64,000 nt of DNA from Prevotella sp. (lineage in GTDB: Bacteria > Bacteroidota > Bacteroidia > Bacteroidales > Bacteroidaceae), in contig JAEEXN010000002.1 of assembly GCA_016291595.1 (NCBI GenBank), forward strand, positions 50,991 through 114,990, written 5' to 3'. The translations under genes and the position numbers were made by a program. How positions within the stretch are numbered: position 1 is the first letter of the stretch; each line of letters opens with the position of its first letter. Shown here one piece after another: positions 1 to 64,000 of this stretch. The notes under the pieces are model-generated. The model was not told where the DNA came from and ran no database searches. It was given only the letters and a program-made list of their open reading frames with translations.

Positions 1-317
1 ACCGGCTTATGGTAGGCAGAAGCGGAACTAATAAAGACGTATTGCCGTGTGCGACCGGCAAACAAGCGGAAATCGCGCTCAACCTGCTCAGGCACAAAAC
101 CGATGAACTCGCACACACAGTCGAACTTTATGTCTCCCAGCAAGCGAGATACCTCTGCCTCATCGTTGATGTCTGCCATAATCTGCCTGACTCCTTCGGG
201 AACCTCATCACGTCGGGTCCCACGGTTAAGCAGCCATAACTCATGTTCAGTACGGGTCAGTTGGCGTGTAATGGCACTGCTGATGGTTCCTGTGCCTCCA
301 ATGAAAAGAATTCGCAT
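1..317 (-). CDS. NAD-dependent epimerase/dehydratase (extended SDR), truncated at left window edge
   Basis: Reverse-complement open frame starting at 317: MRILFIGGTGTISSAITRQLTRTEHELWLLNRGTRRDEVPEGVRQIMADINDEAEV...FISSASAYHKP; Rossmann GGTGTIS motif. Absent from the ORF track because it runs off the edge. Confidence 0.85.
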   Translation of the reverse strand, partial: MRILFIGGTGTISSAITRQLTRTEHELWLLNRGTRRDEVPEGVRQIMADINDEAEVSRLLGDIKFDCVCEFIGFVPEQVERDFRLFAGRTRQYVFISSASAYHKP

Positions 318-526
318 AATCGAAAAGGTTTATTTTTGTTTTGGTTCTACCACCTGCAAAAATAAACAAAAAAAAGAAAAAAGAGAATCTTTACGATTGA
401 AAAAATCTAAAACACCTTATCAATAATAAAAAGATGAGTGTCACAACTGCCTGTTAGGTGTTAACAGAGCACAGCCTCAATAAGCTTGTTGAAGTTTGTA
501 TGCAGCAAGATTAACTTATGAAGCAA

Positions 527-1414
527 TTAATATGAATAGTTGTTGGTGTTTTCCCATGCGCCATCGGCACTCAAAGAGAATACGGATGCTCCCGATGTCC
601 CTCCTCCTGAGAAGAACGAACCTTTGTATTGTGATATGGTATTCCGCTTCATTGGCACACTCTCGAATTGAATTTCTTTGACAGCCATATCACTGGCATC
701 AAGTGCTGTTACCGTCATTTTCAACGTTCCCTCATCAGCGTGCAGGAAAGTATAGACAGAGAACTCCTGGCCTTTGGCTGTAGAGTTGACTGTGCGTATT
801 TCCGTCTGCTTCGAGTTCACACAACCATAGCCTGTCAGACCATTGAGAGTGCTGCTTCCGCCAGTGTAATAAAATTTGAACTTCTTCACATTCTCTGGAA
901 TATCGTCGTCTGTCACCAGCTTGAACTTAGATACGATACGTTTCAACTGAACGTCGTAGCTTTTATCGCTATCGACCTGTATTTCAGCAAAATAATAGAA
1001 GGTATCTGTAACCTTATTGTCCGGAAAAGTAATCTTCTCAACATTAGTCGTTGTAGCATTTGCCGAACAACTATGGGCCAAAATGACGACCTTATATGTA
1101 CCTGTCTCAACATTGAAAGAAATCTTTCCGAAATCCTTATCCTCCGACTTCTGATTTACATACTTTAGCCTGGCATTATCCTTGTCGTAAAGGGCAAAAT
1201 TTATCTTGTTGCACAACTCGTTGATATTGGCACGCGTCACATAGGTAGGGTCATTGAAACTGGTCTGTTCAAATTTCATTACATTGAAAGTCAGTTTCAC
1301 ACCTTGCTCCTGCTCGGTATCGTCATCTCTCAAGTCATCAAGATTCACTTTCTCGCATGCCGTAAATACAGCTAATGCGGTTAATAAGGAGAAACAGAGA
1401 AAAAACTTTTTCAT
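527..1414 (-). CDS. Putative fimbrillin-like (FimB/Mfa2-type) lipoprotein
   Basis: Start moved to MKKFFLCFSLLTALAVFTACEK lipobox; TRANINELCNKINFALYDKD and ETGTYKVVILAHSC resemble fimbrillin-family lipoproteins. Confidence 0.6.
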   Translation of the reverse strand: MKKFFLCFSLLTALAVFTACEKVNLDDLRDDDTEQEQGVKLTFNVMKFEQTSFNDPTYVTRANINELCNKINFALYDKDNARLKYVNQKSEDKDFGKISFNVETGTYKVVILAHSCSANATTTNVEKITFPDNKVTDTFYYFAEIQVDSDKSYDVQLKRIVSKFKLVTDDDIPENVKKFKFYYTGGSSTLNGLTGYGCVNSKQTEIRTVNSTAKGQEFSVYTFLHADEGTLKMTVTALDASDMAVKEIQFESVPMKRNTISQYKGSFFSGGGTSGASVFSLSADGAWENTNNYSY

Positions 1415-1586
1415 ATTCAATGATTTATAGGTTTTTCGTATAATTAATGGCAAAGATAATAATCATTTGGCAAAGATGCGCCCAACACCATAAATGTTTT
1501 ACATTATTTAATCTTTTAGGTCTCGCATGGACACAAAAAAAGCTGGGCCGACAATACGACACAGCTATTCTCATATATACTCATAG

Positions 1587-1982
1587 TGGAGCTGGAGGGA
1601 GTCGAACCCTCGTCCAAACAGGGAAACCATACGTTTTCTACACGCTTATTCCAGCCTTTAATTTTCGTGTTGCGGCAAGACCTGGACCACCAACCACAAC
1701 CTTATCCTCTAAAATTTCATCTAACCACCGAGGCATAGCCAGACTATTTCCGATTTAACTGCACCGCTGGACCCTCAGATTCGGAACAACACCCTTGGAG
1801 CGATGTCTCGTTCTCCTACCTGGTAAGAGAATTAAGCTCAAAATCTACTGTGCTTCGATTAAGCAGCGAGAGCATACTTATTGTTGCCAATTAATTTTTG
1901 TTCACTCAGATTAAGGAGCTAGCCAACGAGGCTCCGCGTGCTTACGTACCATCTCATCCTGCTGTCAAATCCAGTCAACCCC
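1587..1982 (-). ncRNA. ssrA: tmRNA (transfer-messenger RNA)
   Basis: Reverse strand begins GGGGTTGACTGGATTTGACAG and ends GGTTCGACTCCCTCCAGCTCCA. Acceptor stem GGGGTTG/CAGCTCC; CCA not encoded. Internal tag ORF GGCAACAATAAGTATGCTCTCGCTGCTTAA = GNNKYALAA* at 1859-1888. Confidence 0.93.
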
Positions 1983-2193
1983 AGAATAAGGATTGCAAAA
2001 TTAATCATTTTTCTAATAAACGGTTCTGCAAATTATAAAAAATAACAAATTTTAAGATTCAATTTTATTCCTACATGAGCCATTTTGACCAGTAACAACA
2101 CCGTCAAGTAGCCGCAGAATAAGGAGAGGCAACAGAATACTAGCTGATTTATGACAATAAATGTAATTTACAGGACAATTTTTCCAAAAAACA

Positions 2194-2225
2194 TTTGTTA
2201 GGTTAAAAAAAATTATATACTTTTG
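2194..2225 (+). promoter_or_regulatory. Bacteroidota-type promoter for OmpA-like genes
   Basis: TTTG (2194-2197), 20-nt spacer, TACTTTTG (2218-2225), matching TTTG-N19/21-TAnnTTTG. Confidence 0.6.
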
Positions 2226-2363
2226 CATCAGAATGCAATTAATAACTCAAATTCTGATAAACAATCTTCAAAAGAGAGCAGACATTTGAGCGAACTTTTG
2301 TGTTTATACTGCTTTAAGTAAATTCAAATCACTGTAGAAACATTAACTAATTATTTAAGAATA

Positions 2364-3533
2364 ATGAAGCACATGAAAAAGCTAGGGCTTTTGTTACTGA
2401 TCGCCTTCATCATCCCCTGCACATCTTTTGCACAGGGTGAGGTTCAAAGTGGCTCAAATTCTACTTATTGGACTGATGAAACCCAAAGTGAATCTGATGG
2501 CAAGATCTTGAACAAGACAAAATTCGGTGACAACTGGTTCATTGGAATTGAGGCTGGTACCCTTTTCAACTGGGGTACGAAGCAGAGTGAGCATGACATC
2601 ATCAAGCGTTTCCGTCCCATGGGAGCCATTCAGCTTGGTAAGTGGATGTCACCATCTATTGGTGCCCGCATTCAGGGTTTCTTCGGTAATAACAGCGACG
2701 TAGTTGGCGCCAACAACGCTGGCAAATACAATTGGAATACGATTGGCGGCTACCTCGACGGTATGTTCAACCTGACCAACATGTTCTGTGGCTACAAAGA
2801 GAGCCGCGGCTTCAATCTGATTGGTTTGCTGGGTGTTGGTTGTGAATATACGCAAGGATTCTGCGACCATGCAGCCCCCCGCGGAGTAGACACAAAGGAG
2901 CAGGAGTTCCTGGGTGGTCGTGTAGGCTTAATGGCCAAGTTCCGTCTGGGTGAGAAATGTGACCTTGATATTGAGGCCACCAACGCATTCCTGGACGACC
3001 ACTACGATGGACAGATTAACAGCAACAAGTTGGACGGCCACATCAATATCCTCGTTGGTCTGACTTATCGTTTTAAGAATCACGATGGTTCACGCCAGTT
3101 TACATTCGCCCGCTACAACCTCAACAAGTTCGACAATCTGAACTCTGAGGTGAATCGTCTGCAGGGTGACCTCAACGCTGCCCGAAACAGAGTCGTTTAC
3201 GAGACGCACACCATTGACGGAAGCCGTGTGAACACCTTCATCGCTTTTGATGACAACTCAGCTAAGATTGACAAGTTGCAGGAAGTGAATGTATTCACAG
3301 CTGCTGAGGAAATGAAAAAGTTGGCTAATGATGGCGACCTTTACATCACTGTGAACAGCGAGGAGCCTTCCAAGAACAATGAGCTCTTCTTGCAGCGCGC
3401 TCAGGCTATCCGCGACGTATTGGTGAACCAGTACAACATTCCTGCCGGACGCATCTTCGTAGAGAGCAATCCTGCTGTTGTAGCTTCTCTTGACAAGAAT
3501 AAGAAATGCGTAGTTGTGTTAATCAACGAATAA
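2364..3533 (+). CDS. Outer-membrane beta-barrel protein with degenerate OmpA-like C-terminal domain
   Basis: Signal peptide MKKLGLLLLIAFIIPCTSFAQ; barrel-like repeats; C-terminal RAQAIRDVLVNQYNIPAGRIFVES resembles OmpA. Confidence 0.7.
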   Translation: MKHMKKLGLLLLIAFIIPCTSFAQGEVQSGSNSTYWTDETQSESDGKILNKTKFGDNWFIGIEAGTLFNWGTKQSEHDIIKRFRPMGAIQLGKWMSPSIGARIQGFFGNNSDVVGANNAGKYNWNTIGGYLDGMFNLTNMFCGYKESRGFNLIGLLGVGCEYTQGFCDHAAPRGVDTKEQEFLGGRVGLMAKFRLGEKCDLDIEATNAFLDDHYDGQINSNKLDGHINILVGLTYRFKNHDGSRQFTFARYNLNKFDNLNSEVNRLQGDLNAARNRVVYETHTIDGSRVNTFIAFDDNSAKIDKLQEVNVFTAAEEMKKLANDGDLYITVNSEEPSKNNELFLQRAQAIRDVLVNQYNIPAGRIFVESNPAVVASLDKNKKCVVVLINE

Positions 3534-3554
3534 TTACTTAAAGCTTAGAGAACA

Positions 3555-4757
3555 ATGAAGAAAATAGCAATTATCATTGTAACAGTGCTGTGCGCCCTGC
3601 CAATGACAGCTGCCACTCAGCAGTTTGACCTCAAAGCAGATACGATTTCAGGCCTGAAACACTATAAGTTCTGGGACAACTGGTTCTTAGGGTTTCATGC
3701 TGGTGCCAATGCTACTCTGGGCGAGAATGTTCGTCCTCGCGATATTAAAGATGTGATTGCCCCCAGTTTCGGCCTTTCTTTAGGAAAGTATTTCTCCCCG
3801 GCAGTAGGTGCCCGCATTCAGGGTATGTTCAACTTCCAGAACGGTAGAGCTAATCAGGAAGCTATCGACCATAATCCCAAACTATACGACAATGGTGTTT
3901 ACGGTTTCAAGAATATCTCTGCTCACGTAGATGTTTTGTTCAACCTTAGCAATATCATCTCACAGTTCAAAGAGAGTCGCCGTTTTAATGTAGTCACTTT
4001 CTTAGGCCTCGGCTTGAACCACACTTTCGGATTTGATGACATTGTAGAGAAATGGCGTAACATCGGTGGCAGTTATGATGTATGTACCGACAGCCGTAAT
4101 TCTATTGGCATGCGTGCTGGCTTGCAGTTCAACTATCAACTGAGCAATGCCTTTGACCTGGCCCTTGACTTAGCCATGAATGCTGCTGATGATAAGTACA
4201 ACGGCAATATATACGATGACCACTATGATGGCTATGCTTCTGCCATATTTGGCCTGATCTATCATTTCAAGGATCACTACGGAGACCGTCGCTTCAAGGA
4301 GATTAACTGGACTGATTACGAGGAGCTTGCACGCCTGAACCGTAACATCAACAAACTGCGTGAGGATCTGACAAATGCCAAACCACGTGTCGTGGTTCGT
4401 GAGGAGAATCGTTATCTGGACGTTCTGCAGACCACTGTTTCGTTTAGAATCGACAAATATAACATCACAAAGCTTCAGAAAAAGAACATTGCTGAAGTTG
4501 CTAAGTTCCTTGAGAACCATCCCGACCAGAACCTCATTATTTGTGGTTATGCTGATGTCAAGACAGCTTATCCGGAGTACAACCTGAAGCTGTCAGAGAA
4601 ACGTGCAACGGCTGTTTACAATATGCTTGTTGATGAGTTCAACGTACAGCCCGAGCGTCTACGCATTGACTATAAGGGTGATACCATTCAGCCTTACGAC
4701 CTGAAGAATGAGTGGAACCGTGTAGTTCTCTTCATCACAGAGCGTAAAAGTGAGTAA
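3555..4757 (+). CDS. OmpA family outer-membrane protein
   Basis: Signal peptide; C-terminal ICGYADVKTAYPEYNLKLSEKRATAVYNMLVDEFNVQPERL is a typical OmpA peptidoglycan-binding segment. Confidence 0.82.
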   Translation: MKKIAIIIVTVLCALPMTAATQQFDLKADTISGLKHYKFWDNWFLGFHAGANATLGENVRPRDIKDVIAPSFGLSLGKYFSPAVGARIQGMFNFQNGRANQEAIDHNPKLYDNGVYGFKNISAHVDVLFNLSNIISQFKESRRFNVVTFLGLGLNHTFGFDDIVEKWRNIGGSYDVCTDSRNSIGMRAGLQFNYQLSNAFDLALDLAMNAADDKYNGNIYDDHYDGYASAIFGLIYHFKDHYGDRRFKEINWTDYEELARLNRNINKLREDLTNAKPRVVVREENRYLDVLQTTVSFRIDKYNITKLQKKNIAEVAKFLENHPDQNLIICGYADVKTAYPEYNLKLSEKRATAVYNMLVDEFNVQPERLRIDYKGDTIQPYDLKNEWNRVVLFITERKSE

Positions 4758-4778
4758 ATTCGTTTAACGTAATAACTT

Positions 4779-4820
4779 AATAAAGCAGCAGATAGAAATA
4801 TTTGCTGCTTTATTCTTTTT
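4779..4820 (+). terminator. Rho-independent terminator after OmpA gene
   Basis: AATAAAGCAGCA...TGCTGCTTTATT followed by CTTTTT. Confidence 0.8.
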
Positions 4821-4862
4821 ATGGAGACTGCCGCTCTAATGCCAATCAGCGACATGTCTTCC

Positions 4863-4997
4863 TAATTAGCCATTAATTAAGTTTGAATTCGTCTATTAAT
4901 TAAAGTCTAAGTAGGCATCAATTGGTGTTCAATTAATCATCGATTACAAGCTAATTGGTCATTAATTGAACCTTAATATGTCTATTAATTGAAATTG
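4863..4997. repeat. Degenerate 22-23 bp tandem array (~6 copies)
   Basis: Anchor ATTAATTRA/ATCAATTGG/ATCGATTAC recurs at 4872, 4895, 4917, 4939, 4961, 4984 (steps 23, 22, 22, 22, 23). Confidence 0.7.
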
Positions 4998-5253
4998 CAT
5001 CAGCAATCTATCATCTATTATTAGATAAAACTTCTCCTAATTTATATACTTAATTCATTAATAGCGGGCAGTTAATTTCTATGAAAATAATTAACAAAAC
5101 TGAACAATCTACAGACTGATTAACACCCTGTTATATATTGTCATTCATGTCCGTACACCCTACATTACGGGCATTCACACCTGCCTTGTTCGTCTATACG
5201 AAGATTATTTACCGCCTTCTTTGAAGGCAAACAATAAAAAAACGGAAAAAATG

Positions 5254-5284
5254 TTGGCAGAATTGTGGAAAAGTGGTAAATTTG
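5254..5284 (+). promoter_or_regulatory. Putative promoter of OPX/kinase operon
   Basis: TTG (5254-5256), 20-nt spacer, TAAATTTG (5277-5284); about 170-nt leader before the 5462 ATG. Confidence 0.5.
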
Positions 5285-5461
5285 GCGTCATAGATATATG
5301 AAACCTGTCACACCATTAAAGTGAGATAGGTAAAATATTTTTACGGCCATCGAATGAAAAAGAATTATTTCTTCCTTCTTCTGTAAAAGCCGTTTCACCC
5401 TTGGGCACAGACCAAGGAGTTTGAATCAAAACCCAAAGAAATAACAAAAATCATTAAAGCT

Positions 5462-6286
5462 ATGATGAAAAAATATATCCAATTAGCAAGTCTGGCAGCT
5501 GTAGCATTGCTGTCGATAACATCATGTGTCAGCCACAAGGACATCACCTATCTCCGCGACATGGAAGAAACTCAGGAGTATCCCGTTATCCAGAAGTACG
5601 AGGCTGTCATTCAGCGTGATGACAAATTGAGCATTGTAGTCAACAGTAAAGACCCAGAGCTTGCACTGGCCTTCAATATTCCCGGAACAGGCGGTTACTC
5701 TATTGGGGCAGACGGCACCATTAACACGATTGCCGGCACAAGAATTGCAAACGAAAAGGACAGACCTGGCTATCTGGTGGACATCAACGGAGATATTGAT
5801 TTCCCCATTTTGGGTAAGTTGCGCGTTGAAGGTCTGACCCGTAACCAGCTGACAAATCTTATTAAGAGCAAGCTTATCGACCAGCAATTACTGAAAGATC
5901 CGTTGGTATTAGTTGAGTTCCTGAACTTCAAATTCTCGGTATTGGGTGAGGTCGGACATGTCGGAACGTTCAATGTCTCAGGTGACCGCATCACCATCTT
6001 TGAGGCTATTGCTATGGCAGGAGACTTGAAGGAGACATCCAAGATTGACCGTGTCGCCATCATCCGCGAATATGGTAACAAACGTCGTATTATGCACTTA
6101 GACCTGCGCTCAAAGGATGTATTTCTGTCACCAGGCTACTACCTACAACAGAATGACATTATCTACGTTGAGCCAAACTCATTTAAGACGGACATTCAGT
6201 CGCAGCGCAAGTTGAGTTATTGGACAATGGCACTGTCTACCGTCACAACCCTTACCACATTGGTTCTCTACTTCATCAAAAAATAA
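5462..6286 (+). CDS. Polysaccharide biosynthesis/export (OPX, Wza-like) lipoprotein
   Basis: Lipobox LLSITSCVSHKDITYLRD; SLBB-like region; C-terminal TM segment. Confidence 0.88.
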   Translation: MMKKYIQLASLAAVALLSITSCVSHKDITYLRDMEETQEYPVIQKYEAVIQRDDKLSIVVNSKDPELALAFNIPGTGGYSIGADGTINTIAGTRIANEKDRPGYLVDINGDIDFPILGKLRVEGLTRNQLTNLIKSKLIDQQLLKDPLVLVEFLNFKFSVLGEVGHVGTFNVSGDRITIFEAIAMAGDLKETSKIDRVAIIREYGNKRRIMHLDLRSKDVFLSPGYYLQQNDIIYVEPNSFKTDIQSQRKLSYWTMALSTVTTLTTLVLYFIKK

Positions 6287-6300
6287 GCGAACACTGAATC

Positions 6301-8790
6301 ATGGTAAAAATGAGTGCACAGAAAGACTTGTCGCCCGACAAGTCTCTGTCGAATAAAGGTTTAAATATCAATCCGCTTGACATAGCCAAATACCTGCTCA
6401 ACAATTGGTATTGGTTCCTGTTATCTGTGGCTATTTTTGGTGGAGCAGCCTGGTACAAGTTCTCCACCACACAGTATCAGTATTCCAGTTCTGCAGCTGT
6501 AATGTTTCGCGATGCAAAGACCCAGGCACAGGCGGCAGGTTTGGACCGACTGGCTCAAGGCGCATACCAAGTGAATGTCACCAACGAAATTCTGCAGTTC
6601 CAGTCACCCCAGCTCATGCACGATGCTATTTGGCGACTGCATGCAGAGGTCAGCTATTCGGTGATGGACTATCTGCGCGTCAAGGAACTGTATAGCCAAT
6701 CACCTGTGAAAGTATCATTTCTTGATGCCACCGACACACAAGAGTTCTCGCTTGATGTCACTGTTATTGACGACAAGACCGTCGAGGTTTCCAACTTTTC
6801 TGTTGGTAAGTCAGAAGAGCGAAGTGCCACTATCGGTAAGACCTTTCGGACCCCTATGGGTAAGATGCTGATTACCAAGACCCTTTTCTTCAACGAGAAC
6901 TGGTATGGCCGTACCATCAAGGTACTGAAACTCGATGTCAACAAACTGGCGGCAAAACTCCTGACAGGTCTGAACATTTTCCAGGCTGAAGCAGATCGAA
7001 CCAGCACTTTCAACTCTAAGTCCTCTTCCATTCTCAACATGTCGCTCAAGGACGTATCTCCCGAGCGTGCCGCAGATGTGCTCAACATGCTGATTACCAT
7101 CTATAATGAGGAAACTGTTAAGGACAAGAACCAAGCTGCCATTAACACCACCACCTTCATTAACGATCGTCTGGTTATCATCGCCAAGGAACTTGGAGGC
7201 GTAGAGTCTCAGTTACAGAGCTTCAAACAATCCAACAACATGGTGGATTTGGGCAATGAGATGGGAACATCCCTGGGACAGCGCGAGCAATATGCCCAGC
7301 AAGCCAAGGACCTCTATATGCAGGCTAAGATGGGCCAATACATCAAAAGCTATATTACCGACCCGCAAAAAGACCGCGATCTGATTCCCACAGGTACCGG
7401 CATTGCAGACGCAAGTATCGAGGCACAGATTCACCAATACAATGCCACTCTGCAGAAGCGCGATAAATTGTTAGAAGGCAGTAGCGACAAGAACCCTGTT
7501 GTCAGCGACTTGAACAAGTCACTAACCCAGATGCGCCAGAGCATCGTACGGTCAGTCGACAACATGAATGTTACGACGCAGGCCAAGCTACAGGACATCA
7601 CCAGTCGTGCCGGACAAGCCAATGCCCGGGCTTCACGCATACCTAGTCAGCAGCGTCAGTTGCTTTCCATCGAGCGTCAGCAGCGCATCAAGGAAGAGCT
7701 ATACCTCTATTTGCTAAACAAACGCGAGGAGAATGCGCTCAGCATGGCTACTACCGAGACCAATGCCCGTGTATTGCAACCTGCTCAGCCCGTTAACAAT
7801 CCCGTTTCGCCGAGCGAGAAGTCTGTCATGTCGAAAGGCGTAATGGCCGGATTGGCTCTGCCTGCAGCTATTCTACTCTTCATCCTCTTCTTCGACACGC
7901 GCATCAAGAGCCGCAAGGACATTGAGGATGCCGTAAGCGTTCCATTCATTGGAGAGATTCCGAAGCGCAGCCACAAGAAAGACGAGAAGAACAACAACGA
8001 GATTGTTGTGCTCAGCAATGGGCGTGACGTGGTTTCCGAGGCCTTCCGTATTGTCCGTACTAATATGGACTTTATGCGCGTAAAGACCAAGACCATGCAG
8101 GTTGTAACCTTCAGTTCGTTTGGTGCTGGCTCGGGTAAGACCTTCGTTTCAAGTAACTTGGCTGCCAGTTTTGCGCAGATGGGCAAAAAGGTTATCCTCA
8201 TCGACCTCGACATACGTAAGGGAACGCTTAGTGCCCGTACCCGTCACCACCGGGCAAAGGGTATGACAACATTCCTTGCCGGTCAGGCCACACTCGATGA
8301 GATTATCCAGAAGAACAGCCTGTGCGAGAATCTTGACGTGATTCCCGCAGGCTCCGTGGCTCCCAACCCTGCAGAGCTGTTGCTTAGTGAGCAGCTCGAC
8401 GCCATGATTGCCGAACTCCGAAAGACCTACGATTATATCTTTGTTGATAACGTTCCTTATGGGGCAGTTGCCGATGCAGCCATTACCAACCGCATTGCCG
8501 ACCTCACCATCTTCATTGTGCGTGTTGGAAAGCTCGACCGCCGCATGTTGCCAGACTTGGAGAAAATTTATCAGAGTGGTAAGTTGAAGAATATGTCTCT
8601 TATCCTCAACGGTTCAATTCTTAACCACCACGGTTATGGATATGGCTATGGTTACGGTTACGGATATGGCTACGGTTATGGATATGGTTACGGCTATACC
8701 GATGAGGATACTCCGTGGTATAAAAAACTCTTCAAGTTCAAGAAAAAGCGTCGTCATCACAAGAAGAAGAGCGAAAACAAAAAGAGCTAA
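6301..8790 (+). CDS. Wzc-like polysaccharide co-polymerase / BY-family tyrosine autokinase
   Basis: Wzz domain with two TMs, coiled coils, Walker A SFGAGSGKTFVSSNLA, Walker A' VILIDLDIRKG, tyrosine-rich (GY)n C-terminus. Confidence 0.93.
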   Translation: MVKMSAQKDLSPDKSLSNKGLNINPLDIAKYLLNNWYWFLLSVAIFGGAAWYKFSTTQYQYSSSAAVMFRDAKTQAQAAGLDRLAQGAYQVNVTNEILQFQSPQLMHDAIWRLHAEVSYSVMDYLRVKELYSQSPVKVSFLDATDTQEFSLDVTVIDDKTVEVSNFSVGKSEERSATIGKTFRTPMGKMLITKTLFFNENWYGRTIKVLKLDVNKLAAKLLTGLNIFQAEADRTSTFNSKSSSILNMSLKDVSPERAADVLNMLITIYNEETVKDKNQAAINTTTFINDRLVIIAKELGGVESQLQSFKQSNNMVDLGNEMGTSLGQREQYAQQAKDLYMQAKMGQYIKSYITDPQKDRDLIPTGTGIADASIEAQIHQYNATLQKRDKLLEGSSDKNPVVSDLNKSLTQMRQSIVRSVDNMNVTTQAKLQDITSRAGQANARASRIPSQQRQLLSIERQQRIKEELYLYLLNKREENALSMATTETNARVLQPAQPVNNPVSPSEKSVMSKGVMAGLALPAAILLFILFFDTRIKSRKDIEDAVSVPFIGEIPKRSHKKDEKNNNEIVVLSNGRDVVSEAFRIVRTNMDFMRVKTKTMQVVTFSSFGAGSGKTFVSSNLAASFAQMGKKVILIDLDIRKGTLSARTRHHRAKGMTTFLAGQATLDEIIQKNSLCENLDVIPAGSVAPNPAELLLSEQLDAMIAELRKTYDYIFVDNVPYGAVADAAITNRIADLTIFIVRVGKLDRRMLPDLEKIYQSGKLKNMSLILNGSILNHHGYGYGYGYGYGYGYGYGYGYGYTDEDTPWYKKLFKFKKKRRHHKKKSENKKS

Positions 8791-9507
8791 ATGTTTGGAA
8801 TTAAATTCAGACATAACCTGCTGAAGTCAGGAATACTCAACGGAAAAACCGACATCCACAGCCACCTGCTTCCTGGCGTGGATGACGGCTCTCCTGACAT
8901 GGAGCATAGTCTTGAGCTTTTAGACTTTATGCAAGAATTGGGATTTGCAGAGGTTTGGCTTACTCCTCATGTGATGTCAGGCTTGCACAACACGGCGGAC
9001 AAACTGCAAGGTCGATTCCAAGAACTCAAAGCACAGTATCGTGGCGCTTTGAAATTGCATCTCGGTTCAGAGTATATGATGGACGCAGATTTTGAGGAAC
9101 GCCTCAACACCGATCCACTCCGTCTGGGCAAGGATCATCTGCTCGTTGAGACCTCTTATATGAGCGGGCCTGCAGATTTAGACAATATTCTGTTGAGAAT
9201 ATGGAACAAAGGAATCCGTCCGCTCATAGCTCATCCGGAGCGATACATGTATATGGAAGACGACGAACTCTGGTCGTTCCACGAACGTGGTTATGAATTC
9301 CAACTCAACCTCATGTCACTTAGCGGCTATTATGGCGGCCGCCCCAAATTACTGGCAGAACAGCTTCTTGACGAAGATTTTTACGATTATGTAGGGACTG
9401 ATCTTCACCATATCGACCGTTACGAAGACTTCATCCGGGATTTAAAACTGACGCGTCGGCAACTTGACAAGTTAGAAGAGCTGCTGGCTAATAATGCCAA
9501 CATATGA
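8791..9507 (+). CDS. CpsB/YwqE-like PHP-domain tyrosine phosphatase
   Basis: KTDIHSHLLPGVDDGSPDMEHSLELL and APHER-like PLIAHPERYMYME motifs; start abuts the kinase stop. Confidence 0.9.
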   Translation: MFGIKFRHNLLKSGILNGKTDIHSHLLPGVDDGSPDMEHSLELLDFMQELGFAEVWLTPHVMSGLHNTADKLQGRFQELKAQYRGALKLHLGSEYMMDADFEERLNTDPLRLGKDHLLVETSYMSGPADLDNILLRIWNKGIRPLIAHPERYMYMEDDELWSFHERGYEFQLNLMSLSGYYGGRPKLLAEQLLDEDFYDYVGTDLHHIDRYEDFIRDLKLTRRQLDKLEELLANNANI

Positions 9508-10541
9508 TCATCATCCGTGTCGTGTTCCTCCTACTGTCAATCGCTTTGGCAGTTCTCCCCTGGTTACCCGCTCCGATAGCCGGCAACCTCATATTGATTT
9601 CGCTGGCAGGCATCCCCATTTTCCTCATTGATATCATCCTTTTGCTTACGATTAGGAAAAAGCACAGGCACCGCCATCATCGTCGCCATCACCACCATCG
9701 CGCATGGTACAAAAAACTTAACGGTTGGCGCATCGCATTCATAGTTGTCATCATAGCTTTGTTTCCGATGCTTCGTGGCTATCTGCCACTTTGGGGCAAC
9801 CAGTCAACGCCCAATACAAAACATCCGACACCTCTGACTATTGTTAGCTGGAATGCCGACAAGTTTTCGTTAAGCAGCAAGACTCTACATGCATCATCCA
9901 TGATTATCGATGAATTTAAGCCAGATATCATTTGCATACAAGAACGTCCGCACGACACACTCATGCCTTGGGACAGTATCAAAGCGGCCTTTCCAAACCA
10001 CCCTTACACCATCAAGAACACACGTGAAGACGAGATTCTGAACCTGGCAGTATTAAGCAAATACCCAATCAGTAATCTCCGAGAATACTATTATCCCAAA
10101 TCCTTTAACAAAGCACTTCGGGTTGACCTGCAAGTAGAAGAACGACAGATTCGCCTTTTTAACATCCATCTTGAAACCACCAGCATGGGAACGAAAGACA
10201 TTGAAGATTCTACTCCCGATGCCGTGAAGATGATAAATAAGAGTGTTTCGCGCAATCAGCAAGCCTTTGAACTTTTCGAAGCCGTTGACCGCAGTACAAG
10301 CCCTGTAATTCTTTGCGGTGATTTCAATGACACCCGATGTGGCTATCCTTACCGACTTTTTACTACACAATTAACCGACTTATCCCGTATAAAACCTTTT
10401 TCAAGTTCTTATCAGGGATATGGCAATCTGTTGAAAATCGATTACATCCTATATAGCAAAGGGTTTACCCCCTCCACATACCAACTTATCGAAAACGAGT
10501 GGAGTGACCATAAGATACAAGTAGGCAAGTTGTATTTTTAA
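9504..10541 (+). CDS. Membrane-anchored endonuclease/exonuclease/phosphatase (EEP) family protein
   Basis: N-terminal TMs, His-rich KKHRHRHHRRHHHHR loop, then EEP motifs VSWNAD, IICIQERP, FNIHLETTS, LCGDFND, SDHKI. Confidence 0.85.
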   Translation: MIIIRVVFLLLSIALAVLPWLPAPIAGNLILISLAGIPIFLIDIILLLTIRKKHRHRHHRRHHHHRAWYKKLNGWRIAFIVVIIALFPMLRGYLPLWGNQSTPNTKHPTPLTIVSWNADKFSLSSKTLHASSMIIDEFKPDIICIQERPHDTLMPWDSIKAAFPNHPYTIKNTREDEILNLAVLSKYPISNLREYYYPKSFNKALRVDLQVEERQIRLFNIHLETTSMGTKDIEDSTPDAVKMINKSVSRNQQAFELFEAVDRSTSPVILCGDFNDTRCGYPYRLFTTQLTDLSRIKPFSSSYQGYGNLLKIDYILYSKGFTPSTYQLIENEWSDHKIQVGKLYF

Positions 10542-10550
10542 ACAGATTCC

Positions 10551-10581
10551 TTTGTGTCATCAGTTTTTTTGACTATCTTTG
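10551..10581 (+). promoter_or_regulatory. Strong Bacteroidota-type promoter for the first glycan operon
   Basis: TTTG (10551-10554), 19-nt spacer, TATCTTTG (10574-10581). Confidence 0.75.
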
Positions 10582-10613
10582 CACTGTATTCTAACTATAT
10601 ATAGTTAAACTGC

Positions 10614-10744
10614 GGACATCTCGTGTGTCCCTATGCGGCGTAATATTCATAGTTCGATACCCTTCTTGGATAAATGATAATCTGTGTTTTATGTAAAAAA
10701 CGCAGAAAGGAAGGGTGTGGAATCAAGTGGATTAGTATTACGCC
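10614..10744 (+). promoter_or_regulatory. Highly structured 5' leader (candidate cis-regulatory RNA)
   Basis: Hairpin GGACA/TGTCC (10614-10630) and three nested helices: 10637-10645/10736-10744 (GGCGTAATA/TATTACGCC), 10657-10665/10710-10718, 10681-10690/10697-10706. Confidence 0.6.
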
Positions 10745-10783
10745 CTCCATATTTCAGTCTATAGAGTATTATTTCCTGTTTTA

Positions 10784-12304
10784 ATGACAGAAAACCTAAG
10801 GAAAAAAACATTCAAAGGAATTGTATGGAGTTATGTCAGTAAATTTGGAACACAAATTGCTGCCATCTTACCAGCAATGATTCTAACTCGTCTGCTTGAG
10901 CCTTCTGATTACGGACTTATTGCCATGACCGGTATTTTTACTGGCATAGCGTTTTTATTGGCAGATGGTGGATTCGGTACAGCCTTAATTCAAAAGAAAG
11001 ATGCAGATCATTTAGATTATTGCAGTGTTTTCTATTTCAATCTGTCTGTACACATACTAATGTATATTTGTGTGTTCTTTGCTGCCCCATATTGCGCATC
11101 ATATTTTAATGAAGAAAGACTAACACCTATCATAAGGATTAGTGCACTTAACTTGGTGTTTCTGGCAATCGGAAACATTCATGCAAATCTTTTAAAGAAA
11201 CAACTTGAATTCAAGAAGCCTGCCATAAGAAACATTACCGTTCAAATAATCTCTGCCGTTATTGCTATTATACTTGCTTTTGCAGGTTATGGAGTCTGGG
11301 CACTTGTCGTACAGGGATTATGCCAAACACTAATGGGAAGCATCGCCAATTGGATGATTTCCAAGTGGCGTCCCACGATGACTTTTTCATTTTCCAGAAT
11401 ACGACAATTGTTTAAATTCGGATCTAATATTCTCCTGTCTGGAGTAATAGGATATGTATTGGGCAGAGTTTATGATATCATTATAGGCAAATACTATTCA
11501 TCAAAAGACTTAGCTCTATACAACAGAGGTTTCACTACTGCAGCAATATTTAGCGATTCTTTAAGTGGAATGTATACATCTGTTGCTTTTCCGTTATTCT
11601 CTAAAATGCAAAGCGACAAGCAAAGACTATTGCTAAATGTCCGAAGGTTCGTAATTATTAGTTGCATGGTCATGTTTCCTGTGACGATGGTCATGATTGT
11701 CTTAGCATCACCTTTCATTATATTCATGTATTCATCGAAATGGATATTAGTGATTCCTTTTTTCCAATTAGTCTGTATCATGTCGTTGTTTTCTCCCATT
11801 ATAGGACTTTCAGAAACGATGTTGTTGGCCCTTGGCAGCTCGGACAAATACTTAATCCTCTCAATTATAAGAAAGATCTTTTTTGTAATCGCAGCATTGA
11901 TTACATGGCGATATGGAATTATCTATATGCTTCTAGGTCAAATCGCATGTAGGATAATTGAATTGTTGATACTAAACCTTTTTATACGAGAAAAAGTCAA
12001 CTATTCCATGTGGAAGTTTGCAAAAGACCTCGTACCCTATACCTTTATCTCGTTACTTATAATGGCCACAGCTTATGGTGTGGATTATTTAACAAACAGC
12101 CTTCTTACAACATTTCACTTACATGAAATGATTCACTCTGCCATTAGATTGATTGTCTGTGGCGGAATTTCCATTTCATTATTCTTATTGATTTATATAC
12201 GCACAGGGTTATACGGATATAAAGAATTACTTTTATTTGTTAATGATTCCATAGGAAGTAACAGCTTCTTACACAAGCTTGCTCCTAAAGGCATGGATTT
12301 ATGA
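10784..12304 (+). CDS. Wzx-like lipopolysaccharide/oligosaccharide flippase
   Basis: Multi-TM polysaccharide transporter; N-terminus KGIVWSYVSKFGTQIAAILPAMILTRLLEPSDYGLIAM. Confidence 0.9.
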   Translation: MTENLRKKTFKGIVWSYVSKFGTQIAAILPAMILTRLLEPSDYGLIAMTGIFTGIAFLLADGGFGTALIQKKDADHLDYCSVFYFNLSVHILMYICVFFAAPYCASYFNEERLTPIIRISALNLVFLAIGNIHANLLKKQLEFKKPAIRNITVQIISAVIAIILAFAGYGVWALVVQGLCQTLMGSIANWMISKWRPTMTFSFSRIRQLFKFGSNILLSGVIGYVLGRVYDIIIGKYYSSKDLALYNRGFTTAAIFSDSLSGMYTSVAFPLFSKMQSDKQRLLLNVRRFVIISCMVMFPVTMVMIVLASPFIIFMYSSKWILVIPFFQLVCIMSLFSPIIGLSETMLLALGSSDKYLILSIIRKIFFVIAALITWRYGIIYMLLGQIACRIIELLILNLFIREKVNYSMWKFAKDLVPYTFISLLIMATAYGVDYLTNSLLTTFHLHEMIHSAIRLIVCGGISISLFLLIYIRTGLYGYKELLLFVNDSIGSNSFLHKLAPKGMDL

Positions 12305-12314
12305 TATTTAAGAT

Positions 12315-13109
12315 ATGCTTTCAATCATTACTATCAATTATAACAACATAAATGGGCTTCAGAACACATTACAGAGCGTTTTCTGTCAGTCTCGTCATGA
12401 TTTCGAATGGATTGTTATCGATGGAGGTTCAACAGACGGCAGCAAAGAATTATTAGAGAAATATACCAACCGGATCAACTATTGGGTTAGTGAACCTGAC
12501 CATGGTATATACGAAGCCATGAACAAAGGAATAAAAGTTGCAAAAGGCGACTATCTGCAGTTCCTCAATTCCGGTGACTGCCTTGCCGACAAGGATATAA
12601 TCAAACAATTCTGTGAAAGAGATAACACAGAGGATGTAATCTACGGAAATGCAATTATAGTAGATTCCAATAACAAAGAGATAAAACATTTTCATGCACC
12701 AGACTTTGTCAGACTCTCCTATTTTTACAGCCATGCACTGAACCATCAAGCTACTTTCTTCTCGAAGCATTGTTTTGAGCATTGCTTGTATAATGAGAAT
12801 AACCGAATAGCCTCTGACTTGGAACTATATATGTATTTGTTATACCATGGTTTCTCTTTTGCTAAGTGGGATCAGTACATTGTTAGGTACGAAAATACAG
12901 GAATAAGCAGTGTTGATACAAGTAATAGTGAGTTTTCCGGAATTACCGACAGAATTCTACCTAAAGGAATTAAAGCCGATTATAAGGAAATGATTCAGTT
13001 CCGTGATGTAGATCTAGCTATTATGATTAAGAGAATCATCAACTCTAACCGCCTTATCAGATATATAGCAAGAATTGTGCTCTATCCAATTTATTGGATT
13101 GCAAAATGA
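12315..13109 (+). CDS. Glycosyltransferase family 2
   Basis: MLSIITINYNNINGLQNTLQSVFCQ...WIVIDGGSTDGS. Confidence 0.9.
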   Translation: MLSIITINYNNINGLQNTLQSVFCQSRHDFEWIVIDGGSTDGSKELLEKYTNRINYWVSEPDHGIYEAMNKGIKVAKGDYLQFLNSGDCLADKDIIKQFCERDNTEDVIYGNAIIVDSNNKEIKHFHAPDFVRLSYFYSHALNHQATFFSKHCFEHCLYNENNRIASDLELYMYLLYHGFSFAKWDQYIVRYENTGISSVDTSNSEFSGITDRILPKGIKADYKEMIQFRDVDLAIMIKRIINSNRLIRYIARIVLYPIYWIAK

Positions 13110-14278
13110 TGAAAAAAATCTTTTTCTTTGTTCACAGCATGAATGTCGGTGGAGTGGAGAAAGCTTTACTTGGTTTGCTATCTGCCATTCCGATGGATAA
13201 ATACGAAGTTCATCTAGGATTAATACATGAAAAAGGTGGTTTCTTGGGCTTTTTACCAAAGGAAGTAATAATACACGAGATATCGGTATATAACAAGTAT
13301 TGGCGATTGATTAATGATCCTCCTTTGTGGAACGTCAAGTCTCTGTTGAAGCAAGGGCATATTATTGAAGCACTGATTCATTTTTTCCTATACATCCAGT
13401 TTAAACTGACGCAGAATCGGTATTGGTTCTATCAATACTTGCTTCGCAAAGAACCTATGATGTCAGAAAAGTTTGATTTAGCAGTATCTTTTGCAGGTCC
13501 TTCACAAATGATGGATTACTATATCTGTGAAAAAGTTAATGCTAAAGTGAAGTGTGGATGGATACATTTTGATGTGTCAAAATTTGGTATCGACAAAGGA
13601 ATGACTGCTAAACTTTATAAAAAGTATCAGAAGATTTTTATCGTTTCTGAAACGGCAAAAGAGATTTTTGATGGAATTTTCCCGCAGTTTAAGAATAAGA
13701 CAGAGGTTTTTTATAATATCGTGTCCCAAAATCAAGTCATTCATCTGGCCGAACAAGGTGACAGCTTTTCTGATCATTTTAATGGCAAGCGCATTCTAAC
13801 TGTGGGACGTATTTTTGAAGAAAAAGGACAGCGAGTGGCAATAGAGGCATTAAAACTACTTTTGGACAAAGGGGTAGATGTTAAGTGGTACTTTGTTGGG
13901 GATGGTAAGGACAAGGAGTTCTGTCAGTTGCTTGCTGAAAACCTGGGGATTGCAGATCATGTCGTATTCCTTGATACACAAACGAACCCATACGGATACA
14001 TGAAAGACTGTGACATTTATATGCAGCCATCACGCCATGAGGGTTTTTGCATCACGCTGGCCGAGGCACTCTGCTTCGGGCACCCTATTGTTGCTACAGA
14101 CTTTACTGGTGCCCGAGAGCAATTAAAAGATAGAGAGAATGGTGTGGTAACGGGCATGTCAGCCAATGAGATAGAAAAAGGGTTAGAGGAAATACTTGCA
14201 TCGGGTTGCAAAAGTTGCTCTGTCCACTCTGTACCAGTACCTGAGATTAAGCCCTTTACCGATTTATTATGTGACTAA
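13106..14278 (+). CDS. Glycosyltransferase family 4
   Basis: MMKKIFFFVHSMNVGGVEKALLGLLSA; PSRHEGFCITLAEALCFGHPIVATDFTGAREQ. Confidence 0.88.
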   Translation: MMKKIFFFVHSMNVGGVEKALLGLLSAIPMDKYEVHLGLIHEKGGFLGFLPKEVIIHEISVYNKYWRLINDPPLWNVKSLLKQGHIIEALIHFFLYIQFKLTQNRYWFYQYLLRKEPMMSEKFDLAVSFAGPSQMMDYYICEKVNAKVKCGWIHFDVSKFGIDKGMTAKLYKKYQKIFIVSETAKEIFDGIFPQFKNKTEVFYNIVSQNQVIHLAEQGDSFSDHFNGKRILTVGRIFEEKGQRVAIEALKLLLDKGVDVKWYFVGDGKDKEFCQLLAENLGIADHVVFLDTQTNPYGYMKDCDIYMQPSRHEGFCITLAEALCFGHPIVATDFTGAREQLKDRENGVVTGMSANEIEKGLEEILASGCKSCSVHSVPVPEIKPFTDLLCD

Positions 14279-14280
14279 GC

Positions 14281-15273
14281 ATGAAACAAATATCTGTCAT
14301 CGTTCCCATATACAATGTGCAAGATTATCTTCGAAACTGCCTGGACAGTTTATATAAGCAATGGAATCCCAGCATTGAAGTAATTCTTGTAAACGACGGC
14401 TCGACAGACTTCTCGCTGAGCATATGTAAGGAATATCAAAAAAACTTTCCTGAGACAATTATCATAAATAAGCCAAATGGAGGTCTTTCTGATGCACGGA
14501 ATGCAGGTACAGCGATAGCAACGGGTGAATTTATTTATTACATGGATAGTGATGATTGGTTAGCTGCCGATGCGCTGAAAACTCTATCATGTTTTGCGAT
14601 CAAGAACCATTGTGACGTGGTTCAAGGCGGTTTTTACTATGCCTATGACGATTATTTGCTATTGGATGAAAGATATGTAAAAGCGGGTAAGGAACCATTT
14701 GTGCTGGCAAGGACTGAGGCCATGACCGAATTAATTAAACAACAGTATATCAAGAATTTTGCATGGGGAAAGTTGTACAAGACGGATATTGTAAAGGGAC
14801 ATCCATTTCCCAAAGGAAAATTCTATGAGGATTCTTTTTGGCAGCACCTCATTATTCATGAAACGAAGACATATGGCGTTATTCCTTCCCCACTCTACTA
14901 TTACCGTCAAAGGAAAGGAGGTATTTCGGGTGAGTTCTCAGAGAGAAACATGGACTTACTCATGGGAAATGAGCAACGCCTTTTGTTCATTAGCGACAAC
15001 TATCCTGAGCTGAAAGAGCCTATGGCGGCTATGCTTTGGAAACTTTGCAGTCAATTCAATGACATTGCAAAGAGATGTGGGAAAAAGGATATTAAATTAT
15101 TATATGAGGAGCAACTACAGACTATTGAAAAAAAATACCACCCTCTGCTACATAAAGATGCACAATATCGTATTTCGCATCATTTGCAGGCAGTAAAGCC
15201 TTTATGTCAGTTAGTGACAAGAGTTTACAACCGATTGTTCGGCAAGAAACTAACCAAAATAGAATTATCATGA
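14281..15273 (+). CDS. Glycosyltransferase family 2
   Basis: MKQISVIVPIYNVQDYLRNCLDSLYKQ; DDGSTD-like and DSDDW motifs. Confidence 0.9.
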   Translation: MKQISVIVPIYNVQDYLRNCLDSLYKQWNPSIEVILVNDGSTDFSLSICKEYQKNFPETIIINKPNGGLSDARNAGTAIATGEFIYYMDSDDWLAADALKTLSCFAIKNHCDVVQGGFYYAYDDYLLLDERYVKAGKEPFVLARTEAMTELIKQQYIKNFAWGKLYKTDIVKGHPFPKGKFYEDSFWQHLIIHETKTYGVIPSPLYYYRQRKGGISGEFSERNMDLLMGNEQRLLFISDNYPELKEPMAAMLWKLCSQFNDIAKRCGKKDIKLLYEEQLQTIEKKYHPLLHKDAQYRISHHLQAVKPLCQLVTRVYNRLFGKKLTKIELS

Positions 15274-16394
15274 AGAATATTCTTTTCATAATTATCAATT
15301 GGATTTGCAACCGCCTACCCATCAATCGGAAGAAGATCTTTTTCATGAGCTATTATGGCAGTCAATATGGATGCAATCCTAAATATTTGAGCGAATATTT
15401 TGTGAAGAATCTCCCAGAATGGGATGTGGTCTGGGCCTTTACTGAACCAGATAAGCACGAACATATTGGTATCCGAAAAGTGCGATATATGTCTATGCGC
15501 TTTTTTTACGAATTATGCACAAGCAAAGCACTTGTGACCAACTATAGGATGATAAAGCTATACAAAAAGAGAAAAGAGCAGATATATATTCAGACATGGC
15601 ACAGTTCTTTGCGTTTGAAGATGATTGAAAGCGACGCGGAACAGTCTCTGCCTCCTCATTATGTCGATATGGCAAAAAGAGATTCTAAGCAGATTAGTGC
15701 ATTGCTATCTGGCTGCCGGTTTAGCACAGAAATCTTTAAGCGTTGTTTCTGGTATGATGGACCCATTATCCCTTCCGGAACACCTCGCGAAGACCTTTTA
15801 TTTTCCGATAATGTTTCTCTGAAGAGGGACATTCGGCTGAAACTGGGGGTTGGAATGAATGCCAAACTCTTATTATATGCGCCGACCTTTAGAAAAGACT
15901 ACTCATTAAGATACTATAACATTCAATTCGGGCCATTGATTGAGACGCTTCATGATAAATGGGGAGGCGAATGGATTGTTATTCTACGTTTGCACCCTCA
16001 TCTGAAAGACTTTTCCAAATTGTTGATGAACAATGACAAAAACATTGTTGACGCAACAAGCTATGATGACATTCAAGAATTGCTTTACGTGGCCGATGCG
16101 GTCATATCTGATTATTCAAGTCTCATTTTTGACTTCGCCATTACCCGCCGTCCTTGTTTGCTGTATGTACCAGACTTGGCAGAATACACAGAAAAGGACC
16201 GAACCCTATATTTTGACATTGATAAGTTGCCATTTCCAAAATGCCAAAATCATGACCAATTACTCAAATGCATTGAAACTTTTAACAGAAATGAATATAT
16301 AGCAAAAGTTGATGCATTTATGCAGCAGATTGGTTCATATGAAACAGGAAACTCATGCGAGAACGTTGCCCAATATATTATTGAAAACGTATAA
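15270..16394 (+). CDS. CDP-glycerol:poly(glycerophosphate) glycerophosphotransferase family (TagB/TagF-like)
   Basis: ATGA-coupled start; YIQTWHSSLRLK, PSGTPREDLL, LLYAPTFRKDYS, ISDYSSLIFDFAITRRP motifs. Confidence 0.85.
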   Translation: MKNILFIIINWICNRLPINRKKIFFMSYYGSQYGCNPKYLSEYFVKNLPEWDVVWAFTEPDKHEHIGIRKVRYMSMRFFYELCTSKALVTNYRMIKLYKKRKEQIYIQTWHSSLRLKMIESDAEQSLPPHYVDMAKRDSKQISALLSGCRFSTEIFKRCFWYDGPIIPSGTPREDLLFSDNVSLKRDIRLKLGVGMNAKLLLYAPTFRKDYSLRYYNIQFGPLIETLHDKWGGEWIVILRLHPHLKDFSKLLMNNDKNIVDATSYDDIQELLYVADAVISDYSSLIFDFAITRRPCLLYVPDLAEYTEKDRTLYFDIDKLPFPKCQNHDQLLKCIETFNRNEYIAKVDAFMQQIGSYETGNSCENVAQYIIENV

Positions 16395-16395
16395 T

Positions 16396-16818
16396 ATGGA
16401 AAAAAGAGTTATTGGCTATACTACAGGCGTGTTCGATATGTTCCACATCGGGCATTTGAACATTTTACGCCGAGCTAAAGAGCAGTGTGATTATCTTATC
16501 GTGGGAGTCAGCACAGATGAGCTATGTGCATCATATAAACACAAAAAGCCTATCATTCCCTATGAGGAAAGAAAAGCCATTGTAGAAGCCATCCGTTACG
16601 TTGATGAGGTAGTGCCTCAAATAGATAGAGACAAATATGGTGCATGGGAACGGATCAGATTCGACCGCATGTTTGTTGGAGATGACTGGAAAGGCTCACC
16701 ACTTTTCTCTGAGCTTGAAGAAAAGTTTAAGAAAGTTGGGGTTGAGATAATTTACTTCCCATACACAAGAGGAACCTCATCAACAGAATTGAGAGACAAA
16801 CTAGACCAGCTAGGATGA
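16396..16818 (+). CDS. tagD: Cytidylyltransferase, glycerol-3-phosphate cytidylyltransferase-like
   Basis: YTTGVFDMFHIGHLNILRRAKEQCDYLIVGVSTDEL (HxGH) and RTEGISTT-like RGTSSTEL motif. Confidence 0.85.
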   Translation: MEKRVIGYTTGVFDMFHIGHLNILRRAKEQCDYLIVGVSTDELCASYKHKKPIIPYEERKAIVEAIRYVDEVVPQIDRDKYGAWERIRFDRMFVGDDWKGSPLFSELEEKFKKVGVEIIYFPYTRGTSSTELRDKLDQLG

Positions 16819-17999
16819 GGAAAAAGAAACTTTTGATTGTCATTGAATCTTTAGCAGCTGCTGGAGCTGAGAAAAGCTTGATTTCGTTTCTTTCTGCACT
16901 CGATTACTCGCGTTTTGAGGTTGATCTCCAATTATTTAAATATGGCGGAGAATTTGAGCAGTATTTACCTAATGAGGTTAATCTGCTTTCTCCTCTCGAT
17001 TATACAGTTTTCGTAGAAAAAAGGTTAGGAGCCCAACTTCTTTCCTTCGATTTTAAAAAACTATTGGCAAGAATTAAGTATTCAATTGCTATTAGACAGG
17101 GTATTACTTTTCACATGGACAAAGCACGCATGTACTGGAAACATGTATCTCCATGCTTCCGAACTAATCCAAAAGAATATGACGTTGCTATCGGTTATGC
17201 ACAGGGAATACCTACTTTCTACGTTGTTGATAAAGTCAAAGCTAAACAAAAATGGGGCTGGGTTAACGTCAGTTATAGACCGACTGGTATTAATTATAAG
17301 TTTCAGGAACGTTTCTACGAATCTTTAAGCCACATTGTCACAGTATCCAACTCTGCTTTCGATGTATTTTCAGAGATATACCCGCAGTTTAAACAGAAGA
17401 TGCTGGTCTTATGGGATATGCTCGATGCCAATCTTATCCAAAAGATGGCAGAGATTAAAAAAGAAAGCCAAATAGACAAAAGTATTCCCTCTCTCCTGAC
17501 CATAGCCCGTTTAAACAAGACGCAAAAGGGATATGATATCATATTGGGAGCCTGCAAGATTCTTCGAAACCGTGGTTTACATTTCAAGTGGTATGCCATT
17601 GGCCGTGGAACGTATAAGGAGGAGATGGATCAATTTATAGCTGAGAATCAATTAGAAGAAACCTTTATCTTTTTGGGAACAACACCAAACCCATACCCTT
17701 ATATTAAGGATGCCACCATCTACGTGCAGACGTCCAGACATGAGGGGTATGGATTATCTATTGCCGAGGCACGTATATTAAATACACCTGTCGTAACTAC
17801 TGAATTCGATGCTGTATACAACCAGATGATACCTGAGAAAAACGGATTGGTCGTAAAACAAGATCCTGTAGCAGTAGCAGATGCCATACAACGATTGTTA
17901 ACTGACCAAGAATTATATAATTCTATCGTAGAATATCAGAAACAAGAAAAGAAAGGTAACACGGAAGAAATAGAAAAGTTTTATAATCTTATTCAATGA
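16815..17999 (+). CDS. Glycosyltransferase family 4
   Basis: ESLAAAGAEKSLISFLSAL; TSRHEGYGLSIAEARILNTPVVTTEF. Confidence 0.88.
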   Translation: MRKKKLLIVIESLAAAGAEKSLISFLSALDYSRFEVDLQLFKYGGEFEQYLPNEVNLLSPLDYTVFVEKRLGAQLLSFDFKKLLARIKYSIAIRQGITFHMDKARMYWKHVSPCFRTNPKEYDVAIGYAQGIPTFYVVDKVKAKQKWGWVNVSYRPTGINYKFQERFYESLSHIVTVSNSAFDVFSEIYPQFKQKMLVLWDMLDANLIQKMAEIKKESQIDKSIPSLLTIARLNKTQKGYDIILGACKILRNRGLHFKWYAIGRGTYKEEMDQFIAENQLEETFIFLGTTPNPYPYIKDATIYVQTSRHEGYGLSIAEARILNTPVVTTEFDAVYNQMIPEKNGLVVKQDPVAVADAIQRLLTDQELYNSIVEYQKQEKKGNTEEIEKFYNLIQ

Positions 18000-18063
18000 C
18001 GGAAAATGTCAATTATTGATTAAGTTGCCAATTTCTCGGAATGCCACATCATAGGAATATATA

Positions 18064-19290
18064 ATGAAAAAACGTTTGTTCATAGCCATACACTATCTTG
18101 AGATTGGCGGGGCTGAAATCAGCCTCATTGGTCTGATGCAGGCTTTGGATTACGAAAAATACGACGTAGACCTCTTTGTCTACAGCCATCAGGGCGACTT
18201 GATGCAATATGTTCCTAAGCAGGTACATTTATTGCCAGAGAATCCCACCTATGCTCATATAGAGAAACCGATGAAAGAAGCGTTGAGAAAGGGTTACTAC
18301 GGCATTGTTTGGGGGCGATTGTCAGCACGTCTTAAATATCTGTTTTACAAATGGAGAAAAAAGCCCATTGACAATGCTGCCATCTACCAATATATCTTCA
18401 ATGCTGTAGAGCCTTATTTGCCAAATATCAATCCTGATGTGGAGTACGACTTGGCTATCAGTTTTCTCGCTCCACACAACATTGTACTCAACAAAGTACG
18501 AGCTAAGAAGAAAATCTGCTGGATACACACAGATTACACACACATCGATGTCAACGCCGAGTTGGAATTCCCCATTTGGAGCCGTTTCAATCACATTATT
18601 TCCATTTCGGCTGATGTTACACGCAACTTCCTCAAAGTATTTCCATCGCTTAGGCACAAGATTATCGAGATTGAGAACATCCTATCTTCCAAGTTTGTCA
18701 GACAACGCGCCGATGAGATATCCTTGGAAGAGATTCGTAAAGAGATGCCAGAAGCCGAAGGTGTTGTAAACATCCTTTCTGTGGGACGCTTTTCCTATCC
18801 AAAAAACTACGATAATGTACCGAGTATCTGTAAACGAATAAACCATGAAGCCTCACAAAATTCCAAGTTAGCTTTCCGCTGGTACATCATTGGCTATGGT
18901 GGTGAAGAGGCTCTCATTCGGAAGAAGATAGAAGAAGAAGGAATGCATGACTCCGTCATTCTGCTCGGAAAGAAGAACAACCCCTACCCTTATATCAAAG
19001 CCTGTGACTTTTATGTTCAGCCTTCGCGCTACGAAGGAAAATCGGTTACAGTTCGTGAAGCCCAAATGTTATATAAACCAGTTATCATAACAGACTATCC
19101 CACTGCAAAGAGTCAGATACAAAATGGAATTGACGGTGTCATCGTCCCTATGGAAAATGAACTTTGCGCCAAAGGCATTTACAAAACAATCCTGAATACT
19201 CCTCTCATACAACACATTACCACTTTTCTTCATACCCATGATTATGGGAATATTGAGGAGATAAAGAAACTAGATAAAGTTGCAGAATGA
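18064..19290 (+). CDS. Glycosyltransferase family 4
   Basis: IHYLEIGGAEISLIGLMQALDYEKYDVDLFVY; PSRYEGKSVTVREAQMLYKPVIITDY. Confidence 0.88.
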   Translation: MKKRLFIAIHYLEIGGAEISLIGLMQALDYEKYDVDLFVYSHQGDLMQYVPKQVHLLPENPTYAHIEKPMKEALRKGYYGIVWGRLSARLKYLFYKWRKKPIDNAAIYQYIFNAVEPYLPNINPDVEYDLAISFLAPHNIVLNKVRAKKKICWIHTDYTHIDVNAELEFPIWSRFNHIISISADVTRNFLKVFPSLRHKIIEIENILSSKFVRQRADEISLEEIRKEMPEAEGVVNILSVGRFSYPKNYDNVPSICKRINHEASQNSKLAFRWYIIGYGGEEALIRKKIEEEGMHDSVILLGKKNNPYPYIKACDFYVQPSRYEGKSVTVREAQMLYKPVIITDYPTAKSQIQNGIDGVIVPMENELCAKGIYKTILNTPLIQHITTFLHTHDYGNIEEIKKLDKVAE

Positions 19291-19994
19291 TTCCCAAAAC
19301 TATTCATTATTGCTGGTTCGGGCGGAACCATTTGCCAAAGTCTGCTATCGAGTGTATCGAAAGTTGGAAGAGATACTTCCCTGATTATGAGATCAAAGAA
19401 TGGAATGAAGATAACTTTGATGTGAGTATTATTCCATATACTCGAGATGCATATGAAGCAAAGAAGCATGCATTCGTTAGCGATTATGCACGTTTTTGGA
19501 TTCTCTATCATTATGGTGGCATTTATTTTGATACCGATGTAGAAGTTATTAAACCGATGGACGATTTAATTGCGAATGGAGCGTTTATGGGATGGGAGAA
19601 GCCAAATAGCTTAGGTGAATGGAGTATTGCCCCAGGGTTAGGATTGGCAGCATCACAAGGACAACCATTGTATAAGGAAATCTTGAAACGTTTTGAAAAG
19701 CTTGATTTTTATAATGAGGATGGTGAAAGAAATCCTTATTCAATGATTCCCATGGTGACAGATTTATTAATTCAAAAAGGGCTGAAAAAGGATGGCAGTT
19801 TACAGACAATCGGTTTTGTTACTATTTACCCTTCTGATTATTTCTGTCCTATGGATTCTGTAACAGGAAAAATTGATATTACCCATAACACATGCTCTAT
19901 TCATTGGTATTCAATGTCATGGCTCCCTAAATCCAGGCAATGGCGTGTTAAACTGATGAGAATAATGCGTAATTTATTTTCCCCTAAAAAATGA
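19287..19994 (+). CDS. Glycosyltransferase family 32-like (OCH1-related capsular synthesis protein)
   Basis: MIPKTIHYCWFGRNHLPKSAIECIESWKRYFPDYEIKEWNEDNFD; SDYARFWILYHYGGIYFDTDVEV. Confidence 0.9.
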   Translation: MIPKTIHYCWFGRNHLPKSAIECIESWKRYFPDYEIKEWNEDNFDVSIIPYTRDAYEAKKHAFVSDYARFWILYHYGGIYFDTDVEVIKPMDDLIANGAFMGWEKPNSLGEWSIAPGLGLAASQGQPLYKEILKRFEKLDFYNEDGERNPYSMIPMVTDLLIQKGLKKDGSLQTIGFVTIYPSDYFCPMDSVTGKIDITHNTCSIHWYSMSWLPKSRQWRVKLMRIMRNLFSPKK

Positions 19995-21109
19995 AAGATC
20001 CTATTCGAGTCTTAATGCTTTTCACGAATATGAACCGTGGTGGTGCGGAGTCGATGGTAATGAGTTACTATCGAAACATTGACCGCTCAAAAGTTCAGTT
20101 CGATTTTCTGGTGCATCGTACAGGAAGGGGAGCATATGAAGATGAGATAGAGCAATTAGGAGGAAGAATATATCGGTTGATTCCTTTTCATCCATTCACT
20201 TTCGGGAAATACAAGAAACTCGTTCGCCAGTTCTTTAATGAACATCCCGAGTATCAGATTATTCATGGACATTGCTCAGAATTAGGTTATTTCATCTACC
20301 AAGAGGCATCACGAAGAGGCATTCCTCATATTATTGCACATGCCCACAATGCACATGCGCTATACGATTTAAAATGGCCCTTCCGCACATGGTTTAAGCA
20401 TCATATGCGAAAATATCTTACACACGAGTTTACTTGTGGCCAGGAAGCAGCGGTTTGGCTTTTTGGGAGAAAGCTAGCGCAGCGAGCTGTGCTTCAGCGC
20501 AATGCGATAGATACGCAGCTTTTCAGTTTTGATATGAGCAATAGAATGCAGATTCGTAAAGAGTTTGGTATTCCTGACGAAACTTTACTTATTGGACATA
20601 TAGGGCGATTTGAGAAGCAGAAGAATCATTCTTTCCTGATTGACGTTTTTGAAAAAGTTATGGCCTTATATCCTCAGGCACGGTTGCTTTTGGTAGGTGG
20701 TACTGGGAACTTGGAAACTGCTATTAAGTCTAAAGTACATAAGAAAGGGTTAACAGATAAAGTTATCTTTGCAGGAACACGTTCTGATGTTCCTAAGATT
20801 CTGTCGGCGATGGATATATTCCTTTTCCCCTCTTTCATGGAAGGTATGTCGCTTTCTATGCTTGAAGCCCAGTGCGCAGGTCTTCCTTGTCTCGTATCAG
20901 ATAGCATTCCAAAAGAAATCTCTGTAACAGATTTGATTGCCTATTATTCTTTGAATAGAAGTGCAGAAGATTGGGCAAGACGCTTATTGGACATTTTAAA
21001 GGGAAAAAGTGATAGAAAGAATTATTATAAGAAGCTGTCTGAAGCAGGTTATGACATCCAAAAGAATGCAGAGTGGCTTCAGAATTATTACTTATCTTTA
21101 GTAAAATAA
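19991..21109 (+). CDS. Glycosyltransferase family 4/1
   Basis: TNMNRGGAESMVMSYYRNID; FPSFMEGMSLSMLEAQCAGLPCLVSDSI. Confidence 0.9.
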   Translation: MKDPIRVLMLFTNMNRGGAESMVMSYYRNIDRSKVQFDFLVHRTGRGAYEDEIEQLGGRIYRLIPFHPFTFGKYKKLVRQFFNEHPEYQIIHGHCSELGYFIYQEASRRGIPHIIAHAHNAHALYDLKWPFRTWFKHHMRKYLTHEFTCGQEAAVWLFGRKLAQRAVLQRNAIDTQLFSFDMSNRMQIRKEFGIPDETLLIGHIGRFEKQKNHSFLIDVFEKVMALYPQARLLLVGGTGNLETAIKSKVHKKGLTDKVIFAGTRSDVPKILSAMDIFLFPSFMEGMSLSMLEAQCAGLPCLVSDSIPKEISVTDLIAYYSLNRSAEDWARRLLDILKGKSDRKNYYKKLSEAGYDIQKNAEWLQNYYLSLVK

Positions 21110-21996
21110 TGGCGACGCTGACCATATTCACTCCGACATACAATCGAGCTCATACTCTTCATTTAGGTTATGAAGCCCTCAAAAAACAAACATGCAAGGA
21201 TTTTGTCTGGTTGATTGTTGACGATGGCTCAACGGATAACACCCGAGAGTTAGTGCAGGGGTGGATGAATCATGAGAAAGGTTTTAAGATCCGATATGTC
21301 TATCAGGAGAATCAAGGTATGCACGGAGCGCACAATACGGCGTACAGATTGATAGATACCGAACTGAATACATGTATAGATTCGGATGACTACATGCCCG
21401 ATGATGCTGTTGAAAAGATTGTCACATTCTGGGAAAAGAACAAATCAGACGATTTGGCCGGTATTATCGGACTTGACTCTGATTTTGATGGCAACATTAT
21501 TGGAACGAAGTTTGCAAACTCTAAGCTCCGAATCACCTTAAATGGCTTTTATGCTAGAGGAGGAAAAGGAGACAAAAAACTAGTCTACAGAACGGATGTG
21601 ATTAAAAAATACCCAGAGTATCCTTTATTTGAAGGTGAGAAATATGTCTCATTAGGTTATAAATACGAACTGATTGACCAAGACTATGAACTACTCACTT
21701 TGAATGAGACTCTGGCAAGAGTAGAATATCGTACTGACGGCTCAAGTATGAACATGTATCGACAGTACGTCAAAAACCCCAAAGGATTTGCATTCATCAG
21801 GAAATCATCAATGGTACTGGCCCCAACTCGCAAGCGCCGTTTCATAGAGGCTATACACTATGTATCAAGCAGTATCATACTAAAGAACAAGAGTTTCATC
21901 AAAGAGTCACCAAGCAAATGGCTGACTACTTGTGCCATACCTTTTGGAACAGTATTATATGCTTTGATCATGTTCAAAACAAGAAATATCAGATGA
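21109..21996 (+). CDS. Glycosyltransferase family 2
   Basis: MATLTIFTPTYNRAHTLHLGYEALKKQ; DDGSTDNT; CIDSDDYM. Confidence 0.9.
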   Translation: MATLTIFTPTYNRAHTLHLGYEALKKQTCKDFVWLIVDDGSTDNTRELVQGWMNHEKGFKIRYVYQENQGMHGAHNTAYRLIDTELNTCIDSDDYMPDDAVEKIVTFWEKNKSDDLAGIIGLDSDFDGNIIGTKFANSKLRITLNGFYARGGKGDKKLVYRTDVIKKYPEYPLFEGEKYVSLGYKYELIDQDYELLTLNETLARVEYRTDGSSMNMYRQYVKNPKGFAFIRKSSMVLAPTRKRRFIEAIHYVSSSIILKNKSFIKESPSKWLTTCAIPFGTVLYALIMFKTRNIR

Positions 21997-23027
21997 TAAG
22001 TATTATCATTCCTGTATATAATGTTGGTAAATACTTAAGTTGCTGTCTTGATTCACTTATCCAGCAATCATACAACGACTTAGAATTAATTTGTGTAGAT
22101 GACGGTTCTACAGACAATTCTCCTCAAATACTCCAAGACTACGCTTTAAAAGACAAGCGCATCCACATTATCACACAAGAGAACCAAGGTCTATCTGGAG
22201 CTAGAAATACTGGAATAAATGCTGCCAAAGGAGAATGGGTGATGTTTGTCGACAGTGATGATTGGCTTGACACGAACTGCTGCCATGAGGTCTTATCTCA
22301 AATCGAAGACAATACTGACGTCGTATTATTCTCATATATCAGAGAATTCACCAAAGTGTCGTTACCCCAATATCTGTTTGGCAAAAAGAAGATTGTATTC
22401 GACAGCAACCGAGCACAATGGCTTCAACAACGCATCATCGCACCTATTGACGAGGATTTACGCCATCCAGAGAAAATAGACAGTCTTTCAACTGCATGGG
22501 GAAAATTGTACAGGACCAAAATCATACAAGAAAACCATATCACTTTTGAGAGTACGAAAGATATTGGCACCGAGGATTTACTGTTCAACGTTTATTACTT
22601 CACCTACGTTCACAAAGCCATCTATATTCCCAATCCCATGTATCATTACAGAAAGAACAATTTCAAATCTCTTACAAGCACACATAAACCCAAGCTAATA
22701 GAACAATGGGAAGAGCTTTTTAGGAGAATAGAGGATTGGATTAGCCACTGTGAAGCTCCAAGAATGCAAGAGGCATTGGAAAACAGAAGGGCAATGAGTC
22801 TCATTGGTATCGGTTTGAATATTGTGTCATCTCCCGACTCATTAAAAAGCAGGTATGATGCACTTTATGAGTTCATCCATAAAAAATGGTATTGTAAAGC
22901 TATCCAACAACTCTCACTATCTTCATTTCCTCCTCACTGGAAACTATTCTTTTTCAGCGCAAAATATAGATTCACCTTTGTGGTTTTTATCTTGCTATTA
23001 TTCATCAAAATGAAAATTAATCGCTAA
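21993..23027 (+). CDS. Glycosyltransferase family 2
   Basis: MISIIIPVYNVGKYLSCCLDSLIQQ; VDDGSTDNS; FVDSDDWLD. ATGA-coupled start. Confidence 0.9.
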   Translation: MISIIIPVYNVGKYLSCCLDSLIQQSYNDLELICVDDGSTDNSPQILQDYALKDKRIHIITQENQGLSGARNTGINAAKGEWVMFVDSDDWLDTNCCHEVLSQIEDNTDVVLFSYIREFTKVSLPQYLFGKKKIVFDSNRAQWLQQRIIAPIDEDLRHPEKIDSLSTAWGKLYRTKIIQENHITFESTKDIGTEDLLFNVYYFTYVHKAIYIPNPMYHYRKNNFKSLTSTHKPKLIEQWEELFRRIEDWISHCEAPRMQEALENRRAMSLIGIGLNIVSSPDSLKSRYDALYEFIHKKWYCKAIQQLSLSSFPPHWKLFFFSAKYRFTFVVFILLLFIKMKINR

Positions 23028-23037
23028 TTATTTATAT

Positions 23038-24156
23038 ATGTTTGATTTCATACCTGTAGCTGATTACACTCTTTATTTCAATATCACAGTATTAATCTTA
23101 GTATTAATTGCTGTATGGCAGTGCCATACGGGAAGCGTGTTTAAGGATGATATCGTTCTGCTCAATGCTGGCTGGGGGTGTATTGTATTGGTTGCGTTGG
23201 TATTATATATGGGGCAGCGACAGGTTAGTGTGTTTTTCGGTGATACCGTGAATTATGCGCATGGCTTTAATATATACGCCAACTCTCCCCTACCGTTTCA
23301 ATGGCAACCCAAAAAGGAATGGCTGTTTGATAATATGATGCAATGGTTCGCAAAATACAGCGACATCCATACCTTTTTTACTTTTTGCTCGCTTATCTAT
23401 ATTGGTTCTCTATGGCTTGCCATGAAAAGGATATTTAAGGGATACTATTACATTCCTTTCATTGTTATCATAAGCATGTTTACGTTCTGGACTTACGGAG
23501 TGAATGGCATACGTAACGGATTAGGGGCGTCATTGTTTATTCTGGCACTCACGTATATTGAGAACCTGCCTGTGGCGATAGCTATATGTATTGTTGCTAT
23601 CGGAATGCATACTTCTGTCTTGCTAATGATAGCAGCAGCTGGTTTAGCCTGGTTTGTAAATAACAGTTATTACTATTTGTCGGGTTGGTTGCTCTCGGTT
23701 GTTGTTTCATACTTCGCCGGCGAAAGGATACAGGCATATCTTGCAGGAATGAGTCTCATCAGAGGAGATGAACGCTTCGCTGGTTATTTAACAGGAGAGA
23801 ATCAAGTAGGAGAGCTTATCCAAACTTCTATGGTGTTCCGCTGGGACTTTCTTCTTTATAGTGCTATGGCGGTTGCTGTGGGGTATTATTTTATATTTAA
23901 AAGGAACTTTAAAGACGAATACTATCATTGGATTTATAATGTATATTTGATTACAAATGCGTTTTGGGTATTAGTTGTTCGTGCCACATACTCCAACCGT
24001 ATTGCCCAAATTTCGTGGTTTATCATGCCTGTCGTATTGATTTATCCTTTTGTAAAAGAACGTTTTTGGCCCGACCATGAAAAAAAGCTTGGATATGCAT
24101 TACTTGCTTTTTATGCATTTGCATTCTATTATAATATTATCAAGACACTGATATAA
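23038..24156 (+). CDS. EpsG-family (Wzy-like) polysaccharide polymerase
   Basis: Multi-TM protein with TFWTYGVNGIRNGLGASLFILAL, typical of EpsG. Confidence 0.82.
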   Translation: MFDFIPVADYTLYFNITVLILVLIAVWQCHTGSVFKDDIVLLNAGWGCIVLVALVLYMGQRQVSVFFGDTVNYAHGFNIYANSPLPFQWQPKKEWLFDNMMQWFAKYSDIHTFFTFCSLIYIGSLWLAMKRIFKGYYYIPFIVIISMFTFWTYGVNGIRNGLGASLFILALTYIENLPVAIAICIVAIGMHTSVLLMIAAAGLAWFVNNSYYYLSGWLLSVVVSYFAGERIQAYLAGMSLIRGDERFAGYLTGENQVGELIQTSMVFRWDFLLYSAMAVAVGYYFIFKRNFKDEYYHWIYNVYLITNAFWVLVVRATYSNRIAQISWFIMPVVLIYPFVKERFWPDHEKKLGYALLAFYAFAFYYNIIKTLI

Positions 24157-24242
24157 TCCTTTGAATTCTCTTTTGAATCACCCTGTCTCCGTTTGCTACT
24201 CACGGCATTCAGACAGGTCAGAGTTATTAACCAAATAGTTTC

Positions 24243-25244
24243 ATGAATCAAAAACTTGTTTCTATCATCGTTCCAGTATATAATGTAGAGGATTACCTAC
24301 AACATTGTCTGGATAGTATTTACTCACAGACCTATAAAAATATAGAGGTTATATTGGTTGATGACGGTTCCACAGACAGGTCGGGAGCTATTTGTGACGA
24401 GTATGCCCGAACGGATCATCGGGCAATCGTTATTCATAAGCCAAACGGCGGCGTATCCTCGGCAAGGAATATGGGACTGAGGAAAGCTTCTGGCGAATGT
24501 ATCTGCTTTGTTGATTCTGATGACTATATCCATCCCCAATATATCGAGGTTTTGCTTCATACATATACTTCGACAAATGCAGATATCGTTATATGTGATT
24601 ATGCCTTTGTCAAGGAGTATCCTTCTACTTTTTGTAGAATAAAAGAACCTGCAGACTTAAACATTATCAGTTACGATCTTTTCTCTAACTATCCCTCTTG
24701 CAAACAAATGATTGTTGTAGCTAAAATCTACAAAGCCAAAATCCTTAAGAATCATTTTTTTGACGAGAATGTTGTTTATAGTGAGGACGGTATCTTTAAC
24801 TATAGTTTAGTATATAGTACAGAAAACCTGAAGATTATTACAATCCCACAGATTTTGTACTATTATTATCAAAGGCCAGATAGTGCAACTCACACTCTTA
24901 CTCGAGATGTCGCGCTGTCTGAGATAGAGTGGTATTTGAGGCATTGGGACGTGTTTCTGAAAGAGCATCAAAAGATTGTGTGCGAGCATGCCATTAAGAC
25001 AATGCTTCAAATCAGGATGGAAACGTATCTTACTCCTGCCTATAACAATGTCATGGAACAGTGGCCAGGGTTTGAAAGAAGTCTGATCAAGAGAATGAAG
25101 GCCATTGGGGACATGCCTAAGTCAAACAAGATAAAATACTACGTATTTCTTAAGTGTTTCTGGCTATACAGGCTATTACTGATTCTTAATGACCCAACGA
25201 TAGTGAAATACGAAAAAAGGAAAAAATCCCAAAAGCCGACTTGA
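24243..25244 (+). CDS. Glycosyltransferase family 2
   Basis: KLVSIIVPVYNVEDYLQHCLDSIYSQTYKNIEVILVDDGSTDRSG. Confidence 0.9.
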   Translation: MNQKLVSIIVPVYNVEDYLQHCLDSIYSQTYKNIEVILVDDGSTDRSGAICDEYARTDHRAIVIHKPNGGVSSARNMGLRKASGECICFVDSDDYIHPQYIEVLLHTYTSTNADIVICDYAFVKEYPSTFCRIKEPADLNIISYDLFSNYPSCKQMIVVAKIYKAKILKNHFFDENVVYSEDGIFNYSLVYSTENLKIITIPQILYYYYQRPDSATHTLTRDVALSEIEWYLRHWDVFLKEHQKIVCEHAIKTMLQIRMETYLTPAYNNVMEQWPGFERSLIKRMKAIGDMPKSNKIKYYVFLKCFWLYRLLLILNDPTIVKYEKRKKSQKPT

Positions 25245-25263
25245 TTTTCTGTTTTCTGAGCTG

Positions 25264-25347
25264 GAAGCGTACTTTAGAATCTCAGAAGAGCTCTCCACAA
25301 TGACAGGAACGTACTCCAGAACAATAGAAGCGCACTCCAGAGTATTT
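25264..25347. repeat. 21-bp tandem repeat, 4 copies, intergenic
   Basis: gaagcgtactttagaatctca / gaagagctctccacaatgaca / ggaacgtactccagaacaata / gaagcgcactccagagtattt. Confidence 0.75.
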
Positions 25348-25355
25348 AAATCACT

Positions 25356-26399
25356 ATGCAAGCAAGACCAAGATTGAGTGTCGTTGTCCCCGTGTATAAC
25401 GTAGAAAGGTTTCTGCGCGTATGCCTTGACTCTTTGTTCCTACAGGGATTGAATGAGAATGAGAATGAGTATGAAATCATTCTGGTTAATGACGGGTCTA
25501 CTGACAACTCGCTGAGTATCTGTGAGGAATATCAAAAGTCGCACCAGAACATCATCATCTTATCACAAGAGAATCAAGGGGTATATGCTGCACGTAATAA
25601 TGGTATACGCAAAGCTCGTGGAGAATGGGTCTGCTTTGTAGATTCTGATGATTATATCAATCCGAATAGCTATTCATACCTTATCTATCATTTCTGTGAT
25701 AAACAAAATGATGTGATAAGATTCTGGACACAAATTCAAGAAGATGCAAACATTCACAAGGAACAAGATTGTACTGGTGATATCAAGTTTGAAGGAACCG
25801 GACATGAATTCATCAAGCAATATGGATTAGACACTTTTTGTATTGCCTATTTCTACAAAAAAGAGTTCCTCGAGAACCATCACATTCTATTCTCACCCTA
25901 TATCATTGGTGAAGATTTTCTATTTGCATCAACCGTATTGTTAGCTAATCCAAAGCTATGCTCCACATCATGCCGAGTGTATCAGTATTTAATACATCCC
26001 AATTCTGCTTCGACGAAACGATCAACCGAGCATGTTAGGAAATGTACTCTCAATCAGTTGTCTGTGAATCATGATATATATGGAATGATCAGCCGATACA
26101 AACATGAAGACACTATGTTGTATGATAAATGCATTGAGACATTACAAAGCAAGATCCCAATGATCTTGAGCCGTATGTTTGGTAGCAATATCACACTAAA
26201 AGAATTTAAGGAGATTGTCAAAAAAGAAAAAGAACTCGGCATTCTTCCTGTCAAATATGATAAAGGTTATAAAGGAAGGATTATTCAATGCATAATTAAT
26301 ACATTATGTGCCACTCCTGCTTTATACAATCCTGCGAAACACATATACCAAAGACTTTTTGTTCCCTATGTTCTTCCTAAGATGAACCGTAACAAATAA
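25356..26399 (+). CDS. Glycosyltransferase family 2
   Basis: RLSVVVPVYNVERFLRVCLDSLF; VNDGSTDNS; FVDSDDYIN. Confidence 0.9.
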   Translation: MQARPRLSVVVPVYNVERFLRVCLDSLFLQGLNENENEYEIILVNDGSTDNSLSICEEYQKSHQNIIILSQENQGVYAARNNGIRKARGEWVCFVDSDDYINPNSYSYLIYHFCDKQNDVIRFWTQIQEDANIHKEQDCTGDIKFEGTGHEFIKQYGLDTFCIAYFYKKEFLENHHILFSPYIIGEDFLFASTVLLANPKLCSTSCRVYQYLIHPNSASTKRSTEHVRKCTLNQLSVNHDIYGMISRYKHEDTMLYDKCIETLQSKIPMILSRMFGSNITLKEFKEIVKKEKELGILPVKYDKGYKGRIIQCIINTLCATPALYNPAKHIYQRLFVPYVLPKMNRNK

Positions 26400-26411
26400 C
26401 AAGATGACACA

Positions 26412-27389
26412 ATGATTTCAGTAATTGTTCCCATATATAACGTAGATGACTATCTGAGCACATGTATATCTAGTATCATCAATCAGACGTATAAGGACCT
26501 TGAGATAATTCTCGTTGATGACGGCTCAACTGATCATTCCGGGCAAATATGTGAGGAGTTTGACAAACTGGATAATCGTGTTCAAGTTATTCACAAAAAA
26601 AACGAAGGAGTATCTGAGGCAAGAAATGAAGGATTAAGGCATACTCATGGAGAATACATCTCGTTTGTTGATGCAGATGATTTCATTCATCCACAAATGT
26701 TGGAGATCCTTTACAACTTGATAAAAAAAGGAGATTATGATTTTTCCATGATACTTGGAAAAACTGTTTCTCGTAATGAAATCATAGACATGAACCATTC
26801 AGAGATAGGCTTTGAGAATACGCAAGTCTTATCAGATACTGATCTAGTTGAAAGAATATTTGGTCTATCAAGTATAAACACTCAATACCAGGTACTTTGG
26901 AATAAACTTTATAAAAAAGAATTGCTTGAGGACATCTGGTTTGTTAGAACAGCTTCAGAGGACACCCATTATCTTAATAGAGTATATTTGAAAACAAAAA
27001 AGGCGATTCTTCTTGAAAAGGAACTATACTTTTATGTTCAAAGAAGTGCTTCTATTTCGCATGAAGGAGTCTCACCATATTTTGTTGATAAAATAAATTC
27101 TTATGCGCTCTGTTTGGATGATATTCCAAAAGAAAAACCGCATTTCCGAACTTTATGCTTAGAAAAATTGTACAAGGTAATCCTTCATACACGCTACTAT
27201 ACTGCAAAAAGTGAATTAAAAGGAAAGTGTAATCAGATTAGTAAAACCATATATAGAAAAACGATTAAGGAGTATTTAGGCTCTGACATTCACGCAATAA
27301 AGAAATACGGTTTGCTCTGTTTCTACTATTTTCCTTCTTTATATAAACTGTTCATTTGGTATAGTAACTACAGAGCCAAACAAAGATGA
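26412..27389 (+). CDS. Glycosyltransferase family 2
   Basis: MISVIVPIYNVDDYLSTCISSIINQTYKDLEIILVDDGSTDHSG. Confidence 0.9.
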   Translation: MISVIVPIYNVDDYLSTCISSIINQTYKDLEIILVDDGSTDHSGQICEEFDKLDNRVQVIHKKNEGVSEARNEGLRHTHGEYISFVDADDFIHPQMLEILYNLIKKGDYDFSMILGKTVSRNEIIDMNHSEIGFENTQVLSDTDLVERIFGLSSINTQYQVLWNKLYKKELLEDIWFVRTASEDTHYLNRVYLKTKKAILLEKELYFYVQRSASISHEGVSPYFVDKINSYALCLDDIPKEKPHFRTLCLEKLYKVILHTRYYTAKSELKGKCNQISKTIYRKTIKEYLGSDIHAIKKYGLLCFYYFPSLYKLFIWYSNYRAKQR

Positions 27390-27473
27390 TTACCAAAACA
27401 ACAACTATTTGTTGAATGCATCACATAGAAGAGAATGAGTTAATCATAAAACTCAAGAAGAAAACAAATAAGG

Positions 27474-29450
27474 ATGTTGTCTACTGATATTAAACTGAAA
27501 AAAATTCTTCGATCTGAATTCTGGGCGAAGTTGAATAAACGTGTAGGACCTTGGTTGTTTTACATCGGGTTGTTTTTAATGTTCTTCAACTCAAACTATT
27601 TATGGAATTCAGATAGTATGCCAAAAGAGGTGCTACAATTCTGTTACTACACTTCACAGTGTGGAAGGGGATTTCTTTGCTTACGGTTATTATTGATGAT
27701 GGCGTGTTATCCACGTTACGTTATTGGATGTTCCCTTATCGGATTGGCATCTTTCTATATTCTTACAATTGGAGGAGATTATAGCCTTGTGAATTTGGTA
27801 CTGGTATTGAGTGCTTCGCGTGATGCCAATATACGTGTTATACTACGTATTTTCCTAATAGCACTTATTATTCATCTAATTTCAGCCCGTTTGTTTTATG
27901 CTTTTGGTTGGGCAGAAGACATTATGAGGCACCGATGGAATCTTGTAGGGCATTCTTATGGAACTGCCAATCCAGGTACTTTAGCACAGAAGCTAATGCT
28001 AATAGTGCTGCTCTTATTATTGCTATTTAAGGTGAAGCGTAGGGCAATTATTTGGACGATTTGCATATCAGGGGCAATAAGCATTTGCTATCTAACTCTT
28101 CGAATGTCTGAGACTATGGGGCTACTTTTGATTCCTTTGATATATATTATACTCTGTCGGCACAAGATACCTTCCAATTGGTTAGCCGTCCTTCCTCTAT
28201 TGTGTCTGCTCCTATCAGTTTTATTGGCATATTGGTGTGGGGCAGGTTATGGTTCCACGACATTCGAAAGTCGTTTTAGCATACCCCATTTGATTTACAA
28301 TAATGTAGGACTTAGTTTTCTCAGCCAAGATTGCGGATTGATTGAAAACAGAGATGCTTGGGCTCTTGGAATAAAGCCATTGGCTTTCGACAACATATAT
28401 CTGCGCATTTTTCTATGTGACGGAATAATTATGGGAACAGGAATAATGGTCTTTTTGTCTTACTTACTTTATCGCATCGGGAAGATTGGGAAACCTTTAT
28501 TGACTGCTATAGCTGTGGTATTCATCATAAGTGGGATCATGGAGCATTTACCTCTGGAAGTATTTAAGAATTTCACATTGTTCTACTGTCTATATGATTA
28601 TAAAGGACTAACTACCTTTAGCCTCCGACTAATAAGTTCAATCGCTGCCATTACAGTAGGTATTATATTGTTCTATCTGTATGCCCCATGGGGATTCCGG
28701 CCCTCTTTTTCTTATCATGATGGTCGTATTGATGATATCGCTCCCCCACAAGGATTTGAACGTATTTCGGGAAAGAACTCACTCTATACCGCTTTTATAC
28801 GCAGCCTTCCCTTAGCCCAACCTGATTCTTCACTCATGCATTTTGACCGTACCCCAAATGATTCTCTCCAATTATATAGATATCGGGTACTGGATTTTCC
28901 TTTACTGGACAATTATGAACAATGTGCAGATGTTTGTATGAGACTTCGTGCAGAATATTTGTATTGTAACCGCCGGTTCTTCGACATTTGTTTTACTGAT
29001 ACTCGCCAAAAAGCGCTACATTATTATTTCGGGTATTGCCGACCAGCTTTTAACAAGTTCTTGACAACAGTATACTCATGGGCCAATACCGAATCTATGA
29101 AACTTTCTATGCATGTCCGCAAATTAGCTGACATACAGCCTGGTGATGTATTTGTCTACGATAAATATTCACGGCCGTCTTCTCGCTATGGCCATGCTGT
29201 TTTTGTTGCAGATGTCGCCGTTAACCCGACTACTGGTCAGAAAGCATTCCTACTCATTCAGGGTTCTACCCCTGCTAGTGATATCCACGTTATTCGCAAC
29301 CTGGCGAATCCAGACATTTCTCCTTGGTTCCTTTTGGATCCCAAGTATTTAAAGAAAGATTTCTCTGCAGGAATCCCAGATTCTACATCATGTGTGCTGG
29401 ATTTTGGATGTTCACGATATTACCCTGATGAGCTTCGCCATTTCGACTAG
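27474..29450 (+). CDS. Polymerase/ligase-like multi-TM module fused to a DUF4846-like C-terminal domain
   Basis: About 400 aa of TM segments, then APPQGFERISGKNSLYTAFIRSLPL...QCADVCMRLRAEYLY...IQPGDVFVYDK...RYGHAVFVADVAV...AFLLIQGSTPASDIHVIRN, resembling DUF4846. Confidence 0.7.
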   Translation: MLSTDIKLKKILRSEFWAKLNKRVGPWLFYIGLFLMFFNSNYLWNSDSMPKEVLQFCYYTSQCGRGFLCLRLLLMMACYPRYVIGCSLIGLASFYILTIGGDYSLVNLVLVLSASRDANIRVILRIFLIALIIHLISARLFYAFGWAEDIMRHRWNLVGHSYGTANPGTLAQKLMLIVLLLLLLFKVKRRAIIWTICISGAISICYLTLRMSETMGLLLIPLIYIILCRHKIPSNWLAVLPLLCLLLSVLLAYWCGAGYGSTTFESRFSIPHLIYNNVGLSFLSQDCGLIENRDAWALGIKPLAFDNIYLRIFLCDGIIMGTGIMVFLSYLLYRIGKIGKPLLTAIAVVFIISGIMEHLPLEVFKNFTLFYCLYDYKGLTTFSLRLISSIAAITVGIILFYLYAPWGFRPSFSYHDGRIDDIAPPQGFERISGKNSLYTAFIRSLPLAQPDSSLMHFDRTPNDSLQLYRYRVLDFPLLDNYEQCADVCMRLRAEYLYCNRRFFDICFTDTRQKALHYYFGYCRPAFNKFLTTVYSWANTESMKLSMHVRKLADIQPGDVFVYDKYSRPSSRYGHAVFVADVAVNPTTGQKAFLLIQGSTPASDIHVIRNLANPDISPWFLLDPKYLKKDFSAGIPDSTSCVLDFGCSRYYPDELRHFD

Positions 29451-29489
29451 AATGGTAAAATATGAGAAAAACTAAATAACAAAACATAT

Positions 29490-30083
29490 ATGTACTTATA
29501 CGGAGCAAGCGGTCATGCCCTGGTGATCATCGACATCATTGAGGCTATGGGACTGAGCGTGGAATATCTGTTTGATGATAACCCCGAGATTCATGAACTA
29601 AGAGGAATACCTGTGTCACATGAGTACCATCAGGAAGAACCCCTCATCCTTAGCATCGGAAATAATAGTATCAGGAAACAACTGGCTGAGAAGATGAAAA
29701 ATGTCACTTTCGGAAAGGCCATTCACCCTGCTTCTATTATCTCTCCGCATGCAACTATCGCAGAAGGGACTGTGGTTATGCCTGGTGCTATTATCAATAG
29801 CGGAACTATTATCGGTAAACATTGTATCGTGAATACAAGTGCATCTGTAGACCATGAGTGTAGAATAGATGATTACGCTCATATCTCCCCTAATGTTACA
29901 TTGTGTGGAAATGTGCATATTGGTGAGGGAGCATGGATTGGTGCCGGAACCACCGTAATTCCAGGTATTAAGATTGGGAAATGGGCAGTCATCGGAGCAG
30001 GATCTGTTGTATTAAGAGATATTCCTGACGGTGTGGTAGCATATGGGAATCCTTGTAAAATCAAAAGCAAATTGTTTGAATGA
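29490..30083 (+). CDS. PglD/NeuD-family sugar O/N-acetyltransferase (left-handed beta-helix)
   Basis: MYLYGASGHALVIIDII; hexapeptide repeats; GAGTTVIPGIKIGKWAVIGAGSVVLRDIPDGVVAYGNPCK. Confidence 0.9.
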   Translation: MYLYGASGHALVIIDIIEAMGLSVEYLFDDNPEIHELRGIPVSHEYHQEEPLILSIGNNSIRKQLAEKMKNVTFGKAIHPASIISPHATIAEGTVVMPGAIINSGTIIGKHCIVNTSASVDHECRIDDYAHISPNVTLCGNVHIGEGAWIGAGTTVIPGIKIGKWAVIGAGSVVLRDIPDGVVAYGNPCKIKSKLFE

Positions 30084-31216
30084 AACTGTTTCGGATTACG
30101 ACCTCTGACATCAGCCTTGACTTGCTACTGAAAGGGCAATTGCGATTTCTGAATGAGCATTTCGAAGTTGTTGGTGTGTCTGCAGACAGTGGATTGCTGC
30201 AAAAAGTAGGCAAAAGAGAAGGCATCAGAACCATTCAAGTACCTTTGCATCGCGAAATCTCATTGAAGGCAGACTGGCAATGTCTTTGGCAGTTAGTTAG
30301 AATTCTCAAAAGCGAAAAGCCGGACATCATACATGCGAACACGCCCAAGGGAAGCCTGTTAGCCATGATAGCTGGAAAGATTGCACATGTTCCACATCGC
30401 ATATATACAGTTACCGGTCTTCGATATCAAGGAGCAACTGGTTTTTTACAATGGACTCTGAAAACTATGGAACGGATAACGTGTCTTTGTGCTACGAGAG
30501 TTATTCCAGAAGGGAACGGTGTCTTAAAAACTCTCAGAGAAGACCATATAACAGGAAAAGAACTGCATGTAGTTCATTATGGCAATATTAGCGGTATCGA
30601 TACAAACTATTATTCAAATGAAGGCTATGACAAAAAAAAGGACGACACTTTCCGATTTGTCTTCATTGGAAGGATTGTGAAAGACAAAGGAATTGCTGAG
30701 TTAGCGTCATGCATGCGAAGACTTCACAAGGAAATGAACGAAAATGGAATACGAGTAAAGCTAATTCTTGTAGGACCGTTTGAGCCGGAACAAGCACCAC
30801 TGAATAAAGAGGATGAGGTCTTCTTAAGAAATAGCGAATGCATAGATTATGTTGGATACCAGTCTGATATTCGGCCTTACCTGGCTGCTGCCGACGCATT
30901 GGTATTCCCCAGCTATAGAGAGGGATTCCCGAACGTGGTGCTTCAGGCAGGCAGCATGGGATTACCATCAATCGTAACGAACATCAACGGTTGTAACGAG
31001 ATTATTAAGGACGGACTGAACGGACGGATTATTCAACCGAGAAATGAGCAAGCGCTATATAATACGATGAAATATTTCGTTGAGCATCCTGCTGAAGTGA
31101 AGCGAATGGCTGGTAACGCACGAAGAATGGTACAGGAGAAATATGAGCAGCGAGACGTGTGGCAGGCATTGCTTGAAATGTACAGAAATGAGATTTTAAC
31201 GAACGAAAAATGTTGA
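30080..31216 (+). CDS. Glycosyltransferase family 4 (PglA-like)
   Basis: KPDIIHANTPKGSLLAMIAGKIAHVPHRIYTVTGLRYQG; FPSYREGFPNVVLQAGSMGLPSIVTNINGCNEII. Confidence 0.87.
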   Translation: MKLFRITTSDISLDLLLKGQLRFLNEHFEVVGVSADSGLLQKVGKREGIRTIQVPLHREISLKADWQCLWQLVRILKSEKPDIIHANTPKGSLLAMIAGKIAHVPHRIYTVTGLRYQGATGFLQWTLKTMERITCLCATRVIPEGNGVLKTLREDHITGKELHVVHYGNISGIDTNYYSNEGYDKKKDDTFRFVFIGRIVKDKGIAELASCMRRLHKEMNENGIRVKLILVGPFEPEQAPLNKEDEVFLRNSECIDYVGYQSDIRPYLAAADALVFPSYREGFPNVVLQAGSMGLPSIVTNINGCNEIIKDGLNGRIIQPRNEQALYNTMKYFVEHPAEVKRMAGNARRMVQEKYEQRDVWQALLEMYRNEILTNEKC

Positions 31217-31217
31217 C

Positions 31218-31889
31218 ATGCCATCTAAAAAAACTTCGTTCTTCATAACTAATTCATCACATTTAGCCAGATTCAGACTTGTGTATAAAAAATATTCCAA
31301 AAGACTGTTAGACTTTTGTATATCGCTAATTGCGATTATCTGCCTATCTCCTATTCTATTGGTTGTGGCCATTTGGTTACACTTTGCGAATAGGGGAAGT
31401 GGAACCTTTTTCCTACAAGAAAGGCCAGGACGTAATGGAAAAATCTTCAAAATAATCAAGTTCAAGACAATGACGGACGAACGGGACGCTGAAGGGAATC
31501 TACTGCCCGACGAGAAACGACTCACATCTTTTGGGAAATTTATCAGATCAACTTCGCTTGACGAACTTCCACAACTGATCAATGTGCTAAAAGGTGATAT
31601 GGCTCTGATTGGCCCCCGCCCCCTATTAGTACAATATCTGTCACTATATTCTCCCGAACAAGCTCGACGACATGAAGTACGGCCGGGAATCACAGGTTGG
31701 GCACAATGCCATGGACGGAATGCTATCAGTTGGAAAGAGAAATTCGAATACGATGTATGGTATGTGGACCATCTTTCTTTTTTAACTGATTTGAAGGTCA
31801 TATATTATACGAGTCTGACTGTGTTTAAACGAGATGGCATCGCCCACGAGGGTAGTATGACCATGGAGCCTTTTAATGGAAAAAACTGA
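31218..31889 (+). CDS. PglC-like undecaprenyl-phosphate sugar-1-phosphate transferase
   Basis: KRLLDFCISLIAIICLSPILL; FKTMTDERDAEGNLLPDEKRLTSFGKFIRSTSLDELPQLINVLKGDMALIGPRPLLVQYL. Confidence 0.9.
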   Translation: MPSKKTSFFITNSSHLARFRLVYKKYSKRLLDFCISLIAIICLSPILLVVAIWLHFANRGSGTFFLQERPGRNGKIFKIIKFKTMTDERDAEGNLLPDEKRLTSFGKFIRSTSLDELPQLINVLKGDMALIGPRPLLVQYLSLYSPEQARRHEVRPGITGWAQCHGRNAISWKEKFEYDVWYVDHLSFLTDLKVIYYTSLTVFKRDGIAHEGSMTMEPFNGKN

Positions 31890-32030
31890 AGAAACAACAA
31901 GAATAAAAACAATTGCATTAACAAATTAAAATAAAGCGAAACATCAATACTATTAGTCCATAGTTCTCTGAACTCGAGAATAAATAGAGAACATGAACAG
32001 TAGTGAAAAACAGTATAAAAGACTAAACTG

Positions 32031-33191
32031 ATGGGGAAAGGAAACAGAATCTATTTATGCCTGGCCCACATGTCGGGCAATGAGATGAAATACATACAAG
32101 AAGCATTTGATACCAATTGGGTAGTTCCACTTGGCCCTAACGTGAATGCTTTTGAAGAAGATTTGGAACGGTATGTAGGTGAGGACAAAAAGGTGGTCGT
32201 ATTGTCAGCTGGTACTGCAGCCATCCATTTATCATTGGTATATTTGGGCATTCAGTCTGGTGATGAGGTAATCTGCCAGTCATTCACTTTCTCTGCATCT
32301 GCTAACCCAGTGGTCTATCAAGGTGCAACGCCAGTATTTGTAGACTCTGAGAAAGACTCGTGGAATATGGATCCTGAACTGCTGGAAGACGCTATTAAAA
32401 ATCGTGTCAAGAAGACCGGACGCAAGCCAAAGGCTATTATTCCCGTCTATCTGTATGGCATGCCAGCACGCATCACAGAAATTATGGAAATCGCAGAGCG
32501 CTACGATATTCCTGTGATTGAGGATGCAGCTGAAGCTTTTGGTTCAAGGTTTAAAGGACAAGTGTGTGGAACTTTCGGCAAGATGGGAATTATGAGTTTT
32601 AATGGTAATAAAATGATTACCACTAGCGGAGGTGGTGCTCTGATTTGCCCTAATGAAGAGACAAAGCGGAAAATCACTTTCTATGCAACGCAAGCCCGTG
32701 AGAACAAACCATACTATCTCCATGAGGAAATCGGATTTAACTATCGGATGAGTAATATCTGCGCGGGTATTGGGCGTGGGCAGATGACCGTTGCAGACGA
32801 ACATATCGCCCATCACAAGCACCTATGTGACCTATATGTTGAATTGTTGAAAGACTCGGATGAGGTGGTAGTGCATGTAAACCCCACATCTGACTATGAT
32901 TCCAACTATTGGTTGAATACCATTACTTTCCCTAAAGCAGAAAGGACGAAAAATGAACCCGCAGAATTGGTAGAACGAGTAAGGGTACATCTGGAGGAAA
33001 AAGGTATTGAGTCGCGTCCGCTTTGGAAACCGATGCACACGCAACCAGTGTTTAAAGATGCTCCTGCTTACGTTAACGGAGTGTCTGAGCATCTTTTCGA
33101 GATTGGTCTTTGCCTTCCAAGCGGTCCCTTGGTGACTGATGAGGATGCAGGAAGAATTGCCAGTGAAATATTAAAATGTATACATGGATGA
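32031..33191 (+). CDS. DegT/DnrJ/EryC1 aminotransferase (PglE-like)
   Basis: LSAGTAAIHLSLVYLGIQSGDEVICQSFTFSASANPVVYQGATPVFVDSE; SFNGNKMITTSGGG PLP-lysine region. Confidence 0.9.
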   Translation: MGKGNRIYLCLAHMSGNEMKYIQEAFDTNWVVPLGPNVNAFEEDLERYVGEDKKVVVLSAGTAAIHLSLVYLGIQSGDEVICQSFTFSASANPVVYQGATPVFVDSEKDSWNMDPELLEDAIKNRVKKTGRKPKAIIPVYLYGMPARITEIMEIAERYDIPVIEDAAEAFGSRFKGQVCGTFGKMGIMSFNGNKMITTSGGGALICPNEETKRKITFYATQARENKPYYLHEEIGFNYRMSNICAGIGRGQMTVADEHIAHHKHLCDLYVELLKDSDEVVVHVNPTSDYDSNYWLNTITFPKAERTKNEPAELVERVRVHLEEKGIESRPLWKPMHTQPVFKDAPAYVNGVSEHLFEIGLCLPSGPLVTDEDAGRIASEILKCIHG

Positions 33192-35128
33192 AAGACTTTA
33201 TAGAAAAATTATTCACCTGGTATTTTGATAGGAAATCATTGCCCTATTGGGCACTAATCATACTTGACTGTCTGATTGTATACCTCTCAGGACTGTATAG
33301 TTACTGGCTCTATAGTCGTGGCGTTGAAACGTTGGCTAATGTTGTGCCTATCACACATACGCTGTTATTGTATTTGGGATTGTACATTATCTCCTTCAGG
33401 GTATTTCACACATATTCAGGTATTATCCGCTATTCGTCGTTCTCTGACCTGAAACGTATCGTATATGCGATGGCATTAGGAACCCTATTAGCATTTATCC
33501 TCCATCGATGGATGTTTACATGGGAGACTACGCAATTCTTCAAACTGGGTGGCAACCATGTTGCAGTAATGGGAATGACGGCCACAGTATTAATGTGTGC
33601 GGTGCGAGTGTTAGTAAAAACCATCTACGATTCGGTGTTTCTGAACAGCAGCGCTGTACCAGCATTAGTGTACGGTGTTAAAGACGGAGGTGTAATGATT
33701 GCGAACACAATCCGAAACGAAAGACCAACACGATTCTTGTTGAAAGGCTTTATCAGTCATGAAAACCAATTTGCCCACCAGCGACTCATTGGTGAAAAAG
33801 TTTTTGCTGCGGACGATGAATTGAAAAAGCATATTGAAAAGAATGGCATTAAAGCGATTCTAGTGTCCCCACTTCGAAATGATGATTTCCGCAACGACCA
33901 AAAACTACAAGAACTTCTGTTGGAAGCTGGTGTACAGATTTATATGGCAAAAGGGCTGGACCTGGGAACAGACAATATTAAGAACTCTCAACAATTGCAG
34001 GAAGTGAGTATTGAGGATTTGTTACCACGTGATGAAATCTCAATCGACATGCATGCAATAGAGGAACAACTGCGCGGAAAAACCATCATGATTACAGGGT
34101 CTGCAGGAAGTATCGGTTTCGAAATTGTAAAACAGGTGGCATCATATAAGCCAAGGCTACTGGTTCTGATTGATCAGGCAGAGACCCCGCAACATGATGT
34201 CCGCTTATATATGAAAAAACAATGGCCTGACATTAAAACAGAGACAATCGTCACATCTATCTGCAAGGAAAAGCGAATGGAGCAGATTTTCAGCGAATAC
34301 CGTCCTGATTATGTGTTCCATGCCGCAGCCTATAAGCACGTACCAATGATGGAAGATAATCCCGCTGAAAGTGTTCAAAACAACATTTTGGGCACAAAGA
34401 TTATTGCAGACTTGGCTGTGAGATATGGAGTGAAAAAATTTGTCATGGTGTCTACCGACAAGGCAGTGAATCCCACAAATGTGATGGGATGTTCAAAGCG
34501 CATCTGTGAGATATATGTACAGTCTCTCGACAAGGCTATTAAAGACGGAAAGTTCGATAGTGCAGTCACTCAGTTTGTGACGACACGCTTCGGTAATGTG
34601 CTTGACTCAAACGGTTCTGTCATACCACTATTCCGCAAGCAGATAGCCTCAGGCGGGCCAATTACTGTGACACACCCAGATATTATACGTTACTTTATGC
34701 TCATCCCCGAAGCCTGTGCTTTGGTGTTAGAGGCAGGGACAAGCGGTCGTGGCGGAGAGGTATTTGCTTTTGATATGGGAAAACCGGTAAAAATAGCTGA
34801 TCTGGCCAAACGAATGATTCAACTGAGTGATGCCAAAAACATAGAAATTGTGTACACTGGACTTCGTCCGGGCGAAAAACTATACGAGGAAGTGTTGAAC
34901 GATGAGGAGCTTACCATTGCCACCACTAATCCCAAAATAAGAATTGCCCGACTAAAGGTATATGAGTATGAGGAAATATGCAAAGAGATTAACAAACTGA
35001 TTGAAACCACATTGCAGTACGACGATATGAAGATTGTAGCAATGATGAAACGGATAGTTCCTGAATACAAAAGCCAAAATTCTATCTATGAGAAATTAGA
35101 TAGTCAGTTGAAAAAAGATAATGATTAG
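33188..35128 (+). CDS. PglF/WbpM/CapD-like UDP-sugar 4,6-dehydratase
   Basis: N-terminal TMs; IMITGSAGSIGFEIVKQVA; AAYKHVPMMEDNPAESVQNNILGTK; VSTDKAVNPTNVMGCSKR. Confidence 0.92.
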   Translation: MKDFIEKLFTWYFDRKSLPYWALIILDCLIVYLSGLYSYWLYSRGVETLANVVPITHTLLLYLGLYIISFRVFHTYSGIIRYSSFSDLKRIVYAMALGTLLAFILHRWMFTWETTQFFKLGGNHVAVMGMTATVLMCAVRVLVKTIYDSVFLNSSAVPALVYGVKDGGVMIANTIRNERPTRFLLKGFISHENQFAHQRLIGEKVFAADDELKKHIEKNGIKAILVSPLRNDDFRNDQKLQELLLEAGVQIYMAKGLDLGTDNIKNSQQLQEVSIEDLLPRDEISIDMHAIEEQLRGKTIMITGSAGSIGFEIVKQVASYKPRLLVLIDQAETPQHDVRLYMKKQWPDIKTETIVTSICKEKRMEQIFSEYRPDYVFHAAAYKHVPMMEDNPAESVQNNILGTKIIADLAVRYGVKKFVMVSTDKAVNPTNVMGCSKRICEIYVQSLDKAIKDGKFDSAVTQFVTTRFGNVLDSNGSVIPLFRKQIASGGPITVTHPDIIRYFMLIPEACALVLEAGTSGRGGEVFAFDMGKPVKIADLAKRMIQLSDAKNIEIVYTGLRPGEKLYEEVLNDEELTIATTNPKIRIARLKVYEYEEICKEINKLIETTLQYDDMKIVAMMKRIVPEYKSQNSIYEKLDSQLKKDND

Positions 35129-35283
35129 CCTGGTTTCGTGTTATGTCTTCTCCGTTTTCCATATTATTCACGATTGCGACAAGTAAACTAGCCGCCTATT
35201 CTTGCCTTTTTTCGCAATTATTATGAACCAATAACAATAAAACATGCGAAAACGGGTTATATTTTATATATAAAACTACCATT

Positions 35284-37851
35284 ATGAAAAGAATTATCAT
35301 ACTGACCATATATGCTTTCTTGTTTGCTGTATGTGCCTCAGCACAATCGAGCATGACGGATTCACAGGTAATGCAGATGCTCATTAAAGAAAAAGCCGCA
35401 GGCACATCCCAACAGCAAATCGTTACCAAATTGGTGCAAAGCGGTGTGGACATACAACAAATCCAGCGAGTAAAAAAAATGTATGAGCGGGAAATGAAAG
35501 GCTCTGGTTTAGGCAACCTCTCTTCTTCTACCGACACGCAAGATCGCAGCCGTGTGGCTAATGGGAAAAAACGCGAGGATTATCAGCAACAACAAGAACA
35601 GATTCCTTACAGGATTAAGGATATGAGTACTAAAAAGAGTCCTGTGGTCTATGACGAGACAAATCCTGAATGGCTGCTCATGCAACAGGAACTGGACTCA
35701 TTCATACCCGACTCTACTGCCTTGTTGAAACAACTGATAGCAGAGCGTGACAAAAACAAAAAGAAAGTTTTCGGACGTGATATTTTCAACAACAAAGAAC
35801 TGACATTTGAACCCAACATGAATATAGCCACACCCCAAAATTACCGTCTGGGACCTGGTGATGCCGTATTCATCGATATTTATGGAGCTTCGCAAAAGTC
35901 TATTGAGAGTACGGTATCACCAGATGGCACCGTAACAATTGAAGGCTTCGGTCCTGTGTATGTAAGCGGGATGACTGTCGGTCAGGCAAATGCGCACCTC
36001 CGCTCCACATTAGGATCGCGTTACAGTAGCAGCCAAATCAAGCTAACTGTCGGACAAACCCGTACCATCATGGTAAACATTATGGGTGAGGTGAAAATGC
36101 CTGGAACCTATACTTTGTCAGCATTCGCCACCGTTTTCCATGCACTTTACATGGCAGGAGGCACCAACGATCTGGGTACCCTTCGAAACATTAAAGTTTT
36201 CCGCAACAACAAACTCGTGACTACCGTCGATATATATGACTACATGTTGAATGGGAAACTGACTGGGAATGTACGATTGGCAGATAATGACGTGATTGTC
36301 GTTGGTCCTTACGACTGTCTTGTAAACATTTCGGGTAAGGTGAAACGCCCGATGATTTACGAAATGCGCAAAAATGAAAGCGTTACCACACTGCTGAAAT
36401 ACGCAGGAGGATTTACAGGTGATGCATATACCAAGCAAGTAAGACTAGTACGAAAGACAGGTCGGGAATATTCCGTTCATAACGTTGAGGAGTTCGATTT
36501 CTCATCGTTCCATTTAGCAGATGAAGACTCTGTCAGTGTTGATAGCATTATTTCCAGATTCTCCAATATGGTGGAATTGAAGGGCGCCGTATTCCGTCCG
36601 GGCATGTATCAGGTAGGTGGACAAATCTATAGTGTTCGTTCTCTGCTTGAGAGTGCAGAAGGACTAAAAGAAGAGGCATTCACGGCGCATGCCGTCATGC
36701 ACCGCATGAAAAGCGACCGCTCGTTAGAGGTAATCCCTGTGGATGTAGAAGGCATTTTGAACGGTCAAGTTGCCGACATACCCCTAAAGCCAAACGACGT
36801 ACTGTTTATCCCTACCAAAAGGGAGATGATGGAGGAACAGACCATCACCATTCACGGCGAAGTGCATTATCCAGGTATATACAAATATGCAGAGAATGAG
36901 ACACTAGAGGACTTTGTGTTGCAGGCCGGTGGACTGAAACAGACAGCCTCAACTGTGAAAGTAGATGTGGCCCGTCGTGTAAGAAACCCGAAGGCACTAA
37001 CAACAGACAGTTTGATAGCACAAACGTATAGTTTTGCTCTGAAGGATGGTTTTGTGATTGACGGTGAAAGCGGTTTCAAACTCCAACCCTTCGATGAGGT
37101 ATATGTACGCAAGAGTCCAGGTTACTACGAACAGCAGAATGTCACCATCGAAGGCGAAGTGATGTTCGGTGGTTCATATACCCTCTCTAAGAAAGATCAG
37201 CGATTGAGCGACCTCGTAAAAGCTGCCGGCGGAGTGAACGATCGTGCTTATATCAAGGGTGCAAGACTGGAAAGACGTTATACCAGAGAGGAGCGTCTCC
37301 GTGCGGAGGCTGTATTAAAGAAAGCTCAAGAAGAACTTGAGACTAGTCTCCTTGAACAGGCCGCAAGGACTGGTAACAGCAATCTTAGCAGCCTCAGTAA
37401 CAAAGAACAACTGCGTAAATATGAAGTAGGATCCACCTATCCCGTTGGTATTGAATTAGACAAGGCCTTAGCCAACCCAGGCTGCAACGATGATATTATT
37501 CTGCGCGAAGGCGACCGTTTGGTTGTTCCACAATACGAAGCTACCGTAAAAATCAATGGCGAGGTGATGTATCCTAATACCGTAGGTTATATCAAAGGTA
37601 AAAAGGCGAGCTATTACATCGACCAGGCTGGCGGTTTCTCTAACAAGGCTAAAAAGCGCAAGAGTTATATCATATACATGAACGGCAAGGTTGAGACTGT
37701 CAGCCATAATGCCAAGCCTGAGCCTGGCTGCGAGATTGTAGTACCCTCGAAGTCGCTGAGCAAGACCTCTATCTCTGAGACCTTGAGCATTGCCACGGGA
37801 GTCGGCTCATTTGCTGCCATTATTGCTACATTGGTCAGCTTAATTAAGTAA
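35284..37851 (+). CDS. Multi-SLBB outer-membrane polysaccharide export protein (second OPX)
   Basis: YRLGPGDAVFIDIYGASQKSIESTVSPDGTVTIEGFGPVYVSGMTVGQANAHLR plus several SLBB repeats; C-terminal TM. Confidence 0.9.
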   Translation: MKRIIILTIYAFLFAVCASAQSSMTDSQVMQMLIKEKAAGTSQQQIVTKLVQSGVDIQQIQRVKKMYEREMKGSGLGNLSSSTDTQDRSRVANGKKREDYQQQQEQIPYRIKDMSTKKSPVVYDETNPEWLLMQQELDSFIPDSTALLKQLIAERDKNKKKVFGRDIFNNKELTFEPNMNIATPQNYRLGPGDAVFIDIYGASQKSIESTVSPDGTVTIEGFGPVYVSGMTVGQANAHLRSTLGSRYSSSQIKLTVGQTRTIMVNIMGEVKMPGTYTLSAFATVFHALYMAGGTNDLGTLRNIKVFRNNKLVTTVDIYDYMLNGKLTGNVRLADNDVIVVGPYDCLVNISGKVKRPMIYEMRKNESVTTLLKYAGGFTGDAYTKQVRLVRKTGREYSVHNVEEFDFSSFHLADEDSVSVDSIISRFSNMVELKGAVFRPGMYQVGGQIYSVRSLLESAEGLKEEAFTAHAVMHRMKSDRSLEVIPVDVEGILNGQVADIPLKPNDVLFIPTKREMMEEQTITIHGEVHYPGIYKYAENETLEDFVLQAGGLKQTASTVKVDVARRVRNPKALTTDSLIAQTYSFALKDGFVIDGESGFKLQPFDEVYVRKSPGYYEQQNVTIEGEVMFGGSYTLSKKDQRLSDLVKAAGGVNDRAYIKGARLERRYTREERLRAEAVLKKAQEELETSLLEQAARTGNSNLSSLSNKEQLRKYEVGSTYPVGIELDKALANPGCNDDIILREGDRLVVPQYEATVKINGEVMYPNTVGYIKGKKASYYIDQAGGFSNKAKKRKSYIIYMNGKVETVSHNAKPEPGCEIVVPSKSLSKTSISETLSIATGVGSFAAIIATLVSLIK

Positions 37852-37856
37852 AAGAT

Positions 37857-38933
37857 ATGAACGAGAATAACAATACGAACATCATCGACCTCAGAGAAAT
37901 CATCAAAAGGATATGGGACAAGAAGATGGTATTTCTGAAAGTTCTCCCAATCGTCTTTGTTCTGTCATGTGTATATATCCTCCCCGAGCCGAGATATTAT
38001 ACTTCGAACGTGACATTGGCTCCTGAAATGGGGAGTGTCACAGGCGGAGGTTCCCTTACATCGATAGCCTCATCATTCGGTGTCGACTTAGGAACCTTGC
38101 AGAATTCTGATGCCATCTACCCTGACTTATATCCTGATTTGATGGAATCGACAGAATTTGTGGTAAGTTTATTTGATACCAAAGTGACGAATTTAGACGG
38201 AGACATCCAGACAGATTATTTTACGTACCTGGCAAAACACCGTAAACGTTCCATTTGGAAAAAGCCTGGTGACTGGGTTAAAAAGCAAATCAGAAAACTG
38301 ACAGAGCCAAAGCAGATATCTACACCCAATAACAGCGAAAAAGGAGTAAACCCATTCTTTCTGAACAAAAAGCAACATGGAATTGTAGGAGTAATCCGAG
38401 AAAACATCACATGTAATGTAGACAAGAAAACATCGGTCATCACCATTACAGTAAAAGACCAAGACAAGCTGATTTGTGCCAGCATGGCAGACTCTGTCAG
38501 GGTAAGACTACAGGAGTACATTACGAACTATCGTACTCATAAGGCGAAGATTGACGTAGAGCATTACTCGAAACTAACCACTGAGGCCAAGCATATCTAC
38601 GAGAAGGCACGTCAACTCTATGGTAGCTTCTCAGATGCAAACAGCGATGTCATACTCGAAAGCTACCGGGCCAAAAGAAATGACTTGGAAAACGACATGC
38701 AACTGAAGTATAACACCTATACGGCATTAAACACCCAATTGCAGGCTGCAAAGGCAAAACTACAAGAAATCACACCTGCATTCACGGTCATACAGTGTGC
38801 ATCTGTTCCTGAGAAGCCGGCCGGTCCAAAACGAATGCTGTTTGTGCTGGGTATGATTTTCTTTGCTGCAATTGTCACTACATTCTGGTTGATTAAAGAC
38901 ATTTTGGGCATCGTGCCTTTAAATAAAGAGTAG
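37857..38933 (+). CDS. Wzz-like chain length determinant protein (no kinase domain)
   Basis: IIDLREIIKRIWDKKMVFLKVLPIVFVLSCVYIL; coiled coil; C-terminal PEKPAGPKRMLFVLGMIFFAAIVT. Confidence 0.87.
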   Translation: MNENNNTNIIDLREIIKRIWDKKMVFLKVLPIVFVLSCVYILPEPRYYTSNVTLAPEMGSVTGGGSLTSIASSFGVDLGTLQNSDAIYPDLYPDLMESTEFVVSLFDTKVTNLDGDIQTDYFTYLAKHRKRSIWKKPGDWVKKQIRKLTEPKQISTPNNSEKGVNPFFLNKKQHGIVGVIRENITCNVDKKTSVITITVKDQDKLICASMADSVRVRLQEYITNYRTHKAKIDVEHYSKLTTEAKHIYEKARQLYGSFSDANSDVILESYRAKRNDLENDMQLKYNTYTALNTQLQAAKAKLQEITPAFTVIQCASVPEKPAGPKRMLFVLGMIFFAAIVTTFWLIKDILGIVPLNKE

Positions 38934-38955
38934 ATATTGCAGAAGAGCTACGCAC

Positions 38956-40152
38956 ATGATTATTGACTTCAAGAAGATTACATGGCTACCTTGTCTTATT
39001 ATCCTTGTCTTGACAATGAGGATGTGCATTGCTTTAGCAGAAATGGAGATGCCAGCGTTATCTTATGGTTTTCTTGCTATAGAGTTGTTATCTTTCCTAC
39101 TCATGTCTTTTCTCTACTTCAAAGATGGAATAATCACAAAATATCTATTTTTTGTCATTCTATACCAGTTGCTCCTGCTGGTTTTCAGCATCCTTAACGG
39201 GACAAATGCAAAAGATAGCTTCTATCTTGGTTGTGGATGCATTCTGATTGTCATCATGATGGAATACTACAAAGAGAGACTCAGCATGATTCTCTTTGCT
39301 TTTTCCATTGCATTTTCCATATGTATATACATGAATTTTTTCCACTTGATAACGCACCCTCATCTATGGCTCATTGACGAGAATAAGTCGCTGACAGGCT
39401 ATCTGCTTGGAAATAACTATAATCAGATGGGATGCCGCCTTTTATGTGCTGTTGCAATCAATATCCTGTGTTTCAGGTTGAAGAAGTTTTGGATCATCAA
39501 TACCATTCCCCTTATTATTGTGTCCGTAGCAACAGTAGCTATCGTACGCTCGATGACCTCGTTGACACTTATTACCCTTTTCCTGGTTTTCTGTTTCTTG
39601 CCTTCAAAGAAATTACAACGAACAGGCATTATTTCACTCCTAGTTTTCTATGTGTTTTTCCAAATATTCGTATGCTTTAATGGGAAAGGACTTGAAAATA
39701 ACGAATTGGCTGTATACTTTATCGAAGATGTTTTGAAGAAAGACATTACTTTCACCAATAGAACAGAATTATGGGATGCAGCAGCTCATGCTTTTATGCA
39801 GTCGCCCATCATTGGATATGGATTTGTTGACAGCGACTGGTATTTCTCCCACATGAGTTCTGCCGCTATGGGACCCCATAATTTTATTTATTCTGTCTTA
39901 ATCAATGGTGGTGTCGTCCTACTATTAGTTTTCATTGCCATCTTCATTCTTGCCACAAAAAAGGCTTTTACGATGAATGACAGAAGCACCAATGTGCTGT
40001 TGGCAGCAACTGCCGTCCTATTGTTTATGATGACGATGGAGGTGTATCCTCTCTCTTTTATTCTTCTCCTGCTGTCGCTAGTCTATTACCGTCCATGCAT
40101 TGACGACAAGCCAAGAAAAGATCTGGAACAGTCTACAATCCAAGTGAGTTAG
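38956..40152 (+). CDS. O-antigen ligase/polymerase (Wzy/WaaL-like) membrane protein
   Basis: Multi-TM; TNRTELWDAAAHAFMQSPIIGYGF and MGPHNFIYSVLINGGVVLLLVF resemble O-antigen ligase motifs. Confidence 0.83.
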   Translation: MIIDFKKITWLPCLIILVLTMRMCIALAEMEMPALSYGFLAIELLSFLLMSFLYFKDGIITKYLFFVILYQLLLLVFSILNGTNAKDSFYLGCGCILIVIMMEYYKERLSMILFAFSIAFSICIYMNFFHLITHPHLWLIDENKSLTGYLLGNNYNQMGCRLLCAVAINILCFRLKKFWIINTIPLIIVSVATVAIVRSMTSLTLITLFLVFCFLPSKKLQRTGIISLLVFYVFFQIFVCFNGKGLENNELAVYFIEDVLKKDITFTNRTELWDAAAHAFMQSPIIGYGFVDSDWYFSHMSSAAMGPHNFIYSVLINGGVVLLLVFIAIFILATKKAFTMNDRSTNVLLAATAVLLFMMTMEVYPLSFILLLLSLVYYRPCIDDKPRKDLEQSTIQVS

Positions 40153-40153
40153 T

Positions 40154-41662
40154 ATGAAAGAAAACACCAACCAAACTATCATATATAACACAGGGATACT
40201 TTTTATCAGGCTCTTCGTCACGACAATATGTGGTCTGCTTACGACACGCTATGCACTACAGGCACTAGGTATCACCGACTTTGGTGTATTTTCTCTGATT
40301 GGAAGCATTGTCACTTTCATATCCATTTTAAACCAAATCATGATTTCCACATCCAATCGCTTTATATCGATAGAGATTGGCATAGGAAAAACAAAGGATA
40401 TAAATGAACAGTTTAACATCAACTTTATCATCCATGTAGCCATAGCCATAGCCACACTACTGATAGGACTGCCACTGGGGCATTGGTATATTCACAACTT
40501 TGTCAATTTTGACGGCGACATCAACGATGTCATCTTTGTGTTCAACTTGTCAATCATCAGTGCCGCCATTTCGTTTATCGGCATTCCTTACAACGGACTA
40601 CTCATGGCCAAAGAGAGATTCATTGTATTCAGTACGGTTGATGTATTTGTACATATCATCAAAACTATCATCGCATACCTGTTAATAAACTTCTTTGTTG
40701 ATAAACTTCAAGTTTACGCCATTGCACTGAGCATACTTACCGTGCTCCCCGTATTGTTATTCTATCTGTATTGCAGTAAGTATTATCACAAGGAAACTGA
40801 ATTGCACGTTGTCACTAACAAGAAAAAATACAAAAAGGTATTCTCCTTCTCTTCATGGGTGGCATTCGGAGCATTCGTTTCTGTCGGTCAGGGGCAAGGT
40901 GCAGCTATGATTGTCAATGCATTTTTCAATACAGTAATGAATGCAGCCATGGGAATAGCCAATACAGTGAACATACTTATTACATCTTTTGCTAGTAATG
41001 TGTCGCAACCCATTGCCCCGCAGATTACAAAGAGTTATGCTGCCAACAACTATGAGCGATGTGAGGAACTTCTGATTATATCGACTAAATTCACCTTCCT
41101 ATCCATGTTTTTGGTGTCGGCACCACTTATGATTGATGCAAAATGGCTGCTCTCGCTATGGCTTGGACAAGTGCCCCCATACGTTATTACATTTACCTTA
41201 CTAATTGTCATCAACACGCTCATCACGTCAGCCAATTCAGGCATTTCGAATCTTATATTCGCAAGTGGGAAAATTGCGCTATACCAAATTATCGTAAACA
41301 TGCTGAGAATCTTTTCGATGGTAGGTGCATACCTCATTCTGAAAAAAGGATGTGTAGCATATAGTCTGTTCTATGTCTATATTGTTTTTTCGTTTCTCAT
41401 ATTCTTAAGCAGCCAGTGGGTATTAAAAAAGACGATACATTTAGGTTACAGTGTCCTGTTCAAACATTCATACATTCCGTCACTTGCCGTGACTATTTGT
41501 TTCATTCCCGTATGTTTCATCCATTGGAACGTTCATCCTCTCATCCGCATAGTCCTCTTGATGCTATACCTCATGGTAATTGTCTACCATATTGGTCTGT
41601 CTCGCCAAGAACGCAAGTATCTTTATAATTTTCTTACGTCCAAAAACAAACAAACAAGATGA
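40154..41662 (+). CDS. Second flippase (MATE/oligosaccharide flippase family)
   Basis: NTGILFIRLFVTTICGLLTTRYALQALGITDFGVFSLIGSIV; about 12 TMs. Confidence 0.87.
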   Translation: MKENTNQTIIYNTGILFIRLFVTTICGLLTTRYALQALGITDFGVFSLIGSIVTFISILNQIMISTSNRFISIEIGIGKTKDINEQFNINFIIHVAIAIATLLIGLPLGHWYIHNFVNFDGDINDVIFVFNLSIISAAISFIGIPYNGLLMAKERFIVFSTVDVFVHIIKTIIAYLLINFFVDKLQVYAIALSILTVLPVLLFYLYCSKYYHKETELHVVTNKKKYKKVFSFSSWVAFGAFVSVGQGQGAAMIVNAFFNTVMNAAMGIANTVNILITSFASNVSQPIAPQITKSYAANNYERCEELLIISTKFTFLSMFLVSAPLMIDAKWLLSLWLGQVPPYVITFTLLIVINTLITSANSGISNLIFASGKIALYQIIVNMLRIFSMVGAYLILKKGCVAYSLFYVYIVFSFLIFLSSQWVLKKTIHLGYSVLFKHSYIPSLAVTICFIPVCFIHWNVHPLIRIVLLMLYLMVIVYHIGLSRQERKYLYNFLTSKNKQTR

Positions 41663-42627
41663 ACTATCTTTTTGAAAAATCATTGAAATTGATGAGGAAA
41701 AAGATATATCCGCTATTCTTTACACCCGCATCACTCCCCGCAATAGATTATGAAAAAGATCAGAAGAAGATACAGCAAATGATGATACATTTGCTGCAAA
41801 GTAGCCAACCGTGCATGATAGCCAGATTCGGATCGACAGAACTCCTGGCAATTACAAACTATCTGGGCATCAAGAACAATCCACATTCTCCACTAAAGTA
41901 CATCAAGGGAGAAATAGCCGAATGGTGGTGGAACAAAAGCGCCGTTAGGGCTTTACGAGATAATTCAGGATTCTTTCCATTAACAGAATCTAATGTAGGT
42001 CAGTTTTGCGAAATGATGATAAAGGACGCCAAACAAGTAGACATGTTAGGATGCTGGCTACCCGAAGAGTATCATCTCCGACATGAACTGGCAAATGCAA
42101 CAAGAGTCAAGCTTTCCTGTCTGGAACCGCCATATCTGCATGATGATACAAGTATTCCCTCATGGACTTCAGCATTAAAGGGGAAAAAGGTATTGGTTAT
42201 ACACCCTTTTGCAGAAACAATAAGCAGTCAATACGAAAAGCGTGAACATCTCTTCAAACGTAAAGACATCCTGCCAGACTTTGACATAAGAATAATCAAA
42301 GCCGTTCAAAGCCTTGGAGGAGATTCTGGTTTTAAGAATTGGTTCGATGCTTTAGCGTGGATGGAGGATCAAATGGATCATACCAATTATGATACCTGTA
42401 TCATCGGATGTGGTGCCTACGGTTTCCCTCTGGCTGCACATGCAAAACAGACAGGCCACCATGCGATTCACCTGGGTGGTGCTACTCAATTACTTTTTGG
42501 CATCAAAGGGAAGAGATGGGACTTGCGTCCTGAATTCAGGCAAATGTACAACGAGTATTGGGTACGTCCTAGTCAAGATGAGAAACCCAAGATAGCCTCT
42601 CGCGTTGAAGATGCCTGTTATTGGTAA
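41659..42627 (+). CDS. Putative GT-D-type glycosyltransferase-like protein
   Basis: CMIARFGSTELLAITNYL resembles the RFGDGEL motif of GT-D (DUF1792) enzymes; ATGA-coupled inside the glycan operon. Confidence 0.5.
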   Translation: MNYLFEKSLKLMRKKIYPLFFTPASLPAIDYEKDQKKIQQMMIHLLQSSQPCMIARFGSTELLAITNYLGIKNNPHSPLKYIKGEIAEWWWNKSAVRALRDNSGFFPLTESNVGQFCEMMIKDAKQVDMLGCWLPEEYHLRHELANATRVKLSCLEPPYLHDDTSIPSWTSALKGKKVLVIHPFAETISSQYEKREHLFKRKDILPDFDIRIIKAVQSLGGDSGFKNWFDALAWMEDQMDHTNYDTCIIGCGAYGFPLAAHAKQTGHHAIHLGGATQLLFGIKGKRWDLRPEFRQMYNEYWVRPSQDEKPKIASRVEDACYW

Positions 42628-42661
42628 TTTACGAATTTCATAATCAATCATATCAACAACT

Positions 42662-43348
42662 TTGAAATATTTTAACATAGACTTCGCTAATCCTATGAAA
42701 CTTTTCTGGCGAATATGTCATAGTCTGTATCTGCGCAAAAAAGATATCAGAATTTCACCTTTGGCAAGATGGAACCGACAAACCCGAATAGATGGTTGTA
42801 ATAGGATATTTCCTAAAACTGTTATCAGCAATTCACATATCGGGCGATATACATTCATACGAAGTAACTGCTATTTACCCTCATGTGAGATAGGTTGTTT
42901 CTGCAGCATCGCCAACAATGTCAGGATTATTGCATACCGACATCCTTCTGACACCTATGTTTCAACATCCCCAGTTTTCTACAGCACACTGCGTCAATGC
43001 GTCAAAACTTTTGCAAAAGAACAACGTTTCGAGGAACAAACACTCATTGAAGGTCACTCTGCCATCATCGGGAATGATGTGTGGCTGGGACAAGATGCCC
43101 GAATCATGGAAAGTGTAAGAATAGGAAACGGAGCGATTGTAGCCGCTGGAGCTTTGGTCACGAAGGATGTACCTGCCTATGCGATTGTCGGAGGAATACC
43201 CGCCAAGATTATCCGTTACCGTTTCAACAAAGAACAGATAGATTTTCTGGAAAAACTAAAATGGTGGGAGAAAGACGAAGCGTGGCTTGAAAAGCATGTG
43301 GATGCGTTTGCAGACATCGAACATCTCATGAAGGAGGAACTACAATGA
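42662..43348 (+). CDS. Hexapeptide-repeat acetyltransferase (CatB-like)
   Basis: [80 protein letters not shown]. Confidence 0.88.
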
Positions 43349-44511
43349 AGACCGCAATCCTATCCGTAGCATACAATCGTGTGGACAGTCTAAAAAGGCT
43401 ATTGACCTCACTGGAAAGGGCTCATTACCCAGAAACGACCACACTCATTATTTCTATTGACAAAAGTGACACAAAAGAAGTAGAGGCATACTGTGACCAT
43501 TACCACTGGTCACATGGTGAGCTACGCGTGGCTAAGCATAACTCGAACATGGGACTTCGTGCTCATATGTTGTCACTGGGGAAGTATTTTGATGAGTTCG
43601 AAGCTTTGATCATCCTTGAAGACGATATCACGGTATCCTCTTCGTTTTACTACTATGCAAAACAATGTATAGACAAATACTACGGAGAACCTCACATTGC
43701 TGGTATCAGTCTGTATGCTTTCCCTGCAAACTATCAGACCTATCTGCCTTTCTCACCCGCAAAGTCGGAGTACGATGTGTATTTTATGAACTGCGCACAG
43801 TCGTGGGGGGAGGTTTGGATGAAACCTCAATGGCAGCGATTCAAGCTGTGGCATGATCAACATGCAGAGCATTTCAGCCTTGAGCATCTACCTTCCTGTC
43901 TGAACCAATGGCCCGACTCATCGTGGCTGAAGTATCATACTCGCTATTGTATTGAAAAAGACCAATACTTCGTTTATCCGTATTATTCACATTCAACAAA
44001 CAATGCTGATCCAGGTACACACAACCGACAGCCAGACACGTTATTCCAAGCGCCTTTACAGGCCACTTTGCAAACAAAGTATCGACTGCCCGGTTTTGAA
44101 GAGACGGATATCAAATACGACGGTTTCTTTCAACCCAAATACTTAGGTAAATCGTTGGAGATTCCTGAAGAAGACCTTTGTGTGGACATGTTCTCCGACA
44201 AGCCTTCATGTTTGTATAAGCACTATTTGCTTACGAACAAACGATTGCCCTTTAAGGTTGTACGATCATTCGCCATGCAGCTGAAACCCATAGAGATGAA
44301 TATCATCGAGCAAAGGAAAGGAAACAGTATATGGTTGTACGACACCACCCAGCCGCAAGTCAAGCCTCATAGCACAGACAGATATGCAGCATTTACCTAT
44401 TTCTACCAGAAAGCATTTTACAAGATACGAACGATGGTTGGTCCTTGCCGTATGTTGTCACTCTACGGCAAGATGGTATTCAATAAAATTGAATCCTTAA
44501 TGAGAAAATAA
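43345..44511 (+). CDS. Glycosyltransferase (GT2-like / GNT-I-like fold)
   Basis: [59 protein letters not shown]. Confidence 0.75.
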
Positions 44512-45440
44512 TGAGCACAATACAAATTGCAACCTTACTGACATTTCACAACCGAAAGCATAAAACGCTCTCCTGCCTGAAGAGTCTGTATGACGCCCTA
44601 GACAGTTGGAACAATCTCCATGCAAATGAATTCCCCATCATGATGGAAGTATTCATTACCGACGACGGGAGTTCTGACGGGACAGCAGAATCCATCAGTG
44701 AGCTTTTCTCAGACAGAACCATAAAGATGCTGAAAGGAAATGGGCAACTATTTTGGGCGAAAGGCATGTGCCTAGCATGGAATACAGCTCTCAAGGAACA
44801 TCAGCAGTGGGACTATTACTTACTACTGAATGATGACACCTTCGTACGGCAGAATCTGTTTAATGAGCTTTTCGCAACAGACAATTATAGTCAAGAGCAT
44901 TTCGGCCGTCGGGGAATCTACTCGGGGATTACATGCTCACCTACAGATGTCAGCATCATTACCTATGGAGGTGACATCTTTACGGACAGGACAAAAGGAC
45001 GTACTATTAGGCTTCATCCAACAGGATCCCCACAAATAGCTGACCTGACCAATGCCAATATTTTATTGGTTCACAGATCGGTAGTTGATGCCATTGGCAT
45101 TTTCTATCATGGGTACAAGCATGGATGTGCCGATTATGACTATAGTCTGCGTGCCAGAAAAAAACAATTACCGACACTTGTTACACCAAATGTCTGCGGC
45201 ACCTGTGAGCGAGACCATCACTCAAACGAAGGAGAGATTAAACAGCTAATGAAGATGCCGTTACGCAGTAGGCGTGAGTTTGTCAATAGTCCTACTCACT
45301 CGGACAGTGACTACCTGACTTTCGTCAGAAGGAATATCCCTTTCAAGTATCCTTTCACCTATATTGTTAGGAAGATCAGACTCTACTGGCCAAGGCTATA
45401 CTATTTCATCACTATTGCCAGAGGTGTATATCAGGAATAA
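44511..45440 (+). CDS. Glycosyltransferase family 2
   Basis: IATLLTFHNRKHKTLSCLKSLYDAL; FITDDGSSDGT; LLLNDDTF. Confidence 0.87.
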   Translation: MSTIQIATLLTFHNRKHKTLSCLKSLYDALDSWNNLHANEFPIMMEVFITDDGSSDGTAESISELFSDRTIKMLKGNGQLFWAKGMCLAWNTALKEHQQWDYYLLLNDDTFVRQNLFNELFATDNYSQEHFGRRGIYSGITCSPTDVSIITYGGDIFTDRTKGRTIRLHPTGSPQIADLTNANILLVHRSVVDAIGIFYHGYKHGCADYDYSLRARKKQLPTLVTPNVCGTCERDHHSNEGEIKQLMKMPLRSRREFVNSPTHSDSDYLTFVRRNIPFKYPFTYIVRKIRLYWPRLYYFITIARGVYQE

Positions 45441-45491
45441 TCCGAAACATAATAATTCGTACACCCATGGCGTTATTTATTAAAAACAACT

Positions 45492-46418
45492 ATGTATAAC
45501 ATACCCATACTATTTATCATCTTTCGACGAAAAGACACTGCACTCTCCAGCTTTGAAAGAATCAAGAATGTGAAGCCTGCGTATCTCTACATTGCATGCG
45601 ACGGGGCACGGCCGGACGTAGAGGGAGAAGATGAGCTGGTAGAAGAAACTCGGAAAGCAATACTTGATGCTATTGACTGGGACTGCCAAGTGAACACATT
45701 GTTTCAGAAAAATAATCTTGGTTGCAGCCTCGGTGTGTATACCGCCATAAACTGGCTTTTCGAGCATGAGGACAAAGGTATTATTGTAGAAGATGACTGT
45801 GTCTTACAAGAATCATTTTTCCCATTCGTAGAAGAGTTACTTCTAAAATATGACCATGATGAACGAATTGGAATGATTGATGCTGCCAACTATATAAAGA
45901 ACGTCATGACTCCTGACTCATACGGATTCAGCCGATATAAGGCAACCAACGGATGGGCCACATGGAGACGTGCATGGAAGCTGATGGATTTCAATATGGA
46001 CTGGCGCAATTCTCCATACAAAGACTCTATCATTGCCAACATGGGTTATAAGTCGAAAGACATCAAATATTGGAATTACCGTATTCGTGCTGTAGAGCAT
46101 CAGGATGTCAGCGCATGGGACTGGCAATGGTATTTCACCTTAGCCGCATACAACATGTTAGGTATCTATCCCAAATGCAGTCTGATAACGAACATCGGTT
46201 TTGGAGAGGGAGCCACCCACACTTCAGACAGTAAAATTCCTTCATATTATACATCTCAAGATGAAATAGATTTTCCTCTGCAACATCCAAATTACATTGT
46301 TCCATACATACCTTTTGAAAAGGGCTTTTACAACCAAAACAACACGTTGTATACGAACCTTATGAAGTATATCCCTTTCCCTATTAAGAAATGGCTAAAG
46401 AAGACTTTTAAACTCTAA
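45492..46418 (+). CDS. Nucleotide-diphospho-sugar glycosyltransferase
   Basis: IPILFIIFRRKDTALSSFERIKNVKPAYLYIACDGARP; IIVEDDCVLQESFFPFVEELL. Confidence 0.75.
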   Translation: MYNIPILFIIFRRKDTALSSFERIKNVKPAYLYIACDGARPDVEGEDELVEETRKAILDAIDWDCQVNTLFQKNNLGCSLGVYTAINWLFEHEDKGIIVEDDCVLQESFFPFVEELLLKYDHDERIGMIDAANYIKNVMTPDSYGFSRYKATNGWATWRRAWKLMDFNMDWRNSPYKDSIIANMGYKSKDIKYWNYRIRAVEHQDVSAWDWQWYFTLAAYNMLGIYPKCSLITNIGFGEGATHTSDSKIPSYYTSQDEIDFPLQHPNYIVPYIPFEKGFYNQNNTLYTNLMKYIPFPIKKWLKKTFKL

Positions 46419-46429
46419 CTTCTGCGTCA

Positions 46430-47134
46430 ATGTACAAAAGAATAAAAACAAGTAAAGGCACATACCGGTATCAGTTTGTTCCCATCTTCGAAGGGTTTAA
46501 ACTAATTGACAAAAAGATTGCCAACGAGAACTTGCAACTGTTGAAAAAGATCTGCGAACGAAACCAACTGCAGTTTATACTCATGTTCGGCACTCTGCTC
46601 GGAGCAGTGCGCGAACATGATTTTATCGACCATGATGAGGATATAGACTTGGTGATGGACAAGAAAGACCTGCCTGCTTTCCTCGATATGCTGTTTGAAC
46701 TGCGTGAGAACGGATTTGAGATGGCCCGCTACGAGCGCCGAGGTTTTCTTTCCATTATCCGCAAAGGAGAGTATATTGACATCTACTTCTTTCAGCCTTA
46801 TCCGGAGGATGAAACACTAAGATACTGCTGTCAGGATATTTGTGAGAAAAGATTCGTTCAGGAGTTGGTTCCCATCGAATTCTTAGGAGCTTCGTATCTT
46901 GCTCCAAAAGACTATGAGGGATATCTGGAGCATCAATATGGCAAAGACTGGAGAACACCCATAAAATTCTTCACTTATAAAAAACCTGGACTCGGACGAT
47001 ACAAACAGATTGTCATCCAATATATCAAACTAATTCTTCCCACACCTGTCACTGAATGGATTCAGCGCAAGAAAGAACAGCCTATCTTAGATGGCTTTAT
47101 TCAGAAGATTCATCAAAAGAGGCAACGCCCATGA
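46430..47134 (+). CDS. LicD-family phosphotransferase
   Basis: FILMFGTLLGAVREHDFIDHDEDIDLVMDKKD is the LicD signature. Confidence 0.87.
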   Translation: MYKRIKTSKGTYRYQFVPIFEGFKLIDKKIANENLQLLKKICERNQLQFILMFGTLLGAVREHDFIDHDEDIDLVMDKKDLPAFLDMLFELRENGFEMARYERRGFLSIIRKGEYIDIYFFQPYPEDETLRYCCQDICEKRFVQELVPIEFLGASYLAPKDYEGYLEHQYGKDWRTPIKFFTYKKPGLGRYKQIVIQYIKLILPTPVTEWIQRKKEQPILDGFIQKIHQKRQRP

Positions 47135-47892
47135 AAGTATCAATTATTACTGTCACCTACAACAGCGGCTGCACCATTGCCGATACGCTGGAAAGTGTGC
47201 TCCGACAGACATACCCGGACATCGAGTTGGTAATCGTCGACGGGTTATCGGCCGATAACACCATAGAGGTGGTACGCCAATATGAGTCGAAGTTCTGTGG
47301 TCGCATGAAATATGTATCGGAAAAAGACCGTGGTATCTATGATGCCATGAACAAGGGCATCAGCATGACCACGGGCGACGTAGTGGGCATTCTGAACTCC
47401 GACGATTTCTTCTCCGCCGACAATGTGGTGGAGCGGATGGTCGATGCGTTTACCGATGATGTGGACTTGGTGTTCGGCGACGTGCATTTTGTGCGTGACA
47501 GCAACTTGAAAAAGAGCATCCGTTACTATTCCGGGCGTATTTTCCGGCCATCGATGGTGCGTTGGGGCTTCTTCCCACCCCACCCCTCGCTATATGTACG
47601 CCGCAGCGTCTATGAAAAATACGGGTATTACAAGGACGAATACAAGATTTCAGCCGACTTCGAAATGATTGCCCGATTGTGCTATGTCCGCCGCCTACCC
47701 TACCGATACATCCATATGGACTTCGTCACTATGCGCATGGGCGGGGCTAGCACCGACAGTCTGGGCAGCCGCATTTTGGGCACCGAGGAAGATCTGCGGG
47801 CCTGCCATGAGTTGGGCATCAAGACTAACAAGTTGATGATCTATTGCAAATACTTCATCAAAACGTTCGAAACAATTTTCATCAGACACTGA
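47131..47892 (+). CDS. Glycosyltransferase family 2
   Basis: MKVSIITVTYNSGCTIADTLESVLRQTYPDIELVIVDGLSADNT; ATGA-coupled to LicD gene. Confidence 0.9.
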   Translation: MKVSIITVTYNSGCTIADTLESVLRQTYPDIELVIVDGLSADNTIEVVRQYESKFCGRMKYVSEKDRGIYDAMNKGISMTTGDVVGILNSDDFFSADNVVERMVDAFTDDVDLVFGDVHFVRDSNLKKSIRYYSGRIFRPSMVRWGFFPPHPSLYVRRSVYEKYGYYKDEYKISADFEMIARLCYVRRLPYRYIHMDFVTMRMGGASTDSLGSRILGTEEDLRACHELGIKTNKLMIYCKYFIKTFETIFIRH

Positions 47893-47910
47893 TATTTCCG
47901 GCTTGAAAAC

Positions 47911-47941
47911 TTGCATTCAAGCCAGAATATTTGTATCTTTG
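47911..47941 (+). promoter_or_regulatory. Promoter of candidate sRNA
   Basis: TTG (47911-47913), 20-nt spacer, TATCTTTG (47934-47941). Confidence 0.65.
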
Positions 47942-47947
47942 CAGAAG

Positions 47948-48043
47948 AAAAAAGGTAAGCCTCAGCAACAGGAGCAAACCTTACTGAGTTTGGTTTGCAT
48001 TTCCTCTGCTACTGGATAAGTGAATAGTACTTATCCTTTTTTT
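47948..48043 (+). ncRNA. Candidate ~96-nt small RNA
   Basis: No credible ORF. Promoter just upstream. Stem GCAAACC/GGTTTGC (7 bp). Ends at terminator GGATAAGT-GAATAGT-ACTTATCC + T7. Confidence 0.65.
48014..48043 (+). terminator. Rho-independent terminator of candidate sRNA
   Basis: Perfect 8-bp stem GGATAAGT/ACTTATCC, 7-nt loop, TTTTTTT. Confidence 0.85.
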
Positions 48044-48068
48044 ATTTTATAAGCACCCTATTGAAAGG

Positions 48069-48156
48069 CTTTCACTGGAGTGAGAGAACCCTATCACTGG
48101 AGTGAAAGCAATCTATCACTGGAGTGAGAGAATCCTATCACTGGAGTGAGAGTTTC
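48069..48156. repeat. 22-bp tandem repeat, 4 copies (TCACTGGAGTGA dyad core)
   Basis: ctttcactggagtgagagaacc / ctatcactggagtgaaagcaat / ctatcactggagtgagagaatc / ctatcactggagtgagagtttc. Confidence 0.92.
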
Positions 48157-48163
48157 TGAATCA

Positions 48164-48229
48164 GCATTATTCGTACCCAAAACTACCATTATCTGTACCG
48201 CGAACAAGCATTGTTTGTACCCAAAATAA
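48164..48229. repeat. 22-bp tandem repeat, 3 copies (GTACC core)
   Basis: gcattattcgtacccaaaacta / ccattatctgtaccgcgaacaa / gcattgtttgtacccaaaataa. Confidence 0.85.
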
Positions 48230-48280
48230 CGGTTTCCGTTTCTTTGCCTATGCACATACCATTCTGAACAAATATCCAAT

Positions 48281-48322
48281 TTGGACAATTTTTAGGGGTA
48301 TTAGGACAATTTTTAGGGGGGC
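48281..48322. repeat. 21-bp tandem repeat, 2 copies
   Basis: ttggacaatttttaggggtat / taggacaatttttaggggggc. Confidence 0.8.
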
Positions 48323-48397
48323 ATCTGACATAATAAGTAGCATTCTTTTTCGTTAAATAGATAAATAATGATTTGGTAAAACACTAATAAAGCACAC

Positions 48398-49027
48398 ATG
48401 ACGGTACTGGAAAGCGGATACGTAGTTGATGGAATGAATGAGTTCGAGCGCAATGCCAAGCGTATAATCGACTTATTTGTTGCCATAATCTGCCTCATTG
48501 TATTCTCCCCGTTATTCCTTATTTGTTATATTGCCGTCAAACGTGAGGATGGCGGTCCTGCCATTTTCAAGCAGGAGCGAATCGGTCGTTTCGGTCGTCC
48601 TTTCTATATTTATAAGTTCCGTAGCATGAGAGTTGATGCTGAGAAGGATGGTCCTGCCTTGTATCAGCATGAGCGTGAAACCCGGATGACCAAAGTAGGC
48701 AAGTTCCTACGTGATCATCATCTGGACGAGCTCCCTCAGTTGTGGAACGTCGTGAAAGGAGAGATGGCATTTATCGGACCGCGTCCGGAACGAAAATTCT
48801 ATATCGACCAGATTATGCAGCGAGATTCACGATATATTTATTTGTATCAGATTCGTCCGGGTGTTACCAGCTATGCCACACTCTACAACGGTTATACCGA
48901 CACGATGGAAAAGATGCTGCGCCGATTGGAACTTGACCTGTATTATCTTGAGAACCGTTCCTGGTGGTTCGATTTTAAGATTCTGACCAAGACTTTCATC
49001 AATATTGTTTTCGGAAAGAAATTCTAA
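48398..49027 (+). CDS. Undecaprenyl-phosphate sugar-phosphate transferase (second initiating transferase)
   Basis: AKRIIDLFVAIICLIVFSPLFL; FRSMRVDAEKDGPALY; KFLRDHHLDELPQLWNVVKGEMAFIGPRPERKFYI. Confidence 0.9.
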   Translation: MTVLESGYVVDGMNEFERNAKRIIDLFVAIICLIVFSPLFLICYIAVKREDGGPAIFKQERIGRFGRPFYIYKFRSMRVDAEKDGPALYQHERETRMTKVGKFLRDHHLDELPQLWNVVKGEMAFIGPRPERKFYIDQIMQRDSRYIYLYQIRPGVTSYATLYNGYTDTMEKMLRRLELDLYYLENRSWWFDFKILTKTFINIVFGKKF

Positions 49028-49057
49028 GGGTAGACACTCAGAAGAGTTAATTTATAG

Positions 49058-49120
49058 AATAAGGAGTGATATAATCTTTCGCAATCATATGAAAGAATTA
49101 TATCACTCCTTATTTTTTTT
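49058..49120. terminator. Bidirectional terminator between convergent genes
   Basis: AATAAGGAGTGATATAATCTTTC...GAAAGAATTATATCACTCCTTATTTTTTTTT. Confidence 0.85.
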
Positions 49121-49584
49121 TACATTTTCTTGAACCTGAGGCGTAGCTCCGTGGTGCTCAATGTCATGCTGCGACCCAAAAGTTCCTCTACCTGAAATGT
49201 TTCAGTAACGTTGTTGACGCCAAAAGGACTGACCTTATCAACGTTCTCAATCACAGGATCGCCCTCTTCGCGCTTGTCGTTACGCAACTCAATGATGGTA
49301 AGACGATTGTCTTGATAGGAAATACGGCTCACAAAACGTTGTCCGCCAAGCCAGTCGGGAGAGTAAAGTTCCAGTAGTGTGGCCTGGATGGCCCAGAAAT
49401 AACGTTTCTCTCCAAGGTCGGTTGACACTCCATTCGTCAGCGAGTCGACAGTCACGAGATGCCAGTAACCATCCAAGTTACCATTTTCCGAGTGGTCGAA
49501 GTCAACCAGCCCACATGAGTTCAACGAAATGGCGGTTATGCATGTGAGGACTGCGAAGCCCATTGATATGATAATCCTTTTCAT
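49120..49584 (-). CDS. Lipocalin-like lipoprotein
   Basis: Start at MKRIIISMGFAVLTCITAISLNSCGLVDF lipobox; DGYWHLVTVDSL start of domain. Confidence 0.6.
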   Translation of the reverse strand: MKRIIISMGFAVLTCITAISLNSCGLVDFDHSENGNLDGYWHLVTVDSLTNGVSTDLGEKRYFWAIQATLLELYSPDWLGGQRFVSRISYQDNRLTIIELRNDKREEGDPVIENVDKVSPFGVNNVTETFQVEELLGRSMTLSTTELRLRFKKM

Positions 49585-49591
49585 TTTTTCT

Positions 49592-51172
49592 TCACTTTTT
49601 AGTTTTACTAAGCAAACCTGTCTTTGTAACAGTAATCTGACCGCCATAATTGTGACCTAAAATATAGCCAGCGTCCATACCGAAAGCGGCACGCACGCGC
49701 CATCCTTTCGCCATGCGATAGGCTGCTTCGGCCATCACGCTTACGTTGTGATGGCGTTTTGTATAGGGTTGGTCGTATGTTCCGAAACCCTCTTGCCAGG
49801 TTGCCAGCAGCCGATACGAGAGATTGTTGAGCGGCTCGCCAGCAACTCCTAGGTGGAAAGCCATGAAGCGGTTATTCTCAAAGCTGATCTTACCGTCGGA
49901 ATTATAGAGCGGTGATCGGTATAACGGATTACCTATTGCCTGCCCCCAGTGCTGCCAACCGGTATAGATGTAATGATTGTAATAGTTGTCCATACCGCTA
50001 ATATGGTCAGGGAAAGCCTGCGTATGATCGTGATAGGTTGGACCGCTCTGATAACGGGTGTAGATGTATTCCACCACTATATCGCGCAGCCACTCACCGT
50101 ATTTCAGGTTCAGTTCCATACCCAGCATCATGTCTTTCAGATCGTATAGGAAATAACGTCGGTCTTTCTCGATGTTCCATTCCTCACCCGTTCCGTAACC
50201 ATTATAGTCAAGCTGCAGCATCGAGGAATGGTCCTCGAAATACTTGTCGGCATAAAGGCCCAACCGCCAGGTGTCGGAGTTGTAGTTCAATCGCATGAGC
50301 CAGCTGCCCAGCAGGTTACCCTCCGCATTCTGATAGGCTGTACCTTTCTCCGGTGCATCAGAACCTCCAGGCAGGAATGCCTTCCACATACCACTCAGCC
50401 CGCTGTTACCTTTATAAACTCTCGTCTCACCTCCCACCTTATTATAACCGTAGCCTCCAAACGTTGACGCCATTTCGAGTCCTAATTCTACAGAAAATGG
50501 GAAGAAGTTCTCATCTTTTCCAATGCGCAGATAGCCAGCCTTGCTGTGAAAAAGCGCATCTTCGGAGTATTTGCCCTCCTGATGAGTGAAATCTTTCTGC
50601 CAATTATCATCGGTAAACTTGCCATAGGCCACATGCCCCTTCATCTGCACCCAACCGTCAAAAAAAGGTAAAGCCCAATAGTCCTCCAGCCCCAATCGTA
50701 CCTGGGGGACGGGTCTGGCATTGATACCCAACGTCTGTGATCCGCTGCTCAGTTGGTTGTTTTTCAACTGCATAGGCAATTCCTTGCTTCCCACTAGCAG
50801 TGTTCCATGCAGCCATCGCAACTCAGCAAATGCCTGATGGATGATAGGATTTGCAGTATGGTGGTAGGTGCCGACGATGTCAAGACCATAGCCGATGCCC
50901 CAGTGGCGCAATGAATCCTGCTGTAATGGTCTCACCAAGCCAGCCCTCAGATAGCCGTTTGTATTCTCAAGCGAACTAAGTCCGTAGCGGTTGGCGTTGA
51001 GCCAGAGCGGCGTTTTACCTTCAGCGACAGACGCCTGAGCCTCAACAAGGTAGGTGAGTCCTTCCAAAGGACGCATGTTTCCCGCTTCTTCCTCGTTTCC
51101 CAAGGTTGTCTGTGCAACACTTGAGAGCGTTGCCGAGAGAAAAACGGAGATAAAAAACACTTTATGTATCAT
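49592..51172 (-). CDS. Wzi-family capsule assembly outer-membrane protein
   Basis: Signal peptide; EAQASVAEGKTPLWLNANRYGLSSLENTNGYLRAGL; barrel repeats; GSKELPMQLKNNQLSSGSQTLGINARPVPQVRLGLEDYWALPFF. Confidence 0.82.
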   Translation of the reverse strand: MIHKVFFISVFLSATLSSVAQTTLGNEEEAGNMRPLEGLTYLVEAQASVAEGKTPLWLNANRYGLSSLENTNGYLRAGLVRPLQQDSLRHWGIGYGLDIVGTYHHTANPIIHQAFAELRWLHGTLLVGSKELPMQLKNNQLSSGSQTLGINARPVPQVRLGLEDYWALPFFDGWVQMKGHVAYGKFTDDNWQKDFTHQEGKYSEDALFHSKAGYLRIGKDENFFPFSVELGLEMASTFGGYGYNKVGGETRVYKGNSGLSGMWKAFLPGGSDAPEKGTAYQNAEGNLLGSWLMRLNYNSDTWRLGLYADKYFEDHSSMLQLDYNGYGTGEEWNIEKDRRYFLYDLKDMMLGMELNLKYGEWLRDIVVEYIYTRYQSGPTYHDHTQAFPDHISGMDNYYNHYIYTGWQHWGQAIGNPLYRSPLYNSDGKISFENNRFMAFHLGVAGEPLNNLSYRLLATWQEGFGTYDQPYTKRHHNVSVMAEAAYRMAKGWRVRAAFGMDAGYILGHNYGGQITVTKTGLLSKTKK

Positions 51173-51182
51173 TGAATCTTTA

Positions 51183-52286
51183 TTAAATCGCAAAACTATT
51201 CACTGCATGGATTACCTGTTCCGCCTCCTCTGCTGTCATAGCCGGACTGATGGGCAGACTGAGTTCCTCACGACTGATGCGCTCTGTTATAGGCAGTTCA
51301 AGACCACTATATGCAGCATAGCACTGTTGACGGTGTGGCGGAATGGGATAATGGATGAGCGTCTCGACACCTTGTGACGACAAGTGCTGCTGCAACTGGT
51401 CACGATAAGGGCACAACACAGGAAACAAATGCCACACATTCATCTCCTTCGGCATCTCTGCGGGCAACGTAACGAGTGGATTCTTAATGGCAGCGGAGTA
51501 TCTGCGTGCAATGTCCCAGCGCCGCTCGTTATCTGCGTCCAGATGTTTTAGCTTGACAGAAAGCACAGCAGCCTGCATCTCATCCATGCGCGAGTTGCGC
51601 CCGCAGTAGTTGAAGACATATTTTCTATGCGAGCCATAGTTTCCCAATGAACGCACCACCTCTGCCAGTTCGGCATCATCAGTAGTCACAGCTCCGGCAT
51701 CTCCCATAGCTCCGAGATTCTTTCCGGGATAGAAGCTATGACCGGCAGCATGACCCAGACTTCCCGTAAGCCTGTCTCTGAAGCGGCACCCGTGAGCTTG
51801 CGCATTATCCTCGACGAGCAGCAAGTTGTGCTTCCGGCAGAGTTCCCCTACCCTCTCAGTGTATGCACAGCGGCCATACAGATGAACTATCATCACAGAA
51901 CGCGTACGGGGAGTAAGATGTTGCTCTATCAGCATGTCGTCAATCTCAAGCGTATCAGCCCGTGGTTCCACCAGCACCGGTACAAGTTGGTTCTCTGTGA
52001 TGGCTAAGATTGACGCTATGTAGGTATTGGCCGGAACGATAACCTCATCGCCAGGATGCATCATTCCCATCTCAATATAGGCACGGTAAATGAGCGTTAG
52101 CGCATCGAGCCCGTTGCCAACACCAATGCAATGGCGGCTGCCGATGTAAGAGGCATAAGTCTGTTCAAACCTTTTCACCTCCTCGCCCAGCAGATACCAC
52201 CCTGAGGAAGCCACACGGCACACGGCCTCGCGCAGCTCCTCACCATGCATGGCATTTACTTTTTGCAGATCCAGGAATCTAATCAT
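51183..52286 (-). CDS. DegT/DnrJ/EryC1 sugar aminotransferase (FdtB/QdtB-like)
   Basis: MIRFLDLQKVNAMHGEELREAV; GVGNGLDALTLIYRAYIEMG; HSFYPGKNLGAMGDAGAVTT. Confidence 0.88.
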   Translation of the reverse strand: MIRFLDLQKVNAMHGEELREAVCRVASSGWYLLGEEVKRFEQTYASYIGSRHCIGVGNGLDALTLIYRAYIEMGMMHPGDEVIVPANTYIASILAITENQLVPVLVEPRADTLEIDDMLIEQHLTPRTRSVMIVHLYGRCAYTERVGELCRKHNLLLVEDNAQAHGCRFRDRLTGSLGHAAGHSFYPGKNLGAMGDAGAVTTDDAELAEVVRSLGNYGSHRKYVFNYCGRNSRMDEMQAAVLSVKLKHLDADNERRWDIARRYSAAIKNPLVTLPAEMPKEMNVWHLFPVLCPYRDQLQQHLSSQGVETLIHYPIPPHRQQCYAAYSGLELPITERISREELSLPISPAMTAEEAEQVIHAVNSFAI

Positions 52287-52377
52287 CCGGTTCCTCGTTT
52301 TTATTATCTAACGTTCGCGCGCGAGAATTATTGTGTAGCGGTTTCATGAGATAAAATCAACAAAACTAAAACAATAG

Positions 52378-52440
52378 GGATTTTCCCCTCCCACTTTAGG
52401 GAAAATCCTTTTGGAGGGTCATTTTTTTGTTGTTTCTTTG
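52378..52440 (+). promoter_or_regulatory. Inverted repeat adjacent to a putative promoter
   Basis: GGATTTTCCC-CTCCCACTTTA-GGGAAAATCC (52378-52408), then TTTG (52410-52413), 19 nt, TTTCTTTG (52433-52440). Confidence 0.5.
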
Positions 52441-52481
52441 CATCGTAAACAAGAATGTATAACTTAAAAAACATAACGATT

Positions 52482-53633
52482 ATGAAGAAGTTTATCCTTG
52501 CCTTGACAGCACTGTTGACCATGACAGTATCGGCCAACGCCATGAGTTACGAACAGGCACGTGAACAAGCTCTTTTCCTCACGGATAAGATGGCGTATGA
52601 GCTGAACCTAACAGAAGATCAGTATGAGGCTGCATACGAAATCAACCTCGACTATCTGATGAGTATCAACAACTACGACGACCTGTATGGATTGTACTGG
52701 GAGCGCCGTAATATGGATTTGAGCTATATTTTGCTCGACTGGCAGTATCGTGCATACTGCGCCGCCAGCTACTTCTACCGTCCTCTCTACTGGGATCGTG
52801 GCTACTGGCACTTCGGTATCTATGCACGCTATCCGCACCGCACCTATTTCTACTTCGGACGTCCCCACTTCTACGTTACCTATCGTGGCGGCCACAGCTG
52901 GCACATGAATGGCGGACGCAGCTGGTATAACGGACGCAGCTGGGGTATGGCACACCGCAATGTATCTGGCGGACGTGGTTTCGGAATGCGCAACGGTTTC
53001 GACCGTGGTGACTACAGAAATGGTGCCCGTGGAATAGTACACAACGACAGAGGCATTGGTTCACGTGGTAACGGCCGTAGCATTGAGAACCGCGGTAGCA
53101 TGAACCGTGGAGGATTCGGCAACAGCCGCAGCATTGAGAACCGTGGAGGCAACATCAACCGCAACATGGAGCGTGGCGGCAGCATGGAGCGCAGTGGCAG
53201 CCGTAGCATTGAGCATCGTGGTGGTGTAGGTAGTCATAGCATGGAGCGTGGCAGTGTTGGCAGTCACAGCATAGACCGTGGAAACAGCAGTATCAACCGC
53301 AGTGGCAGTTCGTTTGGAGGTGGTCGCAGCAGTTCGATGGGTTCCAGCCGTAGCAGTTCGATGGGTTCCAACCACAACAATTTCTCGGCTCCCAGCCACA
53401 GCAGTTTCGGCAGAAGCTCCGCTCGCCAGAGCAGCACTCGCGCCACATCACCCAGCCGCAGCAGCTTTTCTGCCCCCAGCCGTAGCAGCTCGCACAGCAT
53501 GTCGGCTCCCAGCCGCAGCTTCTCACCCAGCCGCTCGTCTAGCTCGAGCATAGGTTCACGCAGTGGCGGTGGCTCTCACGGAGGTTCACACGGTGGTGGT
53601 CATGGCGGAGGTCACTTCGGTGGTCGTAGATAA
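52482..53633 (+). CDS. Secreted low-complexity Ser/Gly/Arg/Asn-rich protein
   Basis: Signal peptide MKKFILALTALLTMTVSANA; Tyr/Trp-rich N-terminal domain; repeats such as SRSIENRGG, SMERG, SRSSSMGS; GGSHGGGHGGGHFGGRR end. Confidence 0.8.
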   Translation: MKKFILALTALLTMTVSANAMSYEQAREQALFLTDKMAYELNLTEDQYEAAYEINLDYLMSINNYDDLYGLYWERRNMDLSYILLDWQYRAYCAASYFYRPLYWDRGYWHFGIYARYPHRTYFYFGRPHFYVTYRGGHSWHMNGGRSWYNGRSWGMAHRNVSGGRGFGMRNGFDRGDYRNGARGIVHNDRGIGSRGNGRSIENRGSMNRGGFGNSRSIENRGGNINRNMERGGSMERSGSRSIEHRGGVGSHSMERGSVGSHSIDRGNSSINRSGSSFGGGRSSSMGSSRSSSMGSNHNNFSAPSHSSFGRSSARQSSTRATSPSRSSFSAPSRSSSHSMSAPSRSFSPSRSSSSSIGSRSGGGSHGGSHGGGHGGGHFGGRR

Positions 53634-53674
53634 GAAAATGATTTGTTTTGAGTTAGGTTATGAGAAATGGATGA

Positions 53675-53715
53675 GGAGTTAGAAGTTAGGAAACGATCTT
53701 CTAACTCCTAACTTT
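53675..53715. terminator. Terminator between convergent genes
   Basis: GGAGTTAGAAG...CTTCTAACTCC followed by TAACTTTTT. Confidence 0.75.
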
Positions 53716-54231
53716 TTACTTCTCATCCAACACAAGTGTCCGACATTCGGCGTTCGTCATACGCGGAATTTCGGGCATTGTTTTTTGGTAGTAGACCGCC
53801 TGGATGGCCTTATTGATAATACCGTGCCCCACAGCCAGAACTGTCTGGTTGGGAAAACGGTTGCGGACGAATGTCAGAAAATCAGCGGCACGGTGCTTCA
53901 AAGCATCCAGACTTTCCACATTCTCGGGAAAGGCGAGTCCCTTCAGGTCGGGAATATAGCGGCCGGTGAAATCGCCCCAGTCGCGCTCTCGCAGCAACGG
54001 AGTCTGCACCACCTCTTTTCCATGAGCACGGGCAATGATAGCACAAGTGTCTAACGAGCGTTTCAAGTCGCTGGACACAAATGCATCTATATGCTCATCA
54101 GCAAACCTGTTACGCAGCATCTCAGCCTGTCTCACTCCTTCTGAAGTCAGCATTCCCTGTGTCTGACCTTGCATCATTTGGTTGACATTATCTACGGTTT
54201 CGCCATGCCTCGCCAGAATCAATTTCGTCAT
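53716..54231 (-). CDS. Histidine phosphatase (phosphoglycerate mutase-like) family protein
   Basis: MTKLILARHGETVDNVNQMMQGQTQGMLTSEG; VSSDLKRSLDTC; AVGHGIINKA. Confidence 0.9.
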   Translation of the reverse strand: MTKLILARHGETVDNVNQMMQGQTQGMLTSEGVRQAEMLRNRFADEHIDAFVSSDLKRSLDTCAIIARAHGKEVVQTPLLRERDWGDFTGRYIPDLKGLAFPENVESLDALKHRAADFLTFVRNRFPNQTVLAVGHGIINKAIQAVYYQKTMPEIPRMTNAECRTLVLDEK

Positions 54232-54374
54232 AAAAATTCATTTTATATTATGCCTCATTCTGCTACGTAGAACCCTCGAAAAATCTGTTCTACAAACACA
54301 TGTAAATTTTTTCTTGCAAAATTACACAATTTCCACAATTTTTTATTATCTTTGCTACCAAAACTATAATACAT

Positions 54375-55418
54375 ATGAAAAGATATCTCCTTTTGACGGC
54401 ATTATTACTCCTATTAGGACTGACTGCCTCCGCACAGAAAAAATACTCGGTATACGGAGTTGGGTTCTACAATCAGGAAAATCTCTTCGACACTTGCCAT
54501 GACGAAGGGAAGAATGACTATGAATACCTCCCTACGGGTACAAATAGATGGAGTGAGTTGAAATACACTCACAAGTTAAGAAACATGGCCCGTGTTTTGT
54601 CAGAAATGGGTACCGACGTGCTCCCCGATGTGGGATGTGCGGTGATAGGCCTTTCAGAGGTTGAGAACGCCAGAGTTCTTGACGACCTGACAGCACAGGA
54701 GCCTCTCAAGGCGCGCGGTATTAAATATGTGCATATCGAAGGTCCCGACCGCCGTGGTGTTGACTGTGCCATGCTCTATAATCCGGCATTATTTACCGTC
54801 GACAGCGTCACGCTGTTCCCGTATGTACAGGAATTGGAAAAAGACAGCACACATCTGACCCGTGGTTTTCTCACTGTCAGAGGAAGGATGGCTGGTGAGT
54901 CGATTGTCATTATTGTATGTCACTGGCCCAGCCGCTTCAGCGGTTCGTTCTATCGTGAGTCGGCAGCCAGACAGGTAAAGGTCATCAAAGACAACCTGCT
55001 CGCTGAGGATCCAACGCGTAAGATTTTTGTGATGGGCGACCTGAACGACGATCCTATGAACAAGAGTATGACCGACTATCTGTTGTGTAAGTCTGAGATT
55101 AAGGACACTCGCGACGGTGACATGTACAACCCATGGTACAACGTGCTGAAAAAAGGCAACGGAACCCTGATGTACAACGGCGCATGGAACCTGTTCGACC
55201 AGATTATCATGACTCCGAGCGCCATAGACCGTGAGGGCAACCGCGACTTCAGTACCTTGAAGTATTGGAAATGCCAGATTTTCTCACGCGACTATTTGTT
55301 CCAGTCGGAAGGAAAATATAAAGGAAGTCCGAAGCGCACCCATGCAGGCGGCGTATGGCTCGACGGCTATAGCGACCACCTGCCAACAATCATTTATCTG
55401 GTAAAAGAACAGAATTAA
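54375..55418 (+). CDS. Secreted endonuclease/exonuclease/phosphatase family protein
   Basis: Signal peptide; FYNQENLFD, GLSEVEN, IVCHWPSR, VMGDLNDDP, FDQIIM, GYSDHLP EEP motifs. Confidence 0.9.
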   Translation: MKRYLLLTALLLLLGLTASAQKKYSVYGVGFYNQENLFDTCHDEGKNDYEYLPTGTNRWSELKYTHKLRNMARVLSEMGTDVLPDVGCAVIGLSEVENARVLDDLTAQEPLKARGIKYVHIEGPDRRGVDCAMLYNPALFTVDSVTLFPYVQELEKDSTHLTRGFLTVRGRMAGESIVIIVCHWPSRFSGSFYRESAARQVKVIKDNLLAEDPTRKIFVMGDLNDDPMNKSMTDYLLCKSEIKDTRDGDMYNPWYNVLKKGNGTLMYNGAWNLFDQIIMTPSAIDREGNRDFSTLKYWKCQIFSRDYLFQSEGKYKGSPKRTHAGGVWLDGYSDHLPTIIYLVKEQN

Positions 55419-55429
55419 AATACATTAGC

Positions 55430-56053
55430 ATGACTATTATTGGAATTGCAGGCGGTACCGGTTCTGGCAAAACCACCGTCGTCAAGAAAATTGTCCAAGC
55501 ACTGCCTCCCCACTATGTAGCAGTTGTGCCTCTGGACTCTTACTACAACGATACTTCACACATGACAGAAGAGGAGCGTCGCCATATTAATTTCGACCAT
55601 CCCGATGCTTTCGACTGGAAACTGTTGGTGAAGCATATACAACAATTAAGAAACAACGAGGCTATCGAGCAGCCCACTTATTCTTATATATTAAGTAACC
55701 GACTGCCCGAGACAGTGCATGTAGAGCCTAAGCCTGTCATCATTATCGAAGGTATCATGACGCTCATCAACAAGAAACTGCGCGACGTGATGGACCTGAA
55801 GATATTTGTCGACACCGACTCCGACGAGCGGCTCATCCGAAACATCCAGCGTGATGTGGTGGAGAGAGGACGTACGGTAGATATGGTTATTCAGCGATAT
55901 CTGGATATCCTGAAGCCCATGCACGAGCAGTTTATCGAGCCGACTAAGAAATATGCTGACCTGATTATCCCTCAGGGCGGAGAGAATCTGAAAGGCATTG
56001 GTATTCTGTGCAAGTATATCGAGGGACTAGTTCCCGTGGAGGACCGACTATGA
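55430..56053 (+). CDS. udk: Uridine kinase
   Basis: MTIIGIAGGTGSGKTTVVKKIV; VVPLDSYYND; INFDHPDAFDW; IIIEGIMTL. Confidence 0.93.
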   Translation: MTIIGIAGGTGSGKTTVVKKIVQALPPHYVAVVPLDSYYNDTSHMTEEERRHINFDHPDAFDWKLLVKHIQQLRNNEAIEQPTYSYILSNRLPETVHVEPKPVIIIEGIMTLINKKLRDVMDLKIFVDTDSDERLIRNIQRDVVERGRTVDMVIQRYLDILKPMHEQFIEPTKKYADLIIPQGGENLKGIGILCKYIEGLVPVEDRL

Positions 56054-56751
56054 AGATTTTCCAGAGTTCTCTGTTTAGGGCTCTCTGCGCTATTATCGTA
56101 GGTGCCCTGTTGCTGAAGTACCGTGAGGAGACCGTCACTTGGATTACAATCCTCATTGGTGTGCTCTTCCTATTGTCGGGTATCGTGTCGGTAGTGGCCT
56201 ATTTCACCGCGCGAAAGCGTATGACCGATGTCGAGGTCTTCGACGCGGAAGGGAACCAAATAGCCGGCGGTTCCCCCACATTTCCTATTGTAGGCTTTGG
56301 AAGTATCATCCTCGGTCTGATTCTGGCCCTGAATCCGCACATGTTCATCAATACCCTGATGTACATTCTGGCAGGCGTGCTCATCCTCGGAGCCATCAAC
56401 CAGTATGCATCGCTTGCCAAAGTACGCCGCTACGGGCATCTTCCCTTTGGTTACTGGATATGCCCGTCGCTCATTTTACTGGCTGGTGCTGTCATTATTC
56501 TCCGCCCCCAGTGGGTGGCCAGTGCTCCACTAGTCATTATTGGCGCATTCATGATTCTTTATGGAGTTGTGGAGTGCATCAATGCCCTCAAGATACACGC
56601 TGAGCGCAAGAAGATGGAACGCCAGCAGGCAGAGGCACTGCCCGAGGGAACAGCCGACGAAGGGGCTTCCACTGAGACGCCTGCCGCAGAAGAGCCTGCA
56701 ACTGAGACAACTGACAGCCAACAGAACACCACCGGGTCGTTCGGGATTTAA
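56050..56751 (+). CDS. DUF308-like membrane protein
   Basis: ATGA-coupled start; about six TMs; IVGFGSIILGLILALNPHMFINTLMYILAGVLILGAINQYASL. Confidence 0.7.
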   Translation: MKIFQSSLFRALCAIIVGALLLKYREETVTWITILIGVLFLLSGIVSVVAYFTARKRMTDVEVFDAEGNQIAGGSPTFPIVGFGSIILGLILALNPHMFINTLMYILAGVLILGAINQYASLAKVRRYGHLPFGYWICPSLILLAGAVIILRPQWVASAPLVIIGAFMILYGVVECINALKIHAERKKMERQQAEALPEGTADEGASTETPAAEEPATETTDSQQNTTGSFGI

Positions 56752-56781
56752 GAAAAATCATTAAAAAATAATCATAACACT

Positions 56782-59349
56782 ATGCAAAAGAAGCTGAAAT
56801 TAGCAGTGATAGCGCTTTGTTTCCCGCCTATGCTATTTGCACAGACCAACGAGACAGAGACGCAAAAGGCCAATACGCTAAGCGAATCGGCTTTCACATT
56901 CACAGAAGCACAGTTGGGAGAAGACGATGACATGTCGCAAAACGTGACGATTATCAACTCAGCCAGCAATGTCTATGCCGGACAAGTTGGTTTCCTATTC
57001 TCTCCTGTCCGCTTCCGCTATCGTGCGTTCAATCAGAAATACAATGATGTTTACATCAATGGTACTCCGATGAACGACATGGAGTCAGGCCAGTTCCGTT
57101 ACTCTTTGGTGGGTGGTCTGAACCAGCAGACAAGAACCGTGGAGTTTGCCCTGCCTTTCGAAAGCAACAACTTTGCCATGACTAACATGGGAGGCTCCAA
57201 CAACTACAACTTCCGAGCAGGAAGCATGGCTGCCGGACAACGCCTGACATTGAGCGCTGCCAACCGCAACTATACGTTACGCGCCATGTACACCTACGCC
57301 TCAGGATTCAACAGCAAGGGATGGGCCATTGCCGCGAACCTGACCTACCGGTGGGCTAATCGCGGCTATGTGGAAGGAACGTTCTATAATGCTCTTTCTT
57401 ATTTCTTTGCAGTTCAGAAGCAATGGAAAAACGGACACTCGCTCTCGCTCTCCACTTGGGGCAATCCTACAGAGCGCTCCACACAGGGAGCCTCTACCGA
57501 TGAGGCTTACTGGCTTGCCAATGACTATTACTACAACCCCTATTGGGGCTATCAGAACGGCCATAAGCGCAACTCGCGCGTAGTGAACGATTTCGCTCCG
57601 TCGGCTATCATGACATGGGATTGGGACATCAACAAGGACACCAAGCTCGTGACTTCTGTCTTCGGCAAGTACTCTTGGTATAAGAGCACCAAACTGAACT
57701 ACAACAATGCGGAGAACCCGCAGCCCGACTACTGGAAAAACTTGCCCAGCAGCTATTATCAGGTTTGGGTAAATCAAGACCAGATTATTCAGAGCAACGA
57801 CGAGACCGCTTTTGCTGACTGGACTCGAGCCTATAACTTCTGGACAGGCTCAAAAGCTAATCGCCAGATTAACTGGGACCGCCTCTACTGGTCCAACAAG
57901 CAGGCTGCCGCAACAGGTGCCGACGCACTCTATTATGTGCAGGCCAAGCACAACGACAACCTGACGTTCAACATTGCCACGACACTGACAACCAAGCCCA
58001 GCAAAAACTCCGTCCTGAACTTCGGCGTGAACTATGGCAACAACAAAGGCCACCATTATCAGACCATGGACGACCTGTTGGGAGGTAACTCGTTCCATAA
58101 TATCAACTCGTATGCGCTCGGAACATACTCTATTGACAACGACTATGTTCAATACGACCTCAACACCATGGGCATCAACCGCCAGGGAAAGCTTATCTAC
58201 GAGGGTGACGTATTCGGATACGATTATGATATCAACGTACAGAAAGGCCAGATGTGGAGCACCTATTCTATCAGCTCCAGCAAGCTGCACTGGATGATTG
58301 CCGGTAAGTTCGGAGGCACCAACATGTACCGCAAGGGTAACATGCGCAACGGTATGTTCCCAGAACTGTCTTATGGAAAGGGACTTTCAGCAGACTTCAC
58401 CGAGGGTGGTGGCAAGACCAGCCTTACCTTTATTCCCGGCCAAGGACAGAAAGTCTCCGTCGGTGTGGGATATGAGTGGCGTGCTCCGTTGGCTACTGCT
58501 GCTTTCGTATCTCCCGAGATGAACAACGACTTCGTGAAGGATCTGAAAAACGAGCGCGTACTCAGCAGTGAGTTCAGCTATCAGTTGCAGACTTCATGGC
58601 TGCGGGCCAGTCTCAATGCCTATTACAGCCGTCTGGACCATGTGACCGAGTGGCAGAACTTCTATTTCGACGACATCAACTCGTTCTCTTACGTCTCAAT
58701 GACAGGCATAGAGAAAGAATACTACGGTGTGGAATTGGGCTTGAGCTTCAAGCTGACCTCATTCCTCGACCTGAATGCCATTGGCACATGGAGCGAGGCG
58801 AAGAACACCAACAACGCCAACGTGCGCTATATGAGTTCCACCAAGCGTACCTATACTGACGACATCGTCATGAACAAAGGCATGCGCGAGGCCAGCACAC
58901 CGCTTACGGCTGCCAACATCGGCCTCAGCTACCACCAGAGCGGATGGTTCATCGACCTGAACGCCAACTATTACGACCGCATCTACCTCTCCTACTCGCC
59001 CAGCATGCGCTACCAGGGAACATTGACCACCATGGGTAATGTCGACAATGATGGAAACTTCATCGTGCCTGAGCAGTCGAAAGGCAAGGGCGGTCTCATG
59101 CTCGATGGCTCTATCGGCCGCAGTCTGCGTCTGAAGAAGGGCCGCACCCTCTCTATCAATTTCATGGTAACCAACATCCTGAACAACCAGAAGATCGTGA
59201 CAGGCGGCTACGAGCAGAGCCGAAGCGACTACACCGTGAAGGACGACGGAACCTTGAACAACATGCGAGTCTATCAGTTCTCGAAGAATCCGAAGAAATA
59301 CTACGTCTTCGGAGTCAACGGAATGTTGAACCTTTCTTACAGATTCTAA
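56782..59349 (+). CDS. TonB-dependent receptor-like outer-membrane protein
   Basis: Signal peptide; plug-like YNDVYINGTPMNDMESG; long beta-barrel; C-terminal YVFGVNGMLNLSYRF ending in Phe. Confidence 0.8.
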   Translation: MQKKLKLAVIALCFPPMLFAQTNETETQKANTLSESAFTFTEAQLGEDDDMSQNVTIINSASNVYAGQVGFLFSPVRFRYRAFNQKYNDVYINGTPMNDMESGQFRYSLVGGLNQQTRTVEFALPFESNNFAMTNMGGSNNYNFRAGSMAAGQRLTLSAANRNYTLRAMYTYASGFNSKGWAIAANLTYRWANRGYVEGTFYNALSYFFAVQKQWKNGHSLSLSTWGNPTERSTQGASTDEAYWLANDYYYNPYWGYQNGHKRNSRVVNDFAPSAIMTWDWDINKDTKLVTSVFGKYSWYKSTKLNYNNAENPQPDYWKNLPSSYYQVWVNQDQIIQSNDETAFADWTRAYNFWTGSKANRQINWDRLYWSNKQAAATGADALYYVQAKHNDNLTFNIATTLTTKPSKNSVLNFGVNYGNNKGHHYQTMDDLLGGNSFHNINSYALGTYSIDNDYVQYDLNTMGINRQGKLIYEGDVFGYDYDINVQKGQMWSTYSISSSKLHWMIAGKFGGTNMYRKGNMRNGMFPELSYGKGLSADFTEGGGKTSLTFIPGQGQKVSVGVGYEWRAPLATAAFVSPEMNNDFVKDLKNERVLSSEFSYQLQTSWLRASLNAYYSRLDHVTEWQNFYFDDINSFSYVSMTGIEKEYYGVELGLSFKLTSFLDLNAIGTWSEAKNTNNANVRYMSSTKRTYTDDIVMNKGMREASTPLTAANIGLSYHQSGWFIDLNANYYDRIYLSYSPSMRYQGTLTTMGNVDNDGNFIVPEQSKGKGGLMLDGSIGRSLRLKKGRTLSINFMVTNILNNQKIVTGGYEQSRSDYTVKDDGTLNNMRVYQFSKNPKKYYVFGVNGMLNLSYRF

Positions 59350-59361
59350 ATCCATACAGAT

Positions 59362-60597
59362 ATGAAAAAGTTTCAATATATCATACTAGCACTCATCTGC
59401 ACACTCTTTGCATCTTGTATGGGTGAAGACTATGCAGAGCCCAATTTGTCGGAGCCGCCTTACGGAAACAACGAACTGACAGAAAGCGGTGTTGTGACGA
59501 TAGCACAACTGAAACAGAAGTATGCCGGTGTCATTTCGTCCAGCAGCATGGTCGAGGTGACCGAGGACGTTAAGATAAAGGGTATTGTCACCGGCAACGA
59601 CATTGGAGGCAACATCTACAACGAGTTTTCCGTACAGGATGCCACAGGAGCCTTGCTCGTCTGTGTCAGCCAAGGTGGACTGTTCGGTTATCTGCCTGTT
59701 GGTCAGGAGGTACTTATCGACTTGAAAGGACTCATGCTCGGTGGCTACGGACAGCAGCTCGAGATCGGCGGCGTCTACACCAACACCAAGACCGGAGCAA
59801 AATCCATCGGCCGTATGAGCCGTTACCTGTGGAGCACCCACTACAAGCTGATTGGTCATGCCGACCTGAAGAAAGCTGAAGCCCTGCTCGAGGAGTTTGA
59901 TATCGACAAGCTGCGCGACGCCAACTACCTGGAGGCAAATGCAGGAAAACTGATGAGACTCTCGGGTGTGAAGTTGAAAGATGCCAACGGAACAGCTGTA
60001 TATGCTCCCGACGACGGCAGCGTCACACTGACCGCCAACTGCGCCAACCGCGCGTTCGTAGGCTACAGCGCCAGCTACCTCGTGTTGCGCACCAGCACTT
60101 TTTCCGACTTTGCCAACACGGCTATGCCGACCGAATTGATTGATGTGACGGGTATCTTCACCAGATATCGTAACACATGGCAGATTCTGCTTCGCACTAT
60201 CGACGACGTACAACTTACACCAGCGTTCACACTCGACGACCTGCCTGGCTCCGGTTACGGAACAGCACAATCGCCGTTCAATGTGGAGCGCGCTTTGGCA
60301 CTGGTTGAAACCGGTCACAACGACCCGGGTGCAGAGGTGTATGTGAAGGGTATTATCTCCAGCGTGCAGGAAGTTTCTCCACAATACGGAAACACCACTT
60401 ACTTCATCTCCGACGATGGTAAGGAAGACAATCAATTGGAAATCTACCGTGGCAAGTATCTTGACGGAGCGGACATCACAGAAGAGAACAAAGACAACAT
60501 CAAGGTCGGTAAGAAAGTGACCGTTGCCGGTAAGCTCGTGCTCTATAATACTACAATAGAGTTTACCACTGGAAGCAAAATAGTATCAATTGAATAA
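59362..60597 (+). CDS. DUF5689-like lipoprotein with additional OB-fold domain
   Basis: Lipobox LICTLFASCMGEDYAEP; KIKGIVTGNDIGGNIYNEFSVQDATGALLVCVSQGGLF; C-terminal EVYVKGIISSVQ...KVTVAGKLVLYN. Confidence 0.78.
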   Translation: MKKFQYIILALICTLFASCMGEDYAEPNLSEPPYGNNELTESGVVTIAQLKQKYAGVISSSSMVEVTEDVKIKGIVTGNDIGGNIYNEFSVQDATGALLVCVSQGGLFGYLPVGQEVLIDLKGLMLGGYGQQLEIGGVYTNTKTGAKSIGRMSRYLWSTHYKLIGHADLKKAEALLEEFDIDKLRDANYLEANAGKLMRLSGVKLKDANGTAVYAPDDGSVTLTANCANRAFVGYSASYLVLRTSTFSDFANTAMPTELIDVTGIFTRYRNTWQILLRTIDDVQLTPAFTLDDLPGSGYGTAQSPFNVERALALVETGHNDPGAEVYVKGIISSVQEVSPQYGNTTYFISDDGKEDNQLEIYRGKYLDGADITEENKDNIKVGKKVTVAGKLVLYNTTIEFTTGSKIVSIE

Positions 60598-60616
60598 ACA
60601 AAAAATAAATAAGAAT

Positions 60617-62437
60617 ATGAAAAAGCTATTTTATTCATTATTTGCCCTGGCTATGACAGCCATGACATTCACCGCCTGTGAGGATGTTCCGGCTCCTTAC
60701 GACCTGCCGACAGAAAACAAAGGCGGCGAACCCGGTGAGAGCGTAGAGCCTACGGGAACAGGAACGGAGGCAGACCCGTTCAACATTGCGGCCATCAACA
60801 GCTACACCAAGAACCTTGCCTCTGGCGAGAAGAGCACCGAGAACCTCTACTTCAAAGGAAAAGTCGTTTCTATCAAGGAGAACTTCGACTATGTGAACGA
60901 CAAAGGCCAGAAGTTCGGCAATGCCACCTTCTACATCTCTGACGACGGCACAGCAAAAGACCAGTTCTACTGCTATCGCGTGAAATACCTCGGCAACAAG
61001 ACTTACACAAGCGGTACCCTGCTCAATGTGGGCGACGAAGTGATCATCTGCGGTATTGTGACGAACTACAACAGCACACTGGAGACCGATGCCAACAATG
61101 CATACGTCTACTCGCTTAATGGTGAGACTGGCGGTGGCGGCGACGAGCCTGCAACCACCTATGGCTCAGCAGACAATCCCATCACCGTAGCTAAGGCTCT
61201 GGAGTATATTAATGCACTGGCCGACAACGGGCAGAGCCAGGAATACGCCTACGTGAAGGGAAAGATCGTAAAGATTGAGACCAGCGACGAGAACATCGCC
61301 AAGTACAAGAACATCGACTATATCATCTCCGACGATGGTACCGACAAGAACACCGTCAAAGTGTTCCGCGGCAAGAACCTCAACAACACCGACTTCACCA
61401 AGGCCGGCGAGATTAACGTAGGCGACGAGGTGGTTGTGTACGGTCAGTTCCTCAAATACGTCAAGGACGGTAACACCACTCCTGAACTTGCACAAGGCAA
61501 CTACCTCATCTCTGTGAAGGCTGGCGGAGGCGGTGGCGGAGGCCAGACCGGAACGATGGGCACAAAGGACAATCCTATTACCGTTGCCAAGGCCCTTGAG
61601 TACATCAACGCCCTGGCTGACAATGGCAAGACTGATGAGTACGCCTACGTGAAAGGTAAGATTGCGAAGATTCAAACCACTGACGAGAACATCGCCAAGT
61701 ACAAGAACATCGACTACCTCATCTCCGACGATGGCACCGAGAATAACACCGTCAAAGTGTTCCGCGGTAAGAACCTCAACAACACCGACTTCACGAAGGC
61801 TGGTGAGATTAACGTGGGCGACGAGGTGGTTGTCTACGGTCAGTTGCTGAAATACGTCTCCAATGGCGTTACCACTCCTGAGATTAACCAGGGCAACTAC
61901 CTGGTATCCCTCAATGGCGGCGGCTCAGGCGGCGGTGGCGGCAGCGATACTGAGACTGGCGACAATGGCGACTTTGAGAAATGGGCCGATGGTGCTCCCA
62001 CCAACTGGAAGACTGCTTCGTCGGCTGGTAACGCGACACTCGAGCAGAGTACCGTTGCCCATGGCGGCAGCTACTCGGTGAAAGTGGGTGGCGCAAATTC
62101 CAACAAGCGCCTGGGCTACAAGGAGATGAAGCTGAAGGCCGGCGAATACACCTTGAAGTTCTATGCTAAGGCAGCTGACACAGAAGCAGCTGTATGTCCG
62201 GGCTATGTGCCTGTGACCGACGGCAGCGTGGGCAGCTATGTCTATCAGAAAGGCAGCGATGGCAAGAGCCTCTATACAAATGTCAGCAATAACGGATGGA
62301 CAGAGGTTACCTTTACCTTCACACTGACCGATGACGGCACCTACTGCATTGTCATCATGAACTCAAAGAGTCCCGGTAAGGACGTGCTCATCGACGATGT
62401 GACCCTCACCACCGGCAGCACGAAGGTGATTAAATAG
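60617..62437 (+). CDS. Lipoprotein with three OB-fold-like repeats, Gly-rich linkers and C-terminal jelly-roll-like domain
   Basis: MKKLFYSLFALAMTAMTFTACEDVPAPYD; repeats GTxADPFNIAAIN.../ADNPITVAKALEYINALADNG.../KDNPITVAKALEYINALADNG...; NGDFEKWADGAPTNWKTASS...VLIDDVTLT. Confidence 0.75.
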   Translation: MKKLFYSLFALAMTAMTFTACEDVPAPYDLPTENKGGEPGESVEPTGTGTEADPFNIAAINSYTKNLASGEKSTENLYFKGKVVSIKENFDYVNDKGQKFGNATFYISDDGTAKDQFYCYRVKYLGNKTYTSGTLLNVGDEVIICGIVTNYNSTLETDANNAYVYSLNGETGGGGDEPATTYGSADNPITVAKALEYINALADNGQSQEYAYVKGKIVKIETSDENIAKYKNIDYIISDDGTDKNTVKVFRGKNLNNTDFTKAGEINVGDEVVVYGQFLKYVKDGNTTPELAQGNYLISVKAGGGGGGGQTGTMGTKDNPITVAKALEYINALADNGKTDEYAYVKGKIAKIQTTDENIAKYKNIDYLISDDGTENNTVKVFRGKNLNNTDFTKAGEINVGDEVVVYGQLLKYVSNGVTTPEINQGNYLVSLNGGGSGGGGGSDTETGDNGDFEKWADGAPTNWKTASSAGNATLEQSTVAHGGSYSVKVGGANSNKRLGYKEMKLKAGEYTLKFYAKAADTEAAVCPGYVPVTDGSVGSYVYQKGSDGKSLYTNVSNNGWTEVTFTFTLTDDGTYCIVIMNSKSPGKDVLIDDVTLTTGSTKVIK

Positions 62438-62546
62438 TAATGAGTGACAAGAGGTGAGAGACGGGCTTTTCTGACTACAAATACCGTTAGCAGAGGCCGT
62501 TCTCCCACCTCTTCTCATCCCAAACTATAAAAAAAACACCAAAATG

Positions 62547-62578
62547 TTTGGTGGGGTGCGGAATTCTTTGTAATTTTG
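62547..62578 (+). promoter_or_regulatory. Promoter of rpmE2 with inverted repeat TGGGGTGC-N18-GCACCCCA
   Basis: TTTG (62547-62550), 20-nt spacer, TAATTTTG (62571-62578); IR arms 62552-62559 and 62578-62585. Confidence 0.7.
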
Positions 62579-62628
62579 CACCCCAAACGTGTAAGAGCGT
62601 AATTAAACATTCAATATTTAAAACAAAA

Positions 62629-62883
62629 ATGAAAAAAGGTTTACATCCCGAAAACTATCGCCCCGTCGTGTTCAGAGACATGTCCAACGGCGATATGTTC
62701 CTCTCAAAGTCTACATGCAAGACATCAGAGACAGTAGAGTTTGAAGGCGAAACTTACCCAGTGGTAAAAGTAGAAATCTCCAGCAGCTCGCACCCCTTCT
62801 ATACCGGTAAGAGCAAGCTCGTCGACACCGCAGGTCGTGTTGATAAGTTCATGAGCCGCTACGGCAAGTCTCAGAAGAAGTAA
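62629..62883 (+). CDS. rpmE2: 50S ribosomal protein L31, type B
   Basis: [80 protein letters not shown]. Confidence 0.95.
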
Positions 62884-62917
62884 GATATATATTTTCCACA
62901 AAGTAATAAAAACTCGG

Positions 62918-62963
62918 AAAGTGCGTCCTCGCGTAGTTGCATATGCGCCGGGACGCACTTTTT
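62918..62963 (+). terminator. Rho-independent terminator after rpmE2
   Basis: AAAGTGCGTCC...GGACGCACTTT (11 bp) followed by TT. Confidence 0.85.
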
Positions 62964-62989
62964 AATTCAACCACCAACACCATTAGCCT

Positions 62990-63910
62990 ATGAAACACCT
63001 TAGAATCCTTATCCCCCTGATTACCCTTTCTTTTGTCCTTGCTGCTTGTTCCAGCGACGATGACGACCCACAGCCTTCGGGCGGCAATACCGTTGTCAAC
63101 AACAATAAGAACAACGCGTCAGTACAACCCGAACTCGCCCGTCTGGAGTTTCCTAAGGTGAAGGGCGGAACCAGCGAAGTGATTATTCATGCTACAAAAG
63201 ACTATGGTATGACCTATGCATTGGAATGGGATCATAACAAAAAAGCACAAAGATGGACTTGTTTTGTGATTAATGCGAAAAACAGAGTAAAGAACTGGTC
63301 GCGCAACCAATGGGAAAGCACCAGTTGGGGAGGAGATCCTTTCCAAATAGACCCTAAAGTTCCTATCAATGAACAACCGCCTGTTTACAATGAGTTCAGC
63401 AAAAGCTACTATCCAGGCACAACAAATGTATACTATCAACGTGGCCACATATGCGCTTCTGAGGACCGAGTATACTCCAAAGAGGCTAATGAACAGACAT
63501 TCTATATGACCAATATGATGCCACAGATAGGCAATTTAAATGGTAAGATATGGCAGAAGATGGAAGACCGCGTCCGCAGTTGGGGAACTCAGAATGATAC
63601 CCTTTACGTATGTAAAGGAGGAACTATTGATGATAGTTTTAATATTATTGGTTATACCAAGAGCGGATTTATAGTTCCAAGATATTTCTTCATGGCCTTG
63701 CTTGCCAAAAATCAATATGGATATAAGGCCATCGCGTTTATAGCAGAACATTTAAATGAAGACCATAGCAAGGATAATCTTGCTGACTATGTTTACAGCA
63801 TAGATGATTTAGAGAAATTTACCGGCATCGACTTCTTCTGCAACCTGCCCGACGATGTTGAGGAGAAGGTGGAAAGCAATGTAGTAGCCAACGCCTGGGG
63901 ATTTAAGTAA
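62990..63910 (+). CDS. DNA/RNA non-specific endonuclease (NUC1-type), lipoprotein
   Basis: Lipobox LAACSSDDDD; YQRGHICASEDRVYSKEANEQTFYMTNMMPQIGNLNGKIWQKMEDRVR (DRGH-type active site, N and E downstream). Confidence 0.92.
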   Translation: MKHLRILIPLITLSFVLAACSSDDDDPQPSGGNTVVNNNKNNASVQPELARLEFPKVKGGTSEVIIHATKDYGMTYALEWDHNKKAQRWTCFVINAKNRVKNWSRNQWESTSWGGDPFQIDPKVPINEQPPVYNEFSKSYYPGTTNVYYQRGHICASEDRVYSKEANEQTFYMTNMMPQIGNLNGKIWQKMEDRVRSWGTQNDTLYVCKGGTIDDSFNIIGYTKSGFIVPRYFFMALLAKNQYGYKAIAFIAEHLNEDHSKDNLADYVYSIDDLEKFTGIDFFCNLPDDVEEKVESNVVANAWGFK

Positions 63911-64000
63911 CGGTCCAGATAGTGTTGTAGTAATGCGGAGTTCATTACTAATTTAACGTGAGTTCGACGAATTCAGAATAATGCAAGCTGTGTGTCAGAA

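Follow-up and report, generated by a model that had tools for sequence, protein, structure and literature searches.

Why do three tandem arrays, with units unrelated in sequence but almost equal in length, lie next to one another upstream of a sugar transferase gene in an uncultured Prevotella? A sequence-only reading of the window (the whole 64,000-nucleotide stretch of DNA analysed here) had described arrays of 4x22, 3x22 and 2x21 bp at this site, and both TRF and direct reading bore them out at 48069-48319. By TRF, the first (array A) spans 48072-48152 (period 22, 3.7 copies, score 127), the second (array B) 48165-48230 (period 22, 3.0 copies, score 69) and the third 48279-48319 (period 21, 2.0 copies, score 75), while direct reading located the array A palindromes TCACTGGAGTGA at 48072, 48094, 48116 and 48138. 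The region is laid out as follows:

47900-47923, forward strand: left-edge palindrome GGCTTGAAAACTTGCATTCAAGCC, with a -33-like TTG (47911-47913) in its loop; a terminator-like element edge
47934-47941, forward strand: -7 promoter box TATCTTTG, then CA; of the Bacteroidota type, judged against the general Bacteroidota promoter consensus, and strongly conserved in an alignment of 33 copies
47944-48043, forward strand: leader, ending with an intrinsic-terminator-like hairpin (48014-48036) plus T tract
48069-48152, forward strand: array A, four 18-bp palindromes CTnTCACTnnAGTGAnAG at 22-bp pitch, at 48069, 48091, 48113 and 48135
48165-48230, forward strand: array B, three 22-bp units around GTACC at 48173, 48195 and 48217
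48279-48319, forward strand: third array, 2 x 21 bp GGACAATTTTTAGGGG, near the promoter region of the downstream gene
48398-49027, forward strand: bacterial sugar transferase gene (PF02397), adjoining the arrays

Further along the window, coding tandem repeats of 18, 30, 33 and 12 bp occupy 53161-53625, within a Ser/Gly-rich predicted protein (52455-53633).

When the intergenic region was searched against the own genome (a 3.2 Mb draft in 147 contigs), array A matched approximately 45 other places, often together with array B and with E values down to 1e-30; because some contigs terminate within an A array, a single locus may in a few instances be listed as two copies (e.g. L010 and L016), and detection at no more than two palindrome mismatches under-counts decayed copies. 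Each strand of this genome contains the exact 34-bp pattern of an A pair 90 times, against none in 59 relatives (35 congeners and 24 other members of the order), which together with the dispersed matches argues that array A is not a chance arrangement. Across copies, a promoter-like TTTGTATCTTTGCA is followed by a leader, usually with a hairpin, then by three to five A palindromes and two to eight B units. Arrays A and B are parts of one composite element in which they recur jointly, behind the promoter box and the hairpin-bearing leader, so the three arrays are not independent as first described. In the window, this element starts approximately 130 bp to the left of the arrays, with its promoter box near 47934, and a similar palindrome or T tract marks the left edge of several other copies. 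The third array is a local duplication outside the dispersed element; the same search found no second copy of it elsewhere in the own genome, which ruled out terminal repeats of an insertion sequence, and the orthologous region of the sister species Prevotella sp. UBA2850 has one GGACAAT against the duplication here.

The apparent tie to the sugar transferase did not hold, since arrays A and B recur beside unrelated genes in both orientations and are absent from the gap upstream of the orthologous gene in UBA2850. The 23 proteins adjoining dispersed copies are functionally mixed, and orientation to genes shows no strong bias (the upstream gene runs in the same direction in 20 cases and opposite in 12; the downstream gene in 13 and 12). 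On these grounds we rejected a regulon of related genes.

We found that the near-constant unit length, by contrast with the tie to one gene, is both real and general. A genome-wide period scan, named beforehand by the sequence-only reading as the test that could overturn it, gave a sharp distribution at 21 and 22 bp rather than a broad one. With noncoding DNA defined by open reading frames rather than by annotation, TRF found 10 arrays of period 21 and 15 of period 22 in 450 kb of the own genome, where any other period from 13 to 45 occurred at most three times. Other Prevotella share the peak: 400 kb of noncoding DNA from genome G224 held 16 arrays of period 22, and 753 kb from further Prevotella held 21 of period 22 and four of period 21, with each other period from 13 to 45 found at most five times in these sets. 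Noncoding DNA from other families of the order (273 kb) showed no peak at 22, and coding DNA had no dominant peak there (5 of 38 coding arrays in G224). As a check independent of TRF, 7-mer autocorrelation at distance 22 gave 4.92 matches per kb in the own genome, 10.25 in UBA2850, 7.31 in G224 and 0.00 in E. coli K-12, while mixed congeners peaked at 14, 21 and 22.

The 21/22-bp pitch is common to dozens of unrelated units across Prevotella, and the period goes with the family. Within the own genome, weak matches to B revealed six further arrays of a related 22-bp family without A (B', L049-L054); family C (AGAGnAGCCYTCT), with a 21-bp unit, is likewise scattered over the genome. One family C array at L127:724-777 (TGGAGGAGCCTTCTGTCCTCG x2.6, units 100% identical) lies apparently within coding sequence, where 21 bp would preserve the frame. 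In G053, which belongs to a different family of the order, a 23-bp unit CTCACAAGTTTGTCAGTTTTTAC forms two arrays within 1.5 kb (L146:8231-8298 and 9647-9736), which suggests that the phenomenon exists elsewhere in Bacteroidales at 23-bp pitch, as in P. gingivalis.

Among relatives, the element itself is narrowly distributed. Allowing up to two mismatches, 8 other genomes out of 398 congeners have palindromes that are related to, but distinct from, those of A and share their pitch; in G224, for example, a related palindrome forms 15 pairs of TTACTATAGTGA at 22 bp. In contigs representing one genome per species, three match A, and these come from two MAGs, Prevotella sp. UBA2850 (two A loci in 2.7 Mb) and Bacteroidaceae bacterium RUG.277. 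Neither the plasmid nor the phage collection contained a match to the arrays, and a plasmid or phage origin was rejected. Two further layouts were observed. In G191, the reversed control pattern AGTGANNTCACT recurs at 22-bp pitch 20 times per strand and represents another palindromic array family; in G224, adjacent arrays of the unrelated 22-bp units GTGAAATGATAACTTTACTATA and AAAGCATTGCTCCCGTCCATCC at L080:19520-19676 repeat the stacked layout of the window.

Spacing within the element is strict. Between adjacent intact A palindromes the step is 22 bp in 90 cases and 44 bp in four, and never 21 or 23 bp; the A span is a multiple of 22 in all 31 cases; array B begins a fixed 23-24 bp after A in all 32 cases; and 54 of 57 steps between successive GTAC motifs in B measure 22 bp, a spacing that persists in diverged B units. 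The consensus of 122 A units, CTnTCACTnnAGTGAnAG, has 14 symmetric positions that are 94-100% conserved, while its centre and linker are weakly conserved and close to free. For 34 same-class copy pairs with homologous leaders, identity was 68.5% in the leader, 71.3% at free array positions and 99.5% at symmetric positions, although the under-counting of decayed copies (detection at no more than two mismatches) makes the constraint on symmetric positions somewhat overstated. Since symmetric and free positions differ this much within the same units, whole-unit gene conversion is not the cause. The simplest reading of the conserved symmetry would be purifying selection on a dimer-type A site after dispersal. 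The free linkers are not fully random, and the recurrence of GGATCC and a few other types in similar order shows common descent of whole arrays.

The arrays also stand in a regular relation to the promoter. Measured from the -7 box, the position of the first A unit falls into classes of 61.5, 72.5, 83.5, 94.5, 106, 138.5 and 183 bp, a ladder with a best period of 11.05 (R 0.995, random-class p < 5e-5) that reduces modulo 22 to two classes 11 bp apart and so holds fewer independent classes than seven. Whole-unit gain or loss thus explains part of the ladder. Copies at a promoter distance of 71-74 bp, on the other hand, differ in their leaders yet keep almost the same leader length. In five copies (L011, L017, L006, L013 and L062), the A linkers are reversed relative to the promoter, at a distance of 72 or 94 bp. 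In family B' of UBA2850, AATT recurs at 11, 22 and 33 bp (66, 63 and 45 pairs).

Together, these findings lead us to consider it probable, with some reserve, that the arrays are helically phased protein-binding arrays within MITE-like dispersed elements and act at the DNA level. The element would comprise a promoter with terminator-like hairpins, then three to five dimer-type A sites at 22-bp pitch, then B on the same pitch. Copies of a putative homodimeric DNA-binding protein would sit next to one another on the A sites, all on the same helical face (22 bp makes two turns at approximately 11 bp per turn), and the assembly on A may extend onto B; we infer such a protein and its cooperative binding from the pattern of sites. 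The complex would lie in helical register with the element's own promoter and might control that promoter or form a local nucleoid or topology node, a regulatory or architectural outcome that we likewise infer. Recognition at the DNA level is suggested by the fixed symmetric sequence, the fixed pitch, the promoter register, the lack of strong orientation bias and neighbours without shared function. Transcription from the element promoter is a prediction, and the terminator-like hairpin upstream of A means that element transcripts may end before the array, which in the window copy need not be transcribed. Both the dyad proposed for the core of the first array and the operators phased at two helical turns thereby appear, from the symmetric-position conservation, the 22-bp spacing and the 11-bp ladder, to be the best-fitting of the initial suggestions. 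Sites in helical register with the promoter, as expected of dimer operators, were found, though in fewer independent classes than copies, and a palindromic site with conserved symmetric positions and a free centre was found in family A only. The B units are not clearly palindromic, and the conserved asymmetric centres of families B' and C are not explained by a simple homodimer and speak against phased arrays, as does the fact that a function at each of 45 unrelated sites would be unusual.

The nearest described element by architecture, and the only described case that our literature search found, is the BrickBuilt MITE of Porphyromonas gingivalis, which has 19 dispersed intergenic copies, a 23-nt tandem unit with a leader side, and promoter activity (PMC4596501). 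Both are dispersed, intergenic elements of Bacteroidales near promoter signals, with a tandem unit of approximately two helical turns. However, BrickBuilt has IS5-like terminal inverted repeats, a leader and tail, and one unit family of up to 18 or more copies whose number changes between strains (PMC4596501), whereas the Prevotella element has a 22-bp unit (21 bp in family C), three to five copies, equal in number at three orthologous loci of two sister MAGs, palindromic units and several unit families per genome. No right-hand terminal repeat was noticed in a non-systematic reading of the element copies, whose right boundary is undefined. REP/BIME sequences with RAYT are similar in being short, species-specific extragenic palindromes with tens of copies per genome, but the Prevotella element differs in its strict 22-bp direct tandem pitch. 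Y1_Tnp/RAYT genes are absent from three array-bearing genomes (G024, G099 and UBA2850), with one weak 24-bit match in the own genome, and we rejected dispersal by RAYT/IS200. Plasmid iterons and multi-operator arrays are direct repeats near 22 bp that are bound by dimers on one DNA face next to a promoter. The element would work by a similar logic, but we claim no membership, which would call for a cognate protein, and its approximately 45 chromosomal copies have no replication or partition gene seen beside them. We conclude that this is an undescribed element.

Comparison with the sister species bears on how such elements arise. In the own genome, L020 carries the element together with another 21-bp array; in UBA2850 their place is taken by GGCATCTTTTGCAACACAAAC repeats (TRF period 21). 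An 8-bp direct repeat TTTGCGAG (L020:1377 and L020:1818), possibly a target duplication, brackets the own segment, and UBA2850 has TTTGCAAG once. At the L126 site, UBA2850 holds a 21-bp C-type array; orthologous gaps occupied in the sister species by another array with a comparable pitch thus number at least two. The occupied own sites and orthologous gaps without the element (the window site and L020), the direct repeat, the many dispersed species-specific copies and the BrickBuilt precedent all fit MITE- or REP-like selfish repeats: nonautonomous elements whose arrays or hairpins are recognised by a transposase and have no host function. We consider this account rather unlikely, given the lack of noticed terminal inverted repeats, the missing Y1_Tnp/RAYT genes in three array-bearing genomes and the fact that in copies without function the palindrome should decay at the leader's rate, yet symmetric positions stayed nearly identical. 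Selfish dispersal can nevertheless hold together with phased binding arrays, and we hold MITE-like dispersal and selection on sites to be compatible and both likely: elements would have spread through the genome first, and their sites would then have been held by purifying selection. A repeat generator with a length ruler, in which staggered breaks, templated synthesis or slippage at two helical turns yields 21-22 bp units of any sequence, would also account for the period common to dozens of unrelated units and for the replaced arrays, and near-identical units in L079, L086, L100 and L116 indicate that unit duplication occurs. We think it improbable: each genome has few families, each dispersed, rather than a new unit per site; the period tracks the family (21 in C, 22 in A, B and B'); diverged B units are still strictly spaced; and this early suggestion gained no direct support; and unit number equalled that of the own genome at three orthologous loci (two in UBA2850 and one in RUG.277, from two sister MAGs only). 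The same equality led us to reject a hypervariable minisatellite.

A transcribed noncoding RNA, with the leader and array hairpins as its active part, seems very unlikely to us. The promoter box is conserved, the leader is on average more stably folded than its shuffled versions (mean z -1.75) and the RNA of the window copy reaches z -2.76, but leader stems vary between copies, half of which have z above -1.5, and the terminator-like hairpin of the window copy precedes A. Unlike in an RNA stem, the fixed symmetric positions of the array showed no compensatory change between copies. Pairing of spacer 1 with spacer 3 looked perfect in L026 and failed in L001, L004 and L005, so it was rejected as inconsistent. 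A known RNA family was also rejected, with no Rfam match near a gathering score.

That intergenic arrays of unrelated sequence keep so sharp a 21/22-bp period implies a physical constraint common to them all, in the simplest case the DNA helix, acting throughout a genus that is prominent in the gut and the rumen. As a tentative and rather doubtful extension of phased protein-binding arrays, Prevotella might carry helix-phased arrays that turn over fast. Each genome would have several unrelated families, every one of them scattered across tens of intergenic positions with a pitch of 21-22 bp, and between sister species one family would take the place of another at a given site. The proteins bound to them would be related but quick to diverge, and would organise the nucleoid or control the promoters of the elements. 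The element sequence can serve directly as a pulldown probe. If dispersal dominates, the element would be a new kind of mobile element with an operator array as cargo; if a protein family reads the arrays, they would add a level of chromosome organisation or regulation so far unrecognised in Bacteroidota.
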